From: a virus
Direction: 5' to 3' (one strand)
DNA: 41,194 nucleotides
Virus record (IMG/VR): IMGVR_UViG_3300046459_000822
Span: 1 to 41,194 of that record
Position numbers and translations under genes: made by a program. Shown here one piece after another: positions 1 to 41,194 of the stretch. The notes beneath the pieces are model-generated. The model searched no databases. It worked only from the letters and a program-made list of their open reading frames with translations, and was not told the DNA's origin. The number at the start of each line of letters is the position of its first letter. The first letter of the stretch is position 1.

Positions 1-225
1 TCAGCCCCAGCCGATGTCTCCGAGGGTCGAATCAGCGGACGTCGATGTCTCCGTCGCGGTCGGTTCGGTCGTCGCCTCGTCCGTCGTGGACGTTGCAGCG
101 GCGCCCCAGCCGATGTCCTGGCCCTGGACCGTGCGCCCGGACTCAAGCGCGCTTGCCGCTGCCGGAGCGGCCACGGCAGTCAGGACCAGTAGGGCGGAGG
201 CGACCACAAGGCGGACTCGGGTCAT
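1..225 (-). CDS. Secreted 74-aa peptide with two DIGWG motifs (candidate signal precursor)
   Basis: The 74-aa product begins with a Sec-type signal peptide: a short basic start (MTRVR), a hydrophobic stretch at residues 6-20, and an AxA-like cleavage site near residue 26 (PAAASA|LES). The mature part is a Thr/Ser/Glu-rich linker flanked by two identical pentapeptides, DIGWG at residues 37-41 and at 70-74, the second being the last five residues. A 15-bp stretch of DNA (4-18 and 103-117) is identical in both copies. An AGAGGGG ribosome site sits about 8 nt before the ATG. It is divergent from the regulator starting at 366, 140 bp away. I know no enzyme family it matches. Secretion, small size and repeated C-terminal motif suggest an exported signal or modified peptide. 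That role is inferred. Confidence 0.75.
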   Translation of the reverse strand: MTRVRLVVASALLVLTAVAAPAAASALESGRTVQGQDIGWGAAATSTTDEATTEPTATETSTSADSTLGDIGWG

Positions 226-365
226 TCGACACCCCTCTGTTCGAACATGGTTGCGAGTGTTGGTTCTGAACCGTCAGAGTTACATGGCCAATCCAGGTGG
301 TCCAAGCGGCATGCCGTGCGGAAAACTGCACATGCGGAATTCCACACGCGTAACAGGGGGCGAAC
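226..365. promoter_or_regulatory. Divergent intergenic region with dyads and TTCCGCA direct repeats
   Basis: This 140-bp gap separates the DIGWG peptide gene from the divergent regulator gene. It contains two short perfect dyads, GGTTCTGAACC at 262-272 and CGGCATGCCG at 307-316. It also contains a direct repeat whose core reads TTCCGCA on the minus strand (316-323 and 332-339), the copies being 16 bp apart. These are plausible binding sites for the neighbouring LuxR-type HTH protein, but no promoter hexamer is convincing and the assignment is inference. Confidence 0.35.
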
Positions 366-1346
366 GTGAGCGACTTGGACACTCCGGACGACGAACTGCC
401 GCTCGCCGAACGCGACTTCGCCGCCTACAGACAGATCGCCGAGGGGCGCCCGCTACCGCCTGGCTACGCCCCCGACAAACTTCTCGCCCTCCGCCTCGTC
501 GACCGAGACCCCTACGCCCCCGGCGGATACATCCCGAACGACCCCACAGCGGCTGTACACGGCCTCACAACGGCCGTCCTGGGTGAACTGGAGCAGCTGG
601 TTCAACGCGTCTCCCAGATCCCCGCCCTGGAGCGCCTCGCAGAGCACTTCGACCCGCACCGCTTCTACGGCGGTCCCGGATCAGAATTCCTGGGCACCGC
701 AGCCCAGATGAACGCCCGCCTCGGTGAGATTGGCGGGGGCGCCAGGACCGAGTTCTGCTCCATCCAGCCTGGAGAGCCGGCCGACCGCGACCCCGCCATT
801 CTCCGTCTGGGGGTCGAGCGCACCCGTTCCGCGCTACGGCGAGGGGTTCAGGTCCGGTCGATCTACCATCGCAGTGCCCACGAACACGGCCAGACCCGGG
901 ACTATGTCGCCGAGATGATCGCGGACGGGGCCGAAGTGCGTGCCTCAGCTCTCCCCGGGCCACGCTTGGTGATCATCGACCGGCAGCACGCGTTCGTGGA
1001 CAACCACGTCATAGAACGAGCCGAGAACAACTCCGGCTGGCATCTGTTCGACAGAGCCGCAGTGGCCTGGGCGCGCGCTGCGTTCGACCTGTTCTGGGAT
1101 CACGCCACCCGATGGCAGGACCTCGCCCTCACCACCAACGACGATCCGCTCACCGAGCGCCAGTGGCGCATCCTCGGCGACCTCAATGCCGGCTACTCCC
1201 AGCAGCAGGTCGGCCCCCGCATCGGACTCAGCCGACGTGCCGTCGACAAGGAACTTGCCGCCATCCGAGAGAGCCTCTCCTTCGCCACCACCTACCAGGT
1301 GATGGCCTGGTACGGGAGATTCCACGGCGATAGTGGCACGGGCTGA
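366..1346 (+). CDS. PLD/TrmB-like sensor with C-terminal LuxR-type HTH regulator
   Basis: The 326-aa protein starts at GTG with AGGGGG just upstream. Residues about 130-215 look like the phospholipase-D-like/TrmB C-terminal effector fold (alternating beta strands around GVQVRSIYHRSA and GPRLVIIDRQHAFV). Residues about 261-305 form a LuxR-type helix-turn-helix: LTERQWRILGDLNAG then IGLSRRAVDKELAAIRE. It is therefore probably a ligand-responsive transcriptional regulator acting in the cytoplasm. It is divergent from the secreted DIGWG peptide and shares a 140-bp control region with it, suggesting a regulator/peptide pair. The ligand is unknown. The family assignment of the N-terminal 120 residues is uncertain. 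Confidence 0.75.
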   Translation: MSDLDTPDDELPLAERDFAAYRQIAEGRPLPPGYAPDKLLALRLVDRDPYAPGGYIPNDPTAAVHGLTTAVLGELEQLVQRVSQIPALERLAEHFDPHRFYGGPGSEFLGTAAQMNARLGEIGGGARTEFCSIQPGEPADRDPAILRLGVERTRSALRRGVQVRSIYHRSAHEHGQTRDYVAEMIADGAEVRASALPGPRLVIIDRQHAFVDNHVIERAENNSGWHLFDRAAVAWARAAFDLFWDHATRWQDLALTTNDDPLTERQWRILGDLNAGYSQQQVGPRIGLSRRAVDKELAAIRESLSFATTYQVMAWYGRFHGDSGTG

Positions 1347-1388
1347 GGAGCTTTCGTGCACGTGCTCGTCTACAAGCTGTAGATCGCT

Positions 1389-1446
1389 CTGCACTGTGAG
1401 TACAGTGCAGTCAGGGGAGGCAGACGTGTACATTCCGGCCGCCTGA
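1389..1446 (+). promoter_or_regulatory. Orphan operator, strong RBS and 6-codon ORF
   Basis: The 376-bp gap between the convergent genes at 1346 and 1723 holds a perfect 9-bp inverted repeat, CTGCACTGT-gagt-ACAGTGCAG (1389-1410), overlapping a TACAGT -10-like hexamer. A strong ribosome site AGGGGAGG (1413-1420) follows, then a GTG start at 1426 that reaches a stop after six codons (MYIPAA, TGA ending at 1446). Two terminator hairpins come next. It resembles a control region that lost its gene, or a leader peptide. The -35 element is weak. Confidence 0.35.
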
Positions 1447-1501
1447 CGCATAGCCCCAGACAAGCCCGGTCGGGTACTCGGGAGGTTACCGGCCGGAAGG
1501 G

Positions 1502-1532
1502 CGCCCCCCGCCGCGTGATTCGGCGGGGGGCG
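1502..1532. terminator. GC-rich hairpin, probable bidirectional terminator
   Basis: A perfect 12-bp stem (CGCCCCCCGCCG with CGGCGGGGGGCG) with a 7-nt loop lies between the two convergent genes. There is no T-run, which is common for Streptomyces terminators. Confidence 0.6.
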
Positions 1533-1547
1533 TCACAACGCAGTAAA

Positions 1548-1580
1548 CCGCCCCGCCCTCCACTACGGAGGACGGGGCGG
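1548..1580. terminator. Second GC-rich hairpin terminator
   Basis: A 14-bp stem (CCGCCCCGCCCTCC with GGAGGACGGGGCGG, one mismatch) and a 5-nt loop lie just beyond the first hairpin. The pair probably insulates the regulator from the leftward operon ending at 1723. Confidence 0.55.
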
Positions 1581-1722
1581 TCGCGCTCAGCCTCTCGGCG
1601 AGCACTTGCGGAGCCAGCGGACGCATATCACGCTGCTCCGCCATAGAGGGCCGCTCCCGTCGGGGGATCCGGGAGCAGCCGTGGGATCCGGCCCCGGCGC
1701 GTCGGCGTACGCCGGGACCGGG

Positions 1723-2409
1723 CTAGGTCGAGGCTGCTGGCGCTGCGGCCAGCTCGGCGTCCTCCAGGTCCTCCAGATCCATTACGGGGGTCACTCCCTC
1801 CAGCGTGACCATGAGGCGGGATGCCAGGACCCAGCGGATCCTGGCATCCGTGAAGGGCAGCCTGTGCAGGCGGCGGCCTTCGGGCGCCGGTACCGCCGAC
1901 AGCGTGCGCGGGTCGTACACCGTGCCCGCCACACCCCAGACCGGAGTGCGCTCGACCAGCGCAGCAGACCAGCCGCGGCCGAGAGGCCGGCAGTACTCCA
2001 CCGCGGTGCGGGCGCAGGCTGCGTGCACGGGCGGTGACGCGGTCTCCTCACCGTCGCGGATGGGCCTGCCGCCGTCCGCGCCGAGCAGGAAAAGTGCGGG
2101 CTTGCCCACGGCGGCCGGGGTAGGACCGTCGCAGACCTGGCACAGCATGCGAGTCATGGCCCGGCGCTGCCGTAACCCATGGACGACCTCGAACTGCGGC
2201 TCACGGCGGGCCAGGGAGGGCATGCGCATCCACAGGACCTCGTAATGCCGGTCGCTCCACACCTCGTCCGTGAACCCCAGGCGACTCCTCTGACGCATCA
2301 GCGGCTGGGGCTGCGGTTCTTCGCCCGCTCGGGCGGTGATGGCCGGCACCGGCAAGCCGTACCACCACTCGACAGGGCGCACGCCCGTGCCGGTCATCGG
2401 GAGCGTCAC
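1723..2409 (-). CDS. Hypothetical protein, last gene of the Cys-rich operon
   Basis: The product is 228 aa from GTG at 2409, chosen because it overlaps the upstream stop as GTGA; the frame further upstream is Arg-rich noise. The N-terminal part has a Pro/Trp-rich segment (GVRPVEWWYGLPVP). A single CxxC (MLCQVCDG) sits mid-protein, about residue 90, followed by a possible His/Cys pair (HAACARTAVEYC), and the tail is acidic (MDLEDLEDAELA). I do not recognise the family. The Cys pairs suggest a small zinc site. It is coupled to the gene ending at 2406 and is followed by two terminators. Confidence 0.65.
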   Translation of the reverse strand: MTLPMTGTGVRPVEWWYGLPVPAITARAGEEPQPQPLMRQRSRLGFTDEVWSDRHYEVLWMRMPSLARREPQFEVVHGLRQRRAMTRMLCQVCDGPTPAAVGKPALFLLGADGGRPIRDGEETASPPVHAACARTAVEYCRPLGRGWSAALVERTPVWGVAGTVYDPRTLSAVPAPEGRRLHRLPFTDARIRWVLASRLMVTLEGVTPVMDLEDLEDAELAAAPAAST

Positions 2410-2873
2410 GACCGCCCTCCCCTCGCAAGGCGGGACAGGCACAGGACGTGCGCATATCCAGGATGCGGGCTGGCGTCCCCCTCCCAGATGACGGCGACGA
2501 CCAGGTCCCGGTCGGCGACCTCCTCGTTGCAGGGGAAGCAACGAAGCGGCTCCCCAATCAGGGCCGCGGCCTCCTGGTGCCGATAGCGCTGGCCGCGTGC
2601 GACGAAGCACCTCGTGCCGCTTTTGCAGGGATTGCACCGCGCGATGTGTTCGTGCCAGTCGCACCACGTGATCATCGTCGCGAGGCGGGCCAGGTAGCAG
2701 CGGCAGCACGCCCGCCAGGGCGCCTTTGGAAGCAGGCAGACGGCACCGTCGCCGGGTGGCCGGTCGCACCAGATGCAGTGGTCGCCGACGGCAGCTGCGC
2801 CGGACATCCGGCCCATCTGACCGATGGCGAGAGTGTGCCCCCGCCACATCTCCTCGGCCAGGGCGATGGTCAC
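2406..2873 (-). CDS. Cys-rich hypothetical protein with several CxxC pairs
   Basis: The 155-aa product starts at GTG, overlapping the previous stop as GTGA. It carries at least four Cys-pair knuckles: CIWC, CCRC, CNPC and CFPC, plus interspersed His residues (TWCDWHEHIARC). This predicts two structural zinc sites, as in DNA-, RNA- or protein-binding zinc ribbons. No enzymatic motif is visible. It is fourth in a five-gene leftward operon with 4-bp overlaps, so it is probably made in fixed ratio with its neighbours. Function unknown. Confidence 0.65.
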   Translation of the reverse strand: MTIALAEEMWRGHTLAIGQMGRMSGAAAVGDHCIWCDRPPGDGAVCLLPKAPWRACCRCYLARLATMITWCDWHEHIARCNPCKSGTRCFVARGQRYRHQEAAALIGEPLRCFPCNEEVADRDLVVAVIWEGDASPHPGYAHVLCLSRLARGGRS

Positions 2874-3649
2874 TGCAGCTCCTCACGGAGGTAGACGATC
2901 ACGTACGGCAGGTGGTCGACGGCGCGGTCCCAGGGGCGCCGGTGGTCCAGGCATCGATACCCGGCGATGCGCAGGACGCGGCGCACGCGAGCCATGGCGC
3001 TCTGCCAGTCGTCCAGGGTGGCGTCCTGGAAGTCGGACCACACGACGACCGAGGCGGCAGTGGCGTACGGCGGCCACAAATGGGTGTCCAGGGTGCGGGT
3101 GACGTAGCTGGTCAGGTGGAAGTCCTCCAGCATGGTCTGGAGGCGTCTGCTGGGATTGTGTGCAGGTCGCTCGTAGGTGGGGTGCACCTCCAGGTGGTCC
3201 CAGCCGTCGGCGGGGCAAGGTGCCAGAGATGCGCCGACCGGCAGGCGGGACACGATCAGCGGCTGGTAGCGGTCGACACCCGGTGTCCGGCGCGGGCCAG
3301 GCGCCCGGACCACGTAGCCGAGGGACTCCAGTCCGGCCGTGACCGTAGCCAGCCGGGTCCGCCAGTGCTCATCCTGCTCGGATGCGGGGACGTCTGAGTC
3401 CGCATACCAGTCGACCTCGACACACAGATCAGCGGTGGCCGGCCAGAGAGCCTGATAGAGACCGACGGCTCGGCACCACCCGTGCCCTGGCGAGATCCGC
3501 CGGTCGACGACCCGCAAACCGCCCTGCTCGCCGGTCTGCACCCAGTGCTCACCGAGCCCGAGTTTGTCGAGCTGGTGGCTGACGAGGGCAACGCCACTGC
3601 TCGGGTCCGCCGGATCGTAGGCGACTGTTGGGAGTGAGGTGCTGGTCAT
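2870..3649 (-). CDS. Hypothetical protein with an internal duplication
   Basis: The product is 259 aa from ATG at 3649, which overlaps the upstream stop as ATGA; earlier residues in that frame are out-of-frame noise. Residues about 68-136 and 191-255 resemble each other: each begins with LWP, passes through a Val-rich strand to an Asp/Trp-rich helix, a GY turn and an Arg/Pro-rich loop, and ends in a Y-P-x-IV strand. This suggests two copies of one alpha/beta fold. The family is not recognised. The context is a coupled operon of small proteins, one DUF6415-like. Confidence 0.65.
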   Translation of the reverse strand: MTSTSLPTVAYDPADPSSGVALVSHQLDKLGLGEHWVQTGEQGGLRVVDRRISPGHGWCRAVGLYQALWPATADLCVEVDWYADSDVPASEQDEHWRTRLATVTAGLESLGYVVRAPGPRRTPGVDRYQPLIVSRLPVGASLAPCPADGWDHLEVHPTYERPAHNPSRRLQTMLEDFHLTSYVTRTLDTHLWPPYATAASVVVWSDFQDATLDDWQSAMARVRRVLRIAGYRCLDHRRPWDRAVDHLPYVIVYLREELQ

Positions 3650-4065
3650 CGCGACACCAGCCGGTCGTAGTGCCCGCACAACGTCCGCACTGCGCGGGCC
3701 ATCCGCGACGCGATGGACCCACGGAGGGCATCCGTCTCGGCGGGCTCTGCACGCAGCAGGATCCGGGCCTGGCCGGCGCACATCATCGCCGACACACGAT
3801 TCGCATGACGCTCAGGCAGCCGCTCGGCCCAAGTCTCCACCGCAGGGATCAGAGTGCAGAGGTGGTCCCGGTATGCGTTCGTGAGCGCGACCAGCTCAGG
3901 GCGGGTGAAGTGCCTCTCGGGGGCGTCTCGGGAATCGGGGTCGCCGGGGTCCGCCCTGGGGATGTCCGCGGCGAGCACGAGCGCGATGCTGGCGCGCATG
4001 GCCCTGATGTCCGGGGGACTGTCTGCCTCTGCCTTGCTGGGGGGCGGGGCTGTAGCGTTCTGCAC
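3646..4065 (-). CDS. DUF6415-like small protein
   Basis: The 139-aa product starts at GTG (4065), chosen for the GAAGGAG ribosome site 5 nt upstream, 10 nt after the previous stop. The body is helical: an N-terminal helix (IRAMRASIALVLAADI), a middle HFTRPELVALTNAYRDHLCTL, and a C-terminal segment (ARAVRTLCGHYDRLV). This resembles DUF6415, a Streptomyces family labelled in databases as natural-product associated but without known activity. The match is from memory. It is coupled to the following gene by ATGA. Confidence 0.6.
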   Translation of the reverse strand: MQNATAPPPSKAEADSPPDIRAMRASIALVLAADIPRADPGDPDSRDAPERHFTRPELVALTNAYRDHLCTLIPAVETWAERLPERHANRVSAMMCAGQARILLRAEPAETDALRGSIASRMARAVRTLCGHYDRLVSR

Positions 4066-4075
4066 GTCGACTCCT

Positions 4076-4336
4076 TCACCGACTGGCCGCGACCTCGGGA
4101 CCAGCCAGGACTGGATCACCAAGGACTCTTCTTCGGCCGGAGGCGCCATCTGGTTGGGACCTGCATCCGCATGTGGCGATGGACCACACACGAGTCTTCC
4201 CGCGCAGTACGACCCTCCCGGCCGCGGACAAAGTCCCTGCGACGGACCCGCAGTGGAAGCAGGCTTCGCCATGCAGCCGGGCAATACTCACGTTGGGATC
4301 TATGACCCTCGGCGAGGGCGTGGGCGGAATCGACAT
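4076..4336 (-). CDS. Small CxxC protein, first gene of the operon
   Basis: The 86-aa product contains RLHGEACFHCGS, a conserved-looking CxxC, and a later CGC. Short Streptomyces proteins with this HxxxCFxCG pattern often sit beside DUF6415 genes, as here. The ATG at 4336 has only a weak ribosome site, so the true start could differ. It leads the five-gene leftward operon ending at 1723. Function unknown; a zinc-knuckle role is inferred. Confidence 0.55.
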   Translation of the reverse strand: MSIPPTPSPRVIDPNVSIARLHGEACFHCGSVAGTLSAAGRVVLRGKTRVWSIATCGCRSQPDGASGRRRVLGDPVLAGPEVAASR

Positions 4337-4423
4337 CCCAGGTCCCGTCTGCTCGGACTTTGTGCGTGCGAGCGATGGTGACCCCAGGGAAGGGGCACAA
4401 GTACCCCAGCGAGGGGTGCCCCG

Positions 4424-5602
4424 CTAGATGGCTGCGCACCACTCCGCGAAGTTGGTGAGTTCCTCGGAATCCGCCCTCTTCAAGCGGCGAAGTGTCCCAG
4501 CGTCCTGGCGGACCCACGGATGCTGTCGCGTGTGCTGTGGCGCGATCTTGCGAGCGACCTTCAGGGCCTCGAACGCGGCGTCGGCCCGGCCAGCCCACAG
4601 CTGAGCACGGGCCATCTCGATGTAGAACCCGGACCGGCGCTCGGCTGGAAGAGCCTGTGGAGGTTTCCACTCGCGTGCGACGTCCAAGGCACGGCCAGCG
4701 TGGTCGCTGCCAAGACTCACTGCAACGGATACCTCATGGATGCGCACGGAGTCCGGTCCGAACGCTGTCCCGCAGTACACGTCCTCGCGCAGATCCTTCC
4801 CGAGCGACTGCGCCTCCGTCAGGTGCGACTCAGCGGCAGCACCGTTACCAGCTCGGCCAGCAATGACCGCTGCTCGCATGTGCAAGGCACCGCGGGCAGC
4901 GGCCGCAGGAGCGCAGTCGGGGAGGGGCGACCTGTCGATGGCAGCCTCCAGAGCGCGCAAGCCAGCGGCGTGGGTGCCGGCGGCAAAGAAGGTCTCCGTC
5001 CGTACGTAGGCGACGGACGACTCCAGCAGCGGATCCTGAGCGTTGGGAACGACCCACCGCATCAGGTCGATCATGCGGGCGGACAGGTCCCGAGCACCGA
5101 TCTTGTACGCTGCCGCGTCTGCTGAGCGAGCGGCACGTACAAGCAGGTCTGCCCAGACCCGGCGATCCTCTCCGGCTGCTGAGTGGAAGCCGCGCAGCAA
5201 CTCGGGCAACAGGTTGGGGAGCGCTCGCGCAATAGGTGTGTACTGTGCAGCGAGCCTCCAGGCCGCTGCCTCCTCAACGGACGCGCGCAACACGGGCATC
5301 GGACGGACGGGGCCGTCGTCAGGGAAGTCGTAGGAGGAAAGCACCGCCGACAGAGCGGGCAACGCACCATGGACTCTGCTATGGGCGGCGCCTCGGTCCG
5401 TCAGCAGCTGGCTTGGATCGACCCTTAGCGCATCTGCCATGGCCTCCAACGTCCCGGCGCTGGGCTTGCGTTCGCCCCGCTCGATCTTACGGACCGCGCC
5501 GAGAGACAGATTCGTTGCGTCGGCGAGCTGCTGCTGCGTCATCTGCGGACGGGCCACACTTCGGTAGTAGGCAATCCGATCACCCACCGTGCGTGCAGTC
5601 AT
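4424..5602 (-). CDS. XRE-family regulator with TPR-like C-terminal domain
   Basis: The product is 392 aa from ATG (5602), giving MTARTVGDRIAYYRS. Residues about 8-65 are a classic XRE helix-turn-helix (MTQQQLADATNLSLGAVRKIERGERKPSAGTLE, given here only to show its position and Q-L-A / S-x-x-x-I-E pattern). The remainder, about residues 100-380, is Ala/Leu-rich paired helices resembling TPR units, as in Streptomyces XRE regulators that sense a ligand or partner. It is upstream of no obvious coupled gene; a short GC hairpin lies just past its stop (about 4392-4422). It follows the HAD gene by 41 bp on the same strand, so the two may be co-transcribed. Confidence 0.8.
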   Translation of the reverse strand: MTARTVGDRIAYYRSVARPQMTQQQLADATNLSLGAVRKIERGERKPSAGTLEAMADALRVDPSQLLTDRGAAHSRVHGALPALSAVLSSYDFPDDGPVRPMPVLRASVEEAAAWRLAAQYTPIARALPNLLPELLRGFHSAAGEDRRVWADLLVRAARSADAAAYKIGARDLSARMIDLMRWVVPNAQDPLLESSVAYVRTETFFAAGTHAAGLRALEAAIDRSPLPDCAPAAAARGALHMRAAVIAGRAGNGAAAESHLTEAQSLGKDLREDVYCGTAFGPDSVRIHEVSVAVSLGSDHAGRALDVAREWKPPQALPAERRSGFYIEMARAQLWAGRADAAFEALKVARKIAPQHTRQHPWVRQDAGTLRRLKRADSEELTNFAEWCAAI

Positions 5603-5643
5603 ACCGGCCAAGTTAGCTGCGGCTGCACCAGCGAAGCGGAGGT

Positions 5644-6282
5644 TCAGGCAGAAATGACCCCGACGAGGTCCAGAAGACTGTCGATGCGGTAGTCCGCAGC
5701 GTCCGCCTGTGGCGTGTGGGCCCATAGGTGTCCCCAAGGGCCGCGGCGCAGGTGTGCGGCGCGGAGACCGGCTGCCTGCGCGGGGACGATGTCGTTGGCC
5801 GGGTGATCGCCGACGTACAGGGTGGTGTCGGGCTCAGCTGCTGCTGCGACCAGTGCGCGGTGGAAGAAGTCTGGAGAGGGCTTGGCCACCCCGAGTTCTT
5901 CCGAGGTGGTGATCAGGTCGGCGGGCAGGCTGAGTCCGCGGAGCAGTTCACCGGCGCGGGCCGTCTGGTTCCCGGCGACGACGATCCGTACCCCGTGGTC
6001 GCGGAGCATGGTGAACGCGGGGCGAACGTCCTCGTACAAATCGCTCTCGTCAAGGCACTCGCCGCAGCCCGCGGCCTCCCTGGCGGCGTACTCGGCAGGG
6101 ATGTTGATGCCCGGTCGAATGAGCCGGAGGGCTTCGGCATTGTCATCTCCCTGGGCGACGACGGCACCGACGAGTGCAGAGAGGGTGTGCCTAGGGATGC
6201 TGAGCCAGTCGGCCCAGGCAGCCCAGTATCGGTCGTCCCGGGTGATCGTCTCCCCGACGTCGAAGACCACTACACGAATCAT
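5644..6282 (-). CDS. HAD-superfamily hydrolase
   Basis: The product is 212 aa from ATG (6282), MIRVVVFDVGET. Motif I is DVGET at residues 8-12: the nucleophile Asp8 is present but the usual second Asp (acid/base) is Gly, as in some HAD subfamilies. Motif II is VAGNQT, the motif III Lys is in GVAKPSPDFF, and motif IV is VGDHPANDI. The cap lies between motifs I and II. Probably a small-molecule phosphatase or dehalogenase-like hydrolase; substrate unknown. It precedes the XRE regulator and begins just past the late-operon terminator. Confidence 0.8.
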   Translation of the reverse strand: MIRVVVFDVGETITRDDRYWAAWADWLSIPRHTLSALVGAVVAQGDDNAEALRLIRPGINIPAEYAAREAAGCGECLDESDLYEDVRPAFTMLRDHGVRIVVAGNQTARAGELLRGLSLPADLITTSEELGVAKPSPDFFHRALVAAAAEPDTTLYVGDHPANDIVPAQAAGLRAAHLRRGPWGHLWAHTPQADAADYRIDSLLDLVGVISA

Positions 6283-6307
6283 GGCGGCAGCGTAGCCGGA
6301 CACGACA

Positions 6308-6348
6308 AAGCCCCCTGTACGGCCCGTGATGGGCCGTACAGGGGGCTT
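6308..6348. terminator. Strong terminator at the end of the late operon
   Basis: A perfect 18-bp stem (AAGCCCCCTGTACGGCCC and its complement) with a 5-nt loop lies 6 bp beyond the last late gene. It should stop the long leftward late transcript before the HAD and XRE genes. Confidence 0.85.
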
Positions 6349-6354
6349 CTGGTG

Positions 6355-6639
6355 TCAGCGGATGAGCAGGGCGAGGAGGCCTGCCACGGCGCCAGCGACG
6401 CCGGTGAGCGCGCCGATCGCGGGCAGCGGCCACCGGTTCCGTTTCAAGGCCTCGACGTCCGCGCGGAGTTCACCGAGGTCTTTCTCGGTGTCCTGGCGGA
6501 GCTGCTTGAGATCTCGCTCAGCGCGGTCCGAACGCTCGACGAGAACGGACAGCGAGCCCTTGACCTCAGCGAAGCCCGTCGAGACGGTACCGCGGAGGCG
6601 CTCCAGCTCGACGGCGACGGAGGCCTCGGGCACCGTCAT
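6355..6639 (-). CDS. Coiled-coil membrane protein of the lysis cassette
   Basis: The product is 94 aa from ATG (6639), overlapping the previous stop as ATGA. Residues about 10-68 are charged and heptad-like (VERSDRAERDLKQLRQD), a predicted coiled coil, followed by a single C-terminal membrane helix (LPAIGALTGVAGAVAGLLAL). This architecture matches XhlA-like or second-holin proteins that assist holin action. Its position directly after endolysin and the 75-aa holin candidate supports a lysis role. Confidence 0.65.
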   Translation of the reverse strand: MTVPEASVAVELERLRGTVSTGFAEVKGSLSVLVERSDRAERDLKQLRQDTEKDLGELRADVEALKRNRWPLPAIGALTGVAGAVAGLLALLIR

Positions 6640-6863
6640 TGTCTGGTCGCCGATTCGTCGGTCCGCAGCCAGCCCGGGAGCAGGGCCTGCACTGCGGGCA
6701 GGGCCATCACTCGGGCGAGGCCGCCGGCGACTGCGAGCGCTCCCGCTACCCAGGGCAGTGAAGCGGGGATGCCGGAGGCCTCGACGATCCCGGGCAGCAC
6801 GACGGCGACACCGACCGTGGTCTGCAGGACCGTACGGGCGGTGCGCTTGGTGGAGTCCTTCAC
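6636..6863 (-). CDS. Putative holin
   Basis: The product is 75 aa from GTG, preceded by AAGGAGG. It has two hydrophobic stretches (about residues 13-28 and 36-58) separated by a Gly/Pro turn, and a charged C-terminus (RTDESATRQ). Small two-helix membrane proteins next to an endolysin are usually holins, which permeabilise the inner membrane to release the lysozyme. It begins 3 nt after the GH25 stop and overlaps the next gene. Sequence alone does not separate holin from antiholin. Confidence 0.65.
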   Translation of the reverse strand: MKDSTKRTARTVLQTTVGVAVVLPGIVEASGIPASLPWVAGALAVAGGLARVMALPAVQALLPGWLRTDESATRQ

Positions 6864-6866
6864 GGC

Positions 6867-7931
6867 TCAGGCCTCCTTGTAGACGAGCGCGGTGACGACG
6901 GCGCTGGTGACGGTGACCGTGGCGGCTGACTGGTTGAGCAGGCGTACCCGCATTCCGCGTCCGGCCGTGAGCGCCTTCACCAGGGGGATGACGGCGTAGG
7001 CACCGCCGAGTGTCCCGATGACTTCGTGGATCGGGTGGTCCTGGACGGACTTGTCGCCGTCGTACTCGGACATGCGGGCCTGGACCACCGCCCCGACGGG
7101 CAACCCGGTGATCGTCAGGCTGAGACTGCCGGTGAACCGGGCCGCGCCGCGGACGAACACGCTTCCGCCGGCGCCGTGGTCGCCTGTCTCGTCGGTCCAC
7201 TCCTTGGTGAACTCGATCGAGTCCCACGCCGCGGGTTTGAGCTGGTACGGCTTGACCAGCCCGAGATTCACGTACTGGGGCACGGTGTCCTCCTCCTCGG
7301 TGATGTCGCCCTCGGCCCAGGCGCGGAGCGCGGCCTCGGACAGGTACGCGATGGATCGGTCGATGGGCTGGCTGGTGAACTGCCAGATCAGCGGGGCCCG
7401 CCCGCTGGGCTTGGGCTGGGCGGCGGCCTCGGCCTGGCCGTAGGCGGCGGCACCCCACGGGTAGGCGGGGTACCAGAGCGGGACGCCGGCGGGCACGTGG
7501 CCGGCCGTCAGGTCGGAGGCGCTGGTGTAGATGCCGACGCGCTGTCCGGGGAACGCGGCCTGCACCGCGGCGATCCACGCGGCGGCCCAGGCCTTGATCT
7601 GGGCGGCCGTACGGCCGCCGTAGTTCCTGCCGTCCGAGTAGCGCTCAAGGTCGAGCCAGTGCGTGAACCCGGTCTTCGCGTACGGGCGTACGGCGCTGAT
7701 GTAGTTCGCTGCCTCGGCGGCCGCGGACTGGGTGGGCCACGCGAAGTGGTAGCCGCCGGGGATGAGCCCGGCCTTGATGATGCTGGCGATGTGGGTGTCG
7801 AACTTCGCGTCCCGGGAGTGCTCGCCCTCGGACGCTTTGGCGAACGCGAAGACCAGGCCGTCCTTCTTGAGGCCGGCCCAGTCCTGGGTGCTCTGGTACG
7901 CGGACACGTCTATGCCGCGGCAAGTGGCCAT
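6867..7931 (-). CDS. GH25 lysozyme (endolysin)
   Basis: The product is 354 aa from ATG (7931), chosen for the GGAGGTCTC ribosome site; an earlier in-frame start is possible. Residues 1-200 match glycoside hydrolase family 25: GIDVSAYQ with Asp8, the AKASEG strand, GGYHFA, and the catalytic LDLE (Asp94, Glu96). It would cleave the MurNAc-GlcNAc bond of peptidoglycan from the cytoplasmic side after holin opening; no signal peptide is seen. The C-terminal 140 residues (about 215-354) are beta-rich and common in actinophage lysins, probably wall-binding. Confidence 0.9.
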   Translation of the reverse strand: MATCRGIDVSAYQSTQDWAGLKKDGLVFAFAKASEGEHSRDAKFDTHIASIIKAGLIPGGYHFAWPTQSAAAEAANYISAVRPYAKTGFTHWLDLERYSDGRNYGGRTAAQIKAWAAAWIAAVQAAFPGQRVGIYTSASDLTAGHVPAGVPLWYPAYPWGAAAYGQAEAAAQPKPSGRAPLIWQFTSQPIDRSIAYLSEAALRAWAEGDITEEEDTVPQYVNLGLVKPYQLKPAAWDSIEFTKEWTDETGDHGAGGSVFVRGAARFTGSLSLTITGLPVGAVVQARMSEYDGDKSVQDHPIHEVIGTLGGAYAVIPLVKALTAGRGMRVRLLNQSAATVTVTSAVVTALVYKEA

Positions 7932-7953
7932 GAGACCTCCAGACATGAGAAAG

Positions 7954-7976
7954 GCCCCGGCCAGTCGGCACGGGGC
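7954..7976 (-). terminator. Hairpin between the tail and lysis genes
   Basis: On the minus strand GCCCCG and CGGGGC form a 6-bp stem with an inner GCC/GGC pairing, followed by CTTTCTC. It lies in the 61-bp gap before the lysozyme gene and may act as a partial terminator or processing site. Confidence 0.45.
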
Positions 7977-7992
7977 GTGCGGTGGTGTCGGG

Positions 7993-8238
7993 TCACGCGG
8001 TGGGCGTGATCGGCTCCGAGTAGGAGTACGAGCGGGCCGCCGACATCAGCCGGAAGTTCGGCGACGCGGCGATCATGGCGACGAACTTCTGGACGATGTC
8101 CGGCACGCCGGGGGCGTCCGGGTTGTCGGTCGTGGCCGTCACGTTGAAGGCCACGGGGTAGTCGCCGGCCGAGTCGACGCTGTTGGCGGTGACCTTCCAC
8201 TGGCTCGCTGTCGGGCCTTCCGGGGTACCGAGAGGCAT
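7993..8238 (-). CDS. Small tail-region hypothetical protein
   Basis: The product is 81 aa from ATG (8238), two nt after the previous stop, with AAGGAG upstream. The sequence is soluble and beta-prone, with a Thr/Asp-rich middle (VTATTDNPDAPGVPD) and no membrane helix. Its place after the tail-fibre-type protein and before the lysin fits a minor tail component. The family is not recognised. Confidence 0.6.
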   Translation of the reverse strand: MPLGTPEGPTASQWKVTANSVDSAGDYPVAFNVTATTDNPDAPGVPDIVQKFVAMIAASPNFRLMSAARSYSYSEPITPTA

Positions 8239-8240
8239 GT

Positions 8241-8645
8241 CTAGGGCTCCTTGTTGAAGGTGACGTGCAGGCGCAGGTTGCGGCCGTTGATGATGTCGCT
8301 GGAGGCGGTACGGATCGTGGTGACGCCGTCGGTGCCGATGACGAAGCCGCCGGAGGACGTGCCGTCGTCCCAGATGCCGTTCAGGGTCGAGGCGCTGTTG
8401 GGCCGCCACCCGGCTGGCGCAGTGCCGACCAGGGTGTCGGTGATGTTGCCGGTGGTGGCGGTGATGGTGCCGCCGGTCCGGTTGACGTAGATGTTCATCT
8501 CGACTGTGGCTCCCTGCCGGTTGGCCCAGAAGTTGTTGAGGGTCCAGCCCGAGGCGATTGAGAAGCCCGATGTCGTCTCGTCGTCGAGGGAGTAGTCGTT
8601 GAGCCGGCCAGCGGTGATCCGCATTCCGGCGAGCCAGAGCGTCAT
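8241..8645 (-). CDS. Tail-fibre-type minor structural protein
   Basis: The product is 134 aa, starting MTLWLAGMRITAGRLNDYS, a start typical of a family at the end of actinophage tail modules. The remainder is beta-rich with NRTGGTITATTGNITDT. No enzymatic motif is visible; it probably forms a receptor-side fibre or baseplate cap. GTAGGAGACGACG precedes the ATG. Confidence 0.65.
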   Translation of the reverse strand: MTLWLAGMRITAGRLNDYSLDDETTSGFSIASGWTLNNFWANRQGATVEMNIYVNRTGGTITATTGNITDTLVGTAPAGWRPNSASTLNGIWDDGTSSGGFVIGTDGVTTIRTASSDIINGRNLRLHVTFNKEP

Positions 8646-8654
8646 CGTCGTCTC

Positions 8655-9878
8655 CTACATCGCCACATAGACCGGGTTGACCAGGCGCAGATCCATACCC
8701 TGAGCCTGGGCCTTGACGACGCCGTTCACGGACCGGAGCACCTGCATCGTCTGCGGGGTGACCTGCTGGAACCCGTCGTAACTCGCAATGACAGGCAGCG
8801 TGTTGGTGTTCGTCGAGGACAGGATGGTGCGGGTGCCGATCGTTCCGGCCGCCGTGAGGGAGGTGTCGGTGACGGTGACGGACCAGCCCGTCGGCTCGTT
8901 CGTGTCGTCCAGCCAGATCTTGGCGTTCAGGGTGCTGCCGGTGATCTGCAGCCGGAGCCGGAACATCTGGCCCGCAGCGTGCGTGAGCCCGGCGTCGGGG
9001 GCGGTAGCGAGCAGCGTCTCTGTGCCGGTCACCCGTTTGCGCAGGGTGAGCGTGACCGTCTGGGTGGTGCTGAAGTCGACGCGTGCCAGGTAGCAGTTGC
9101 TCGTGTCGGCGAACCGGCCGACGAGGTTCACGAAGTGGCTGCCGCCGGTGGCGAGTTTGTCGGTGCCCATGCTGGCGACGATGTCGAGGTCCGCTGATGA
9201 CCACGGGACGGTCGTCCAGTGGGAGACGTTGACGCTGCCGCACAAGACCTTGCCCTGACCGTCGAAAGCGCTGCGGACTGCGGCTACGTAGGTGTTGAAG
9301 GCGGCAGTTCGCTGCCCGGAGTCCCGCATCGTGCGGGAGAGGTCGCCGTTCGGGAAGAAGCTGGCGCGCAGGGCATTGGACATTTCGACCTGTACGCCAG
9401 CGCTGATGGTGGTCTTGTTGGCGATGTTCGCGGGGTCTGATCCGTTGATCTCCTGGGCTGCAGTGATGACGCGGAACCCGGCGTTCTGCAGCGCGGTCTG
9501 GACGCGGGCCGCGGTGGCGGTGTCCAGTCCTCCGATGGAGGTCTCTGCCAGGCCGGTGATGCCGGTATAGCCGTGGAGGGACAGGCAGCGCTGGGCGGCG
9601 GTGACGATGCCCTGCGCGATGGGCTCGTCGAAGTTCGTGCTGGTGACGTGCAGGGTGTCGAAGTTGTTGCTGGCCATGATGCCGGCGAACTCGTAGTGGT
9701 TCATCAGCGTGGCTCCCACAGCGCGCGCTACTTCTCCGGATCCCGCTTCGATGCCGCCGCCGTGGATCGCGATCGCGCACCAGGTCGCCCCGGTTACCGG
9801 TACGGTGCGGCGTTCGTAGTCGACGCCTTCGGTCTGGTGCGCGGCGAGGTCTGTGTAGCTGGCGTACAGGTCCGTCAC
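8655..9878 (-). CDS. Poly-gamma-glutamate hydrolase fused to part of a LamG-like tail domain
   Basis: The 407-aa product has two parts. Residues about 1-207 match the phage poly-gamma-glutamate hydrolase family (PF05908-type, about 208 aa in phage PghP): metal-site motif HGGGIEAGSGE (His39, Glu44), then SNNFDTLHVTSTNFDEP with His77. It would depolymerise a gamma-polyglutamate capsule during adsorption. Residues about 208-390 (from GKVLCGSVNVSHW) are the distal part of a concanavalin/LamG-like tail domain: DLDIVAS, VGRFADTSNCYLARVDFS, LRKRV, PVIASYDGFQ. The start of that domain ends the upstream 940-aa protein. GTG lies 1 nt past the previous stop, without a strong ribosome site, so coupling or frameshifting is likely. 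Confidence 0.8.
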   Translation of the reverse strand: MTDLYASYTDLAAHQTEGVDYERRTVPVTGATWCAIAIHGGGIEAGSGEVARAVGATLMNHYEFAGIMASNNFDTLHVTSTNFDEPIAQGIVTAAQRCLSLHGYTGITGLAETSIGGLDTATAARVQTALQNAGFRVITAAQEINGSDPANIANKTTISAGVQVEMSNALRASFFPNGDLSRTMRDSGQRTAAFNTYVAAVRSAFDGQGKVLCGSVNVSHWTTVPWSSADLDIVASMGTDKLATGGSHFVNLVGRFADTSNCYLARVDFSTTQTVTLTLRKRVTGTETLLATAPDAGLTHAAGQMFRLRLQITGSTLNAKIWLDDTNEPTGWSVTVTDTSLTAAGTIGTRTILSSTNTNTLPVIASYDGFQQVTPQTMQVLRSVNGVVKAQAQGMDLRLVNPVYVAM

Positions 9879-9879
9879 G

Positions 9880-12702
9880 TCATACCCCCTGCACGCTGTA
9901 GTCGGAGGTGGATCCGCCCGTCACGGTCCATGTCTCACCGGTGTCGTCGGTGCCCCAGCCGCCGGCGGCCACCGTGCGGTTGAAGTCGTCGTGGACGGCG
10001 CCCGTGATCCGGATGACGGTCATGACCTCTCCGCTGACGCGGATGTCCATCGGGCACTCGGCCTGATCGGTCGTCCACAGTGGCCCGTCGGTGACGGTCA
10101 CGGACAGCCTGGTCGCGGTGGACGTGACGGATGCGGCGAGTGCACTGCCGTCGGTGTCGGCGTGCCCGTACACGCTGCTGTCGACCACGCCGGCCGTCCA
10201 CGGCTCGCCGGGCACGCAGTTGAACGTGATGAGCCAGGCGTTCGGCCCGGCCTCCTCGGAGTAGCCGGCCACCAGCACGTCGACGGGGTCGGGGCCGTGG
10301 TCCGCCGGGAGGTTCGTCAGGCGGATCTCGTCGCCGCAGTCGATGCGGAGGATGTCGTCGATCAGCGCGTAGACGCGTGCGTTGGCCAGGTTCAGGGTGA
10401 GGCGGGCGTAGCGCACCCCGTCATACGTGCCGAGGTGCAGGCGCATGCCGGCCACCTGGTCGGCCTGGCTGTCCGTGGCGACGCTGTACGTGTACGCCTG
10501 GTCGTACCGGCCCACCCCGCCGTCCTCGGGGTTCTTGACGGACATGGCGCCGTCCTCCAGTACCTCCCTGGCCGGGACCGAGCCGAACTCACGCTGCACC
10601 GACACGTCGTTCTCGGTGAGCTTGTCGTCGTCCACCGGTTTGAACGGCGCCGAGATCAGCCCGGCCGAGAAATCGAGCGTGAGAGCGGGAGGCTGGTTCC
10701 ACAGCGTCGACTGCCCGCGGTGGATGACCTCGGGTGCGTCCCGGCGGTCCAGGAGGTAGCCGAAGTTCGTGGCCGACGCCTCGTTCATCAACTGCAGGAG
10801 CTTCTTGCGTCCCTGGATGCCCATGGGCTGCTGGTAGACCGACTCGCCCGCGGTGCTGGCCACGTAGGCGGCCTCGGTCGCCAGGCGCTCGATACGGTCC
10901 CCGGCACGCTCGCCCTGGAAGCCCATGTACGCGGTGTACATGTCGGCGGCGGAGGGGCCGTTGCCGTCCCAGTAGGTGAGGTAGCCGAACGACCGGTCCG
11001 TCATGGTGACGCCGGCGAGGGTGAGGAATCCCCATCCCAAGAGCACGCTCTGCGCGGACTTCATCACGATGCTGGCGATCGTGCCGCTGCCGAGGAGTGC
11101 GCCGTCGACGTACAGGTACCAGAGGGTGGACGAGGCCTGCGGGTCGATGGACAGCCGGATGTGGTGGGGGTCCTCGTTGTAGATCCCCACGCCGTCGACG
11201 TTGGCCAGCAGGCCGACGCTGGACGACGAGTCCCCGTCGGACTGGCGGATGACCGAGAGCCGGTCGAGGTTGCCGGTGAAGATGATCTCAATCAGAACCC
11301 GGTTGTCCGCGTCGGTGCCCGCCCCACGGTCGAAGACGGTGAACTGGCCCGAGCTCGGGGTCCCGCCGCCGGACAGGAAGAGGTCCACGGACCAGAAGTC
11401 GTCTGTCCCCGTGGTGCGCCGGAAGGCGCCCCGGATGTCCCCGGAGGTGTTCGCCTTCACGGACAGGCACGGCTCGATCCAGTCGGCCAGCTTGCCCTCC
11501 GCCCAGCCGGCGGCCGTGTCCGTACCGATGACGATTTCCTGCCGCACGTCCGAGCCGCCCACCATGGACTTGGCGCCCAGGGAGGTGGGGCCGTCGGTGA
11601 GCGGCCAGCACTCGACGGGGCCGTGAAACTTGATGAACCGCAGCAGCGCGGAGTCGACGGGCTTGTTACCCGCATCCGTACGGCGCGTCACCCCGGCCGG
11701 GGTGACGCTGACGTAGTTGTCCTTGAGAGACAGGTCCCTCGTCGGCGGCCAGGCGGGCACCTCGCCGGCCATGCGGATGTGCTTGTTCGTGAGGATCGCG
11801 CTGCCCTGCTTGGTCCACGTCAGGCCGGTGGCGTCGACGAACGACGTGCCGCCCGCGGTGGCCGCGCTGGTCTTCATATTGACCTTGATGGTGGTGCTGT
11901 CCAGCAGCTTCAGCGCGTACACCTTGCCGCGCAGCCGGTTGAGGACGCCGCCGCTGGGCAGCGCGTTGAACGCGGTGCCGCAACCGATCTCCAGCGGCGC
12001 GGTGCCGGGGAAAACCGAGGTGGTGGCCGCGCCCACGATCGGGGACCCGAGCAGGTTCCACTCGGTGTCGTCGACCGTGCGGCCGGTGTAGAACCGCAGC
12101 TCGTAGCCGCCCGCCCCGTTGCTGATGTCGAGGACGACGCGCAGGGCGAGGCGCTGCCCGTTGTAGGCCTTCAGCTCCTCGGTGCACGTCTGTGCGATAC
12201 GACTGGCGAACGTGCCGTCGGGCGACCACATGAACATGGGGAAGCCGCCCACCATCTCCAGGGCCCACAGCTCGGCGCTGCCCGGGATGTAGCGCAGGCA
12301 CAGCATCTGCGACTCGGCCCAGCTCTCCAGGGCGACGTCGAGACGCAGGTCGAAGTCACCGCTCACGTCCAGGGCCGCGGCGTCCGGGGTCTCCAGGGCG
12401 TCACTGCCCAGGCCGCCCGCCATGGCGGCCCACGGCGTGCCGGCCGTGTAGCCGAACCGCATCGGCGTGTTCCGGCCGATCAGGTCGTACAGCGGCGAGA
12501 CCGGGTTGCGCGGGGCGTACCGGTTGTCGCGGCTGTCCAGATCGCACGCACCCATGGTCGGCTCGGCGTCCGACGCGGACTCGGACGACAGACCCCTGGT
12601 GATCGTCACGGCCGAGGTCGCCACGCGGACGTCGTCGGTGATGGTGTTCCAGGCGCCGCTGTAGAACAGCTCCGCCCACACGGGCGGGGGCAGGTTCGGC
12701 AT
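9880..12702 (-). CDS. Large minor tail protein with LamG-like domains
   Basis: This 940-aa protein follows the tape measure, the place of distal tail and central-spike proteins. The N-terminal 110 residues (WAELFYSGAWNTITDDVRV, then DLDSRDNRYAPRNPVSPLYD) are typical of actinophage minor tail proteins. Beta-sandwich segments around residues 120-270 and 380-590 resemble concanavalin/LamG folds (RIEFYT-like strands, SIDPQASSTLWYLYVDG). The last about 40 residues (DDFNRTVAAGGWGTDDTGET and DYSVQGV) begin another LamG-like domain that is cut by the stop; its remainder lies in the next gene. A G5 run abuts that stop. GAGGGG precedes the ATG. Confidence 0.8.
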   Translation of the reverse strand: MPNLPPPVWAELFYSGAWNTITDDVRVATSAVTITRGLSSESASDAEPTMGACDLDSRDNRYAPRNPVSPLYDLIGRNTPMRFGYTAGTPWAAMAGGLGSDALETPDAAALDVSGDFDLRLDVALESWAESQMLCLRYIPGSAELWALEMVGGFPMFMWSPDGTFASRIAQTCTEELKAYNGQRLALRVVLDISNGAGGYELRFYTGRTVDDTEWNLLGSPIVGAATTSVFPGTAPLEIGCGTAFNALPSGGVLNRLRGKVYALKLLDSTTIKVNMKTSAATAGGTSFVDATGLTWTKQGSAILTNKHIRMAGEVPAWPPTRDLSLKDNYVSVTPAGVTRRTDAGNKPVDSALLRFIKFHGPVECWPLTDGPTSLGAKSMVGGSDVRQEIVIGTDTAAGWAEGKLADWIEPCLSVKANTSGDIRGAFRRTTGTDDFWSVDLFLSGGGTPSSGQFTVFDRGAGTDADNRVLIEIIFTGNLDRLSVIRQSDGDSSSSVGLLANVDGVGIYNEDPHHIRLSIDPQASSTLWYLYVDGALLGSGTIASIVMKSAQSVLLGWGFLTLAGVTMTDRSFGYLTYWDGNGPSAADMYTAYMGFQGERAGDRIERLATEAAYVASTAGESVYQQPMGIQGRKKLLQLMNEASATNFGYLLDRRDAPEVIHRGQSTLWNQPPALTLDFSAGLISAPFKPVDDDKLTENDVSVQREFGSVPAREVLEDGAMSVKNPEDGGVGRYDQAYTYSVATDSQADQVAGMRLHLGTYDGVRYARLTLNLANARVYALIDDILRIDCGDEIRLTNLPADHGPDPVDVLVAGYSEEAGPNAWLITFNCVPGEPWTAGVVDSSVYGHADTDGSALAASVTSTATRLSVTVTDGPLWTTDQAECPMDIRVSGEVMTVIRITGAVHDDFNRTVAAGGWGTDDTGETWTVTGGSTSDYSVQGV

Positions 12703-12703
12703 G

Positions 12704-14812
12704 TCACCCCTCTGCGAACTTGATCACGTCACCGCCGGAGGTGACGCGGACCGACTCCTGGAAGAACTCCCGGAACGCCCGCGATCCGCCCCGCAGTTCG
12801 AACACCAGGCGCGTGGCCGAGCCCTGGCCGGCCCCGAGAGTCGAGGCCGCGCCGGTGAACGGCGTCACGCCCATCGACTGGGCCGTGGGGCGGTAGACAG
12901 CCGGGCTGACGAGCGTGGACATGGTCTTGTCGAGGACGTCGCGGTTGTCCTCGGCGCCCATCGCGATGCCGGGCGGGATCCAGTGCCCGACCTCCGCCGC
13001 CAGCACCCTCGCCGGCGACCCGATGCCCAGGGCCTTGATGATCGGTCCGGGGATGACGTCCTTGGCCCAGTTGATCAGGGTGGCTTTCAGCCAGCCGCCC
13101 ATGGCTTGGATGCCGTTCCACAGGCCGGAGACGACGTCGAGACCCTTGTTGTAGAGCAGCCCGTTGAGGTCACCGAGGGCATTTGCGAGGCGTCCTGGCA
13201 GCCCCTTGACCCAGTTGATCATGGATGTTGCCTTGGTGACGGCCGCGTCTTTCATGGACTGGAAGGCGCCTGACGCCCGCGAGGTCACGGTGCCCGCGAG
13301 GCCGGCCAGCGCGTTCCAGAGCCGTCCTGGCAGGGCCGCCTGCCAGTTGACCAACTCGACCATTTTCGTGATGGCCCAGTCCTTGGCGGAACCGAACCAG
13401 CCGGCGAACTTGCCCGGCAGCGAGGCGAACCAGTCCAGCGCGGTGCCGATACCGCTGATGGTCGCTTTCGTGGCGTCGACGATTGCGCCCCACACGGTGG
13501 TCCAGATGGTCTGGAACCAGGTGGTCTTGGTCGCGATCAGGACGATGACGACGATCAAGGCGATGATCGCGAGGACGATCCACGTCATTGGGTTCGCCAG
13601 CAGGGCCGCCGTGGACGCCCAGATCTCCGCGTTCCAGATGGTCTGGGCGGCGGAGGCGATCGCGGTGTACGTGGCGTAGATCTTCTGGGCGACCGAGACG
13701 GCGAGGATGGCGCCCGCCACGATGCCCAGGATCCCGATCAGCGGGCCGAAGGCACCCTTGTTGTCCATGGCGAAACTTACGAACACGCCCCCGACCTCGG
13801 CGAGCTTGACGGTGGCCTGCCGCTTGAAGGTCTCCAGGGCAGCCGCCGGACTGTCGCTGACGGTCTTGGACATCCTGTCGGCGGCCCCGGCGACCTTGCC
13901 CATCGCGCTCACGGCGGTCGACGGGTCGAGGGACTCCAAGGACCGCTGCATGTCCTCGGACTGCGTGCCGAAGATGTTCGACGCGATGGACGCCTTCTTG
14001 CTGGTGTCCGGGTACTTGCGCAGCGCGTCGAGGGTGGCCTGTAGGGCAGCGGTGGCCTTGGGGCCGCCGGCCGCCACGTCTGCGGCCATCTGCTTGCCGT
14101 TGAGGCCCAGGGACTTGAAGCCTGCCCCTGCCGTGGACGTGATGTCGCGGGCCCGGAGGTTGAACTCTTTGAGGCTGTCGGCGACGAGGTCGGCGTCCCG
14201 GGCGCCGCCCTTGAGGCCCTGGGAGAGCAGACCGGTGGCCATCTGCCCGTTCAGGCCCAGCGAGTGGAACTGCACGCCGTACTCGTTCAGCGTGTCCAAG
14301 AAGTCGTCGGCCTTGTTGACGCCGCTCTGGAAGCCCTTGGTGATGATGTCGAAGGCCTCGTCGGCGTTCTTCGCCAGCCCGGTCTTGATCATCTGCCCGA
14401 CCGCCGCGGTGGTCGGACCGACTTCCTGATCGAAGGTCTGCGCCAGGGCGAGGGCCTTGGTGGTGACGCCCTCCAGGCCGCCCTTGGCCTTGGAGACGTC
14501 CCCAATGTTCTGGTAGACGCCTTTGATGGCCTCGTTGACCTGCTCGGTGGAATCGCCCCAGTTGTTGGCGTAGACGTCCGCGCTGACTTTGGAGAGCTTC
14601 GCGGCCTCGGCCGGACCGATGCCGAGCTGGGCGGCCAGCTTCGCGTTGGCCGCCGACATGTCCATCGACGCTGCCACCCCATAGCCGAGGGCTCCAGCGA
14701 CGCCCGCGGCGATGCCGGTTGCGGCCGCGTCGAACTTCTCCTTGACCTTGCCCAGCGTCTCCGAGACCTGTTCGCGGGCAACGAGGTTGAACACCAGGGA
14801 GGTATCGCTCAC
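12704..14812 (-). CDS. Tape measure protein
   Basis: The product is 702 aa from GTG. It follows the frameshifted chaperone genes, the standard position. It is Ala/Gly-rich and helical; an N-terminal TMP-type region (about 10-300) includes repeated GLNG and KGG patterns, and hydrophobic membrane-like segments lie near residues 345-425 (LIGILGIVAGAILAV; WIVLAIIALIVVIVLIA). The Trp-rich LPGxL repeats at about 455-560 are typical of actinophage tape measures. The protein sets tail length; at the usual about 0.15 nm per residue it predicts a tail near 100 nm. It may also help DNA cross the membrane. Confidence 0.92.
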   Translation of the reverse strand: MSDTSLVFNLVAREQVSETLGKVKEKFDAAATGIAAGVAGALGYGVAASMDMSAANAKLAAQLGIGPAEAAKLSKVSADVYANNWGDSTEQVNEAIKGVYQNIGDVSKAKGGLEGVTTKALALAQTFDQEVGPTTAAVGQMIKTGLAKNADEAFDIITKGFQSGVNKADDFLDTLNEYGVQFHSLGLNGQMATGLLSQGLKGGARDADLVADSLKEFNLRARDITSTAGAGFKSLGLNGKQMAADVAAGGPKATAALQATLDALRKYPDTSKKASIASNIFGTQSEDMQRSLESLDPSTAVSAMGKVAGAADRMSKTVSDSPAAALETFKRQATVKLAEVGGVFVSFAMDNKGAFGPLIGILGIVAGAILAVSVAQKIYATYTAIASAAQTIWNAEIWASTAALLANPMTWIVLAIIALIVVIVLIATKTTWFQTIWTTVWGAIVDATKATISGIGTALDWFASLPGKFAGWFGSAKDWAITKMVELVNWQAALPGRLWNALAGLAGTVTSRASGAFQSMKDAAVTKATSMINWVKGLPGRLANALGDLNGLLYNKGLDVVSGLWNGIQAMGGWLKATLINWAKDVIPGPIIKALGIGSPARVLAAEVGHWIPPGIAMGAEDNRDVLDKTMSTLVSPAVYRPTAQSMGVTPFTGAASTLGAGQGSATRLVFELRGGSRAFREFFQESVRVTSGGDVIKFAEG

Positions 14813-14842
14813 GAGCCCGCCTCCCTTCTGGGTAGCGGGTGG

Positions 14843-15405
14843 TCAGCGCCCCGACTTGATCTTCTCGTTGGCTTCCTGCTGGGCCTTCACGTAGGCGTCG
14901 ATCCAGTCGAGGTAGGCGTCCGTCTCCTCGACGGTGAAGGTGTCCCAGTCCCTGCCGGCGATCCCGAGCAGGTGCGCGGCGTCGCCGAGTCGCTTTATCC
15001 GGCGATCGGCAGCTGGGCTTTTCCCTGCTCGTCAGGGTCCTCGTAGGCCTCGGCGATCTCCTGGTCCAGCTTCTCCAAGACGGCCGCGAGCTGGTCGGCA
15101 GGCACCGACTCGGCGACGTTCTCCCGCATGAGCAGCAACTCGCCCTTGGAGTGCTCCAACTCCAGCTCTTCCCATGCGAAGTCGACGTCGTCGAACTTCA
15201 GCGTTGGGTGCTCCCGCTTGAGGTACAGGTACAGCAGCGCGCGCCGGCACTTGCTGTTGCCCTTCAGGACGTCCTGGCTGAACTCGGTGAAGTTCTTGCC
15301 GGTGAACCGCTCCAACATCTCCCGCTCGGCGGACATGAGCCGCTTGGGCTGGTACTTCCAGCGCTTCGGCTCGTCGCTGCCCTCGGGGTTGTAGACCAGA
15401 TACAT
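14843..15405 (-). CDS. Tail assembly chaperone, -1 frameshift product (gpGT-like)
   Basis: The 129 codons to the slippery site, then 58 codons in the -1 frame to a TGA ending at 14843, give 187 aa. The extension reads SPAADRRIKRLGDAAHLLG and continues through DWDTFTVEETDAYLDW to KIKSGR, clearly coding-like. As in lambda G/GT, the two products chaperone tape measure and tail-tube assembly. The extension has no start or ribosome site of its own, which supports frameshifting. Confidence 0.85.
14995..15405 (-). CDS. Tail assembly chaperone, zero-frame product (gpG-like)
   Basis: The 136-aa acidic protein (MYLVYNPEGSDEPKRW) ends at TAA just after the slippery heptamer. The composition and length fit the gpG class of siphophage chaperones that bind the tape measure before tail-tube polymerisation. 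GGGAG lies about 10 nt before ATG. Genes on either side are the gp10-like protein and tape measure. Confidence 0.85.
   Translation of the reverse strand: MYLVYNPEGSDEPKRWKYQPKRLMSAEREMLERFTGKNFTEFSQDVLKGNSKCRRALLYLYLKREHPTLKFDDVDFAWEELELEHSKGELLLMRENVAESVPADQLAAVLEKLDQEIAEAYEDPDEQGKAQLPIAG
15019..15025 (-). promoter_or_regulatory. Programmed -1 ribosomal frameshift site GGGAAAA
   Basis: The minus strand reads G GGA AAA with the zero frame exactly as X XXY YYZ: CAG-GGA-AAA are codons 127-129. It is 25-30 nt before the zero-frame stop. A short GCCGA/TCGGC stem can form downstream. It closely resembles the lambda GGGAAAG site. Confidence 0.88.
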
Positions 15406-15417
15406 GGGTGGGTCTCC

Positions 15418-15924
15418 CTATCGGGCCCGGTTCGCGATGCGCCGGGCCATGTCTTCCATTGCCTGTTCGGCGGCCTGCTTGTAGATCCCTTCACGGCCCC
15501 GGAACGCGCGGTCGAACCACTCCAACTTGCCGCGCTGCTGCACCCACACGTCGCGATTGCCGTACACGGGGTGGCGCCAGCCGCTCGCCCTGTTCGTGCG
15601 CTTGGGGGCGTTGGCGAAGCCCCTGATGTTCTTGGTCTTGAAGGCCTTGACCCGGGCGCCGGACCAGCGTCCGCCGAGCTTGACCTCGGGCCGGATCTTC
15701 CGGGCGATCGACGTGCGCAGCGCGGGCTGTGCGCCGTGCAGGGACACCATGCCCATGATCGAGTCCTTGGCCTGTTGCGCGCCCGGGCGCAGGGCGTCGC
15801 GCATGTTGGCCGCGAGCTCCTTGCGCAGTTGCCTGCCGTCCTCCTCGGCGCGGAGGGCACGGGTGAGGGCCGCCAGCCCGTCGTGCGTCTCCACACCGAG
15901 GGAGAACGGCGGCCCGCCGGCCAT
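15418..15924 (-). CDS. HK97 gp10-like / minor tail-connector protein
   Basis: The product is 168 aa from ATG overlapping the previous stop as TGATG. Basic, with HK97-gp10-like features: helical N-terminus (LTRALRAEEDGRQLRKEL), a beta region with WRHPVYGNRDVWVQQ and a final helix (AAEQAMEDMARRI). Proteins of this class join head completion and tail. It lies after the tail-tube genes, whereas gp10-like genes usually precede the major tail gene. Confidence 0.65.
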   Translation of the reverse strand: MAGGPPFSLGVETHDGLAALTRALRAEEDGRQLRKELAANMRDALRPGAQQAKDSIMGMVSLHGAQPALRTSIARKIRPEVKLGGRWSGARVKAFKTKNIRGFANAPKRTNRASGWRHPVYGNRDVWVQQRGKLEWFDRAFRGREGIYKQAAEQAMEDMARRIANRAR

Positions 15925-16334
15925 CAGGCCGTCGCCCGGGCCACGGCCCCCGACGTCGGGAAGCTCATCGACACGCTGGCCTCGTCGCCGATCGACCCGG
16001 TGATCGGGTTCCAGCCGTTGATCAGGATGCTGCCCGTGTAGGCGGGGTTGGCGGTGGAACGGGCGCCCTGGTCGGCGCGCACCTCGAACGGCACGACCGT
16101 GCCGAGCAGGGGCCACATGATGGCGTCCAGCTGCGCGGCGGCGAAGTCGTTCAGGAAGTCGCAGCCCAGCTCACCGGACTTGAGGCCGCCGATGACTTCC
16201 TTCCAGCCCAGCGACGCGTAGTTGGTGACGTCCTTCTCCTCCACCTCGACCGACAACTCGGCCTTCTTCGTAAAGGTGTTCAGGACGTTGGCGTTGATGC
16301 TCAAGTACTCGGCGAGCAGAACCATCTTGGGCAC
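15924..16334 (-). CDS. Second tail-tube-type protein
   Basis: The 136-aa protein is a paralogue of the 246-aa tail protein encoded just upstream: KAELSVEVEEKDVTNYASLGWKEVIGGL-type core (residues about 25-52) matches the other's KIELSSEAEVKDATNYGSQAWKEVVGG, each quoted only in part. The C-terminal part, SILINGWNPITGSIGDEA, fits the tail-tube beta barrel. It lacks the extra C-terminal domain of its partner. It may be a second tube subunit, a tail terminator or a decoration. GTG start with GGGGG upstream; an internal ATG at 16325 is possible. Confidence 0.7.
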   Translation of the reverse strand: MPKMVLLAEYLSINANVLNTFTKKAELSVEVEEKDVTNYASLGWKEVIGGLKSGELGCDFLNDFAAAQLDAIMWPLLGTVVPFEVRADQGARSTANPAYTGSILINGWNPITGSIGDEASVSMSFPTSGAVARATA

Positions 16335-16363
16335 GGCGGACCCCCTTTCAGGGCATGACGAAG

Positions 16364-16379
16364 GGCCCGGTAGCGGGCC
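16364..16379 (-). terminator. Short hairpin after the major tail gene
   Basis: GGCCCG and CGGGCC form a 6-bp stem with a 4-nt loop in the gap between the two tail-tube genes. It may lower expression of the downstream paralogue or stabilise the major tail message. Confidence 0.4.
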
Positions 16380-16401
16380 GGGTACGAGGTGGGGCGGGGT
16401 G

Positions 16402-17142
16402 CTACTGGATGCCGAGCGCGGCGGCGAACAGGAACGACGGCGTCGTGCCGGAGATCGTCCACGCCACCCGCCACCACGTGTCCGTGATGGCCGTGCCCGC
16501 AGTGCGCAGGGTCTGCCCGCTCACTGCGGTGGCCGCGGCGAACGTCAGGCGGGTGGTGGGGCTGGCGAACGTGTTGTCCACGGAGGACTCGACGCGCGCG
16601 GTGATGGTCGGCGTGGCAGTGCCGGCCACCGAGAGGACGTGCAGCGCCGCGTACATCCGCTTGTTGACGGCCACGGCGCCAAGGTTGAGGCCCGTCCCGG
16701 TGCCGGTCGCGGTGCGGGCGGTGCCGGGCGGGTGGGCGAACTGGCCGCGCACCAGGGGCCACGCGGACTTGGCGGTGCCCGTCCACGGGGCGATCTCGCC
16801 GATCTCGCCGAACAGCTTGTAGTCCGAGCGCATGGCCTGCGTGAAGTACGCCAAGTCACCCACGGCCGCACCGCTGTTGGCGCTGATCGACCAGGGGCCG
16901 ACGCCGCCGAGCTGCGCCCAGGACGCGTCATCGACCTTCGTGACGTCCAGGGCCTCCCACTGCCCTTCGCCGGAGATCTCCGCCGAGGCGATCCCGCCCA
17001 CGACCTCCTTCCAGGCCTGCGAGCCGTAGTTCGTGGCGTCCTTGACCTCGGCCTCGGAGGACAATTCGATCTTGTTGGAGTTGCCCGTGAGGTCGACCCC
17101 GACGGCGAAGCACCGCACGTTGGTCAGGACGGTCTTACCCAT
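16402..17142 (-). CDS. Major tail (tube) protein with C-terminal decoration domain
   Basis: The 246-aa protein has a tail-tube core (about residues 1-125) containing KDATNYGSQAWKEVVGG. A second domain of about 115 residues follows (ALHVLSVAGTATPTITARV; WWRVAWTISGTTPSFLFAAA), an Ig/jelly-roll type that also forms the 116-aa protein encoded behind the capsid gene. GGGGAGGCGACG precedes the ATG, and the start overlaps the previous gene by 8 nt. Position before the chaperone and tape measure supports the role. Confidence 0.8.
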   Translation of the reverse strand: MGKTVLTNVRCFAVGVDLTGNSNKIELSSEAEVKDATNYGSQAWKEVVGGIASAEISGEGQWEALDVTKVDDASWAQLGGVGPWSISANSGAAVGDLAYFTQAMRSDYKLFGEIGEIAPWTGTAKSAWPLVRGQFAHPPGTARTATGTGTGLNLGAVAVNKRMYAALHVLSVAGTATPTITARVESSVDNTFASPTTRLTFAAATAVSGQTLRTAGTAITDTWWRVAWTISGTTPSFLFAAALGIQ

Positions 17143-17332
17143 CGTCGCCTCCCCTGCGGGTCCTGCGAGCGCGCGCGGCCGGTTTGTCGTCGACGGTCTC
17201 GGCGACGCCGGAAGCGACCAGGTGCGCGCCCTGCGCCGTCGGCACGTCGACCTCGTCGCCCTCGTCGGGCCACGGTTCGCCGTTGAGCATCGCGCCCTCG
17301 GGCTGCTGCTGGGTGATGCGGATGCGCATCAT
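17135..17332 (-). CDS. Small head-tail region protein
   Basis: The product is 65 aa (MMRIRITQQQPEGAMLNGEP), acidic in the middle (PDEGDEVDVP) with a basic C-terminus (ARARRTRRGG). It overlaps the neighbours at both ends (ATGA and 8 nt). Similar small proteins lie between connector and tail genes of actinophages; role unknown. Confidence 0.65.
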   Translation of the reverse strand: MMRIRITQQQPEGAMLNGEPWPDEGDEVDVPTAQGAHLVASGVAETVDDKPAARARRTRRGGDDG

Positions 17333-17781
17333 GTCCTCCCGTCTCCGATGACCCTGACGGCCAGCTCGGCGCCGACGTAGCTGTATCCGGCGTGCTCGTA
17401 CCAGCGGTAGCCCTGCACGCGCTGCAGGTGGATGTCGTCGGCCAGGCCGCCCAGGGCCAGCTCGCCCGGGGCGCCGCGCGCCGCCGTGAACGCGACCTTG
17501 AGCGAGGCCTGGCCCGAGCCGGACAGCATCCCGTCGAGGATGCGCTGGGCCGAGCGGTCATCCGCGCGGCCGGCCAGCACGCGGCAGGTGATGAGCAGTT
17601 CATCGGTGCCGCGGCCCATGGTCTGGTCGTAGTTGACATCGACCTCGCCGACGAAGAAGCACGGGGCGACCACGGCATCGGGTACGTAACCGGTGCACGT
17701 CAACTTCCCGACCCCGGTCGGCAGGACGACGGCGACGCGGACGGCGTCCGCGATCGCGTCCTTGATGGGGGAGATCTGCAC
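17329..17781 (-). CDS. Tail terminator / neck protein candidate
   Basis: The product is 150 aa from GTG. Its pattern (an N-terminal helix IKDAIADAVRVA, then strands with GEVDVNYDQTMGRGTDELLITCRV and a closing GYRWYEHAGYSYVGAELAVRV, each given only in part) fits the tail-completion/tail-terminator fold (gpU-like). It lies before the major tail gene. Assignment by position and fold pattern. Confidence 0.6.
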   Translation of the reverse strand: MQISPIKDAIADAVRVAVVLPTGVGKLTCTGYVPDAVVAPCFFVGEVDVNYDQTMGRGTDELLITCRVLAGRADDRSAQRILDGMLSGSGQASLKVAFTAARGAPGELALGGLADDIHLQRVQGYRWYEHAGYSYVGAELAVRVIGDGRT

Positions 17782-17789
17782 GCCGCCCC

Positions 17790-18383
17790 CTATCCGAAGC
17801 CGGGCAAGCAGTACGGCTCGATGAGCGCCCAGACGTCCGGGTCACGGCGGGACAGGTTGCGTACGCCCCACTCGGCCGAGCCGATGATGCCCTCGGGCGA
17901 GTCCTTGCGCTTGTAGAGCCGCGAGGACTGGATCAGGGATGCCTCGGTGATGTCCTCCGGCTCGGCCGGGTAGCCCCACCTGGTGGTGATCCGCACCCGC
18001 GAGGTGAACGTTCCCCAACTGCCCCGGCGGAGCAGGCCGGTGACCGGCTTCCCCTCGGCGAGCGCGTTGTCCGGCTGGGTCTCGTACCCGGTGACCAGGG
18101 ACCAGGTCGAGCCGCTGCCGGTCTCGACCACCAGCTCGTCGACGTTGCCGATGTCGTCGACCAGGAGCAGGTCCCCGTCGGCCTCGCACACGACCCGTCC
18201 GGCGAGGCGGAACACACGAGAGGTGGCGGTGTCGTCCAGCCAGAACCGGCGCCCGGTCACCTTGTCGATGCCACGCGAGGAGGCGCCGAGGGCCGACATC
18301 AGCGGGGTGTCCCGGCTGGTGTCGCTGGCCTCGATCCCCAGGCGCTCCTTCAGCGCGGCCAGGTTGCCGTACTCGTGGGCCAC
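17790..18383 (-). CDS. Head-tail connector protein (gp6-like)
   Basis: The product is 197 aa from GTG. An N-terminal helical region (NLAALKERLGIEASDT, LMSALGASSRGIDKVTGR) with a beta insert and C-terminal helices (EASLIQSSRLYKRKDSP) matches connector proteins of HK97-type phages that dock on the portal. Located as usual two genes after the capsid. Confidence 0.7.
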   Translation of the reverse strand: MAHEYGNLAALKERLGIEASDTSRDTPLMSALGASSRGIDKVTGRRFWLDDTATSRVFRLAGRVVCEADGDLLLVDDIGNVDELVVETGSGSTWSLVTGYETQPDNALAEGKPVTGLLRRGSWGTFTSRVRITTRWGYPAEPEDITEASLIQSSRLYKRKDSPEGIIGSAEWGVRNLSRRDPDVWALIEPYCLPGFG

Positions 18384-18389
18384 CGGTCA

Positions 18390-18680
18390 TCACTCTGCCA
18401 GCGGCGTGGACTGCGCCTCGGTCGAGGGCGTCGCCTCGGCGGGCTTGGCCTCGGCCTTCTTGACGGTCGACTTCCTGGCCGTCGGCCTCGCCGGCGGGGC
18501 GCTGGCGTCGGCGGTCTGCTGCGGCGCGGTGGTGCGCTCCTGCGGGCCGTCCTGCTCGGCGTCGTACCCGTAGTGCCTGAGCGACTCGTCGACCTGGCTG
18601 ACGCGGTCCCCGTCGCCCTGGCTGACATACGCGGCGCGTTCCCGCTTCAGCGCGGCGATCATGTTCTCGTCTCGTGCCAT
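18390..18680 (-). CDS. Small acidic/basic head-region protein
   Basis: The product is 96 aa: a helical N-terminus (MIAALKRERAAYVSQGD, QVDESLRHYGYDAE) followed by an Ala/Pro/Lys-rich disordered tail. AGGAGGAACC lies upstream. Small proteins like this are common after capsid genes; function unknown. Confidence 0.65.
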   Translation of the reverse strand: MARDENMIAALKRERAAYVSQGDGDRVSQVDESLRHYGYDAEQDGPQERTTAPQQTADASAPPARPTARKSTVKKAEAKPAEATPSTEAQSTPLAE

Positions 18681-18697
18681 GACTGCGGTTCCTCCTG

Positions 18698-19048
18698 CTA
18701 CTCGGGGCGGATCCAGACGGACGCCCGATAGGTGGCGCTCGGCGTGGTGCCCGCGACGGTGGACGTGACGCGGACGTAGTTCTTCGTGACGGCCGCGTAG
18801 GCGACCCGGTTACCGGGCGCGGTCAGCTGTGTGATGGCGCTACCCGGGATCGCCGTCCAGCTGCTGCCGTCGGCCGACTCCTCCAGCGAGGCATCGAGCG
18901 TCGGCGGGCCGGTGGCCGCCGTGCAGTGCACGGCCAGCACGACATCGGCGGCGCCGCCGGCTGCCGCGACCGGACCACTCGTGAAGGTGCCGGCGCCCCG
19001 CGCGGCGGACGGCAGCGCGACGTCGGCAGTTACGTTCCTGAGCCCCAC
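18698..19048 (-). CDS. Head decoration protein candidate
   Basis: The product is 116 aa from GTG (19048), chosen for GAAGGAGATGGGCC directly upstream. It follows the capsid gene after a hairpin. The sequence (VLAVHCTAATGPPTLDASL; YVRVTSTVAGTTPSATYRAS) resembles the C-terminal domain of the 246-aa tail-tube protein, suggesting one Ig/jelly-roll fold used on both head and tail. A capsid decoration role is inferred from position. Confidence 0.65.
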   Translation of the reverse strand: MGLRNVTADVALPSAARGAGTFTSGPVAAAGGAADVVLAVHCTAATGPPTLDASLEESADGSSWTAIPGSAITQLTAPGNRVAYAAVTKNYVRVTSTVAGTTPSATYRASVWIRPE

Positions 19049-19076
19049 GGCCCATCTCCTTCGGTACGTGACGGAC

Positions 19077-19106
19077 CCGGGCCCGGCAGCGGTCTGCCGG
19101 GCCCGG
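19077..19106 (-). terminator. Hairpin after the major capsid gene
   Basis: A perfect 12-bp stem (CCGGGCCCGGCA with its complement) and 6-nt loop lie 7 bp past the capsid stop. It may be a partial terminator that keeps capsid mRNA in excess. Confidence 0.65.
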
Positions 19107-19112
19107 ACGGGG

Positions 19113-20534
19113 TCAGAACGTCGGCTGAGCCAGCCCGGTGCCGCCGACCTTCTGCATGCCGTTGGTGTACCGGCCGAAGGTGTAGGCGAAGTACGAGTAG
19201 GCGACCAGCAGGACGCCGAGGCTTGCGGCCTTGGCCTGCTCGGCACGGATGAACATGGGAGCGTTGGCGTCCTCCCACAGGTGGCACTCGGACTGCGGGA
19301 CGACGTACAGCTCGTCCTCGTTCGTGCCGCCGCCCAGTCCGGTAGGGATGTTGTTGTCGACGATGACCTCCAGGCCGCACGGCAGCACACCGCGCGGGCC
19401 GGAGTTGTAGGAGCTGGCGGCGTCGGCCTTGCCCGCGGCCTGCACGGGCAGGTTCGACCAGTTGATCATCGGCCAGACGCTCTGCATCTGGCTCGACAGC
19501 CAGTACCAGCGCCGCGAGTGCATGACCGCGTGCGACGGGCGGCCCATCGCGAGCAGGTTCTGCTCGACGCCGGCAGCCGCGCCCAGGATCTTCGGGTACA
19601 GCTCGGCGCCCGTCGGGGAGGAGTCGGTGTAGGCGACGGCCTGCGCGATCGCCGACAGGCCCGTCGTCGCCTGGTTGATCAGGGTCGAGTCGAGGTTGGT
19701 GTTCACCCGGTTGATCAGGTCCTGCATCGTGACGTCCTCGATGCCCGTACCGCGGTCGATCGCCTGCCGGGACACGGTCTGCTGGCCCGCCGCCGTCTGC
19801 ACGGGGACGGTCAGCAGGGTGTCGTCCATGTCGGTCTCGGACACGGCGCTGTTCTCCGACGCCTGCAGCGCGGCACTGGACGGCGTGGTGATGCGGGAGA
19901 TGTTCACCGACATGCCCGACTCCGGCAGCGGGTGCGGGTTGCAGGTGTCCGCGAACGGCCGCAGGTTCGCGACGGCGGGCGCGTACATGTCGGTGAGGTA
20001 CTGCGGCACGGTCAGGCCCGCGAACGCGCCCGTACCGACCGCTCGCTGCAGGTACTCCGCCCGCTCGACGCGCTCCTCCTGCATGTGCTGGGCCAGCCGG
20101 AAGGAGGCCTCGACATCCTGGTAGAGGAACTGACGGGAGACGTCCATCAGGAAGCTCTTGCCCAGCGGGTCCTGGTCCTTGCGGTACGTCCGCTCCTCGC
20201 GTCCGACGCGGGCGACCTGGTCGTAGGCGGGCGTGCGGGTCTTCGTCTCGCGGAACTCCTTCTGCTTCGCCTCCCGCTCCTGCTCCTCGACCTTCAGCTT
20301 GTTCGTGGTGGCCAGCTTGCTCTCGATGCCGACGATGTCGTTACGGGCCTGGTCGCGCGCGGCGAACAGCTCGGCGACGCGGGCGTCCTCCTCCGTGCTC
20401 AGGTTCGAACGGCCTTCCTCCTGCGCCTTGTTGAGGATCAGCGTGACCTCGGCGCCGCACTTCTTCAGCCGCTTCTGGGCGGCCTCCAGCTCGACCTCGA
20501 TGCTCGCGATCAGGTCGTCGATGGTTCCGGGCAT
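19113..20534 (-). CDS. Major capsid protein, HK97 fold
   Basis: The 473-aa protein begins with a long coiled-coil delta/scaffold domain (residues about 1-110, DDLIASIEVELEAAQKRLKK and EEQEREAKQKEF) that the protease should remove. The HK97 core follows from about 150, with VPQYLTDMYAPAV, PLPESGMSVNISRIT, and C-terminal GRYTNGMQKVGGTGLAQ. It lies between protease and decoration genes. Confidence 0.9.
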   Translation of the reverse strand: MPGTIDDLIASIEVELEAAQKRLKKCGAEVTLILNKAQEEGRSNLSTEEDARVAELFAARDQARNDIVGIESKLATTNKLKVEEQEREAKQKEFRETKTRTPAYDQVARVGREERTYRKDQDPLGKSFLMDVSRQFLYQDVEASFRLAQHMQEERVERAEYLQRAVGTGAFAGLTVPQYLTDMYAPAVANLRPFADTCNPHPLPESGMSVNISRITTPSSAALQASENSAVSETDMDDTLLTVPVQTAAGQQTVSRQAIDRGTGIEDVTMQDLINRVNTNLDSTLINQATTGLSAIAQAVAYTDSSPTGAELYPKILGAAAGVEQNLLAMGRPSHAVMHSRRWYWLSSQMQSVWPMINWSNLPVQAAGKADAASSYNSGPRGVLPCGLEVIVDNNIPTGLGGGTNEDELYVVPQSECHLWEDANAPMFIRAEQAKAASLGVLLVAYSYFAYTFGRYTNGMQKVGGTGLAQPTF

Positions 20535-20670
20535 GGGTGTGTTCCCTCCGTACAGATGGGTCGTTGGGTGCAGCTACAGCGGGGCCACGGCCCAACCCGG
20601 GTCATCTGCCGGGCGGCACAGGGCTGCGCGTCCAGGCGCCTGCCGGATCGCGCGCTGTGTCTGGAAAGGC

Positions 20671-21477
20671 TCAGTCCTCGTCGGCCTGGACGAGGAGCCG
20701 AGTGCGAAGCATGGAGATCGACCGCCCGGTGGCGGCCGGGACTGTCGCACGCGCGGGCGCCGGCATCTGCGGCACGAACGCGGGCACGCCGGTCAGATCG
20801 GAGCGCAGGGCGAGGCGGGCGTAGGCCTCACGGGCGGCCAGCGGCGGCAGGTTGGGGATCGCGTCCAGGAACTCCCCGGACCGGGCCGCGACCGAGGTGT
20901 GCGGGTTGGCGCCGTACGTCACCGGACCGACGTCACCGCGCTCCAGATCGAAGGAGTTGATCCGGTACTCCAGGTAGTCCGGAGACCACTGACCCGACGT
21001 GATCCGGAACATGAACGACTGCTCGCGCACGTCCTGGTCCTCGATGGCCTGGACGAGCAGCTGCACGTCCGACCGCTTGGGGTTGAGGAACGCGCGCTGC
21101 CCCAGGCCCTGGGTATCGGCCCACAGCGTCAGCCGGCCGTTCCTCGTCGAGGCCATCGGCGTGCCGGCGTGGTTGAACCGGAACACCACCTCCGGGTCCT
21201 CGCTCAGGGTCTGGTCCGCGGCCCCGGCGCTGACGATCTCGGTGTAGGGCCCGTACCAGTCGTACATCTCGTAGCCCTGCTCGAACGCAGAGGCGTAGCC
21301 CTCGACCTCGTACCAGTCCATGCCGTCGTCGCGTGTGACCTTCTTGGCGCGCAGCTGGGAGGTGAACCGGATCTCCGGGGACTCGGGACGGTCGCGTGGG
21401 ACGGCCATCGAGGTGGAGCCCGCGGCGCCGGCGCGGGCCTGGGCAGCCTGCTGCCGCAGGGTCGCCATGTCGGTCAT
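20671..21477 (-). CDS. HK97-type prohead protease
   Basis: The product is 268 aa from ATG (21477), overlapping the portal stop as ATGA. The S78-like core contains VEGYASAFEQ, VVFRFNHAGTPMAST (catalytic His in FNH) and later SFMFR and YGAN. It processes the capsid delta domain. The N-terminal 45 residues are Ala-rich and may be trimmed. Gene order portal-protease-capsid is canonical. Confidence 0.88.
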   Translation of the reverse strand: MTDMATLRQQAAQARAGAAGSTSMAVPRDRPESPEIRFTSQLRAKKVTRDDGMDWYEVEGYASAFEQGYEMYDWYGPYTEIVSAGAADQTLSEDPEVVFRFNHAGTPMASTRNGRLTLWADTQGLGQRAFLNPKRSDVQLLVQAIEDQDVREQSFMFRITSGQWSPDYLEYRINSFDLERGDVGPVTYGANPHTSVAARSGEFLDAIPNLPPLAAREAYARLALRSDLTGVPAFVPQMPAPARATVPAATGRSISMLRTRLLVQADED

Positions 21478-22652
21478 TTGGGTGCTCCTCCTGCTTGCGG
21501 GGTCGCGGTGGTGGGCGTCGGCTGAGCGCCCTTGCCGAACAGCCGGTCGAACTCGGCCATCTGTTGCTCGGTGAACGGGGGCTGGTCGTACAGGGCGCGG
21601 GCCTCGGACGGCGCGAGCGTGCGCGAGGTGATGCGCGTGCTGATCACGCTGGCCTGCGTCTGCGGGTCCATCGACAACAGCGCGTTGCGGTTCAGCTTCA
21701 CGAACCGCGGGCGCGAGGAGAGGCGGCTCAGCGCGTTCTCGCGGCGCGCGACGGCTGGGCCCAGGGACATGACCAGGAACTGCAGGTTGCGCTGCGTCAT
21801 GTTGGCGTAGGTGACCGAGCTGCCGGACACCGAGGCGTCGATCAGGTCGGACGGGCAGTCGAAGAACCGGGCGATGTCGCCGATGCCGAACTGCTTGGCG
21901 GCGATCCAGTCGGCGCCCGCCTGCTCGGCCTGGATCATCTCGTAGTCCCAGTCGTTGCCGGTGACGAACAGGTCCCGGCCCGCCACGGCGGCCTTGAAGC
22001 GCTGCTTCGTCTCCTCGGCCACCCCCGGCGTGATCGTCTTCGCCGTGTTCTTCAGGTGCGCCGAGGGGACGGCCCCGTTGCGGAACCAGTCCATCGCGAA
22101 CTGCTGGATGGACAGGTACTCGCTGATCGACCACGCCGCATACGCCACCGGGGACAAGCCGACCGGCAGGCCGGGGACGGTGTACTGCTTCTCGTGCCAC
22201 ACCTCGTTCGGCTGGTAGACGGTGCCGGCGATGCGGTACGTCTTCTTGCCCTTGCGCATCCGGACCGTGACGTCGCTGGACGGCACCAGCTCGATGCGCG
22301 CCGGCAGGTTCAGCCCGTCCCGCGCGGTGATCAGCCCGACACCGTTGCCCGAGCGGTCGAGGTCGAACTGAGAGCTGTACATCCACTCCGGCATCTCGAC
22401 CTCGTCCCCGCCGGGGGTGACCAGGACGGCGGGCTTGGGCACCTCCACCTGGATCCCGTCGACCTTGCGGAACAGATCGACGGGCATGGTCGAGATCAGG
22501 TTGGCGCGCAGCCGCAGGCACGCCCACACCGCGCTGTTGCGCATCGCGGTCTCGTTGGTGACCAGCGCCGCGCCCCCGCCCTGCGGCGGGCGGGGCGGGA
22601 CCAACTGGTCCGCGGTGGCGCCCGCGTAGTCGCGGCGGCGGTAGAGACTCAC
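21474..22652 (-). CDS. Portal protein
   Basis: The product is 392 aa from GTG (22652), with GAGGAG upstream and overlapping the 59-aa gene as GTGA; the Arg-rich frame further upstream belongs to that gene's DNA. HK97-portal features are VTNETAMRNSAVWACLRLRA, TMPVDLFRK, the PVAYAAWSISEYLSIQQFA helix and FDCPSDLIDAS. It forms the dodecameric DNA channel at one capsid vertex. Confidence 0.92.
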   Translation of the reverse strand: MSLYRRRDYAGATADQLVPPRPPQGGGAALVTNETAMRNSAVWACLRLRANLISTMPVDLFRKVDGIQVEVPKPAVLVTPGGDEVEMPEWMYSSQFDLDRSGNGVGLITARDGLNLPARIELVPSSDVTVRMRKGKKTYRIAGTVYQPNEVWHEKQYTVPGLPVGLSPVAYAAWSISEYLSIQQFAMDWFRNGAVPSAHLKNTAKTITPGVAEETKQRFKAAVAGRDLFVTGNDWDYEMIQAEQAGADWIAAKQFGIGDIARFFDCPSDLIDASVSGSSVTYANMTQRNLQFLVMSLGPAVARRENALSRLSSRPRFVKLNRNALLSMDPQTQASVISTRITSRTLAPSEARALYDQPPFTEQQMAEFDRLFGKGAQPTPTTATPQAGGAPK

Positions 22653-22828
22653 CTGCGACTCCTCTTCGGCCCGCCGGCGCCTGCGGCCAGCCAGGACCCG
22701 CCGAGCACCACTACGCCGCTGACGGCGAGCGCCGCCCACCCCAGCCACCGGAACGCCCCGGCGCCCGCCCCGGCCGCGACAAGCAGCAGGCCGACGGTGT
22801 CGAGCGCGGTCGTGATTCGCTCGCGCAC
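22649..22828 (-). CDS. 59-aa two-helix membrane protein
   Basis: A short gene between terminase and portal. GTG at 22828 is preceded by AAGGAGGGG directly after the terminase stop, and its TGA overlaps the portal GTG as GTGA. The product has two hydrophobic helices (about residues 12-26 and 30-50) and a basic tail (GGPKRSRR). The tight spacing argues for a real gene. Role unknown. Confidence 0.75.
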   Translation of the reverse strand: MRERITTALDTVGLLLVAAGAGAGAFRWLGWAALAVSGVVVLGGSWLAAGAGGPKRSRR

Positions 22829-22840
22829 TACGCCCCTCCT

Positions 22841-24394
22841 TCAGTAGATCGAATCCAGCGGGTCGTAGTCGTCAAGCACATGCGGCCCCTTGGAGACGAG
22901 CGCCCAGCGCGCGAGCGTCACCGTGACGAACGGGCTGACGTCCGTCAGCGACGCCGTACGGTCCAGGACCCACGCGTCGCCGACGCGCCGCGACCGGGCG
23001 CCCATCACCGCCGCGGTCAGGTCGGCCTGGTCGCGGTGGCGGGCGGTGGCCTGGTTCATGGCGTCGGCCATCTGCCCGCAGGCCTCGACGAAGTCGTTCG
23101 TCCGTACGACCGCGAGATGCCCGCGGTGCGGCTCGGCCTTGTCCTCCGGCGTGGTGATGCCGGCGGCCACCAGGTCGTCAATGAGCGATCCGGCCGGGGT
23201 CCCGGTCGAGCCGATCGCGACGACCAACGGGTCCCACAGCGCACACAGCCGGACGAGCGCGGGCACCACCCAGTCCGTGCCCGGGCGCCGGTCAAGGAGC
23301 TCCAGGTGCATGTGCCCGTCCTCGCGCTGCGAGGCGGCGCCGATGGACGAGTACGCGCGGTCCTGCGAGACGTCGACCGCGAACGCGAGGAACTCCCGGT
23401 TCGGCATCGACTCCCCGTCGGCCAGCGCAGGCCACGCTGCGGCAGGCACGTTGGCGTCCGGGGGCGGCACCTTCCTGCGCGTCCGGTTGAGATAGGCCCG
23501 GTCGAACTCCCCCGGGTCCATGGTGATCAGCTCGTGCCGGATGACGTCCTCGGTGACGGTGAAACCGAGCGCCGGCAGCGTCGCGTACCAGGTCGCCGGG
23601 TCGGCACGGTCCAGGTCGTCCGGTGCGAACCACTCGAAGTAGGCCGTGTGCGGGAAGTCGTGCGGCAGCAGGCCCGCACGCCACAGCTCCTCGATGAGCT
23701 CGCGCCCGGCCTGGCGCTTCTTGTTGAGCGGCACGGACTTCTCCGTGCCGCCGGCGGACGCCCACCACAGCTGAGCGGTGGGCCGGGTCAGCATCGCCGG
23801 AGAGAACGCCTGCTCCAAGCGGTCGTCCTCGGCGGCGAAGTACTCGTCCATGACGCCGAGATCCAACGGCGGCCCGTGGCCGGCCTTCTCCGTGTTGGAC
23901 GTGATGCCGATCCGTGAGCGGGTCGCGCGGCTGATGATCGCCTCGTGCCCGTTCGCCTTGCGGATGACGAACCGGCGCGCGAGGCGGGACACCTCGATCG
24001 TCGCCCAGAACTCGTCCTCCCAGCGCTCCCGGGCCATGCTGCGGTTCTGCGCGGCGTAGATGATCCGCTGCCGCTTGAAGGCCTGCGCCCGGTGGACCTT
24101 GACCGCGAGCAGGCCCTGGGTCTTGCCTTGTTGCCGGGGGACGGACAGGCCGACGTGCCGGTACCAGAACCGGCTGGTGGCCGGGTCGAGCTCCATGGAG
24201 ACGTCCCACACGTACCGCTGCCACGGCATGGGCGTGTAGCCCAGGCGCTCCATGACCTTGGCGACCTTGCCGCCCAGCGTGGGGAACTCCGGCCGCCGCG
24301 GCGTACCCCACACCGGCGGGCACGTCAGCCCGTACCGCTCGCGCAGGTCCTCGGCGAACTCAGTCGGGGGACGCCAGATCGTCGAGGTCGTCAT
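22841..24394 (-). CDS. terL: Terminase large subunit
   Basis: The product is 517 aa from ATG (24394); the frame upstream is Arg-rich noise. Walker A is VPRQQGKT (85-92), Walker B is GVMDEYF (Asp183, Glu184), a motor motif lies around WWASAGGTEKS, and the nuclease half starts at FAVDVSQD (Asp341). It cuts and pumps DNA into the prohead. It overlaps the small subunit by 35 nt. Confidence 0.93.
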   Translation of the reverse strand: MTTSTIWRPPTEFAEDLRERYGLTCPPVWGTPRRPEFPTLGGKVAKVMERLGYTPMPWQRYVWDVSMELDPATSRFWYRHVGLSVPRQQGKTQGLLAVKVHRAQAFKRQRIIYAAQNRSMARERWEDEFWATIEVSRLARRFVIRKANGHEAIISRATRSRIGITSNTEKAGHGPPLDLGVMDEYFAAEDDRLEQAFSPAMLTRPTAQLWWASAGGTEKSVPLNKKRQAGRELIEELWRAGLLPHDFPHTAYFEWFAPDDLDRADPATWYATLPALGFTVTEDVIRHELITMDPGEFDRAYLNRTRRKVPPPDANVPAAAWPALADGESMPNREFLAFAVDVSQDRAYSSIGAASQREDGHMHLELLDRRPGTDWVVPALVRLCALWDPLVVAIGSTGTPAGSLIDDLVAAGITTPEDKAEPHRGHLAVVRTNDFVEACGQMADAMNQATARHRDQADLTAAVMGARSRRVGDAWVLDRTASLTDVSPFVTVTLARWALVSKGPHVLDDYDPLDSIY

Positions 24395-24896
24395 CGTCCG
24401 GCTCCTCCGGCGAGAGGGAGCGCAGCTCCGCGAGGACCTGGCGCAGCTCCTTGGACAGGCCCTGCAGAGAGGAGCCGAGCGAGACGGGCGCGTCGACCTC
24501 CGCAGCGAGCCGTACGGCGATCGCGGCCAGCGTGGGCGCGGTGGCATCGAGGACCTCAAGGTCGCCGAGCGACGCTATGTCGTCGACGACCTGGGCGCGC
24601 ACCGCCCCGGGGGCGGCAGTCGCCGAGACGGGATCAGGCTCTGTGGTCTCGTCGCCGGGCAGCAGCCGGGCCGGCGGGACGTCGAGGGCGGCGGCGATCG
24701 CCACCAGGTCGCCGACATCGATGCGCCGGGCACCCGACTCGATCTTCCCGAGGACCGACGCGCTCATGGGCCGCCCGCCGGCGGTCACCAGCTCGGCCAG
24801 GTACCGCTGGTCCCAGCCGCGACGCTGGCGGTGCTTCGCGACGGCGGCCGCCACGTGCTCGCCGGCCTCGCCGATCTCGATCGCCCGAGCCGCCAT
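24360..24896 (-). CDS. Terminase small subunit, XRE-like HTH
   Basis: The 178-aa protein has an N-terminal XRE-like helix-turn-helix (residues about 14-80; KHRQRRGWDQRYLAELV, LGKIESGARRIDVGD) and an acidic C-terminus (EEPDDDDLDDLASPD), suitable for contact with the large subunit. Location immediately before terL, downstream of HNH, supports a DNA-recognition role in packaging. Its fold alone could also fit a regulator. Confidence 0.7.
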   Translation of the reverse strand: MAARAIEIGEAGEHVAAAVAKHRQRRGWDQRYLAELVTAGGRPMSASVLGKIESGARRIDVGDLVAIAAALDVPPARLLPGDETTEPDPVSATAAPGAVRAQVVDDIASLGDLEVLDATAPTLAAIAVRLAAEVDAPVSLGSSLQGLSKELRQVLAELRSLSPEEPDDDDLDDLASPD

Positions 24897-25077
24897 GATC
24901 GCCTCCCCTATACGCCGGACACCGGTCCGCGATCATGGCGGCACCCTGGGAAGGCCGCGGGGAGAAAAATAAAAGCTGGGCGCGGGGTTGAGAAGACGAT
25001 CTTCCCTAAAAATTCAAGGAACCCTTTGATCAATTGGGTCTGGTCGCCTCGATCCGACCGCAGGACCCATGGGGCTG
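24897..25077. other. AT-rich non-coding gap before terminase; possible cos/packaging site
   Basis: The gap of 181 bp is unusually AT-rich for this genome (AAAAATAAAA near 24,966; CTAAAAATTC near 25,006) and holds a 13-bp dyad GAAGA-CGA-TCTTC (24,992-25,004). Non-coding DNA next to the small terminase in HNH-containing HK97-type phages usually contains cos. No second copy exists here to define the ends. Inference. Confidence 0.3.
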
Positions 25078-26652
25078 TTACGAAGCCGCAGGTGTTCCGA
25101 CGGAGACGTAGAAGCTGGCAGGCATCTTGGTGTCTTTGTCTGTTACAGCTGAGGTCGCCCGCTGTGGCGTCAGGGACAGGACGCCTGATAGGTCAGCCCC
25201 GCTCAGGTTGGCCTTCGTGAGCGTCGCCCTGAACAGGTCGGCCTTCGTGAGCGTGGCCTGCCTCAGGTTGGCCTTCGTGAGCGTGGCCTGCCTCAGGTTG
25301 GCCTTCGTGAGCGTGGCCTGGCTCAGGTTGGCCTCCGTGAGCGTCGCCCCGAGCAGGCTGGCACCCGTGAGCGTCGCTACGCTCAGGTCGGCCTTCGTGA
25401 GCGTCGCCCTGAACAGGTCGGCCTTCGTGAGCGTCGCTTCGCTCAGGTTGGCCTCCGTGAGCGTGGCCTGGCTCAGGTTGGCCTCCGTGAGCGTCGCCCC
25501 GCTCAGGTTGGCACCCGTGAGCGTCGCCCCGCTCAGGTCGGCCTTCGTGAGCGTCGCTTCGCTCAGGTTGGCCTCCGTGAGCGTCGCTTGGCTCAGGTTG
25601 GCCTCCGTGAGCGTCGCTCCGACCAGGTTGGCCTCCGTGAGGGTCGCCATGTACAGGGAGGCCCCCGTGAGTGTCGCCCCGACCAGGAAGGCCTCCGTGA
25701 GCGACGCCCGGCTCAGTGAGGCCTTTGTGAGCGTCGCCCCGCTCAGGTTGGCACCCGTGAACGTCGCCATGTACAGGTCGGCCTCCGTGAGCGTCGCCCC
25801 GCTCAGGTTGGCCTTCGTGAGCGTCGCCCCGCTCAGGTTGGCCTTCGTGAGCGTCGCATCGCTCAGGTCGGCCTTCGTGAGCGTCGCCCCGGACAGATCG
25901 GCTTGGGTGAGGTCGGCGCCGCCGAGGCTGGCGCTGGCGAGGTGGAGGCCGTGGAGGTCTAGTTTTTCGCGTGGGTCGACGTGAGTGCGCGACTCGGTAC
26001 GGGTGAGGGCCGTGAGGGCTGCTTGCACGTCGGCACTGGGCTCGGCGGGCAAATCGCCGTTGTGGGTATCCGGATTGTCGGGACTGGCCCTGTCGGGGTC
26101 TGGGGTGGGCGCGCTCTTGGGGGCGCGGTGGCGGATGAAGTGGCCGAGGACGCGGGCGGCGTCGGTGGCGGCTTGTTCAGGGGCGTCCTGCACGATCTGT
26201 TCGAGGGCGAGGATGCCGCCGATGCGTACGTAGATTTCGGGTGAGCCGAGGCGTTCGAGGGCTTTGGTAAAGCGGTCGGTGATCTGGCCTCGCCGGGTGA
26301 GGCGGTAGGTGCGGGCGGTGTAGAGCAGGGCGATGCCAGCGCCGAGCGCGGCGGTGAAGGCGACGACAGCAGTACGCAGGCCGGTGACGAGGGCTGCTGA
26401 GCCCTTGGTCAGTTCGGTGCGGTCTATGTATTTGGCGTCGATGATGTACGGTCCGCGCCACACTAGCCAGGGCAGCAGCACGAGTAATACGAGTCCGCCG
26501 GCCGCAATCAAAGCGATCATGCCCCACCATCGGGCGCGCTCCGTGCGGCGGGCTCGTGCCCTTCGCTGCTCCAGCCCAGTCATGTCCAGCCATTCGCTCC
26601 GGCGTCGGGTGTGCCGTTGTCGGAGGGAGCGCACGGGGTGTGGTGTTCTCAT
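25078..26652 (-). CDS. Membrane-anchored pentapeptide-repeat protein
   Basis: The product is 524 aa from ATG 26652; start uncertain (26583, 26664 and a GTG at 26757 are in frame, none with a strong ribosome site). A basic N-terminus is followed by two membrane helices (WWGMIALIAAGGLVLLVLLP; VVAFTAALGAGIALLYTA), a helical linker (LTRRGQITDRFTKALERLGS), then about 50 pentapeptides of the A(D/N)LSX type from about residue 250, arranged in decapeptides such as ADLSGATLTK. Pentapeptide repeats form a right-handed quadrilateral helix; some mimic DNA and block gyrase. The membrane anchoring points instead to an envelope or cytoplasmic-face role. It lies between HNH and terminase genes, not a structural position. 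Confidence 0.8.
   Translation of the reverse strand: MRTPHPVRSLRQRHTRRRSEWLDMTGLEQRRARARRTERARWWGMIALIAAGGLVLLVLLPWLVWRGPYIIDAKYIDRTELTKGSAALVTGLRTAVVAFTAALGAGIALLYTARTYRLTRRGQITDRFTKALERLGSPEIYVRIGGILALEQIVQDAPEQAATDAARVLGHFIRHRAPKSAPTPDPDRASPDNPDTHNGDLPAEPSADVQAALTALTRTESRTHVDPREKLDLHGLHLASASLGGADLTQADLSGATLTKADLSDATLTKANLSGATLTKANLSGATLTEADLYMATFTGANLSGATLTKASLSRASLTEAFLVGATLTGASLYMATLTEANLVGATLTEANLSQATLTEANLSEATLTKADLSGATLTGANLSGATLTEANLSQATLTEANLSEATLTKADLFRATLTKADLSVATLTGASLLGATLTEANLSQATLTKANLRQATLTKANLRQATLTKADLFRATLTKANLSGADLSGVLSLTPQRATSAVTDKDTKMPASFYVSVGTPAAS
25195..25905 (-). repeat. Tandem 30-bp coding minisatellite
   Basis: About 24 copies of a 30-bp unit encode decapeptides of the pentapeptide protein. 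Unit boundaries repeat strings like GTGAGCGTCGCCCCGCTCAG on the plus strand; many copies differ at only a few bases, suggesting recent amplification or gene conversion and a likely copy-number variable tract. Confidence 0.8.
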
Positions 26653-26823
26653 GTCCCCGTACATGCCGATCTGGCGCTGTTCGGTTGCGGCCGTACCTTT
26701 CTCGCAGGCAGTAGAACGGGTCGGCTCTCCGACGGACTCGCCTACACCGCACAGCACGCACGACGTTGCGCCAGGGCGATCAGCCCGGCCTCGGTCAGTT
26801 GCAAGGTGTGAAGGGTGAGCTGT

Positions 26824-27156
26824 TCAGCGGTGAGCTTGGGTATCGGCTCCCTCCACGGTGGACCACACGGGTTCCAGCGGTGGCGTGAGGACTCCAGCCA
26901 CACGTGCCCACATCTCGGCGAGCTTGAGGGCTTCGGTGGACCGTACGCCGTGGAACTGGGCCAGACGGCGGTCGTCCGCCATGCGGTCGCGCTGCCAGGC
27001 GCTGTCACTGAGCTGGCGAGCGCGGGCGTCGTCCTCGTGACGGATGGCCTTGCCGTACTCAGCAGTCGCTCGCTCGGCCCAGCCGAGCGCGGCCTGACAG
27101 GCACGGTCGTGACGGGCGGTGAGCCCGGCGGCCGAGGTCTCCTCGGTGGTGGTCAC
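26824..27156 (-). CDS. Hypothetical protein between HNH and pentapeptide gene
   Basis: The product is 110 aa from GTG (27156), chosen for GGAG 7 nt upstream, 15 nt past the HNH stop. It is helical and charged (LGWAERATAEYGKAIRHED; RQLSDSAWQRDRMADDRR). Family not recognised. Confidence 0.6.
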   Translation of the reverse strand: MTTTEETSAAGLTARHDRACQAALGWAERATAEYGKAIRHEDDARARQLSDSAWQRDRMADDRRLAQFHGVRSTEALKLAEMWARVAGVLTPPLEPVWSTVEGADTQAHR

Positions 27157-27170
27157 AGGGCTCCGTTCGG

Positions 27171-27464
27171 TCAGGGGCCGGCGTACCAGTCCACGGATGT
27201 GACGAGGCGCTTGACCTCGCTGAGCAGCTTGTCGCCCTTGTCGTTGTTGCACTTGCGGCCGCATGTGGGGCAGCCCTCGACGCCGTGGATGGGGGCGAGG
27301 TTGCCGGGGTCCTTGCGGGCGCCGCCGCGCTTGACGGGGATGACGTGATCTGCGGCGTCGGAACCGGGATGGCCGCACATGATGCAGATGTCCGAGGCGG
27401 CGAGGATCTGGGCGCGGATCTTGCGGTAGTCGTACTCGGCGAGTTCGCTGCGGTCGGTGGCCAC
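27171..27464 (-). CDS. HNH endonuclease
   Basis: The 97-aa protein starts at GTG 27464, where GGAGG lies 5 nt upstream; the earlier GTG at 27470 would sit inside that ribosome site. HNH features are CIMCGHPG, DHVIPVKRGG (catalytic DH), DPGNLAPIHG and CPTCGRKCNN with a second Cys pair and the final Asn. In cos-type HK97-like phages an HNH protein near terminase is needed for specific DNA cleavage during packaging. Confidence 0.9.
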   Translation of the reverse strand: MATDRSELAEYDYRKIRAQILAASDICIMCGHPGSDAADHVIPVKRGGARKDPGNLAPIHGVEGCPTCGRKCNNDKGDKLLSEVKRLVTSVDWYAGP

Positions 27465-27528
27465 GTCCACCTCCGGGCATGCCGAGGCCCGGCCGCGCGG
27501 GGTGCGGGCCGGGCCAGGCGGTGGCTTG

Positions 27529-27792
27529 TCAGACTCTGCGGCGGAACAGGCAGACGAGGCCGATGCGTTCGCCGCCGAGGGTCTTGGACTCGGCGGCTGC
27601 CATGTTGGCCAGGGCCCAGCCCTCTGCCTCGACGGCTTCGATCTGTTCGCCGACGCCAGTCATCGGTGCGGTGGTCGCGCTGGTCTTGTTGGCCTCGATG
27701 AACTTGTAGACGAGGACGTGGTGCCCTTCGGCGTAGGCCTTTTTCGCCTCGTCGGTGGCCTTGCTGGCCTTGGCGTTGTTGATGAACCCCAT
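27529..27792 (-). CDS. Small hypothetical protein (MGFINNAKA family)
   Basis: The product is 87 aa from ATG (27792), chosen for AGGGGGGAAAC upstream. MGFINNAKASKATDEAKKAY is typical of small Streptomyces proteins. It has helical (KATDEAKKAYAEG) and strand (HVLVYKFIEA) segments. Function unknown; close to the HNH gene. Confidence 0.6.
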   Translation of the reverse strand: MGFINNAKASKATDEAKKAYAEGHHVLVYKFIEANKTSATTAPMTGVGEQIEAVEAEGWALANMAAAESKTLGGERIGLVCLFRRRV

Positions 27793-27825
27793 GTTTCCCC
27801 CCTGGGACACGGTGATGAGAGAGGC

Positions 27826-28113
27826 TCAGGGTGTCAGCACGGGGTGATCGTCTACGGGAGTGTGACTGTTCCGTGACGAGGGTGTGCCGATGTCGACGAG
27901 GCGCAGGGCGCGGGCGCGAGTGGCTTTCTCGGCGCGGGCGATGTCGGCGAGGGCGTAGAGGGGGTGGCCATGGTCGTCAAGGCCGGAGCGGGCGAGGTGG
28001 CCGCGGGAGGACCACTTGCGGATGGTGGCAGGGGTGACGCTGGCAGCGCTGGCGCTGAGGAGCTGGCGCCATTCGGTGGCTTGGGCGGCCGCCTGGGCAG
28101 TGCTGTAGAGCAC
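27826..28113 (-). CDS. MerR/excisionase-like small DNA-binding protein
   Basis: The product is 95 aa from GTG (28113) with GGAGGGGAG upstream. A winged HTH pattern at residues 25-65, SVTPATIRKWSSRGHLAR and DDHGHPLYALADIARAE, matches MerR/excisionase-type domains. Could be an excisionase or transcription factor; its distance from int weakens the former. Confidence 0.65.
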   Translation of the reverse strand: MLYSTAQAAAQATEWRQLLSASAASVTPATIRKWSSRGHLARSGLDDHGHPLYALADIARAEKATRARALRLVDIGTPSSRNSHTPVDDHPVLTP

Positions 28114-28308
28114 GGCTCGTCTCCCCTCCGGACGTGCCGCAGCCTCGGGCCTGGGCGGTCCGGGGCTGCGTATCGGCGGGGTCTGGGCGTATGCCGCGTC
28201 CGGCTGAGCATGCGCCGCGCAGTCTCCCGCACCTATGGGCACACGTGTGCTACTGGCAGGAGTGTGACGCTACGCAGTGATCTTTGTCCAGCAGGAACAC
28301 GCTGATGG

Positions 28309-29640
28309 TCAGGGGTAAGTGGGCGGAGGGACGTCCTTGAGGGCGGTCTCCATGCCGAGCAGTCCGGCGTCAAGGGCGCCCTGCTGCATCCAGAGGGTTA
28401 CCTGCTTCCAGCGCTCGGCTGCGTCGGCCATGTCGAGTGCGGGGTTGGCGAGGAGGTGGAACCCGAGCGACGGACCGGCGTTTGGGATCGGCTTCAAGCC
28501 GGTGGTGTCGAGCACCTCGGTGACCGGCCGCCCCATGATGATGTGGAGGTTTTGGGGCTGTGGGACGGCCAGAGGGTCGATGGCGGCGAGGTCGGCCAGC
28601 GGCTCGACGACTTCCCGGCTGACGAACGTTTGCACCATCGCGTCCATGAGCTGAGCGAGCTCTTGAACACCGATCCGTCGTCGGGTGAACTCGGCTGCGC
28701 CGCTGCCCTGTTGCAGCGCGTTGGCCATGTCGCTGGTCCTCACGATGACGTCTAGTTCGACATGGAGGCGCTGGCTCTGGTGCCCGTACGAGCCCGGAAC
28801 CTGAACGTGAGCGATCGCCTGCACCGGATATTCCCTGCCTGTGGGCCAGTTCTCAGGAGCCCCTGACCACTGCAACCGCAGATCACGAGCGCGGTTGTGC
28901 CCTTCCCGGTGGAAGGGGTTGAGCCCGCCGCTCCACGCTGGGCCCAGGCTCATACGTCCGAGCACGCTGCTGAGCCGGGACTGGTTGAGGGCATCTGTGA
29001 ACGCGTCGATGCTGCGTTCCGAGAGAGGACGCCACAGCGCCTCGGCGGAGACCGGAACGTTCAGGCCGGTCCGAGCGACGAAGTCCATGTCCTGATCGAC
29101 CTGAGGAGGGGCCTGGAGATGCCATGCCTGCTCTGGCTCCAGGGCGGTCTGGCTGAACAGTTGCTTGAGTCGTTGCCAGCCCGCCGGGTGAGTGGTGCTG
29201 TGGTCCCGCACGTAGGCGACCCCATCGACCAGGAGCGGGCTGGGGTGCTGGCCGGGGACAACGCGGAGAACGAGCACGTACCGCCCTGAGTCGTCGTCCA
29301 TGGGGACGGGAATGATCTCGGGGACCCAGGGCGGTTCGATCTTGGCATGGCAGTGGTCTGCGACGTAGTCGACGGTCTGTTCCTTGACGCCCTTGAGTTC
29401 CCGGGTCCTGTCGGTGACGCCGATCAGCAGGAGGCCACCGTACGTATTGGCAAGCGCCGCAACACCCCGGGCGACGCTGTCGGCCATCTTTTCCTTGTAC
29501 TCGACCGTCGGCGACTCGGGACCGATCTGGTTTACCAGGGCACGCACCCGCGCGATCGTGAACTCCGACGGCGCCGCGTGAAGCAGTGACAGTGTTGAAA
29601 CCACGACCGGCATCATCCTCATCCGCCAGCTGAGCAGCAA
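28309..29640 (-). CDS. Schlafen/AlbA_2-domain protein
   Basis: The product is 443 aa from TTG (29640, GGAG upstream); an ATG at 29622 is also possible. The segment around residues 45-75, VEYKEKMADSVARGVAAL and ANTYGGLLLIGV, is the AlbA_2 (Schlafen-type, PF04326) pattern ExK...AxANTxGGxLxIGV. Such proteins act as nucleic-acid-binding or defence proteins. The C-terminal part is unlike known domains to me. It lies between the HTH gene and the methyltransferase. Confidence 0.7.
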   Translation of the reverse strand: MLLSWRMRMMPVVVSTLSLLHAAPSEFTIARVRALVNQIGPESPTVEYKEKMADSVARGVAALANTYGGLLLIGVTDRTRELKGVKEQTVDYVADHCHAKIEPPWVPEIIPVPMDDDSGRYVLVLRVVPGQHPSPLLVDGVAYVRDHSTTHPAGWQRLKQLFSQTALEPEQAWHLQAPPQVDQDMDFVARTGLNVPVSAEALWRPLSERSIDAFTDALNQSRLSSVLGRMSLGPAWSGGLNPFHREGHNRARDLRLQWSGAPENWPTGREYPVQAIAHVQVPGSYGHQSQRLHVELDVIVRTSDMANALQQGSGAAEFTRRRIGVQELAQLMDAMVQTFVSREVVEPLADLAAIDPLAVPQPQNLHIIMGRPVTEVLDTTGLKPIPNAGPSLGFHLLANPALDMADAAERWKQVTLWMQQGALDAGLLGMETALKDVPPPTYP

Positions 29641-29731
29641 ACCGCCTACTCCGGGCCGCGATTTGCTTCACGGTGCGCCGGCCCGTGGACGCGCCGGATG
29701 GCGGCCACCGGGCTGGGCTGAGTCGCCGACA

Positions 29732-30463
29732 TCACGCAAGGCGCAGACCGCACGTGTCGAGCCGGGTGTGTGCTGTGGCTGCGATGCGTGGGGACTGCTC
29801 GATGCCGATGAAGGAGCGGCCGGAGGTGAGGGCGGCGACGCCGGTAGAACCGGAGCCGGTGAAGGGGTCGAGGACGGTGCCCTCGGGGACGCAGACCTTG
29901 ACGAGCTCGGTCATGAGCTCGTCGGGTTTCTGGGTGATGTGGACGCGGCCTTTGCCGCGGGGCTGGCTGGCTGAGTAGAGGCCGGGCAGGCAGACAGGGT
30001 TGCGTGCTGCGTCGACGGGGCCCTTGGTACCCCACAGGACGTATTCGCAGGCCCGGTTGAAGCCTCCTCTGTAGGGGCGGGAGATGGGTTTGTGCCAGGG
30101 GACGATGCCGCGCCAGGTCCAGCCAGCTGCCTGGAGGGCGTCGGAGGTGGCGGGGAGTTGGCGGAAGTCGGTGAAGACGAGGAGCGGGCCGGTGTGCTGG
30201 GTGAGGCGGTAGCACTCGGTGAGGATCAGTGTGAGCCAGAGGGTGTAGCTGCGCTGGTCGCGGTTGTCGCCGTCGAAGTCGGGCAGCTGGTGCTGGGCGT
30301 CGCCGCTGACGTACTTGCCGCGGGCGGTGTCGCTGGTGCGCTGCGTGGTGGTGGTGCCGCCGGAGTTGTAGGGCGGGTCTGTGATTGTTGCGCTGACCGA
30401 GCTGTCGGGCAGGGAGCGCAGGAGAGACAGGGCGTCTCCTCGGTGCAGGGTCCAGGTGGACAT
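29732..30463 (-). CDS. Solitary DNA methyltransferase, beta class
   Basis: The product is 243 aa from ATG (30463). Catalytic motif DPPY (29-32) precedes AdoMet motif FTGSG (201-205), the beta-class order, with HITQKP (175-180). Such enzymes make N6-methyladenine or N4-methylcytosine. No restriction nuclease is nearby, suggesting protection from host restriction or regulation. Confidence 0.88.
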   Translation of the reverse strand: MSTWTLHRGDALSLLRSLPDSSVSATITDPPYNSGGTTTTQRTSDTARGKYVSGDAQHQLPDFDGDNRDQRSYTLWLTLILTECYRLTQHTGPLLVFTDFRQLPATSDALQAAGWTWRGIVPWHKPISRPYRGGFNRACEYVLWGTKGPVDAARNPVCLPGLYSASQPRGKGRVHITQKPDELMTELVKVCVPEGTVLDPFTGSGSTGVAALTSGRSFIGIEQSPRIAATAHTRLDTCGLRLA

Positions 30464-30578
30464 GGTGGGGGCCTCGTCTCTGTGAGGGTCGCGTACGCCA
30501 GTGGGTGTGGCGAGCAAGTCGGTGCACTGTTCAACGAGTGTCCGATGGGAACGCGTGTTCGCATAGGGGGTATCGGAG

Positions 30579-31301
30579 TCAGGTGGCCGTGCCGTCCCCC
30601 GGTGGTGCGGGCGTCCGGGTGGACTGCAGGAACGTCGCGGCGTGCTGGTCGTACCGGTCGGGGGTCATCTGGTGGCCGCAGTCGAGGCAGTGGATGTGCC
30701 ATCGGCCGTCCGTGCGGACGAGGGTGCAGAGGTCGCACACGGGGCAGGGTGCGGCGCGGGGGTGCTGCTTCGGGGTGCTGTGGGTGAGGGTGCGCAGGCG
30801 GCGGACGAGGGTGTCCAGGGCGCGGTGGAGGTCGGCGGCGAGGGGCAGGGTGAGGGCGTAGGGGAGGTAGGCGCTGAGCCATGCGCACCAGCCGGGGATC
30901 GTCTCGCCGCGCCGGGGCACGGCCTGTTCGCACGGGCGGGTGTAGGCGGTGCCGTACGGGTCGCGGTGGGTGGCGGGGTACTGGTAGGCGATGTGGCCGG
31001 CCCACGCGCCGAGGGTCGCGACGATCGGCGCCTGGCCGTCGTCGTCGGGCCCTTCGGGGTCGTAGCGGCCCGGGCCGAGGAGGACCAGGACGCGGAGGTC
31101 GACGGGCACGGGGGCGGTGGCGTGACCGGTACCGCCGAGGCGGCCCTGCGCTGGCCGCCCGGAGGGCACCACGAACTCCTCGGCCAGGAGGCGGGCCTGT
31201 ACGGGGATCTCAGTGAGCCATCCGCGGAGTTCGCCGGTGTGGACCAGGCACAGGTGCTGTCCGTCAGGGGCGGTGCGGGGGCAGACGCCGCAGGTGGTCA
31301 T
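30579..31301 (-). CDS. Zinc-ribbon hypothetical early protein
   Basis: The product is 240 aa from ATG overlapping the previous stop as ATGA. Cys pairs at the N-terminus (CGVCPRT) and C-terminus (CPVCDLC, CLDCGH) suggest two zinc ribbons. The middle is helical. Similar proteins occur in actinophage early operons; function unknown. Confidence 0.7.
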   Translation of the reverse strand: MTTCGVCPRTAPDGQHLCLVHTGELRGWLTEIPVQARLLAEEFVVPSGRPAQGRLGGTGHATAPVPVDLRVLVLLGPGRYDPEGPDDDGQAPIVATLGAWAGHIAYQYPATHRDPYGTAYTRPCEQAVPRRGETIPGWCAWLSAYLPYALTLPLAADLHRALDTLVRRLRTLTHSTPKQHPRAAPCPVCDLCTLVRTDGRWHIHCLDCGHQMTPDRYDQHAATFLQSTRTPAPPGDGTAT

Positions 31302-31786
31302 GGCCGCTGCTCGTCGCGTGTGTCGGCCCGGACGGCGGTGACGAAGAAGACGACGGCCACGACGGCGAGGACGGCGCTGGTGATCCACCACCAGTGGCCG
31401 TTGTAGGCGGCCTGGATGGTGGCGGCGGCGGTGAGGCCGGAGAGGACGCTGAAGGTGATCTCGCGTCGGCCGGGGCGGGCGGGCACAGGGTTCCTTGGGG
31501 TGTCGGTGTGGATGGTGTAGCCGAGGCCGGTCAGGTAGCTGTCGACGTGGTCGGCGACAGCGGGGGCGTGGAACGGGGCGACGGGGTCGGTGGTGATCCA
31601 CCAGTCGTCGAGGGCTGCGGCGATCGACTCGCGGAGTGTGGGCGGGTGGGGCATTGGCTCGTTCCTGCGGCGGTGATTGTGGATGACTTCGCGGGTGGCG
31701 GTGATGAGGAACGCGATGAAACAGAGCCCGCCGACGGCGAGGCAGGTGAGACCTGCGATGACGAGGCGGCCGGGCAGGTCGCTCAC
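31298..31786 (-). CDS. Membrane protein, early operon
   Basis: The product is 162 aa from GTG (31786), overlapping the previous stop as GTGA. Hydrophobic helices lie at about residues 5-30 (LVIAGLTCLAVGGLCFIAFL) and 110-155, the latter as two. The intervening soluble part contains HAPAVADHVDSYLTGLGYTI. Function unknown. Confidence 0.65.
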   Translation of the reverse strand: MSDLPGRLVIAGLTCLAVGGLCFIAFLITATREVIHNHRRRNEPMPHPPTLRESIAAALDDWWITTDPVAPFHAPAVADHVDSYLTGLGYTIHTDTPRNPVPARPGRREITFSVLSGLTAAATIQAAYNGHWWWITSAVLAVVAVVFFVTAVRADTRDEQRP

Positions 31787-32127
31787 CGCTGCCACCTGAC
31801 GGGGCGTACGCCGTGGGCGGCGCGGCCGGCGGTGCGTCGGGCTGCTGCTGCGCGCCGGCGTGCCTGGGCGAGGGCGACGGGGCACGAGGAGAAGTGCGGG
31901 CGGCGCAGTACCTCGCGCTCCTCTGCGACGGGCCGGTCCTTGCTGAGCTGGCGCGTCCAGTAGATGGACTCTCTGATGCTGATGGCCTGGTTGCCGGTGG
32001 GGTCCTCGGGCGGGTCTATCGCGATGATTTGCCGGTGCTTGGTGGTGAGGGCGTACAGGACGCGTCTGCTGCAGTCGTCGCAGGTGCCGTAGCCGGTGGT
32101 GGTCCGGCGGGTGGGGCTCGGGTACAT
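31783..32127 (-). CDS. Small CxxC protein, early operon
   Basis: The product is 114 aa from ATG (32127); GGAAGGAC lies upstream. One CDDC pair near residue 16 and an Arg-rich C-terminus suggest nucleic-acid binding. Coupled by overlap to the membrane protein gene. Confidence 0.65.
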   Translation of the reverse strand: MYPSPTRRTTTGYGTCDDCSRRVLYALTTKHRQIIAIDPPEDPTGNQAISIRESIYWTRQLSKDRPVAEEREVLRRPHFSSCPVALAQARRRAAAARRTAGRAAHGVRPVRWQR

Positions 32128-32148
32128 CGCAGGTGGGTGTCCTTCCGG

Positions 32149-33150
32149 TCAGGTGCCGGTGGGATCGGGCAGGTAGCGGGCGTGATCGCCGGTCCAGCGG
32201 TCGCCGTAGACGCGGGCCGCGTCCTCGGGGCGCTCGCGGGCCACCACGGCGCGCCAGCCCTCCCGTGGGGCACCGATGGATGCCTGGGTCTGTTCGGGGC
32301 CCGAGGGGTGCTTGGCGGGGTGTGGGGGGTGCGGGACGGAGGCGAGCAGCGGCATCTGTCCGTCGGGCACCGCGTTCCTGCGCCGAGACGTCTGGGCAGG
32401 GCCGTGCCCGGGAACGGCGTGAAGCGGCGGCGGGGCGTGCGGTGGTGACGGATCGTCAACCCGTTCGTCGGCCTCGTGCCCGCGCGCGACGTCAGGTTGA
32501 GGTCCTACAGCAACCATCTCCTGGGGGTTGGTCTTGAGTACTCCTGTGTTGTTGGGCGGGACGTCGCCCGAACCGAACGGGCGACGAGGGCCCGAACCCG
32601 GTCGGGCGTCCGCCGCCCGAACCCCTTCCGCCTCCACGGGGGTTGAGGTCGGGCGGTCGTGGCCTGAACTCAAGTGCTGTGCGGCTGCGGCAGGCTCGGG
32701 CGCCCGTCGCCCGAACTCGGCTGCGCCGTGACCGTGTTCTGTGTCCGCCTGTGGCTCGTCCGCTCCCGCATCGAGGACCGCGAGGGCGGCATCCCACCGC
32801 GGGATGTCGAACGGGACGACCAGGCGGTAGACGGTGATGCGTCCGCGTCTGGGGGTCTGCTCGGTGGTCAGGATCCCGGCGGCGATCGCCGCGCTCAGGT
32901 AGCGCCTGGCGTCTTTCTCCCGCGATCCCATGGACGTCGCGAGCTGCGTGATCCGGATGGGCTGCCCGGTGTCTGAGAAGCGCGTGCGCCCGTGGGCGTC
33001 GGCCAACGACGCGATGGTCTGTAGGGCGTACAGGAACGCCTTGCGGCGGCGCAGTTCCTGAGGCATCCGCGGTACCCACCGCCAGGCCATGCGGAGGCGG
33101 AAGGAGTGCGGGATGCCGCCGCTCGCGCGGTCCGGCGGGGTATCGGGCAC
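32149..33150 (-). CDS. Replication-initiator-like winged-helix protein
   Basis: The 333-aa protein has an N-terminal winged-helix region (about residues 15-120; KAFLYALQTIASLADAHGR, IRITQLATSMGSREKDARR, YLSAAIAAGILTTEQTP), as in phage and plasmid replication initiators, then a disordered Pro/Gly-rich tail (about 125-333). The iteron-like repeats at 32554-32716 lie in the DNA coding for the linker, a layout like lambda O, whose gene contains the origin. GTG start. No helicase or polymerase is nearby, so host proteins would be recruited. Function inferred. Confidence 0.6.
   Translation of the reverse strand: MPDTPPDRASGGIPHSFRLRMAWRWVPRMPQELRRRKAFLYALQTIASLADAHGRTRFSDTGQPIRITQLATSMGSREKDARRYLSAAIAAGILTTEQTPRRGRITVYRLVVPFDIPRWDAALAVLDAGADEPQADTEHGHGAAEFGRRAPEPAAAAQHLSSGHDRPTSTPVEAEGVRAADARPGSGPRRPFGSGDVPPNNTGVLKTNPQEMVAVGPQPDVARGHEADERVDDPSPPHAPPPLHAVPGHGPAQTSRRRNAVPDGQMPLLASVPHPPHPAKHPSGPEQTQASIGAPREGWRAVVARERPEDAARVYGDRWTGDHARYLPDPTGT
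32554..32716. repeat. Five iteron-like repeats, candidate replication origin
   Basis: Five 20-bp copies end at 32573, 32597, 32622, 32669 and 32716, approximating CGGGCGnnnnnCGCCCGAAC (each itself a small dyad). Their spacing is 24, 25, 47 and 47 bp, near multiples of 23.5. The intervals are not all multiples of three and copies lie in different reading frames, so they are not a coding repeat. Confidence 0.55.
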
Positions 33151-33186
33151 GGCACTTGCTCCAGGTGCGGGTCGGGGCGGGTGAGG

Positions 33187-33420
33187 TCAGTTGCCGCCCG
33201 GGCGCCCGGGCGGCGGGAGAGCCAGCCCGGCCCGGACTGCAGCGGCGGCCAGCACCCCCGGGCTGTGCCGGTCACACCGCCAGCCGCAGGGGTACAGGCG
33301 GGCGTAGGTGAGGTCGTGCGGCCACTGGGGCACGTCGCACGGGCCTGGGCGGCGGCGCCGTCGACGGCGGGGGGTGGGCCGTCCGCCCCGCAGGGGGACC
33401 GGGGCGGACGGCCCGGTCAT
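33187..33420 (-). CDS. Small Cys/His-rich early protein
   Basis: The product is 77 aa from ATG overlapping the upstream stop as TGATG; a GTG further in (VPQWPHDLTYARLYPCGW) may be the real start because a strong hairpin sits at the 5' end. CDVPQWPHDLT then YPCGWRCDRHSPG is shared with small actinophage proteins; possible zinc site. Confidence 0.6.
   Translation of the reverse strand: MTGPSAPVPLRGGRPTPRRRRRRRPGPCDVPQWPHDLTYARLYPCGWRCDRHSPGVLAAAAVRAGLALPPPGRPGGN
33376..33414 (-). terminator. 15-bp hairpin at the 5' end of a small gene
   Basis: A perfect 15-bp stem (GGGCCGTCCGCCCCG and complement) begins 5 nt after the ATG of the 77-aa gene. It may terminate the upstream gene or hide the start. 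Confidence 0.5.
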
Positions 33421-33971
33421 CAGCCGGCCTCGACGGGCTCGGCGGTACGAGGCGCGGGGGCGGAAACCGGGATCAGGGTCACCGCGCTGACGTGGAAGAG
33501 CTGGCCCACCTTCAGTTCGCCGTTGGCCAGGGCTTGGCGGTAGGCGTGCGCCACCGCGGTGATGGCCATGTGCGCCACGCCCTCGGCCGTGCGGCCGGAC
33601 CGGACGAGGTCGGCCAGGTCTCGGCGCATGGCCGGCCACTGGGCGAGGTCGACACCAGCAAGGGGCTGCGCCACCCGGCGCGGCAGACCGGCCGGTGTCG
33701 CACCCTGCAACGGCCCGCTGGCCGAGGCCTCGTCCCGTGTCGCTGACTCAGCCGCCACACTGCCGCTGGCCTGTGGCGCAGTCTGCGACACCGCGTCCGA
33801 GGACGGCGCACCCTGTGACGAGGCCCGGTCGATGTCGTCCAGGTCGCGGCGCACCGTGTCACGGGAGATACCGAGACGCTTGGCCATCTGGCGCAGGCTC
33901 AGGCCCGGCTCGGCCGCCCGCAGCTCGGCCACCCGGCGGCGGCGCAGACTGCGCGCGTCCGCCGGCGTCAC
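33420..33971 (-). CDS. HTH DNA-binding protein
   Basis: The product is 183 aa from GTG overlapping the previous stop as GTGA. Residues about 15-50 are a clear HTH, VAELRAAEPGLSLRQMAKRL then GISRDTVRRDLDDID, as in DNA-binding proteins of Mor/resolvase-like fold. Ser/Ala-rich linker follows, then a helical C-terminus. Probably an early regulator. Confidence 0.7.
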   Translation of the reverse strand: MTPADARSLRRRRVAELRAAEPGLSLRQMAKRLGISRDTVRRDLDDIDRASSQGAPSSDAVSQTAPQASGSVAAESATRDEASASGPLQGATPAGLPRRVAQPLAGVDLAQWPAMRRDLADLVRSGRTAEGVAHMAITAVAHAYRQALANGELKVGQLFHVSAVTLIPVSAPAPRTAEPVEAG

Positions 33972-34573
33972 CGCGCACCGCCGACGTGCACGGGGCGGCC
34001 GTCGCGGACGATCGTCAGCCGGTGCGGACCGGCCTCCATCCACGGCTCCATCAGCGGGTCGGGGTCGTCGTCGACGGCGAAGCAGCCGGTCATGCCGGCG
34101 GCCATGTCCGCGTCGACGGTGGCGGGCAGGGAGTGCGTGAGCAGACGCAGGTTCAGGCCGTCCTCCCACTGCCCGGCCTCGACCGCGTAGGTCTCTCCGA
34201 ACGGCGGGAAGTCGCCAGCCGTCTCGTACGCGATGTGGACCAGGTCGCCCGGACGTGCCGGGTACCAGGCGGCGGAGGTGAGCCGGTTGTGCCCGGCAGT
34301 CAGCGCACCGATCTCACCGACCAGGTCCCGGGCGCGCTTGGCGTCCTCGGCCTGGGCGAGCGAGCTGGCCTGGTCGTCATCGCCGAGAGGCAGCTGTGCA
34401 GCGATGCGCAGCGCGAGCACGTCGACCTGCATGGCCCACGGCCTCGGGGCCTGCGGGGTGGGCGCCTCGATGTGGGCCAGCTGACGGCCGTAGATCAGGT
34501 CGGCGGCGGGCACGTCCTCGACGGGCTGCCTGAGAACACGGGTGATGATCTTCAACGCCTCGGTACGGCGCAT
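33968..34573 (-). CDS. Hypothetical early protein
   Basis: The product is 201 aa from ATG (34573), AAGGAACAGACC upstream. Contains a helical N-terminus (MRRTEALKIITRVLRQ), an acidic middle, and CFAVDDDPDPLMEPWMEAG near the end. Family not recognised; coupled to the HTH gene. Confidence 0.6.
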   Translation of the reverse strand: MRRTEALKIITRVLRQPVEDVPAADLIYGRQLAHIEAPTPQAPRPWAMQVDVLALRIAAQLPLGDDDQASSLAQAEDAKRARDLVGEIGALTAGHNRLTSAAWYPARPGDLVHIAYETAGDFPPFGETYAVEAGQWEDGLNLRLLTHSLPATVDADMAAGMTGCFAVDDDPDPLMEPWMEAGPHRLTIVRDGRPVHVGGAR

Positions 34574-34596
34574 GGTCTGTTCCTTCAGTGTCGTGC

Positions 34597-34641
34597 CCGG
34601 GTGGGTGGGACGGTTGTCAGGGGCACGTCCCGCCCACCCGG
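34597..34641 (-). terminator. Long hairpin in the early operon
   Basis: A 16-bp stem (CCGGGTGGGTGGGACG with its near-complement, one G-T) with a 13-nt loop lies between the 101-aa and 201-aa genes. Possible attenuator splitting the early operon. Confidence 0.6.
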
Positions 34642-34652
34642 AGATGGAGGGG

Positions 34653-34958
34653 TCAGGCGCCGGTTCCGGTACGGCGCGCGGTGGTGACGGCGTCCTCGGA
34701 CGCAGGTGGCGTACGGCCCAGCAGGACCCCGCGGGTGCGGGCACGTGCCGCGCGGACGCGTCGGCCACGGGCCAGAGCGAATTCGGGGTACCAGGGGCCG
34801 CCCGGACGTGCCGGGGGCAGCAGCGGAGTGATCGGGTGCGAGGGCTGCACGACGCGGGCGGCCGGCCGCCGGTCGCCGGCCGCATCGATCAGTCCGGCGA
34901 TCACCCACATGCCGAGCGCGGCGAACGCGCACAGCACGAGCCAGGTCTCGGCGTTCAC
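34653..34958 (-). CDS. Single-pass membrane protein
   Basis: The product is 101 aa from GTG, overlapping the previous stop as GTGA. An N-terminal membrane helix (WLVLCAFAALGMWVIAGLI) is followed by a basic, Pro-rich tail (RGRRVRAARARTRG). Unknown function in the early operon. Confidence 0.6.
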   Translation of the reverse strand: MNAETWLVLCAFAALGMWVIAGLIDAAGDRRPAARVVQPSHPITPLLPPARPGGPWYPEFALARGRRVRAARARTRGVLLGRTPPASEDAVTTARRTGTGA

Positions 34959-35476
34959 TGGCCGTTCTCCTCACGCTCGTCGAACGAGGTCAGGGCGGCG
35001 TTCAAGGCGGCGGCCTGCTCCCAGCGGCCAGGTGGTGGCTTCTCGCAGGCGCAGCCCAGACCGCACAGCGCGGCATGCATGCACCGCTCGGCGATCGTGT
35101 CGGGGTCGGCGAGGACGTCGACAGCCAGCTCGGCCAGCTCGTCACCACTGCAGGCCGACCAGACGGCCAGGTGCGACCAGTGCACGACCAGCCCGGCCTC
35201 CTGGAGCACGGCGGGGACCAGGTCGTCGTGGCCGGGCAGCCACTCCAGCTGGACGAACAGCTCCCGCTGCCCGTCGAACACCTCAATCCGCACGCCGATC
35301 TCCACGGAGTCCGGCAGGACCTCGATCGCGCGCAGCGCCGCGTGCACGGCGGTCGCATACGGTCGTTGCGGCAGGCCTGTCAGCTCGCGGGTGGACTCGC
35401 CGACAGGCGGCTGGCTGCCGTCGCCGGTGTCCTTCCCGACCACCAGGGCCGTACGGGTCTCATCGATGGCGCTCAC
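34955..35476 (-). CDS. Hypothetical early protein
   Basis: The product is 173 aa from GTG overlapping as GTGA. Beta/alpha pattern (VEIGVRIEVFDGQRELFVQL), acidic middle and a Cys cluster CMHAALCGLGCAC. Family not recognised. Confidence 0.6.
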   Translation of the reverse strand: MSAIDETRTALVVGKDTGDGSQPPVGESTRELTGLPQRPYATAVHAALRAIEVLPDSVEIGVRIEVFDGQRELFVQLEWLPGHDDLVPAVLQEAGLVVHWSHLAVWSACSGDELAELAVDVLADPDTIAERCMHAALCGLGCACEKPPPGRWEQAAALNAALTSFDEREENGQ

Positions 35477-36159
35477 GCCGCACCCCGCTCCGCCGGCTGC
35501 TCGGCCAGGCGCTCGCCGATCCAGCGCGCGGCCGCGTTCACCGTGCGCAAGGGCGAACCGCCCCGGCCGCGGCCGTCATTCGCGTGCTCGAACCGCACCG
35601 GGCCGCCGTATCCGTACTCGAACCGGCCACCGGAGCCGGGCACGCCGGGCACCGCGAGCGCCGTCCACACCACACCGCGCCGCTCACCGGTGCCCTTGAC
35701 GATCTGCCCGACCACCACGTCCTTGGTGACCTGCTTGACGCCGAGACGAGTGACCACGAAGTCGTGCGGCTCGGCCTCGGACTCGCGGCCCATGTACAGC
35801 CACGGCTCCGCAGGCCACAACAGCAACCCGCCCACCTTCCGCGGCGGCAGCCCGTAGCCCAGCCACTTGGTGGTGGTGAGCGTCTCGCCGGTGTCCGCGG
35901 TCTTCTCACCGCTGATCACCCGGGCCACGCCGCACGAGGAGCACACGATCCGCACCACCGTGGCGTCGTACTTGGCGCCGTGCTCGCAGTACTCCTTGTC
36001 AGCGCACGAGTGCGTCACCACCGGCTCGCCGTGGAAGCCGTGGCCGCGGCGGTACTGACCTTCCAGGACGTGCACCGACACGTCCCACGTGGGCTTCTTG
36101 CAGCCGCGCAGGTGCTCGGGCTTCTCCCAGCCCAGATAGGTGTCCAGCGGCCCCCTCAC
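35473..36159 (-). CDS. Cys-containing hypothetical early protein
   Basis: The product is 228 aa from GTG. It begins YLGWEKPEHLRGCKKPTWD, with Cys pairs VTHSCADKEYCEHG and CSSCGVAR (zinc site), and a Gly-rich C-terminus. Coupled at both ends. Unknown function. Confidence 0.6.
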   Translation of the reverse strand: MRGPLDTYLGWEKPEHLRGCKKPTWDVSVHVLEGQYRRGHGFHGEPVVTHSCADKEYCEHGAKYDATVVRIVCSSCGVARVISGEKTADTGETLTTTKWLGYGLPPRKVGGLLLWPAEPWLYMGRESEAEPHDFVVTRLGVKQVTKDVVVGQIVKGTGERRGVVWTALAVPGVPGSGGRFEYGYGGPVRFEHANDGRGRGGSPLRTVNAAARWIGERLAEQPAERGAA

Positions 36160-36929
36160 ACCGCACCCCCCGCAGCCTCGTCCACATCGCCGCGCTCGTC
36201 CTCGACGTCGGCCGCGTGCGCCTCGGCCACCTGCAGCGCGTACTCGTCCGACGCACCGACCCCATACGTCGCGTCGAGATCGTCGGCCTGATCGACGAGG
36301 GCGAGTTCATCGCCCGCGCGGGCCAGCGCCGCAGACACGCACATCGGGGAGCAGTACCAGCGGGGGCCGTTCTCGACGCCGGCGACCTGGACGCGGGCCC
36401 AGCCGAACAAGGCCGGGTCGGAAGCGTCGTAGTCGTCCACGGTCCCGCAGCCGTCGTTGCGGCACGTCGCGTGGACGTCGCGAGCCTCGGCGTCCAGAAG
36501 GGACCCGAGCGCCATACGGTCCTCGCCGGTCACGACGAGGTCGGCACGGCCGCCGTACGACGAGGTGCACTCGACGACCACCTGCGTATGGGCGGTGTGC
36601 ACGTCGGGGACCTGCACGCGCCGCGTCCAGGTCAGCACCATCGGCAGGCCGTCGAGAGCGGTGGTGCCGCACTCGGCCGCCACCGCGACCGCGGACACGA
36701 GCAGCATGTCGTCACCGCGGCGGCCCTCGCACAGGCGCAGTACGGCCTGCACCCGGCGGTGGTCACCGGCCGTCACCGCCAACTGGGTGTGCAGCTCGGC
36801 GAGTTCGGCCTGGCACTCGGCGCGGACCTGCTCGCGGGCAGCGGACACTGCGGCCTCGACGGAGGCGGCGTCGAACAAGATCCCGGCGGTGTGCTCGACT
36901 TCGGCAGGACTCTGGGATGATGTGGTCAA
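36156..36929 (-). CDS. Early protein with coiled coil and zinc-like Cys cluster
   Basis: The product is 257 aa from TTG (36929), with AGGAG 9 nt upstream. An N-terminal coiled coil (VEAAVSAAREQVRAECQAEL) is followed by a beta region and a Cys set (CRNDGC, WYCSPMC). First gene after the winged-helix gene; role unknown. Confidence 0.6.
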   Translation of the reverse strand: MTTSSQSPAEVEHTAGILFDAASVEAAVSAAREQVRAECQAELAELHTQLAVTAGDHRRVQAVLRLCEGRRGDDMLLVSAVAVAAECGTTALDGLPMVLTWTRRVQVPDVHTAHTQVVVECTSSYGGRADLVVTGEDRMALGSLLDAEARDVHATCRNDGCGTVDDYDASDPALFGWARVQVAGVENGPRWYCSPMCVSAALARAGDELALVDQADDLDATYGVGASDEYALQVAEAHAADVEDERGDVDEAAGGAV

Positions 36930-36971
36930 GCTGATCCACTCCTGGTTGAGGTTTGGGTGTGGATGGGCCGA

Positions 36972-37009
36972 GGGGCCGTAGTTCCGGGGTCCAGCCCGGA
37001 CGCGGCCCC
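36972..37009 (-). terminator. Hairpin in the early leader region
   Basis: GGGGCCG/CGGCCCC outer and CCGGG/CCCGG inner pairings form an imperfect hairpin between two early genes. Possible terminator or antitermination target. Confidence 0.45.
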
Positions 37010-37019
37010 GCCCGAGGTG

Positions 37020-37388
37020 TCAGTGGCGGGTCGTGCGCAGACGCTCAAGGACGTGCTCGGGAACGGCCAGGCGCCATCTGCTCTCGGCGGTGGCCACGTC
37101 GTTGCGGGAGATGTGCCGGACAAGCCACCCGCGGGAGCGCAGGACGCCCAACTGCACGCCCACCTGAGCGAGCGTCAGGCCTGTCTCCGCGACCAGTTCC
37201 TCGTCTGATGGCTGGAACTGCGGCGATATGACGCCAGAACGGAAGTTGGCGTGGCCCAGCAGGGTCAGGCCCACCAGGCGGGTATGCGGGTTCATGCCGC
37301 TGATGCGCATCCCCTGCTGGAAGAGGGAGCGGCTCGTCTCCCCCTTGCGTAGGCGACCCGGAGCTGCGTTCACAGCTGGCTGTTCCAC
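37020..37388 (-). CDS. Winged-helix early regulator
   Basis: The product is 122 aa from GTG with GAGG just upstream. The core, LVGLTLLGHANFRSG, FQPSDEELVAETGLTLAQV, GVQLGVLRSRGWLVR, is a winged helix (MarR/GntR-like). It is the first gene downstream of the immunity region, so probably an early transcription or replication factor. Confidence 0.7.
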   Translation of the reverse strand: MEQPAVNAAPGRLRKGETSRSLFQQGMRISGMNPHTRLVGLTLLGHANFRSGVISPQFQPSDEELVAETGLTLAQVGVQLGVLRSRGWLVRHISRNDVATAESRWRLAVPEHVLERLRTTRH

Positions 37389-37440
37389 GGTTCCTCATTC
37401 GTTGTGTGGTGAGGTGGCCCGGTCCGAAGGGGCTGGTCGG

Positions 37441-37947
37441 CTAGGCGACGCGCTGCTGGCGCTGCCCTTCCAGGACGGCCAGGGGGTCGAAGCGGCGAGA
37501 TCGGCCGACGTAGTGCAGGCCGGGCCACAGGTCGTCAGGGTTGTGTTCAAGCGCCCATTGCTGAATCTGCTGATCGATCCAGGACATGGACTTGCGCAGG
37601 AAGATGGCGAGCTCGCGCTGATCCATCAGCTGATCCGGAAGCGGTCTCAACACCGACTTCCGCATACTCGGTTTGCATGTAGATGTAGATTCTCGAAGCG
37701 TGAAAGAGACCGGCTCGAATAGGTCGGCGACCTCCCGGCCGAGGGCGAGTGCGATCAATTCCGCTGCCCTGTTGCTGCAGTCCTCGCGGGCCGTTCTTCC
37801 TGCCCCCGTAATGAAGCCGACGTATGCCTTGGAGAGGCCGGCGCCCTCGGTGTCGATCTCTCGCGTTCGGGCGGCGAGGCGCGGGATGTCCAGCCCGGAT
37901 GCCCTCATGGCGTCCCGGAGCGGGGCTCCCTTGGCCAGTCGTCGCAT
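37441..37947 (-). CDS. Divergent XRE + HTH17 regulator of the immunity region
   Basis: The product is 168 aa from ATG (37947), GGAGGAG upstream. Residues 10-75 are XRE-like (LRDAMRASGLDIPRLAARTR; LSKAYVGFITGAGRT) and residues 110-150 form an excisionase-type HTH (LMDQRELAIFLRKSMSWID). It is divergent from the 141-aa XRE protein. Operator half-site at 37676-37690 lies inside its coding DNA. Cro- or excisionase-like role inferred. Confidence 0.75.
   Translation of the reverse strand: MRRLAKGAPLRDAMRASGLDIPRLAARTREIDTEGAGLSKAYVGFITGAGRTAREDCSNRAAELIALALGREVADLFEPVSFTLRESTSTCKPSMRKSVLRPLPDQLMDQRELAIFLRKSMSWIDQQIQQWALEHNPDDLWPGLHYVGRSRRFDPLAVLEGQRQQRVA
37676..37690. promoter_or_regulatory. Operator half-site inside the left regulator gene
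   Basis: CATGTAGATGTAGAT matches the right half of the two intergenic operators. With flanks (37675-37699) it matches 38139-38163 at 23 of 25 positions. Confidence 0.5.
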
Positions 37948-37993
37948 GGTGCTCCTCCGGCGCATGGCCGACTAGGGGTGAGCAGGCCTCCGA

Positions 37994-38022
37994 GACCTAC
38001 GCCATCTACGTTTACATGTAAA
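37994..38022 (-). promoter_or_regulatory. Leftward promoter overlapping an operator
   Basis: Minus strand: -35 TTTACA (38017-38022), 17-bp spacer, -10 TAGGTC (37994-37999). The -35 lies inside the operator at 38004-38029. Confidence 0.4.
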
Positions 38023-38029
38023 TGTAGAT
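38004..38029. promoter_or_regulatory. 26-bp near-palindromic operator
   Basis: ATCTAC and GTAGAT arms flank TTTACATGTAAA; 12 of 13 pairs are complementary. Probable repressor site. Confidence 0.6.
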
Positions 38030-38071
38030 TGAGCAAGGGGGTGAGCGGGGCGCCGTTGGGTCGCAGAAGGG

Positions 38072-38100
38072 TTCAGGAGGGTTGTGTAGACGTGTATAGC
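38072..38100 (+). promoter_or_regulatory. Rightward promoter for the XRE repressor
   Basis: TTCAGG (38072-38077), 17-bp spacer, TATAGC (38095-38100). Fits weakly the sigma-70 consensus; the second operator lies just downstream. Confidence 0.3.
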
Positions 38101-38127
38101 CCGTCAAATACGGGTCATCGTGCGCAG

Positions 38128-38153
38128 ATCTACTTGCGCATGTAGATGTAGAT
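38128..38153. promoter_or_regulatory. Second 26-bp operator at the repressor start
   Basis: Same arms ATCTAC and GTAGAT with the same 14-bp spacing as the first operator, and the right half CATGTAGATGTAGAT. Centre is 124 bp from the first. It ends 5 nt before the ATG at 38159, so binding could block repressor expression. Confidence 0.55.
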
Positions 38154-38158
38154 GCTCG

Positions 38159-38584
38159 ATGCTCTTGTCTGTGACCAGCCGCCAGAAGCACCCCGGCGAA
38201 CAACCCGCCGAGGATCCCGCCCGACAGGGTGAGAATCTGGGGGCACTGCTCACGCGCCACCTTCAGGCTGTGGACAGGACACCCAAGGATCTAGCCGACG
38301 CTGCCGACGTTCCGTACGCGACGCTGTACGCATGGCTCAAGGGATCGCGCGGTACATCCCGGGCGGACCCGGAGAGGCTCCGCGCCCTGGCCTCGACGCT
38401 CAAGGGTTGGGGTGCGAGCGTCACGCCAAGGCAGATCTTCGAAGCTGCGGGCCGGCCTGTGCCGGGCCTGCCCGACGAGGAGAGGGAGCAGCATCTACTG
38501 AAGCTCTTCCGCCGTCTCGGCGCGAAGCAGCAGCGAACTCTGATCAAGGTGGCTGAAGACATGGATGCGGCGACCCGCCCCTAG
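38159..38584 (+). CDS. XRE-family repressor (CI-like)
   Basis: The product is 141 aa from ATG (38159; GTG at 38171 is an alternative, no strong ribosome site). A clear XRE HTH sits at about residues 30-85 (LGALLTRHLQAVDRTPKDLA; DVPYATLYAWLKGSRGTS); the C-terminus is helical (EREQHLLKLFRRLGAKQQ). No protease/peptidase domain is seen, so it is not LexA-like. Divergent from the XRE+HTH17 gene across two operators; prophage immunity repressor is inferred. Confidence 0.75.
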   Translation: MLLSVTSRQKHPGEQPAEDPARQGENLGALLTRHLQAVDRTPKDLADAADVPYATLYAWLKGSRGTSRADPERLRALASTLKGWGASVTPRQIFEAAGRPVPGLPDEEREQHLLKLFRRLGAKQQRTLIKVAEDMDAATRP

Positions 38585-38669
38585 GTACGTCTGGCAAGGT
38601 CGCCCGAGCTGGACGTCTATCTGGCTTCCTCGGTCAAAAACAAACACGCTTCACATATTCCAAACGACT

Positions 38670-38698
38670 TTCACAACATCAACACGCACAGGTAGCCT
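38670..38698 (+). promoter_or_regulatory. Candidate promoter for the 72-aa gene and int
   Basis: TTCACA (5/6 match), 17-bp spacer, TAGCCT. It lies in an AT-richer 184-bp gap. Confidence 0.4.
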
Positions 38699-38768
38699 CG
38701 GTCACCGAACCACCGCTGTCCTCCCGGAGCGGGCTTTTGGCAACTGGTCCTGCCCTGGGGGAATTCCT

Positions 38769-38987
38769 GTGTGCGTACGTATCGCCGTGGCCGACGATCT
38801 CCCGGAGATCGCGCTGTGGGATCCGGACGAAGTGACGATCTTCGTTCGGCTGGGCACCCACCTGTACGACGTGGTGAGAGAAATCCACGAGATCTTGACG
38901 ATCGACCTCGGCGCACCATCCATAGGCGCTGGCCTGTCCTGCTTTTGCGGCGCAGGTGTAGAGCTCCCGGCTGAGCTCACGTCGTGA
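38769..38987 (+). CDS. Small protein upstream of integrase
   Basis: The product is 72 aa from GTG with GGGGGA upstream: MCVRIAVADDLPEIALWDPD, acidic, with a CFCGAG near the end. Stops 46 bp before int. Family not recognised. Confidence 0.65.
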   Translation: MCVRIAVADDLPEIALWDPDEVTIFVRLGTHLYDVVREIHEILTIDLGAPSIGAGLSCFCGAGVELPAELTS

Positions 38988-39033
38988 TCCACGCAGACCG
39001 GCGCACCGACGTCTTGATCAGGAGCACGCCCGA

Positions 39034-40455
39034 ATGGTGCGCAAGACGGCCCAGCCCAGGGCCACCACAAACCCACGTCCCAACCCGTCCATGCGCTGTG
39101 GCTGCCCGCCGTGCCTGAAGAAGTACCCAGGTGATCGGCCGTCGACCGACGAGCACACGGGATCCTGGGAAGCCCGCTACATCGACCCCTCAGGCCGGGA
39201 CCGCAGCAAGGTCAAGCCCACCTATGACGACGCGGTCGCCTTCCTGGAGAAGACTCGCACCGAAATGCGACAGCGGACCTGGATGGACCCCGCCCGCGGT
39301 GAGATCGCCCTCGGCGCCTGGTGGGACCTGTGGTGGCCGACCCAGACAAAGGGGGAGCACCGTATCGAGCACTGGACTCAGTCCCAATTGCGTGACGAGG
39401 GGATGTGGCGCAACCACATCGAACCCTTCCTCGGGAGCTACCGACTCTTCGAACTGGCGTGGCTGGAGATCCAGACCTGGACCAACTCGCTGCACGACGA
39501 GAGCGGTGGCCCGCTCGCCGCCAGTTCGGTGACGAAGTGCTTCCAGGTGCTCGACAAGATGCTGACCGCGGCCAAGCTGGACCGGCGTATCCCCTTCAAC
39601 CCGGCCGAGGGCGTCCGGCTGCCGACGGTGAAAAAGAAGCACCCCGAGGACCGACGCCCGCCGACATACGCTCAGCTCTGGCTGATCCGGCACAAGCTCC
39701 CCGAGTACTTCCACAATCTGCTGATCGTCGCCCAGGAGACGGGGCTCCGCTTCCAGGAGCTGGCCGGACTGCGCTGGTGCAACGTCGACTTCGAGCGTCG
39801 GCGTATCCACGTTCGCGAGGTCCTGGTAGAGCCGCGCGGGAAGATCAAGCGGAAGTCCTACCCCAAGAGCGACGCCGGCCTGCGGACCGTTCCCATGACC
39901 GGACTCGCTGCCCGGGCGCTCCGGGAGCTGTGGGCAGAGGAGCCGAGCGCCAGCCGGGCCGTCTCCGAGCCGAAAGACGGGTTGTGTGAAGACGAGTTGG
40001 TCTTCCACGGACGGAACAAGGTCCGTCGGGGAAGCAAGATGAACGGCGGAGAGGGGGAGCCCTACCGGGCGCCGCTTCGGCGCTCCGCGTTCCGCCGGCT
40101 GTGGATCGCTGCCATCCAGGCCGCAGGGGTGGCGCGCGAGGCGGTCCGAGTGGTCACGGCTCGGCGCAGGGACAAGGAGACAGACCGACTGCGTGCGGTA
40201 GAAGAGGAGCGGACGGACTGGTGGCCCGACTTCCACCACACCCGGCATGCCTTTGCTTCTCGGCTCCATGCTCGTGGGGTGCCGGAGGTCATCACGCAGG
40301 AGATCCTCGGACATGAGCGGGCGGGTGAGGTGACGTGGATCTATACGCACGCGGCGGCGGACTACGCCGGCCAGGTCCTGGCGGCACTGGACGACGGGAA
40401 GCCGGGTGTCAGACGGAAGCCGGTGCGGCGACTCCAGGCGGTGCAGGCCGCGTGA
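39034..40455 (+). CDS. int: Tyrosine recombinase / phage integrase
   Basis: The 473-aa protein has an N-terminal arm-binding region, a core-binding SAM-like domain (about 95-190) and a catalytic domain. The pentad is visible: Arg239 (TGLRFQELAGLRW), Lys278 (SYPKSDAGLRTVPM), His401/Arg404 (FHHTRHAF), His427 (ILGHER), Tyr437 (WIYTHA). It integrates the element at a tRNA gene; the attachment site begins about 150 bp downstream. Confidence 0.95.
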   Translation: MVRKTAQPRATTNPRPNPSMRCGCPPCLKKYPGDRPSTDEHTGSWEARYIDPSGRDRSKVKPTYDDAVAFLEKTRTEMRQRTWMDPARGEIALGAWWDLWWPTQTKGEHRIEHWTQSQLRDEGMWRNHIEPFLGSYRLFELAWLEIQTWTNSLHDESGGPLAASSVTKCFQVLDKMLTAAKLDRRIPFNPAEGVRLPTVKKKHPEDRRPPTYAQLWLIRHKLPEYFHNLLIVAQETGLRFQELAGLRWCNVDFERRRIHVREVLVEPRGKIKRKSYPKSDAGLRTVPMTGLAARALRELWAEEPSASRAVSEPKDGLCEDELVFHGRNKVRRGSKMNGGEGEPYRAPLRRSAFRRLWIAAIQAAGVAREAVRVVTARRRDKETDRLRAVEEERTDWWPDFHHTRHAFASRLHARGVPEVITQEILGHERAGEVTWIYTHAAADYAGQVLAALDDGKPGVRRKPVRRLQAVQAA

Positions 40456-40601
40456 GCTACCCCAGGACTACCCCGGAACTACCCCGGCAGGGGCGTAAGT
40501 TGGGCAAGGGCGGAGCAGGGGCGTGCCGTGTAGAAGCGCGTAGACAGGGCTTTGGCCAGCACGTTCGCTGACCTGCGGAGATCATCTATTTAGCCCTGAA
40601 T

Positions 40602-40647
40602 CCTGATAAGGATGAGGCCACAGGTTCAAATCCTGTTAGCCCCACCA
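40602..40647 (+). other. Prophage attachment site: tRNA-Ile(GAU)-like 3' fragment
   Basis: CCTGATAAGG, T-arm ACAGG-TTCAAAT-CCTGT and acceptor TAGCCCC-ACCA are present, anticodon-loop GAT. No 5' half lies upstream: the bases before CTGATAA (GAATC) cannot pair with GGATG, so this is not a whole tRNA. It is the duplicated 3' core next to int, with host terminators to its right. Confidence 0.85.
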
Positions 40648-40652
40648 GCACG

Positions 40653-40684
40653 AAGACCCCCAACCGGTTGCGGTTGGGGGTCTT
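40653..40684 (+). terminator. Terminator behind the tRNA end
   Basis: A perfect 14-bp stem (AAGACCCCCAACCG with complement) and 4-nt loop directly follow the tRNA 3' end. It marks host sequence. Confidence 0.85.
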
Positions 40685-40740
40685 CGGCGTCTACGGCTGA
40701 CACCAGCCACCAGCTATCAGCCGGGTCGACTGGCAACAGG

Positions 40741-40772
40741 AAGACCCCCGGCCACGATGGGCCGGGGGTCTT
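40741..40772 (+). terminator. Second terminator hairpin
   Basis: A perfect 13-bp stem (AAGACCCCCGGCC and complement) with 6-nt loop; same opening sequence as the previous hairpin. Confidence 0.7.
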
Positions 40773-40852
40773 CGGGGTCTTCTCTGGAGCGTTGTACGCA
40801 AGTTCGCCGCTGTGTCAGAGAGGTCGGGGTGTGAAGTAGGTGAGAGGGCGCG

Positions 40853-41194
40853 TCAGCGCTGGAGCGGTACCGCCGGCTCGGCGGAGTCCATGGCCTCCAG
40901 GGCCTCCGTGGCCTCGTCCGTGTCCGCCGGCGGGCGGTGGCGGCAGCTGGGGGACTTGCCGTGGGCCTCGGCGCGGATGCGTTGCTTCATCGTGGGGGGC
41001 AGGGACCTGGTGAAGGACCAGGGGGAGATCGCCGGTGTCGTCACCTGTGCGGTGGCGCTGGTGCTCGTCGCCTCGGACAGAGGAGTCGCGGCGGCGGCCG
41101 TCGCGGTGATCGTGATGAGTCCGAGCGTCGTGCACAGCGCCAGGAAGGCGGTGACGAAGGCGTTCCACAACTTCATGACCTTGATCTGGGTCAT
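40853..41194 (-). CDS. Small exported protein, DUF6344-like (host)
   Basis: The product is 113 aa from ATG (41194). N-terminal signal or anchor segment (WNAFVTAFLALCTTLGLITI, AAAATP), then SLPPTMKQRIRAEAHGKSPS. This resembles Streptomyces DUF6344 proteins found near tRNA-Ile (recalled, not verified). It lies outside the att core, so it is host. Confidence 0.7.
   Translation of the reverse strand: MTQIKVMKLWNAFVTAFLALCTTLGLITITATAAAATPLSEATSTSATAQVTTPAISPWSFTRSLPPTMKQRIRAEAHGKSPSCRHRPPADTDEATEALEAMDSAEPAVPLQR

Follow-up and report, generated by a model that had tools for sequence, protein, structure and literature searches.

The question raised by this locus is why a phage tail protein should end part-way through a beta-sandwich domain while the remaining strands of that domain are encoded by the next gene, behind a complete hydrolase. 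The window, by which we mean the whole stretch of 41,194 nucleotides analysed, is a 41 kb IMG/VR record of an uncultivated virus with a G+C content of 69%. Profile searches identified integrase, capsid, tape measure and lysis genes, so that the window represents a temperate siphophage-type virus, and relatives were found in Streptomyces genomes. The two genes considered here lie on the minus strand in the order tape measure, ORF1 (directly downstream) and ORF2. We conclude that insertional fission of a single tail domain probably gave rise to them and has been conserved; the two parts of the domain would re-form between separate proteins and dock the hydrolase on the tail.

ORF1 (positions 9880–12702) encodes a tail protein of 940 aa that matches phrog_5313 (E 1.3e-240) and is homologous to Dubu gp16 and to the PHTowN gp24 ‘minor tail protein’. 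Its C terminus, ...DDFNRTVAAGGWGTDDTGETWTVTGGSTSDYSVQGV* (last residues ...DYSVQGV), falls inside a ConA/LamG-like domain. The first-pass annotation of this DNA had described a tail protein ending in the beginning of such a domain, and indeed the last ~36 residues (9883–9993), which comprise three short strands of the sandwich (the N-part), score 56 bits with an N-part profile. The stop codon is TGA (9880–9882), and relatives end at the same residue with TGA, TAA or TAG. ORF2 (8655–9878, 407 aa) starts with GTG at 9876–9878. The identification of its first portion as a poly-gamma-glutamate (PGA) hydrolase is borne out by sequence: residues 1–203 (9270–9878) form a domain that matches PF05908 over residues 5–200 (E 1.1e-50, full profile 1–191) with a score of 172 bits, above the gathering cut-off of 22, and that also matches PDB entries 21dc (E 1.1e-31) and 3a9l (E 2.7e-24). 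The metal-binding or catalytic positions H39, E44, H77, T79, S80, H102 and E165 are invariant in the set of split loci described below. Zinc-ligand (His/Glu/His) and catalytic (His, Thr, Glu) positions were assigned by motif to PghP/PghL (PMC6506827), in agreement with the 21dc alignment, and the active site is apparently intact.

Beyond the hydrolase, ORF2 continues GQGKVLCGSVNVSHW..., which is the remainder of the sandwich. The C-part core (C-core; 8754–9248) scores 318 bits with the C-part profile and belongs to phrog_24476, ORF2 residues 224–406 matching positions 888–1065 of that family (E 2e-34). It is followed by a C-terminal motif of ~30 aa, QxxxVxRSVNGVxKxxxxGxxxxLxxPxxxAL (8658–8753), which also terminates unrelated actinobacterial tail-type proteins (L136–L150). 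When the end of ORF1 is joined to ORF2 from about residue 201, the resulting chain can be aligned over its whole length with proteins that the Streptomyces phages Dubu, PHTowN, Dagobah, Wentworth and phiRKBJ001 encode in a single ORF, and in which both stretches are contiguous. The end of ORF1 and the C-part of ORF2 are therefore portions of the same domain, and ORF2 does resume what ORF1 leaves unfinished, as had been suggested. The description ‘LamG-like’ applies to the fold and not to the Pfam family, as neither ORF matched LamG or Laminin_G at E≤1. A model of the intact relative L030 (pLDDT 91, pTM 0.85), that is, of an unsplit protein and not of a reassembled split pair, has a jelly-roll fold built from both parts; in it the N-part is integral, supplying short strands (pLDDT 94–97), the split point maps to the turn between strands 41–44 and 48–52, and the last ~30 residues are placed poorly (pLDDT 55–72), the C-terminal motif being at about 55–60. 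Foldseek searches with this model returned ConA-like lectin/glucanase folds, including GH43 C-terminal domains, CBM66 (4b1m, TMt 0.76) and ERGIC-53, together with Douge gp20 (8zdp, E 2.5e-6).

The distribution of the two arrangements was surveyed with one profile for the N-part (36 aa) and another for the C-part (199 columns), applied to IMG/VR and to GTDB genomes. The uninterrupted domain looked for in related phages was found at about 100 intact loci, where 4–19 aa separate the N- and C-parts within a single ORF. The split arrangement, with the two parts ~205–215 aa apart in two ORFs and the PGA hydrolase between them, occurs at 15 distinct loci (the window, L003–L007, L024, L029, L031, L101, L102, L153/L183, L210, L213 and L217), all of which stop within 1–2 residues of the same Gly. 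Apart from the window, these come from other samples and isolate genomes; L101 is from S. laculatispora, and L102, which is equal to L026, is from S. odonnellii. The split is rare, being present in only 3 of ~790 Streptomycetaceae genomes sampled. A DNA-pattern search for an N-part followed by a stop returned the known split loci again, plus matches lacking the domain. Two other candidates were set aside: L120, which has no hydrolase, a 32-residue gap and shifted frames, was read as a damaged intact copy, and the small C-part frame of L182 (G277) is not a separate piece, the N- and C-parts being together there. The matches inspected, namely the 80 best viral ones, 51 from genomes and ~790 from Streptomycetaceae genomes, had no enzyme other than a PGA hydrolase at the same turn. 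The PGA hydrolase is repeatedly associated with tail proteins. Two other phages (L215 and L220) encode the hydrolase upstream of the whole domain in one ORF, so that this enzyme accompanies the complete domain; in L008 it is fused ahead of a minor tail protein, and L187 appears to be organized likewise, judging by its similar length and close hydrolase.

How the two reading frames are expressed is indicated by the joint itself, the coding-strand sequence of which is CAGGGGGTATGACGTG. The run of five G residues that had been remarked upon ahead of the TGA is present (CCCCC at 9885–9889 on the plus strand) and recurs in contig L002, an independent sequence of 13.2 kb that differs from the window by six mismatches and no gaps and is identical to it across the joint. 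The run lies within CAGGGGG (9885–9891), which serves both as Gln-Gly codons of ORF1 and as the putative Shine–Dalgarno sequence of ORF2, with a duplex energy, i.e. predicted pairing with the 16S tail (anti-SD), of -10.7 kcal/mol. Across 12 split loci this pairing averages -9.6 kcal/mol (range -6.6 to -11.4), compared with a mean of -4.2 kcal/mol at the homologous site of 104 intact loci (Mann–Whitney p 3e-8, relatedness ignored). Because pairing is stronger where the gene is split, the G run is best read as the Shine–Dalgarno sequence of ORF2. In all 12 split loci examined, an ATG or GTG start stands at normal spacing from such a sequence, and stop and start are a few bases apart, as in coupled translation. 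Programmed +1 frameshifting, or readthrough of the stop, would instead give one protein of ~1,347 residues with the enzyme as a loop, and the G run and open +1 frame in both the window and L003 are what one would expect of the former. Yet ORF2 lies in the +1 frame relative to ORF1 at only three of the 15 split loci (the window, L003 and L029); it is in the +2 frame at five (L004, L006, L102, L210 and L217) and in frame at seven (L005, L007, L024, L031, L101, L153 and L213), the latter with TAG, TAA or TGA intervening. With three frame relations and, over the whole set, three stop codons, no recoding mechanism fits all the split loci; each of the 12 loci examined has its own start and normally spaced Shine–Dalgarno sequence; and no version with the enzyme between the N- and C-parts in a single ORF was found. 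We regard recoding of this kind as very improbable, and readthrough was rejected on the same variation in frame and stop codon. In a record of an uncultivated virus one might suspect a sequencing or assembly artefact, or a prophage gene in decay, and a related prophage copy, L154, is degraded; but with the identical joint in L002 and 14 further distinct loci of the same organization and purifying-type substitution patterns, the probability of this is negligible. Thus, of the four origins first offered for the joint, the frameshift and the sequencing error fall away, and the split domain stands, with insertion or recombination as its likely source. The CAGGG reported at both joints does occur near each of them in the window; it is conserved at neither in the other split loci and is unreliable as a recombination scar.

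Both parts of the domain have been conserved since the split. Across 12 split loci, amino acid identity averages 0.62 in the N-part, 0.66 in the hydrolase and 0.59 in the C-core, against 0.43 in the upstream tail. The corresponding pN/pS values are 0.51, 0.47, 0.54 and 0.77; with pS near saturation and the upstream alignment gappy, these figures are to be taken as relative only. In pairs with a C-core identity of 0.5–0.6, N-part identity is 0.59 for split and 0.56 for intact loci, and at a C-core identity of 0.6–0.7 the values are 0.68 and 0.60. The D, F/Y, R, W, W and G positions of the N-part persist in the split loci. As judged from these comparisons, the N-part of the split loci is not decaying and both parts are under normal constraint. 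Moreover, the N-part is co-inherited with the downstream gene. The window and L003 share ~75–77% identity in the N-part, 82% in the hydrolase and 79% in the C-core, and mostly 17–56% in the tail body; in most relatives identity to the window climbs towards the N-part along ORF1, L029 with its close tail body being the exception, which argues that the N-part was inherited with ORF2 and not with the body of ORF1. The 12 split C-cores that were analysed first group as a single clade (SH-aLRT 83), and when all 15 are included, a tree in which they are kept as one group fits better than the outcome of a free search (p-AU 0.81). The split sequences are compatible with a common origin, likely a single ancient insertion or recombination: given such a tree, the most economical history is one event that was then maintained for long. 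The split loci thus constitute one lineage, and 15 is a count of loci, not of independent events. L215 and L220 fall close to the split group, yet on long branches. In a tree of the PGA domain the split copies are intermixed with other arrangements, so the hydrolase itself has moved further.

We propose that DNA encoding the hydrolase, equipped with its own ribosome-binding site and start codon and preceded by a stop, came to lie in a beta-turn of the ConA/LamG-like domain with which a siphophage tail protein ends. This would leave two products, the tail protein with the N-part and the hydrolase with the C-part, both probably made by coupled termination and re-initiation. We infer that during assembly the N-part of the tail protein and the C-part of the enzyme protein join non-covalently into one beta-sandwich. 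The rejoined sandwich would clamp the predicted hydrolase to the tail, from where it could cut a gamma-glutamyl polymer on the surface of the Streptomyces host during adsorption. The candidate substrate is a capsule, or possibly gamma-D-Glu links; genes for gamma-PGA synthesis occur in Streptomyces among others (PMC6506827).

Two accounts that dispense with reassembly need to be weighed against this proposal. The products may be independent proteins, with a C-part that is stable or self-completing (for example by domain swapping) and an N-part that is either a relic or an independent tail-capping element. An AlphaFold model of the read-through chain of L005, built with split rows only, is compatible with this, in that the C-part strands alone reach pLDDT 80–90 and the N-part (27–45) is not placed, in a model that is poor overall (mean 59.6), even over the known hydrolase fold, and so speaks neither for nor against reassembly. 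However, a relic should decay, whereas the N-part is conserved at least as well as in the intact proteins and travels with ORF2; furthermore, among well-scoring C-cores, none was seen to lack an N-part both in its own ORF and at the end of the ORF before it, except for L132 and L134, which are both remote. We therefore consider independence unlikely. Alternatively, ORF2 could be anchored in the virion by its C-terminal motif or by another tail protein, with the C-part acting as a partner-free domain that binds host glycans. In favour of this account, many other actinobacterial proteins of tail type end in the same ~30-aa motif, and ConA-like and CBM-like domains bind surface glycans in mycobacteriophage Douge (PMC13033339). 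This would leave the retention of the N-part by ORF1, and its stop at the same residue, unexplained, and it seems to us a rather improbable account. Reassembly of the split domain is the reading that we prefer.

Conserved fission is rarely seen inside one globular domain, and in this case about 100 unsplit relatives provide a built-in control. We would give even chances to the broader interpretation, namely natural split-domain docking, in which a lectin-like sandwich is complete only when tail protein and enzyme meet, with neither fusion nor a dedicated adaptor. Should the parts reassemble, they would constitute a natural split-protein tag operating in the virion, phages would be able to gain tail enzymes without having to fit both enzyme termini into a loop, and the pair of 36 aa and ~190 aa would offer a means of studying the attachment of cargo to tails. 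For annotation, an enzyme gene behind a truncated-looking tail gene is not necessarily an error.

Split proteins and insertional gene fission are already known (PMC5374615, PMC3464245); no report of an enzyme gene splitting a domain of a phage tail was found in the open-licence literature searched. The enzyme itself resembles PghP and PghL, the poly-gamma-glutamate hydrolases of Bacillus phages (PF05908, MEROPS M86; PMC6506827), with conserved zinc-ligand and catalytic Glu positions. The Bacillus-phage proteins, however, align over the hydrolase domain only, among the matches listed, whereas in ORF2 the enzyme is followed in the same chain by the larger part of a tail domain, the rest of which is encoded by the neighbouring gene. 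The proteins of the Dubu gp16/PHTowN gp24 type (phrog_5313 plus phrog_24476) share the tail protein, the beta-sandwich, the C-terminal motif and the position after the tape measure, but their domain is uninterrupted in one ORF and without hydrolase. ConA-like lectins and glucanases, CBM66-type modules and the Douge central fibre protein gp20 have the same fold, at only 7–19% identity and as single chains; in Douge, domains of the glycan-binding type attach to the surface of the host (PMC13033339). The same enzyme is joined to tail-type proteins in L215/L220 and L008/L187, which differ from the window in being covalent single-chain fusions. The closest precedents for the fission are the mitochondrial cox2 gene of Campsomeris and Dielis wasps (PMC5374615) and split-Doa10 (PMC3464245), where, likewise, one protein is encoded by two complementary genes whose products are inferred to associate. 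In those cases the interrupted protein simply functions as two pieces, whereas in the phages an enzyme has been added to one of the pieces and the break lies within one small beta-sandwich.

In two of the related loci, the PGA hydrolase and the complete beta-sandwich (N-part plus C-part) are encoded by a single ORF with further domains following (L215, 4001-6001; L220, 3917-5980), and these ORFs are the covalent counterparts of the split pair. A PGA hydrolase is also fused N-terminally to a minor tail protein of the phrog_837 type in L008 (6001-7680), where a profile match shows the type, and probably in L187. At L154, L155 and L157, apparent prophage remnants in Streptomyces genomes, a PGA hydrolase of the ORF2 group is present and the C-part is absent or degraded.

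The C-terminus of ORF2 is formed by a motif of about 30 aa (QxFTVTRSVNGVVKxHxAGxDVRLAxPxxxAL; 8658-8753, minus strand), which is also C-terminal in many actinobacterial phage or prophage tail-type proteins (L136-L150), including some without the beta-sandwich. It was placed with low confidence in the AlphaFold model and is possibly a signal for assembly or docking.

Elsewhere in the window, the minus strand encodes a Schlafen/AlbA_2-domain protein (28309-29640) and a long pentapeptide-repeat protein (25078-26757).

A phmmer comparison gave a weak match (E 0.35) between ORF2 residues 270-348 (about 8834-9071, minus strand) and the SPbeta prophage protein YomS (PDB 6i5o). YomS may be a small beta-sandwich protein related to this stretch.

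Follow-up and report, generated by a model that had tools for sequence, protein, structure and literature searches.

An in-gene array of palindromic iterons in a putative phage replication initiator gene, co-varying with one residue of the encoded winged-helix protein

Five 23-bp palindromes lie within a single gene of a phage genome from IMG/VR (41,194 bases, 69% GC; this whole stretch is hereafter called the window), and this array very likely represents a replication origin of the phage, embedded in the gene of its own initiator. The encoded protein very probably binds the array, because residue 77 of its winged helix and one base of the palindromes change together among relatives, and origin function is likely by analogy with in-gene origins that are already known, namely those of lambda O, SPP1 oriL and RepA_N plasmids such as pSK41. 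With less assurance, we lean towards the broader view that Streptomyces phages and prophages share this origin machine, in which the geometry would be fixed while residue 77 (R, D or S/N) switches the specificity (G, C or A).

Results

Phage context

The window carries phage structural genes (terminase, portal, major head and tape measure) and, since a tyrosine integrase and a cro-like repressor are encoded as well (Table 1), the phage is judged from its gene content to be temperate and of the kind that integrates as a prophage. Relatives come from Streptomyces. A 3.5-kb piece of the window, used as a DNA query against a phage collection, gave no match. On the strand that bears the array gene, a small gene downstream of it (31783-32127) matches phrog_5984 (unknown function; E 9.6e-7), and a 443-aa SLFN_AlbA_2 protein (28309-29640; PF04326, E 4.2e-16) is encoded next to an N6/N4 DNA methyltransferase (29732-30517). 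We discarded GC skew as a pointer to the origin: the cumulative curve rises until about 33 kb and then levels off, a shape that gene orientation alone could explain.

Table 1. Coordinates of the array, the putative initiator gene and further features in the window
Feature	Position	Strand	Basis
Putative initiator gene, 333 aa, GTG start	32149..33150	-	ORF, homologues and weak PHROG match
Predicted winged-helix DNA-binding domain, residues 13-130	32761..33114	-	AlphaFold2, pLDDT >90 over most
Codon of residue 77 (Arg), candidate specificity residue, start of recognition helix	32920..32922	-	Co-variation and AlphaFold2 helix
Iteron 1 in coding direction, GTTCGGGCGACGGGCGCCCGAGC	32694..32716	-	
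Iteron 2, GTTCAGGCCACGACCGCCCGACC, weaker	32647..32669	-	
Iteron 3, GTTCGGGCGGCGGACGCCCGACC	32600..32622	-	
Iteron 4, GTTCGGGCCCTCGTCGCCCGTTC	32575..32597	-	
Iteron 5, GTTCGGGCGACGTCCCGCCCAAC	32551..32573	-	
Putative DNA-unwinding element, A+T-enriched third codon positions	32461..32550	-	Family GC3 and AT profile
C-terminal helical module, residues 298-326	32173..32259	-	Common to L003 and partly to other close relatives
Cro-like repressor	37441..37965	-	phrog_14639, E 2.2e-20
Tyrosine integrase	39034..40455	+	PF00589, E 6.7e-18

Five palindromes out of phase with the codons

The palindromes span positions 32551-32716, with start-to-start distances on the + strand of 24, 25, 47 and 47, precisely as a sequence-only reading of this DNA had described them; the repeat is palindromic as that reading held, but its unit is 23 bp rather than the 20 bp it gave, with a 5-nt centre flanked by arms of 9 nt each. 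The pattern GTTCGGGCGNNNNNCGCCCGAAC, allowing up to three mismatches, is matched five times in 41,194 bases, always inside the array, and sites of this type occur neither elsewhere in the window nor at the gene's own promoter. Dinucleotide shuffles of the window contained 0.13 matches on average and none out of 100 reached five. When the codons of the gene were shuffled synonymously 2,000 times, so that protein and codon usage are kept, at most three sites arose; a motif-free repeat score likewise stood at 35 for the gene, compared to a maximum of 30 in 300 synonymous-codon shuffles.

The site positions modulo 3 are 2, 1, 0, 1 and 1, in keeping with the earlier remark that the repeats ignore the codon phase, and one DNA motif is therefore read as five different peptides (EFGRRAPEP, SSGHDRPTS, VRAADARPG, GSGPRRPFG and GSGDVPPNN). 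The array had also been placed in linker-coding DNA, and it does encode about residues 145-200, for which AlphaFold2 predicts a pLDDT of approximately 50, as opposed to more than 90 for residues 21-130.

Conservation of the array in relatives

Homologues of the window protein were found at 1 and 32 loci in two IMG/VR searches, at ten loci of Streptomyces genomes and in the phages OnionKnight (gp46) and Chymera (gp45), where both are annotated 'hypothetical protein'. Dropping a repeat contig (L035, same contig as L003), a truncated gene (L028) and five duplicates (L037, L038, L040, L044 and L045) left 39 non-redundant genes, including that of the window. Conservation in related phages had been put forward as a check on the array, and we found an array at the same position of the gene in 39/39; each gene also has a repeat family above the best of its 10 synonymous shuffles. 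Free variation of the repeats among relatives, named beforehand as a finding that would refute the idea, was not seen, as their differences track residue 77 of the protein (see below); for the other such finding, a failure of the protein to bind, this co-variation is strong indirect evidence to the contrary. The relatives' repeats are 23-bp palindromes of the form GTTCGGG-NN-5 nt-N'N'-CCCGAAC at about nt 400-620 of the gene, their arm pairs being complementary at 7.1 of 9 positions over 193 sites versus 2.6 in windows along the same genes. Strict scoring recovers five sites in 30 genes, six in 6, three in 2 and one in 1.

In 32 of the 39 genes the sites are spread over all three reading frames, so the constraint acts on the DNA. 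We thus see next to no chance that what is repeated is the protein sequence (Ser-Gly-His/Asp-Arg-Ala-Pro), with DNA similarity as a by-product: L003 and Chymera do hold several in-frame copies spaced by 36 bp that are translated into SSGHRAP or SGDSAP, but such a repeat is at odds with this frame usage, with the five unlike peptides of the window, with the loss of the array on synonymous shuffling, with the predicted disorder of the linker and with the co-variation of an iteron base with the distant codon 77.

A search of 392 Streptomyces genomes by spacing only (GTTCGG at 25 and 24) returned 19 places in 16 genomes, 11 of them in a homologue of the initiator gene and 8 without a homologue and by eye not palindromic, while the reversed control spacing pattern returned none among the genomes listed. 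A class-wide sample gave matches in 4 of 394 genomes; genome contigs scanned with the window protein alone contained no relative, and the Chymera N-terminal domain matched nothing in a plasmid collection. L089 (407 aa) and L092 (about 403 aa) form a divergent lineage with an in-gene array at about 1875-1985 of each locus, which has the centre ATGCA and spacings of 36, 25 and 23, both being D77 with GG...CC sites. The distant homologue L093 (1489-1869) is a lone winged helix of 126 aa with no array, linker or C-terminus, and may be a regulator that descends from the initiator.

Near-invariant geometry

At the 3' end of the array, in the reading direction of the gene, a step of 25 bp is followed by one of 24 bp in 38/39 genes by strict scoring and in 39/39 by loose scoring; in the window these are the steps between iterons 3, 4 and 5. 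The commonest layout is 25-46-25-24 (16/39), followed by 36-46-25-24 (7), and the window has 47-47-25-24. Upstream steps are 46 (29 cases), 25 (20), 36 (19), 47 (5) and 35 (2), with 37, 39 and 23 occurring once each. Steps near 25, 36 or 46-47 differ by about one helical turn, and successive sites therefore keep nearly the same angular offset. The best spacing period is 10.9-11.1 (R 0.92-0.95), compared to R 0.89-0.93 for 10.5 and 0.84-0.86 for 12, and 0 of 5,000 draws from a simple null (uniform 23-49 bp) scored as high; one chain in this test, that with the spacing of 23, includes a doubtful site. As the peak is broad and the 39 genes are related, we set aside an exact period and claim only the difference of about one turn.

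One residue tracks one base of the palindrome

All N-terminal columns of the protein were scanned against base 16 of the site (or the complement of base 8), which adjoins the CCCGAAC arm. Residue 77 stood out with z 20.7 (next column 5.2) in the 39 genes, and with z 26.3 (next column 6.2) when 50 genes were considered. The rule that R77 goes with G, D77 with C and S/N77 with A fits 38/39 genes, a tie in L019 (5 A to 5 G) being counted as fitting, and the exception is L031 (S77 with G). It was fixed before further genes were fetched through a protein search of 392 Streptomyces genomes (24 places), although the arrays of five of these later genes had been seen by then, and it fits 11/11 of the later-found genes with <95% identity. 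This later set leaves out L087, where tblastn gave no homologue, as well as ten genes identical to those already included, the fragment L090 and also L089, in which no array was usable for the site scorer and the fit is by hand (D77, GG...CC); its site filter used the GGG/CCC arm letters and palindromy and left the base at 8 or 16 free. When the 50 genes are taken together, the rule holds for 447 of 500 half-sites. The left half-site is relaxed in several S/N77 types, and the D77 genes L039 and L043 depart from the rule with A in most right half-sites.

On a tree built without column 77, base class and residue-77 class each change about 11 times. Along well-supported branches, 7/7 independent D/C pairs differ together (sign test p 0.0156), as do 5/6 pairs for S/N with A and 3/3 for R with G in almost every one of 200 pairings. 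One such switch separates the window (R77, G) from its sister L006 (D77, C), with which it groups at 99/96 support. The co-variation is not a coding artefact, because codon 77 lies some 200 nt upstream of the array. In the AlphaFold2 model residue 77 sits at the start of the recognition helix (residues 78-91), and Arg-G, Asp-C and Asn-A are pairings that fit the usual side-chain chemistry in the major groove.

Residue 78 is E in most proteins and V in L085, L086 and L089, whose base 4 is A or G and not C; residue 78 and base 4 are a possible second code position, suggested by too few genes.

A low-GC3 stretch past the array

Averaged over the family, GC at third codon positions (GC3) amounts to 0.87-0.96 upstream of the array and 0.65-0.81 across it, falls to 0.46 in the 30 nt directly past it, stands at 0.52 in the 30 nt after those and is back at 0.94 by 120 nt. 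For a genome so rich in GC this is a pronounced local A+T enrichment, and the low-GC3 stretch adjoins the sites of nearly invariant spacing. The lambda origin has a second inverted repeat downstream of its iterons. We rejected such a repeat as a family feature, as only 7/39 genes have one at p<=0.05 versus shuffles, one of these (L043) with a different inverted-repeat sequence, and the window has none downstream of the array (5, against a null mean of 5.2). An inverted repeat CTGAGGT...ACCTCAG is present past the low-GC stretch in L003, L004, L005 and some other relatives.

An initiator or a regulator

The window protein weakly matches the PHROG 'replication initiation O-like' (E 0.014). Among the 39 proteins, 11 match this family (phrog_391) at E<=0.01 with a best E of 3.5e-4, 5 match phrog_270 ('replication initiation protein') and 8 match phrog_2030 ('transcriptional regulator') at the same threshold, and Pfam searches gave FaeA-like regulator matches in 8/39. 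No Pfam initiator domain, the O family included, was matched by any of the 39 at E<=0.01, the RepA_N domain (PF06970) likewise by 0/39, and a profile search against the sequences of solved structures had a best E of only 0.034. Fold comparison retrieved the RepA initiator N-terminal domains 4pql, 4pt7, 4pta and 5kbj (which we take to be RepA_N initiators of pSK41 and pTZ2162), with Z 7.6 for 4pql_B and Z 7.5 for 4pt7_B (rmsd 3.2 over 91 residues), but these scores are tied with those of unrelated winged helices. The fold alone decides nothing, because initiator domains tie with MarR- and CRP-type regulators in the structural matches.

The protein might accordingly be a transcription regulator, with the array serving as operators or 'stoperators' that block transcription within its own gene. 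The generic winged helix and the FaeA-like and phrog_2030 matches would suit such a role, and the evidence for binding fits both roles equally. We regard it as improbable, in view of the absence of sites elsewhere in the window and at the gene's own promoter, of the fixed spacing with its near-constant helical phase, of the A+T-enriched stretch beside the near-invariant sites and of the PHROG matches, which lean to replication (initiator 11 and 5 versus regulator 8).

The C-terminal tails of the family are of at least two kinds, a helical tail resembling REGWR...VYGDRWTGDHARYLP in the window, L003, L006 and L031, and Cys-rich, zinc-ribbon-like tails that replace the helical module in many other relatives; perhaps the two kinds have different host partners.

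Partner genes and proposed mechanism

Among 21 further ORFs of the window that were scanned (a subset of its ORFs) no helicase, primase or helicase loader was recognised, and none of the 62 features of OnionKnight is named as such, from which we infer an in-gene origin that would rely on the host helicase and primase. Small DNA-binding proteins that occupy arrays of sites are a feature of partition systems as well, and the array could in principle be a centromere-like partition site, the protein acting as a winged-helix adaptor that maintains an extrachromosomal prophage. To this we give even less credence than to a regulator, as the presence of a tyrosine integrase together with a cro-like repressor suggests a prophage that integrates, copies are present in Streptomyces genome assemblies, and the subset of window ORFs scanned includes no ParA- or TubZ-like partner.

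For an origin read by its own initiator, we propose that each palindrome is occupied by a presumed dimer of the winged-helix domain, with one recognition helix per half-site GTTCGGGNN, and that residue 77 would read the base next to the CCCGAAC arm, a step that the co-variation strongly supports. Five dimers at nearly constant helical phase could then build one nucleoprotein complex, which, in the way of lambda O and SPP1 gp38, may melt the A+T-enriched stretch past the array, while the C-terminal part of the protein would recruit the host replisome.

Discussion

If correct, these proposals identify both the initiator and the replication origin in one family of phages and prophages of Streptomyces, and provide a one-residue DNA recognition code for initiators. 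There would be at least three replication-specificity types that arose repeatedly, while assembly of a multi-dimer complex would lock the remaining arm bases as well as the spacing (25-24, with the other steps one turn apart). Such types would offer ready-made replicons for Streptomyces genetics, and the invariant geometry makes a clean system for how in-gene origins form while coding for protein. The literature searched, in which few subscription papers were covered, contained no description of this initiator family or of a one-residue code.

A likeness to the lambda O origin and to plasmid iterons, already suspected by the sequence-only reading, is supported by the winged-helix N-terminus, the palindromic iterons in DNA for a disordered linker and the adjacent low-GC stretch. 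According to the account in PMC7466680, ori-lambda lies in the middle of the O gene and its iterons are inverted repeats beside an AT-rich tract, the two AT-proximal iterons being enough in vitro; there, as in the Stx phages P27 and 933W, the initiator gene carries its own origin, as it appears to do here. A dimeric initiator, inverted-repeat iterons and an AT-rich tract would be shared with lambda O (the dimer being presumed in our case), with four iterons in lambda, six in the Stx phages (PMC7466680) and five or six in the window family. Unlike lambda, the window family has a different iteron sequence, only weak PHROG similarity with no match to the Pfam O family, and no recognised lambda P-like loader next to the window initiator gene; because the genome is 69% GC, its AT-rich tract also shows mainly in third codon positions.

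RepA_N initiators, as outlined in PMC5703833, begin with a winged helix of about 120 aa and end in a variable C-terminal domain, and the origin boxes lie in the centre of the gene, in DNA for a dispensable linker. The window family resembles these plasmids in its central repeats, in a linker encoded by the array and in its variable C-terminus, and its N-terminus is likewise predicted to be a winged helix, with fold scores that tie with unrelated ones, but it has five or six GC-rich palindromes instead of four Rep boxes and no RepA_N Pfam match. The oriL repeats of SPP1 likewise lie inside the initiator gene, gene 38, with an AT-rich unwinding element (PMC6316719), similar to the arrangement here, whereas SPP1 encodes its own loader gp39 and helicase gp40, neither of which was recognised among the window ORFs scanned.

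Closer to the host, the Rep of the Streptomyces theta plasmid pWTY27 (repAB/iteron) is described as binding repeats to start replication (PMC3583192), its iteron being in non-coding DNA beside the rep genes and not inside a gene as in the window. For RepA of the mycobacteriophages Miko and Rachaly, also an initiator of actinobacterial temperate phages, an origin is suspected within or next to repA, although no repeats were reported there; their prophages are extrachromosomal with parABS (PMC7157519). We do not claim membership in any known initiator family, because a Pfam domain is lacking, the PHROG matches are weak and the fold scores are tied. By analogy, the likeliest reading is that the window family works in the manner of lambda O, SPP1 oriL and the RepA_N initiators.
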